From the NCBI GenBank assembly GCA_937890045.1, contig CALBXV010000110.1, positions 1 through 9,720 of the forward strand: 9,720 nucleotides of DNA, in the 5' to 3' direction. Of this stretch, positions 1-9,720 are shown piece by piece. The notes beneath the pieces were generated by a model that was given only the letters and a program-made list of their open reading frames with translations, searched no databases and was not told where the DNA came from. Position 1 is the first letter of the stretch, and each line of letters opens with the position of its first letter. Source of the DNA: an uncultured archaeon (lineage in GTDB: Archaea; Thermoproteota; Nitrososphaeria; Nitrososphaerales; CALBXV01). The position numbers were made by a program, and so were the translations under genes.

Positions 1-6318: not shown

Positions 6319-6548
6319 GTTTTAATCTCCTTAAAAGATTTTTCATGTATTTTATATAAAGGAAAAACTTCAAGTAAATAATCCATATCTTTTCTATTAC
6401 TAGGCTCTGCTTTTGATAGATTTTTATCCTTTTCATATTTTATTAATTGTCTACGTGCCATTGTTAATGCTTGTGATATTATATACTGACCCCTCATACT
6501 ATTTACAAATTCCATTTTGTCTTTTGGATGTTGCGTGTTGAAATTCAT
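6315..6548 (-). CDS. Small conserved phage hypothetical protein
   Basis: 77 aa from the ATG at 6548. The longest ORF starts at 6578, but AGGAG 5 nt before 6548 decides the start. The sequence (PKDKMEFVNSMRGQYIISQALTMA, then AEPSNRKDMDYLLEVFPLY) has the look of a small conserved phage protein seen in many phages of low-GC hosts, from memory; its function is unknown. It is helical and has no cysteine or membrane segment. It overlaps the upstream gene by 50 nt and the downstream gene by 4 nt. Confidence 0.72.
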   Translation of the reverse strand: MNFNTQHPKDKMEFVNSMRGQYIISQALTMARRQLIKYEKDKNLSKAEPSNRKDMDYLLEVFPLYKIHEKSFKEIKT

Positions 6549-6738
6549 TCTCTCTCCTCTTGAAGTTACGTTCTCCATTAAAATACTTCTTTTCTAATTC
6601 ATGCATTCTTTTTACAGCTGAACCATTTTTACTTATTCTCTTTTTATCTAGTAACATTTGATAGAATAATATGCAAGCAGCTATTGATAATTTTGAGTCG
6701 TCTCTCCCACTCTTTTTATATTTAATTGGCTTCTTCAT
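6499..6738 (-). CDS. Small lysine-rich hypothetical protein
   Basis: 79 aa, ATG at 6738 with AAGGAG 8 nt upstream. The N- and C-terminal parts are basic (KKPIKYKKSGR, ERNFKRREN) and flank a hydrophobic helix (LSIAACILFYQMLLDKK). That stretch is amphipathic and short, more likely packed in a helical domain than membrane-spanning. The final 17 codons lie in a 50-nt overlap with the next gene, and the last residues may not be functionally constrained. Family not recognised. Confidence 0.6.
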   Translation of the reverse strand: MKKPIKYKKSGRDDSKLSIAACILFYQMLLDKKRISKNGSAVKRMHELEKKYFNGERNFKRRENEFQHATSKRQNGICK

Positions 6739-6814
6739 CTTCTAATCTCCTTAGTATTTGATATATTAATAATAATATCCATATGCCTGCTATGTCAAAC
6801 ATGACTTCAAGCAT
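6722..6814 (-). CDS. 30-aa putative single-pass membrane peptide
   Basis: MLEVMFDIAG... A start at 6814 has a strong AAAGGAG RBS at 6-nt spacing and ends with TAA at 6722-6724, inside the next gene (17-nt overlap). Residues 4-20 (VMFDIAGIWILLLIYQI) are hydrophobic enough for one membrane helix, followed by a charged tail (RRLEDEEAN). The overlap and RBS match the style of its neighbours. Small membrane peptides of phages can modulate host functions, but nothing specific can be assigned. Confidence 0.6.
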   Translation of the reverse strand: MLEVMFDIAGIWILLLIYQILRRLEDEEAN

Positions 6815-6849
6815 TCTTATCTCCTTTCCTGCGAGGTAGGGGTTAAAGT

Positions 6850-7041
6850 TTATGAAAAATTAGGTTCATCATCAAAATTATATCTCATTGTTCTCTGCAG
6901 ATATTCATATGCCCTTGTATATTTATCAAAGTAATCTGAATCTTGTTTTGAATATAGAATACGTCTTAGACTCATATTATCCTCAGTATTTTCTATATAT
7001 ATATCTACTTCTTGTGGCATTTCAATATCTGCAATACACAT
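6850..7041 (-). CDS. Small hypothetical protein
   Basis: 63 aa from the ATG at 7041 (MCIADIEMPQEVDIYIEN). The longest frame opens at a GTG at 7077, but that start lies inside the preceding 41-codon gene and has no good RBS. The ATG at 7041 is 4 nt after that gene's stop and follows AAAGG, a weaker but well-spaced RBS. The protein is acidic with a beta-like N-terminus and a tyrosine-rich C-terminal helix (DYFDKYTRAYEYLQRTMRY). Function unknown. Confidence 0.6.
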   Translation of the reverse strand: MCIADIEMPQEVDIYIENTEDNMSLRRILYSKQDSDYFDKYTRAYEYLQRTMRYNFDDEPNFS

Positions 7042-7045
7042 AATT

Positions 7046-7171
7046 TTACCTTTGTCTTGAACGATAAAATTTACCACATCCCATACAATATTTCCAATGA
7101 AACGAAGGATGCCTCCTATGAAACATATGGGGTATCTTTCTTATAATCCACTTAAAATAGGATATTTTCAT
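7046..7171 (-). CDS. 41-aa basic peptide with CxxC knuckle
   Basis: ATG at 7171 follows AAGGAG with about 7-nt spacing. The initiation region is an exact copy of the one before the 2H phosphoesterase gene (8317-8339), which makes real translation likely. The product, starting MKISYFKWIIRKIPHMF, is rich in Arg, Lys and His and carries YCMGCGKFY near its end, a single zinc-knuckle half-site. It may bind RNA or DNA, or dimerise around a metal. It ends at 7046, just before the ATG at 7041. It fills what would otherwise be a 105-bp gap. Confidence 0.62.
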   Translation of the reverse strand: MKISYFKWIIRKIPHMFHRRHPSFHWKYCMGCGKFYRSRQR

Positions 7172-7184
7172 ATCTGTTCTCCTT
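7162..7184 (-). repeat. 23-bp direct repeat, copy 1 (translation initiation region)
   Basis: Identical over 23 bp to 8317-8339. It covers the AAGGAG, the spacer and the start codon with the first codons (ATGAAAATAT) of the 41-aa gene. Confidence 0.85.
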
Positions 7185-7449
7185 ATTTTTCTTTTTTCTT
7201 TCCTTCTATTAAGTCTTCATAAGGTGCAATATCAGGTGCCATGTTAATTGTTACTTTAACTTCATTAAGCTGGTCATGCTTATATTTATTATTTACTTTT
7301 TTAGCTTCATCAATCATACCTAGCATCATTCTTAAATCAGTTTCTGTGAATAGATTAAAATCTAAATCACCCATCCATGATATTTGATATTCACCATCAT
7401 CATTTTTTGATATTGTAGGTCCATTGATTGGCCAATACATTATTGTCAT
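7183..7449 (-). CDS. Small hypothetical protein
   Basis: 88 aa, ATG at 7449 overlapping the upstream stop (ATGA), preceded by a GAGGTGGTGAT RBS. The sequence starts with beta strands (MYWPINGPTISKNDDGEYQISWMGDLDF), then a helix (TETDLRMMLGMIDEAKKV), a strand with VKVTINMAPDI, and a lysine-rich tail. No motif is recognised. Its stop is next to the RBS of the 41-aa gene. It forms one translationally coupled string with the genes upstream. Confidence 0.72.
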   Translation of the reverse strand: MTIMYWPINGPTISKNDDGEYQISWMGDLDFNLFTETDLRMMLGMIDEAKKVNNKYKHDQLNEVKVTINMAPDIAPYEDLIEGKKKEK

Positions 7450-7712
7450 TTTATATCACCACCTCTAACAAATTTCCTTCCAATACTAAAAGCTTTATCA
7501 TCTTGGAAAACTGGCATATAATATCCAGAACCATCTTCTAACCATTTATCTAACCATCGTCTTCTATACATATTTTTACCATGTGCTTTACTAACAGGAA
7601 TAGTACCATCTCTGGTATAATTCTTTAAAGTAACTTTATGCATTTTACAATACTTAGCAGCCTCATCAGCTGTTAACCAAACACTATATAATCTAGAATT
7701 ATCTAACCTCAT
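7446..7712 (-). CDS. Excisionase/MerR-like HTH protein
   Basis: 88 aa with GGAG 7 nt before the ATG at 7712. Residues 12-59 match the HTH_17-type domain of excisionases and MerR-like regulators: WLTADEAAKYCKMHKVTLKNY (helix-turn-helix), a TRDGTIPV turn, then a wing and KNMYRRRWLDKWLED. In temperate phages such proteins act in excision or as DNA-binding adaptors. No integrase is present in the window, so a general regulatory role is equally possible. The domain call is strong, the exact function open. Confidence 0.8.
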   Translation of the reverse strand: MRLDNSRLYSVWLTADEAAKYCKMHKVTLKNYTRDGTIPVSKAHGKNMYRRRWLDKWLEDGSGYYMPVFQDDKAFSIGRKFVRGGDIK

Positions 7713-7932
7713 CGTTTTTCTCCTTTGCTACTCTGTGCCATATTGCAAGAAGTTGATTTTTACTCTTTCTTAATGCAGCACGTTCTGATCCACCAAATTC
7801 CCACTGATACCAGTGAGCTAACTCATACTTCCATTTATATGGACATGATATTAAACCTAATTCATACTTAGCTCTTCTTATATCCTTTTTTTCCATCCAG
7901 TTTAGAAAACTGTCAACTTCATCTATTGGCAT
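7699..7932 (-). CDS. Small aromatic-rich hypothetical protein
   Basis: 77 aa from the ATG at 7932, chosen over the longer frame from 7989 because AGGAG lies 9 nt before 7932. It starts MPIDEVDSFLNWMEKKDIRRA and contains a Trp/Tyr-rich helical segment (CPYKWKYELAHWYQWEFG) and a basic helix (SERAALRKSKNQL). It overlaps both neighbours by 14 nt. Family and function are not recognised. Confidence 0.68.
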   Translation of the reverse strand: MPIDEVDSFLNWMEKKDIRRAKYELGLISCPYKWKYELAHWYQWEFGGSERAALRKSKNQLLAIWHRVAKEKNDEVR

Positions 7933-8326
7933 TTTTATTGTCTCCTGTTTCAAAGAATCCCCATTTACCATAAAATATACGATTCGCATCAGGCATAGCT
8001 ACATAATGTCCACAGGTTGACTTAGAAGACAGATATTCACCAGTTGAAACTGGACTAACACCTTTAGCTGTATACAAAGTAATATGAAGAGGTGTTTTCA
8101 TGTCAAACTGTTTATCCAAAACTACTCGCGAGGATACTTCTGGCACCTCAATCCTTATTTCACAACGTAATACACCAAAACCAGATTGTATTATAACTTC
8201 TCTAATTTCTACCATAGCACTATCTCCATCTTCTACTCCATGAGGAAAGACAGGACCATCAATGGGATTATAATCAAAGGTCATATGTAGACCTGAATCA
8301 AAAAATACTCCCGAGTATATTTTCAT
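7919..8326 (-). CDS. Putative 2H phosphoesterase (two HxT motifs)
   Basis: 135 aa. Two His-x-Thr motifs are visible: H14-M-T16 in SGLHMTFDY near the N-terminus and H81-I-T83 in KTPLHITLYT, followed by AKGVSPVSTGEYL. Two HxT motifs about 65-90 residues apart define the 2H phosphoesterase superfamily (LigT/2'-5' RNA ligase-like, AKAP7-like, tRNA-repair CPDases, and phage Acb1). These enzymes cleave 2'-3' or 3'-5' nucleotide phosphodiesters. Size and spacing fit small phage members, including the anti-CBASS nuclease Acb1. The linked polynucleotide-kinase-like gene makes RNA end repair another candidate role. The gene starts in an ATGA overlap, with an RBS inside the zinc-finger gene. Superfamily call moderate; substrate unknown. 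Confidence 0.62.
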   Translation of the reverse strand: MKIYSGVFFDSGLHMTFDYNPIDGPVFPHGVEDGDSAMVEIREVIIQSGFGVLRCEIRIEVPEVSSRVVLDKQFDMKTPLHITLYTAKGVSPVSTGEYLSSKSTCGHYVAMPDANRIFYGKWGFFETGDNKNANR

Positions 8327-8339
8327 ATCTGTTCTCCTT
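8317..8339 (-). repeat. 23-bp direct repeat, copy 2 (translation initiation region)
   Basis: Exact copy of 7162-7184, covering the RBS and first codons of the 2H phosphoesterase gene. The coding sequences diverge directly after it. Confidence 0.85.
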
Positions 8340-8484
8340 TATTTATAAGTTTCTTTGCTATCCAATGTATGTAACAGAGCTGTGGTGGATACTTCTTTCT
8401 TGCAATAAGATTCAATTTAATGTTTTTACCACATATTCTACACTTGTACTTAGACGATAATTTAGTATAATGATATTTTTTCAT
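8323..8484 (-). CDS. 53-aa basic C2-CH zinc-finger protein
   Basis: ATG at 8484 in an ATGA overlap with the upstream gene and preceded by a very strong GGAGGTGA RBS; it ends at 8323. C15-x2-C18 (CRICG) and C37-x2-H40 (CYIH) form a plausible single zinc site (CxxC...CxxH). The protein is rich in Lys and Arg, so nucleic-acid binding is likely. It lies directly between a basic peptide and the 2H phosphoesterase. Its last codons contain the RBS of the next gene. Confidence 0.72.
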   Translation of the reverse strand: MKKYHYTKLSSKYKCRICGKNIKLNLIARKKYPPQLCYIHWIAKKLINKGEQI

Positions 8485-8642
8485 GTATTTGAAAATTCAC
8501 CTCCTTCTAGGTGTTTTGCTTTGCGTAATTCATCTCTTATCTTACGTTTCTTAATTTGAGATGCTGTTCGACCATGCTTAGACAAGTCGTTATTCTTCTC
8601 ACGTCTATCCTGTTTTCTGCGTTTAGCTCTCTTATTAGGCAT
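8481..8642 (-). CDS. 53-aa highly basic protein
   Basis: ATG at 8642 shares its A with the TAA stop of the kinase-like gene (TAATG) and follows GAGGTGGTG. The product, beginning MPNKRAKRRKQDRREKNN, has about a third Lys+Arg and no cysteine, and is probably helical or disordered. Such a charge suggests binding to RNA or DNA. The stop at 8481 overlaps the next ATG. Family not recognised. The coupling to a kinase upstream and a zinc finger downstream suggests a shared nucleic-acid task. Confidence 0.7.
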   Translation of the reverse strand: MPNKRAKRRKQDRREKNNDLSKHGRTASQIKKRKIRDELRKAKHLEGGEFSNT

Positions 8643-9088
8643 TATAACACCACCTCAAATCGTTGTTTCATCGCTTTAACTTTTCTAGGATCAACACCAT
8701 GAATATTCATACCACCATGTCTATTCTCAACAATGACTGAAAAGAGAAACCAGTTATATTTATCTTTAAGATCATGGTAAGGTTTCATATCAGGATCATA
8801 TACTGAAAATGTATTATGAATAAATATCTTAGTTGTTATCTTATTCATCATCCATTCTTCAACCTGAGCCTGACATGCTTCATGATTTGTTTTAAGGAGA
8901 TTGCCATCCCATTCATAATCTCCATCACTGTTATAAAAATAATCATCAGTTGCTATTGATACAGAGCAGTGTGGTTGTATTGCCATATTATCAGCAAGTA
9001 TCTGCTCTACAAATGATGTCTTACCAGCACCTGGTACACCACGAATAAGAAATAAAGCACCATTCTTTGTCTGGCTATATAATTTCAT
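8642..9088 (-). CDS. P-loop kinase-like protein (AAA_33 / NEDD4BP2L-type)
   Basis: 148 aa. Walker A GVPGAGKTS at residues 17-25. Then ATDDYF (46-51), DGDYEWDG..L, NHEACQAQVEEWM, KIFIHNTFSVYDPDMKPY (the family's V-D/H-NTF..W-E-PY segment) and IHGVDPRKVKAMKQRFE at the C-terminus. This order is that of NEDD4-binding-protein-2-like / polynucleotide-kinase-like P-loop ATPases, frequent in phages. Expected chemistry is ATP-dependent phosphoryl transfer, possibly to a 5'-OH of RNA or DNA, but there is no separate phosphatase domain. AGGAG lies 9 nt before the ATG at 9088. It sits near the 2H phosphoesterase gene, a pairing also seen in RNA-repair systems. Confidence 0.82.
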   Translation of the reverse strand: MKLYSQTKNGALFLIRGVPGAGKTSFVEQILADNMAIQPHCSVSIATDDYFYNSDGDYEWDGNLLKTNHEACQAQVEEWMMNKITTKIFIHNTFSVYDPDMKPYHDLKDKYNWFLFSVIVENRHGGMNIHGVDPRKVKAMKQRFEVVL

Positions 9089-9216
9089 GACTGTTTTCTC
9101 CTTCTCCTTATTCTATCCATAGCAACACATAATCTCTTCCATGATTTAGATGCATTCTTGGTAGAACCATACTTTCTCTTATATTCAGCACGATATTTAA
9201 TTTCATCTATTTTCAT
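9085..9216 (-). CDS. 43-aa basic peptide
   Basis: ATG at 9216 follows an AAAGGAA RBS and the frame closes in an ATGA overlap with the kinase-like gene at 9088. The product, starting MKIDEIKYRAEYKRKYG, has an acidic-basic helix and ends RIRRRRKQS. It is the first protein gene after the large structured RNA, 25 nt from it. Function unknown; the charge suggests RNA or DNA binding. Confidence 0.65.
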   Translation of the reverse strand: MKIDEIKYRAEYKRKYGSTKNASKSWKRLCVAMDRIRRRRKQS

Positions 9217-9240
9217 AACATTCCTTTCTGTTTAATAATT

Positions 9241-9719
9241 TAAAAGAGTGTGTGACGGGATTCAAGAGATGCTTTAACAAAGCACCGGGTTACCCGCTAG
9301 TAACGACTATTTTAGGGACTTTCGTCCTCACGATATAGTATTAGATACCTGTCAGTATCATCCTGATGACTGATCTTTAGGACCATTGTCACATATAAGA
9401 TGATGTACAACACAACTAATACTTCACAGCTTGAGATAGCAAACTCATTAACCTGTGAGAATACCGTAGCAAGAGGTTCTTGCTTTAGGTTGCTGTCACT
9501 ACGATTACTAGAGAAGTTACTCTCCTTCCTCATGCAACAGGTCTCCGAAGAAACCTGTCACTCCCATTTGGTTAGAGGGCACCCATCGGTGCAGTACTCT
9601 ACCTGTAATACCCTTGCCAAAGAATATCTACAGGTTTCACAAACCCAGTAGCGATAGTAAATCGCGTAGCCACCATCAATCCTGACAATGCACCGTCAGA
9701 ACATCAAGTCACTCTTTTA
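9241..9719 (-). ncRNA. Large highly structured RNA, ROOL/GOLLD-like candidate
   Basis: A 479-nt block with no credible gene, closed by a 10-bp helix (9241-9250 with 9710-9719). Minus-strand RNA folds in order: 7-bp hairpin 9680-9701 (one U.G); 5-bp 9651-9665; 15-bp hairpin 9601-9635 (7+8 bp, bulged G, two G.U); hairpin 9579-9592; 9-bp hairpin 9537-9558 with a C(UUCG)G tetraloop; 9468-9484 (6 bp); 9424-9458 (6+4 bp); 9386-9410 (8 bp, one bulge); and 9316-9327 with a GAAA tetraloop inside an ACTAT/ATAGT helix (9306-9310 with 9335-9339); 9270-9284. UUCG and GAAA loops and most G.U pairs exist only on the minus strand. A loop at 9474-9478 (AACCU) can pair with AGGUU at 9450-9454. Large ornate phage RNAs known to me are ROOL and GOLLD; I cannot confirm membership. 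Confidence 0.8.
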
Positions 9720-9720
9720 G

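Follow-up and report, generated by a model that had tools for sequence, protein, structure and literature searches.

A new family of large structured phage RNAs at a locus where relatives carry divergent GOLLD RNAs

Genes for the large RNAs GOLLD and ROOL are often located near tRNA genes, a usual though not strict arrangement, and structures of both RNAs have been solved; to our knowledge, neither has a known function. As described in PMC12286853, GOLLD consists of a conserved 3' region and a variable 5' region, many of its members exceed 800 nt, and it forms a closed 14-mer RNA cage. According to the same source, the cages of GOLLD and ROOL are held by kissing loops and A-minor contacts, the ROOL of solved structure has 659 nt, and OLE RNA, a large ornate RNA of bacteria, is a homo-oligomer (PMC12286853). 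For Vibrio phage ICP1, a phage without tRNAs, another report describes an abundant ncRNA of ~800 nt from an ORF-less space (PMC7567579). At the level of titles and abstract openings, the literature on GOLLD and ROOL, on phage structured RNAs and on large ornate RNAs contained no description of the RNA presented here or of its exchange with GOLLD.

The stretch of DNA analyzed here (the window, 9,720 nt) forms part of a 42,660-base virus record in which this RNA was matched once. When 1,721 of the 9,720 bases were compared with the stored record, a one-base difference was seen at position 197 (G on the window plus strand). A sequence-only reading of the window had proposed a complete minus-strand RNA of ~480 nt at 9241..9719, and a single discrete structured RNA is indeed found there, closed by a stem of 9 bp (P1) that pairs 9718-9710 with 9250-9242. 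Two homologues were identified, in loci L042 (aligned stretch 406 nt) and L086 (410 nt). The terminase-like protein served as anchor (best 80 of 595 relatives, 74-86% identity), and BLAST of 27 syntenic regions of terminase relatives revealed an RNA homologue in one of them, L042; the L086 RNA was found among viral contigs by exact patterns made from shared letters, which also matched L085 on the same contig as L042. Pairwise BLAST between the three RNAs gave 63-73% identity over 192-417 nt, L042 and L086 being the closer pair. The Sak-like protein was also used as anchor (best 80 of 597 relatives), and the resulting census represents the best-matching part of the phage group, in which many contigs are too short for the locus. 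The downstream ATPase as anchor led to one distant relative, L004, where the sequence profile of the three RNAs found no RNA.

Neither this profile, run over 180 loci, nor covariance model R1, which spans the core of the P10 domain and was run over 83 loci, 81 loci and 43 whole records, detected a fourth member. At E up to 1, R1 matched 4 of the 43 records, the three members at 166-179 bits and a fourth record at 10 bits, which was treated as noise, as were two such matches from the searches of the 83 and 81 loci. Other candidates from pattern matching were rejected: the match in L087 sits inside an open coding frame, L088-L101 (14 of the 16 stretches from one pattern scan) had no BLAST match to the three RNAs, and L102 gave nothing by profile or R1. 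Two pattern scans of genome contigs returned 0 and 5 stretches, none of the five being matched by R1, and an exact pattern of the UUCG hairpin peculiar to the window phage had no match among viral contigs. In a phage collection, no BLAST match was obtained for the RNA of the window phage or of L086; with a longer window-phage stretch as query, the one match covered 44 bases in a gokushovirus and lay outside the RNA.

The comparative fold of the three-sequence alignment is a multibranch structure of 121 pairs in 20 helices within one closing stem; the sequence-only reading had counted at least ten local helices inside a closing stem of 10 bp. Standard pairs make up 96.1% of the 359 cells of this 121-pair structure over the three sequences, and the covariation whose lack in homologues would have spoken against the earlier proposal is present, with two-sided changes at 34 of the 121 pairs as counted on the same alignment. 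None of 500 shuffles matched the real alignment on any of five pairing measures, and in controls with pairing partners slid by 1-3 columns 35-47% of cells were paired and only 2-5 pairs showed two-sided changes. Because the structure was taken from the alignment on which it is counted, a leave-one-out test was done, in which the structure derived from two members paired 82.8% (window phage), 92.7% (L042) and 93.3% (L086) of the cells of the third, as compared with 33-49% in slid controls; this partly removes the circularity of the covariation count. Agreement was lower for single-sequence folds. The fold of L042 holds at 95 of 121 scorable pairs in the window phage and 107 of 123 in L086, and that of L086 at 109 of 134 in the window phage and 113 of 130 in L042; the best fold of the window-phage sequence differs from the consensus and agrees poorly with the other two, holding at 81 of 120 scorable pairs in L042 and 79 of 124 in L086. 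Taken together, a new RNA family of three members is well supported.

Coordinates of the RNA, its parts and the RNAs at the same locus in relatives are given in Table 1. The alignment of the three sequences shows three extra segments of 22-27 nt each in the window-phage RNA, one of them with the UUCG hairpin. Both stable tetraloops noted from the sequence exist; the GAAA loop (hairpin 9327-9316) is present in all three members, and the cUUCGg hairpin (9537-9559) does not belong to the conserved family. In P3, two-sided changes are seen at 5 of the 8 stem pairs and the loop UGCAU is kept; in L042 and L086 the loop reads AUGCAU, which is self-complementary.

Table 1. Coordinates of the new RNA, its parts and neighboring or alternative features (window positions unless a locus is named).
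Feature	Position	Strand	Remarks
Whole RNA ("class A")	9242..9718	-	477 nt with both arms of the closing stem included; homologues at L042:6076-6481(-) and L086:668-1077(+)
P1 closing stem, 5' arm (AAAAGAGUG)	9710..9718	-	9 pairs, 2 of them with two-sided changes; pairing in 96% of cells
P1 closing stem, 3' arm (CACUCUUUU)	9242..9250	-	Comparative structure
P3 hairpin	9679..9702	-	Loop UGCAU in all three members
Insert in window phage only	9643..9668	-	Gap in L042 and L086
P5/P6 hairpin domain, at invariant UUGUGAAACCUGU	9601..9635	-	Alignment and comparative structure
P7 domain (P7, P8, P9)	9503..9599	-	P7: two-sided changes at 4 of 7 pairs
cUUCGg hairpin, within an insert in window phage only	9537..9559	-	Gap in both homologues
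P10 domain containing P11-P19	9299..9500	-	Pairs changed on both sides: P15 4 of 8, P17 6 of 13
P19 hairpin, GAAA loop identical in all three members	9316..9327	-	GGAC-GAAA-GUCC in window phage, GGUC-GAAA-GACC in relatives
P20 hairpin	9255..9297	-	Loop 22 nt longer in window phage, small extra hairpin possible
Downstream 43-aa ORF	9088..9216	-	Starts 25 nt past the RNA; without a relative next to the RNA in L042 or L086
Divergent GOLLD	L112:6699-7146		113.9 bits, E 6.4e-31
Divergent GOLLD	L028:5018-5462		141.2 bits
Divergent GOLLD	L009:3813-4248		120.8 bits
Divergent GOLLD	L104:6263-6680		114.7 bits
Third structured RNA	L031 ~5819-6082	-	~230 nt; also in L013, L016, L019 and L109

The folding energy of window 9230-9720 was -162 kcal/mol (z -5.1) for the minus strand and -129.6 kcal/mol (z -3.8) for the plus strand, and in each case none of 100 shuffles was as low. 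With the alignment fold compared to 200 column shuffles, z reached -14.6 on the RNA strand and -8.5 on the opposite strand, a value far from zero, as inverted repeats would lead one to expect. As the sequence-only reading had suggested, G-U pairs are placed for the minus strand, the consensus holding 50 G-U and 0 A-C cells, a bias that a fold picked for one strand in itself favors. From the z difference together with the G-U bias, the strand was assigned. The folding of the opposite strand, and a location near the boundary of divergently transcribed modules, a usual site of origins, would both fit an element acting at the DNA level, such as a replication origin or a packaging site rich in inverted repeats. 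However, the score is far better on one strand, and the one-sided G-U changes behind the 50-to-0 count are of no use to DNA hairpins; we regard such an element as very improbable, and a DNA-only origin was set aside on the grounds of the strand-specific G-U cells and z scores.

The block was also evaluated for coding potential. The longest stop-to-stop frames have 93 aa in the window phage, 71 aa in L042 and 62 aa in L086, and therefore the 73-aa and 83-aa ORFs of the window phage are not kept whole in the homologues. In tblastn, these two ORFs, which lie on opposite strands, gave only short matches to L086 (26 + 14 aa, E 3e-4, and 23 + 18 aa, E 5e-5), as expected of a conserved RNA. No reading frame is kept open across the three members, for which reason a protein-coding block was rejected, in agreement with the earlier judgment that the block is noncoding, against which a frame conserved across it would have counted. 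The argument that its ORFs lack a ribosome-binding site did not hold entirely, as GGAG is found 9 nt ahead of the ATG of the 73-aa ORF, within the UUCG hairpin of the window phage.

Known RNA families were searched for next to and within the RNA. Rfam at E up to 5 gave two chance-level matches in the window, both outside the RNA, and ARAGORN found 0 tRNAs in the window; likewise 0 tRNAs were found in 11 loci, among them three GOLLD carriers. Every match to tmRNA, tRNA or other Rfam RNAs was far below the family cut-off, and the best sub-threshold names for the three RNAs, mcrA (E 0.097, L042), manA (E 0.29, L086) and sau-27 (E 8.4, window phage), were all rejected as chance-level. There was no sign of an interrupted gene, and an intron, searched for with Rfam, was set aside for that reason. 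The Rfam search proposed along with the sequence-only reading has thus given no match above chance, GOLLD and ROOL included. In short permissive searches at E up to 10, neither the GOLLD model (RF02032) nor the ROOL model (RF03087) matched the RNAs of the window phage, L042 or L086. At E up to 0.1, the GOLLD model gave no match in these three records while matching 8 of 43 records, and the ROOL model matched 0 of the 43, the window phage among them, in a search where control genomes were likewise without a match.

The corresponding interval of other relatives contains a conserved region 0.87-1.18 kb long, termed here the GOLLD-type region. It was at first a candidate for a new RNA and was dropped as such when its 3' half proved to be GOLLD in a permissive search with Rfam. 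Besides the loci of Table 1, the records L014 and L017 also contain divergent GOLLD. The Rfam cut-off for GOLLD is 150 bits and all GOLLDs of these relatives lie below it, at 106-141 bits, and a search of L009, L014 and L028 at gathering thresholds gave no match. None of the 8 matching records among the 43 exceeds the cut-off (three of the eight share one identical match of 141.2 bits), and 0 of 14 control genomes matched. The new RNA is found in 3 of the 43 records and sub-threshold GOLLD in 8, with an overlap of 0.

Syntenic intervals were compared at 22 loci, namely the 26 loci with both flanking markers, minus six dropped as near-copies or as lying on the same contig (L015, L027, L029, L085, L110, L113), plus the window-phage and L086 loci. 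By sequence profile, 3 intervals hold the new RNA, 8 the GOLLD-type region, 5 a third structured RNA and 6 none of these, and in 0 of the 22 do two RNA types occur together. For 6 of the 8 GOLLD-type intervals the assignment was confirmed by the GOLLD model; L111 and L020, the latter without a listed match to that model, were assigned by sequence profile alone. The third RNA was evaluated in an 820-column alignment of four relatives, three of which also have a short ORF in it, and this alignment gave z -8.0 as compared with -3.0 on the other strand; on L031, Rfam returned only two chance-level matches. A low-z stretch in L011, one of the six intervals in the last group, was dropped as a candidate RNA, its only counterpart being the copy in L106 from the same group, identical where compared.

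These results bear on whether the new RNA might be a true but very divergent member of GOLLD or ROOL that is missed by the Rfam models. Its locus is that of GOLLD, its length is near the 416 positions of the GOLLD model, and the GOLLDs of the relatives are already below the cut-off (106-141 vs 150 bits). The permissive searches of the three members, which reached E of 10, and the searches of the window-phage record at E up to 0.1, for ROOL without matching control genomes, argue otherwise, as does the architecture, in which one closing stem surrounds a multibranch fold whereas the GOLLD model has no stem closing the whole. Model R2, built from a 5' part of the relatives' GOLLD region, was likewise without a match in the records of the three class A members when run at E up to 1. 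Membership in either family is therefore judged improbable. The sequence-only reading had left a choice between a variant and a new class; a new class of the GOLLD and ROOL kind is what stands, and the link to GOLLD is positional only.

A tree was built from one neighboring protein for 18 of the 22 rows, the other four being without the marker. A branch supported at 90/88 sets the three phages with the new RNA, two of which sit on long branches, apart from the other side of the tree, where GOLLD and the third RNA are intermixed. The tree needs 5 changes for GOLLD and 3 for the third RNA, of which well-supported branches force 2 and 1. With all carriers on one side of the 90/88 branch, one exchange suffices to explain the new RNA, and the tree does not compel the view that the RNAs have equal function.

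The gene neighborhood differs among the three carriers. Two genes of 45 and 254 aa precede the RNA in L086 ([45 aa][254 aa]-RNA) and follow it in L042 (RNA-[45 aa][254 aa]), with 83% identity between the 45-aa products (over 36 aa) and 84% between the 254-aa products; in the window-phage DNA compared, neither gene is present, and the 43-aa ORF downstream of its RNA has no relative in L042 or L086. Since this two-gene block precedes the RNA in one phage and follows it in another, the RNA behaves as a stand-alone cassette, and across the three phages it shows no fixed association with one downstream gene family. This arrangement has to be weighed against the idea that the RNA is a cis-acting 5' leader that controls the genes immediately behind it at the level of translation or antitermination. 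Each of the three phages has a start codon close behind the RNA on the same strand (25 nt in the window phage), and a scan of the window phage, the one phage scanned, revealed no terminator-like site directly after the RNA; both would suit a leader. Yet the next genes differ among the phages, the two-gene block comes before the RNA in L086, and a conserved multidomain structure of >400 nt is large for a leader, which we therefore consider unlikely. Antitermination by the RNA across the entire operon stays conceivable.

Downstream, the RNA strand encodes a Sak-like annealing protein and a PD-(D/E)XK nuclease. Upstream, past the window end, an ORF-poor stretch of ~1.1 kb (L002 7742-8852) ends at a 120-aa ORF, itself preceded by AAAGGAGG, and the genes beyond, including the terminase-like gene, run in the opposite direction. 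Within it, L002 7990-8850 showed strong local folding in 200-base windows (z to -5.5 on the RNA strand and -6.4 on the other, ~8301-8500) and may represent a separate RNA or belong to a longer one; BLAST of L002 7950-8798 against the other 21 intervals gave no match. A motif resembling ATAACATGGGGATAAAC ahead of the RNA region (L002 7977-7993) is conserved in 12 aligned relatives and is possibly a promoter or origin element, and in several relatives it is preceded by TGTGGATAA or TGTGTATAA, which resemble DnaA boxes. By eye, the window phage, L042 and L086 each have a separate short hairpin shortly upstream of the closing stem, with unrelated sequences and no T-run, a possible candidate for a processing signal. 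Also by eye, the other two carriers share a short element (GCATCC...GCATTAG; L042 ~7030-6960 on the minus strand, L189 ~4390-4480) that comes after small genes on the same strand. At the other end of the window, between two genes, positions 61-330 of the minus strand form a second noncoding foldable stretch that comprises two domains with long stems and had no BLAST match among the loci compared; its z is -2.6, and 4 of 200 shuffles folded at least as well. The phage group is probably marine, as several terminase relatives are Tara Oceans entries; the window-phage record itself bears no direct sign of its habitat.

With moderate confidence, we interpret positions 9242-9718 of the minus strand as a stand-alone, trans-acting large RNA of a new family that most likely does the job of GOLLD, probably via self-assembly; this confidence overlaps with that given to a divergent GOLLD member and to an RNA of other function, since these alternatives also assume a stand-alone RNA. 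The RNA shares its strand with the recombination and replication-side genes, and in the window phage no terminator-like site follows it, so that it is probably co-transcribed with them, and, the next start codon being 25 nt on, it would presumably be cut from the longer operon transcript by processing beside the closing stem. It would be made during infection and work as a folded object, probably assembling with its own copies through the conserved P3 loop. We infer that the RNA is processed from an operon, acts in trans, has its job in common with GOLLD and assembles through P3. The loops of P3 and P19 would suit self-contact and docking, and P3 is a putative kissing loop; palindromes as long as that of its loop are not rare by chance, and self-assembly accordingly stays tentative, in our estimate clearly less than an even prospect. 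Counting against the interpretation are the number of members (three only), the z of -8.5 on the opposite strand, the poor agreement of the window-phage fold, the shorter length in comparison with GOLLD, the lack of detected similarity to it and the lack of nearby tRNAs; the end of the RNA shortly before a start codon in all three phages would suit a leader too.

The locus shared with GOLLD makes a shared job the most economical reading, one in which the same task would be carried out there by large RNAs unrelated to each other. All support for a stand-alone RNA would apply equally to a trans-acting RNA whose function depends on proteins, for example as a scaffold or decoy for a host factor, and is unrelated to the role of GOLLD; the locus may merely tolerate RNA cargo, and the third RNA sits there too. 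Nothing speaks directly against such a function, although a shared role explains the repeated use of the locus better, if weakly, and we hold it to be possible but somewhat unlikely. Returning to the preferred interpretation of a stand-alone RNA doing the job of GOLLD, a bolder version, about which we are rather doubtful, would make it a further phage family of RNA-only homo-oligomers that kiss through their P3 loops and stand in for GOLLD at one locus, with phages swapping unrelated large RNAs as interchangeable parts. If this were true, large RNAs would be exchanged in phages like unrelated lysis or anti-defense proteins. GOLLD, the new RNA and the third RNA at one locus in related phages provide a natural comparison, and the role of these RNAs should be one that phages with the same neighboring genes have in common. 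The new RNA is smaller and easier to study, and the Rfam cut-off is shown to miss divergent GOLLD.

Compared with the known systems, OLE is similar as a large ornate RNA, homo-oligomerization being a described feature of OLE (PMC12286853); it differs in being bacterial, and the new RNA has no Rfam match. The ICP1 ncRNA is likewise a large phage RNA, with high expression, an ORF-less space and the absence of tRNAs as features on the ICP1 side (PMC7567579); it is longer and from another phage, and it is likened here by description and not by sequence or structure. ROOL (RF03087) resembles the new RNA in being a phage RNA that is rich in helices and several hundred nt long, whereas the new RNA is shorter, has no tRNA island and has no match to the ROOL model (43 records, in a search that also left control genomes unmatched). 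From GOLLD (RF02032), the new RNA differs in having no covariance-model match, so that the link is one of position and not of sequence homology, in having no adjoining tRNA, and in being about half as long as the GOLLD-type region of the relatives (0.87-1.18 kb). In place of the layout of a conserved 3' and a variable 5' region exceeding 800 nt, it has 477 nt, with homologous stretches of 406 and 410 nt, and one closing stem, whereas GOLLD is described as having separate 5' and 3' domains (PMC12286853). Like GOLLD, it is a large ornate phage RNA, and it shares both strand and locus with the GOLLD RNAs in relatives of the window phage.
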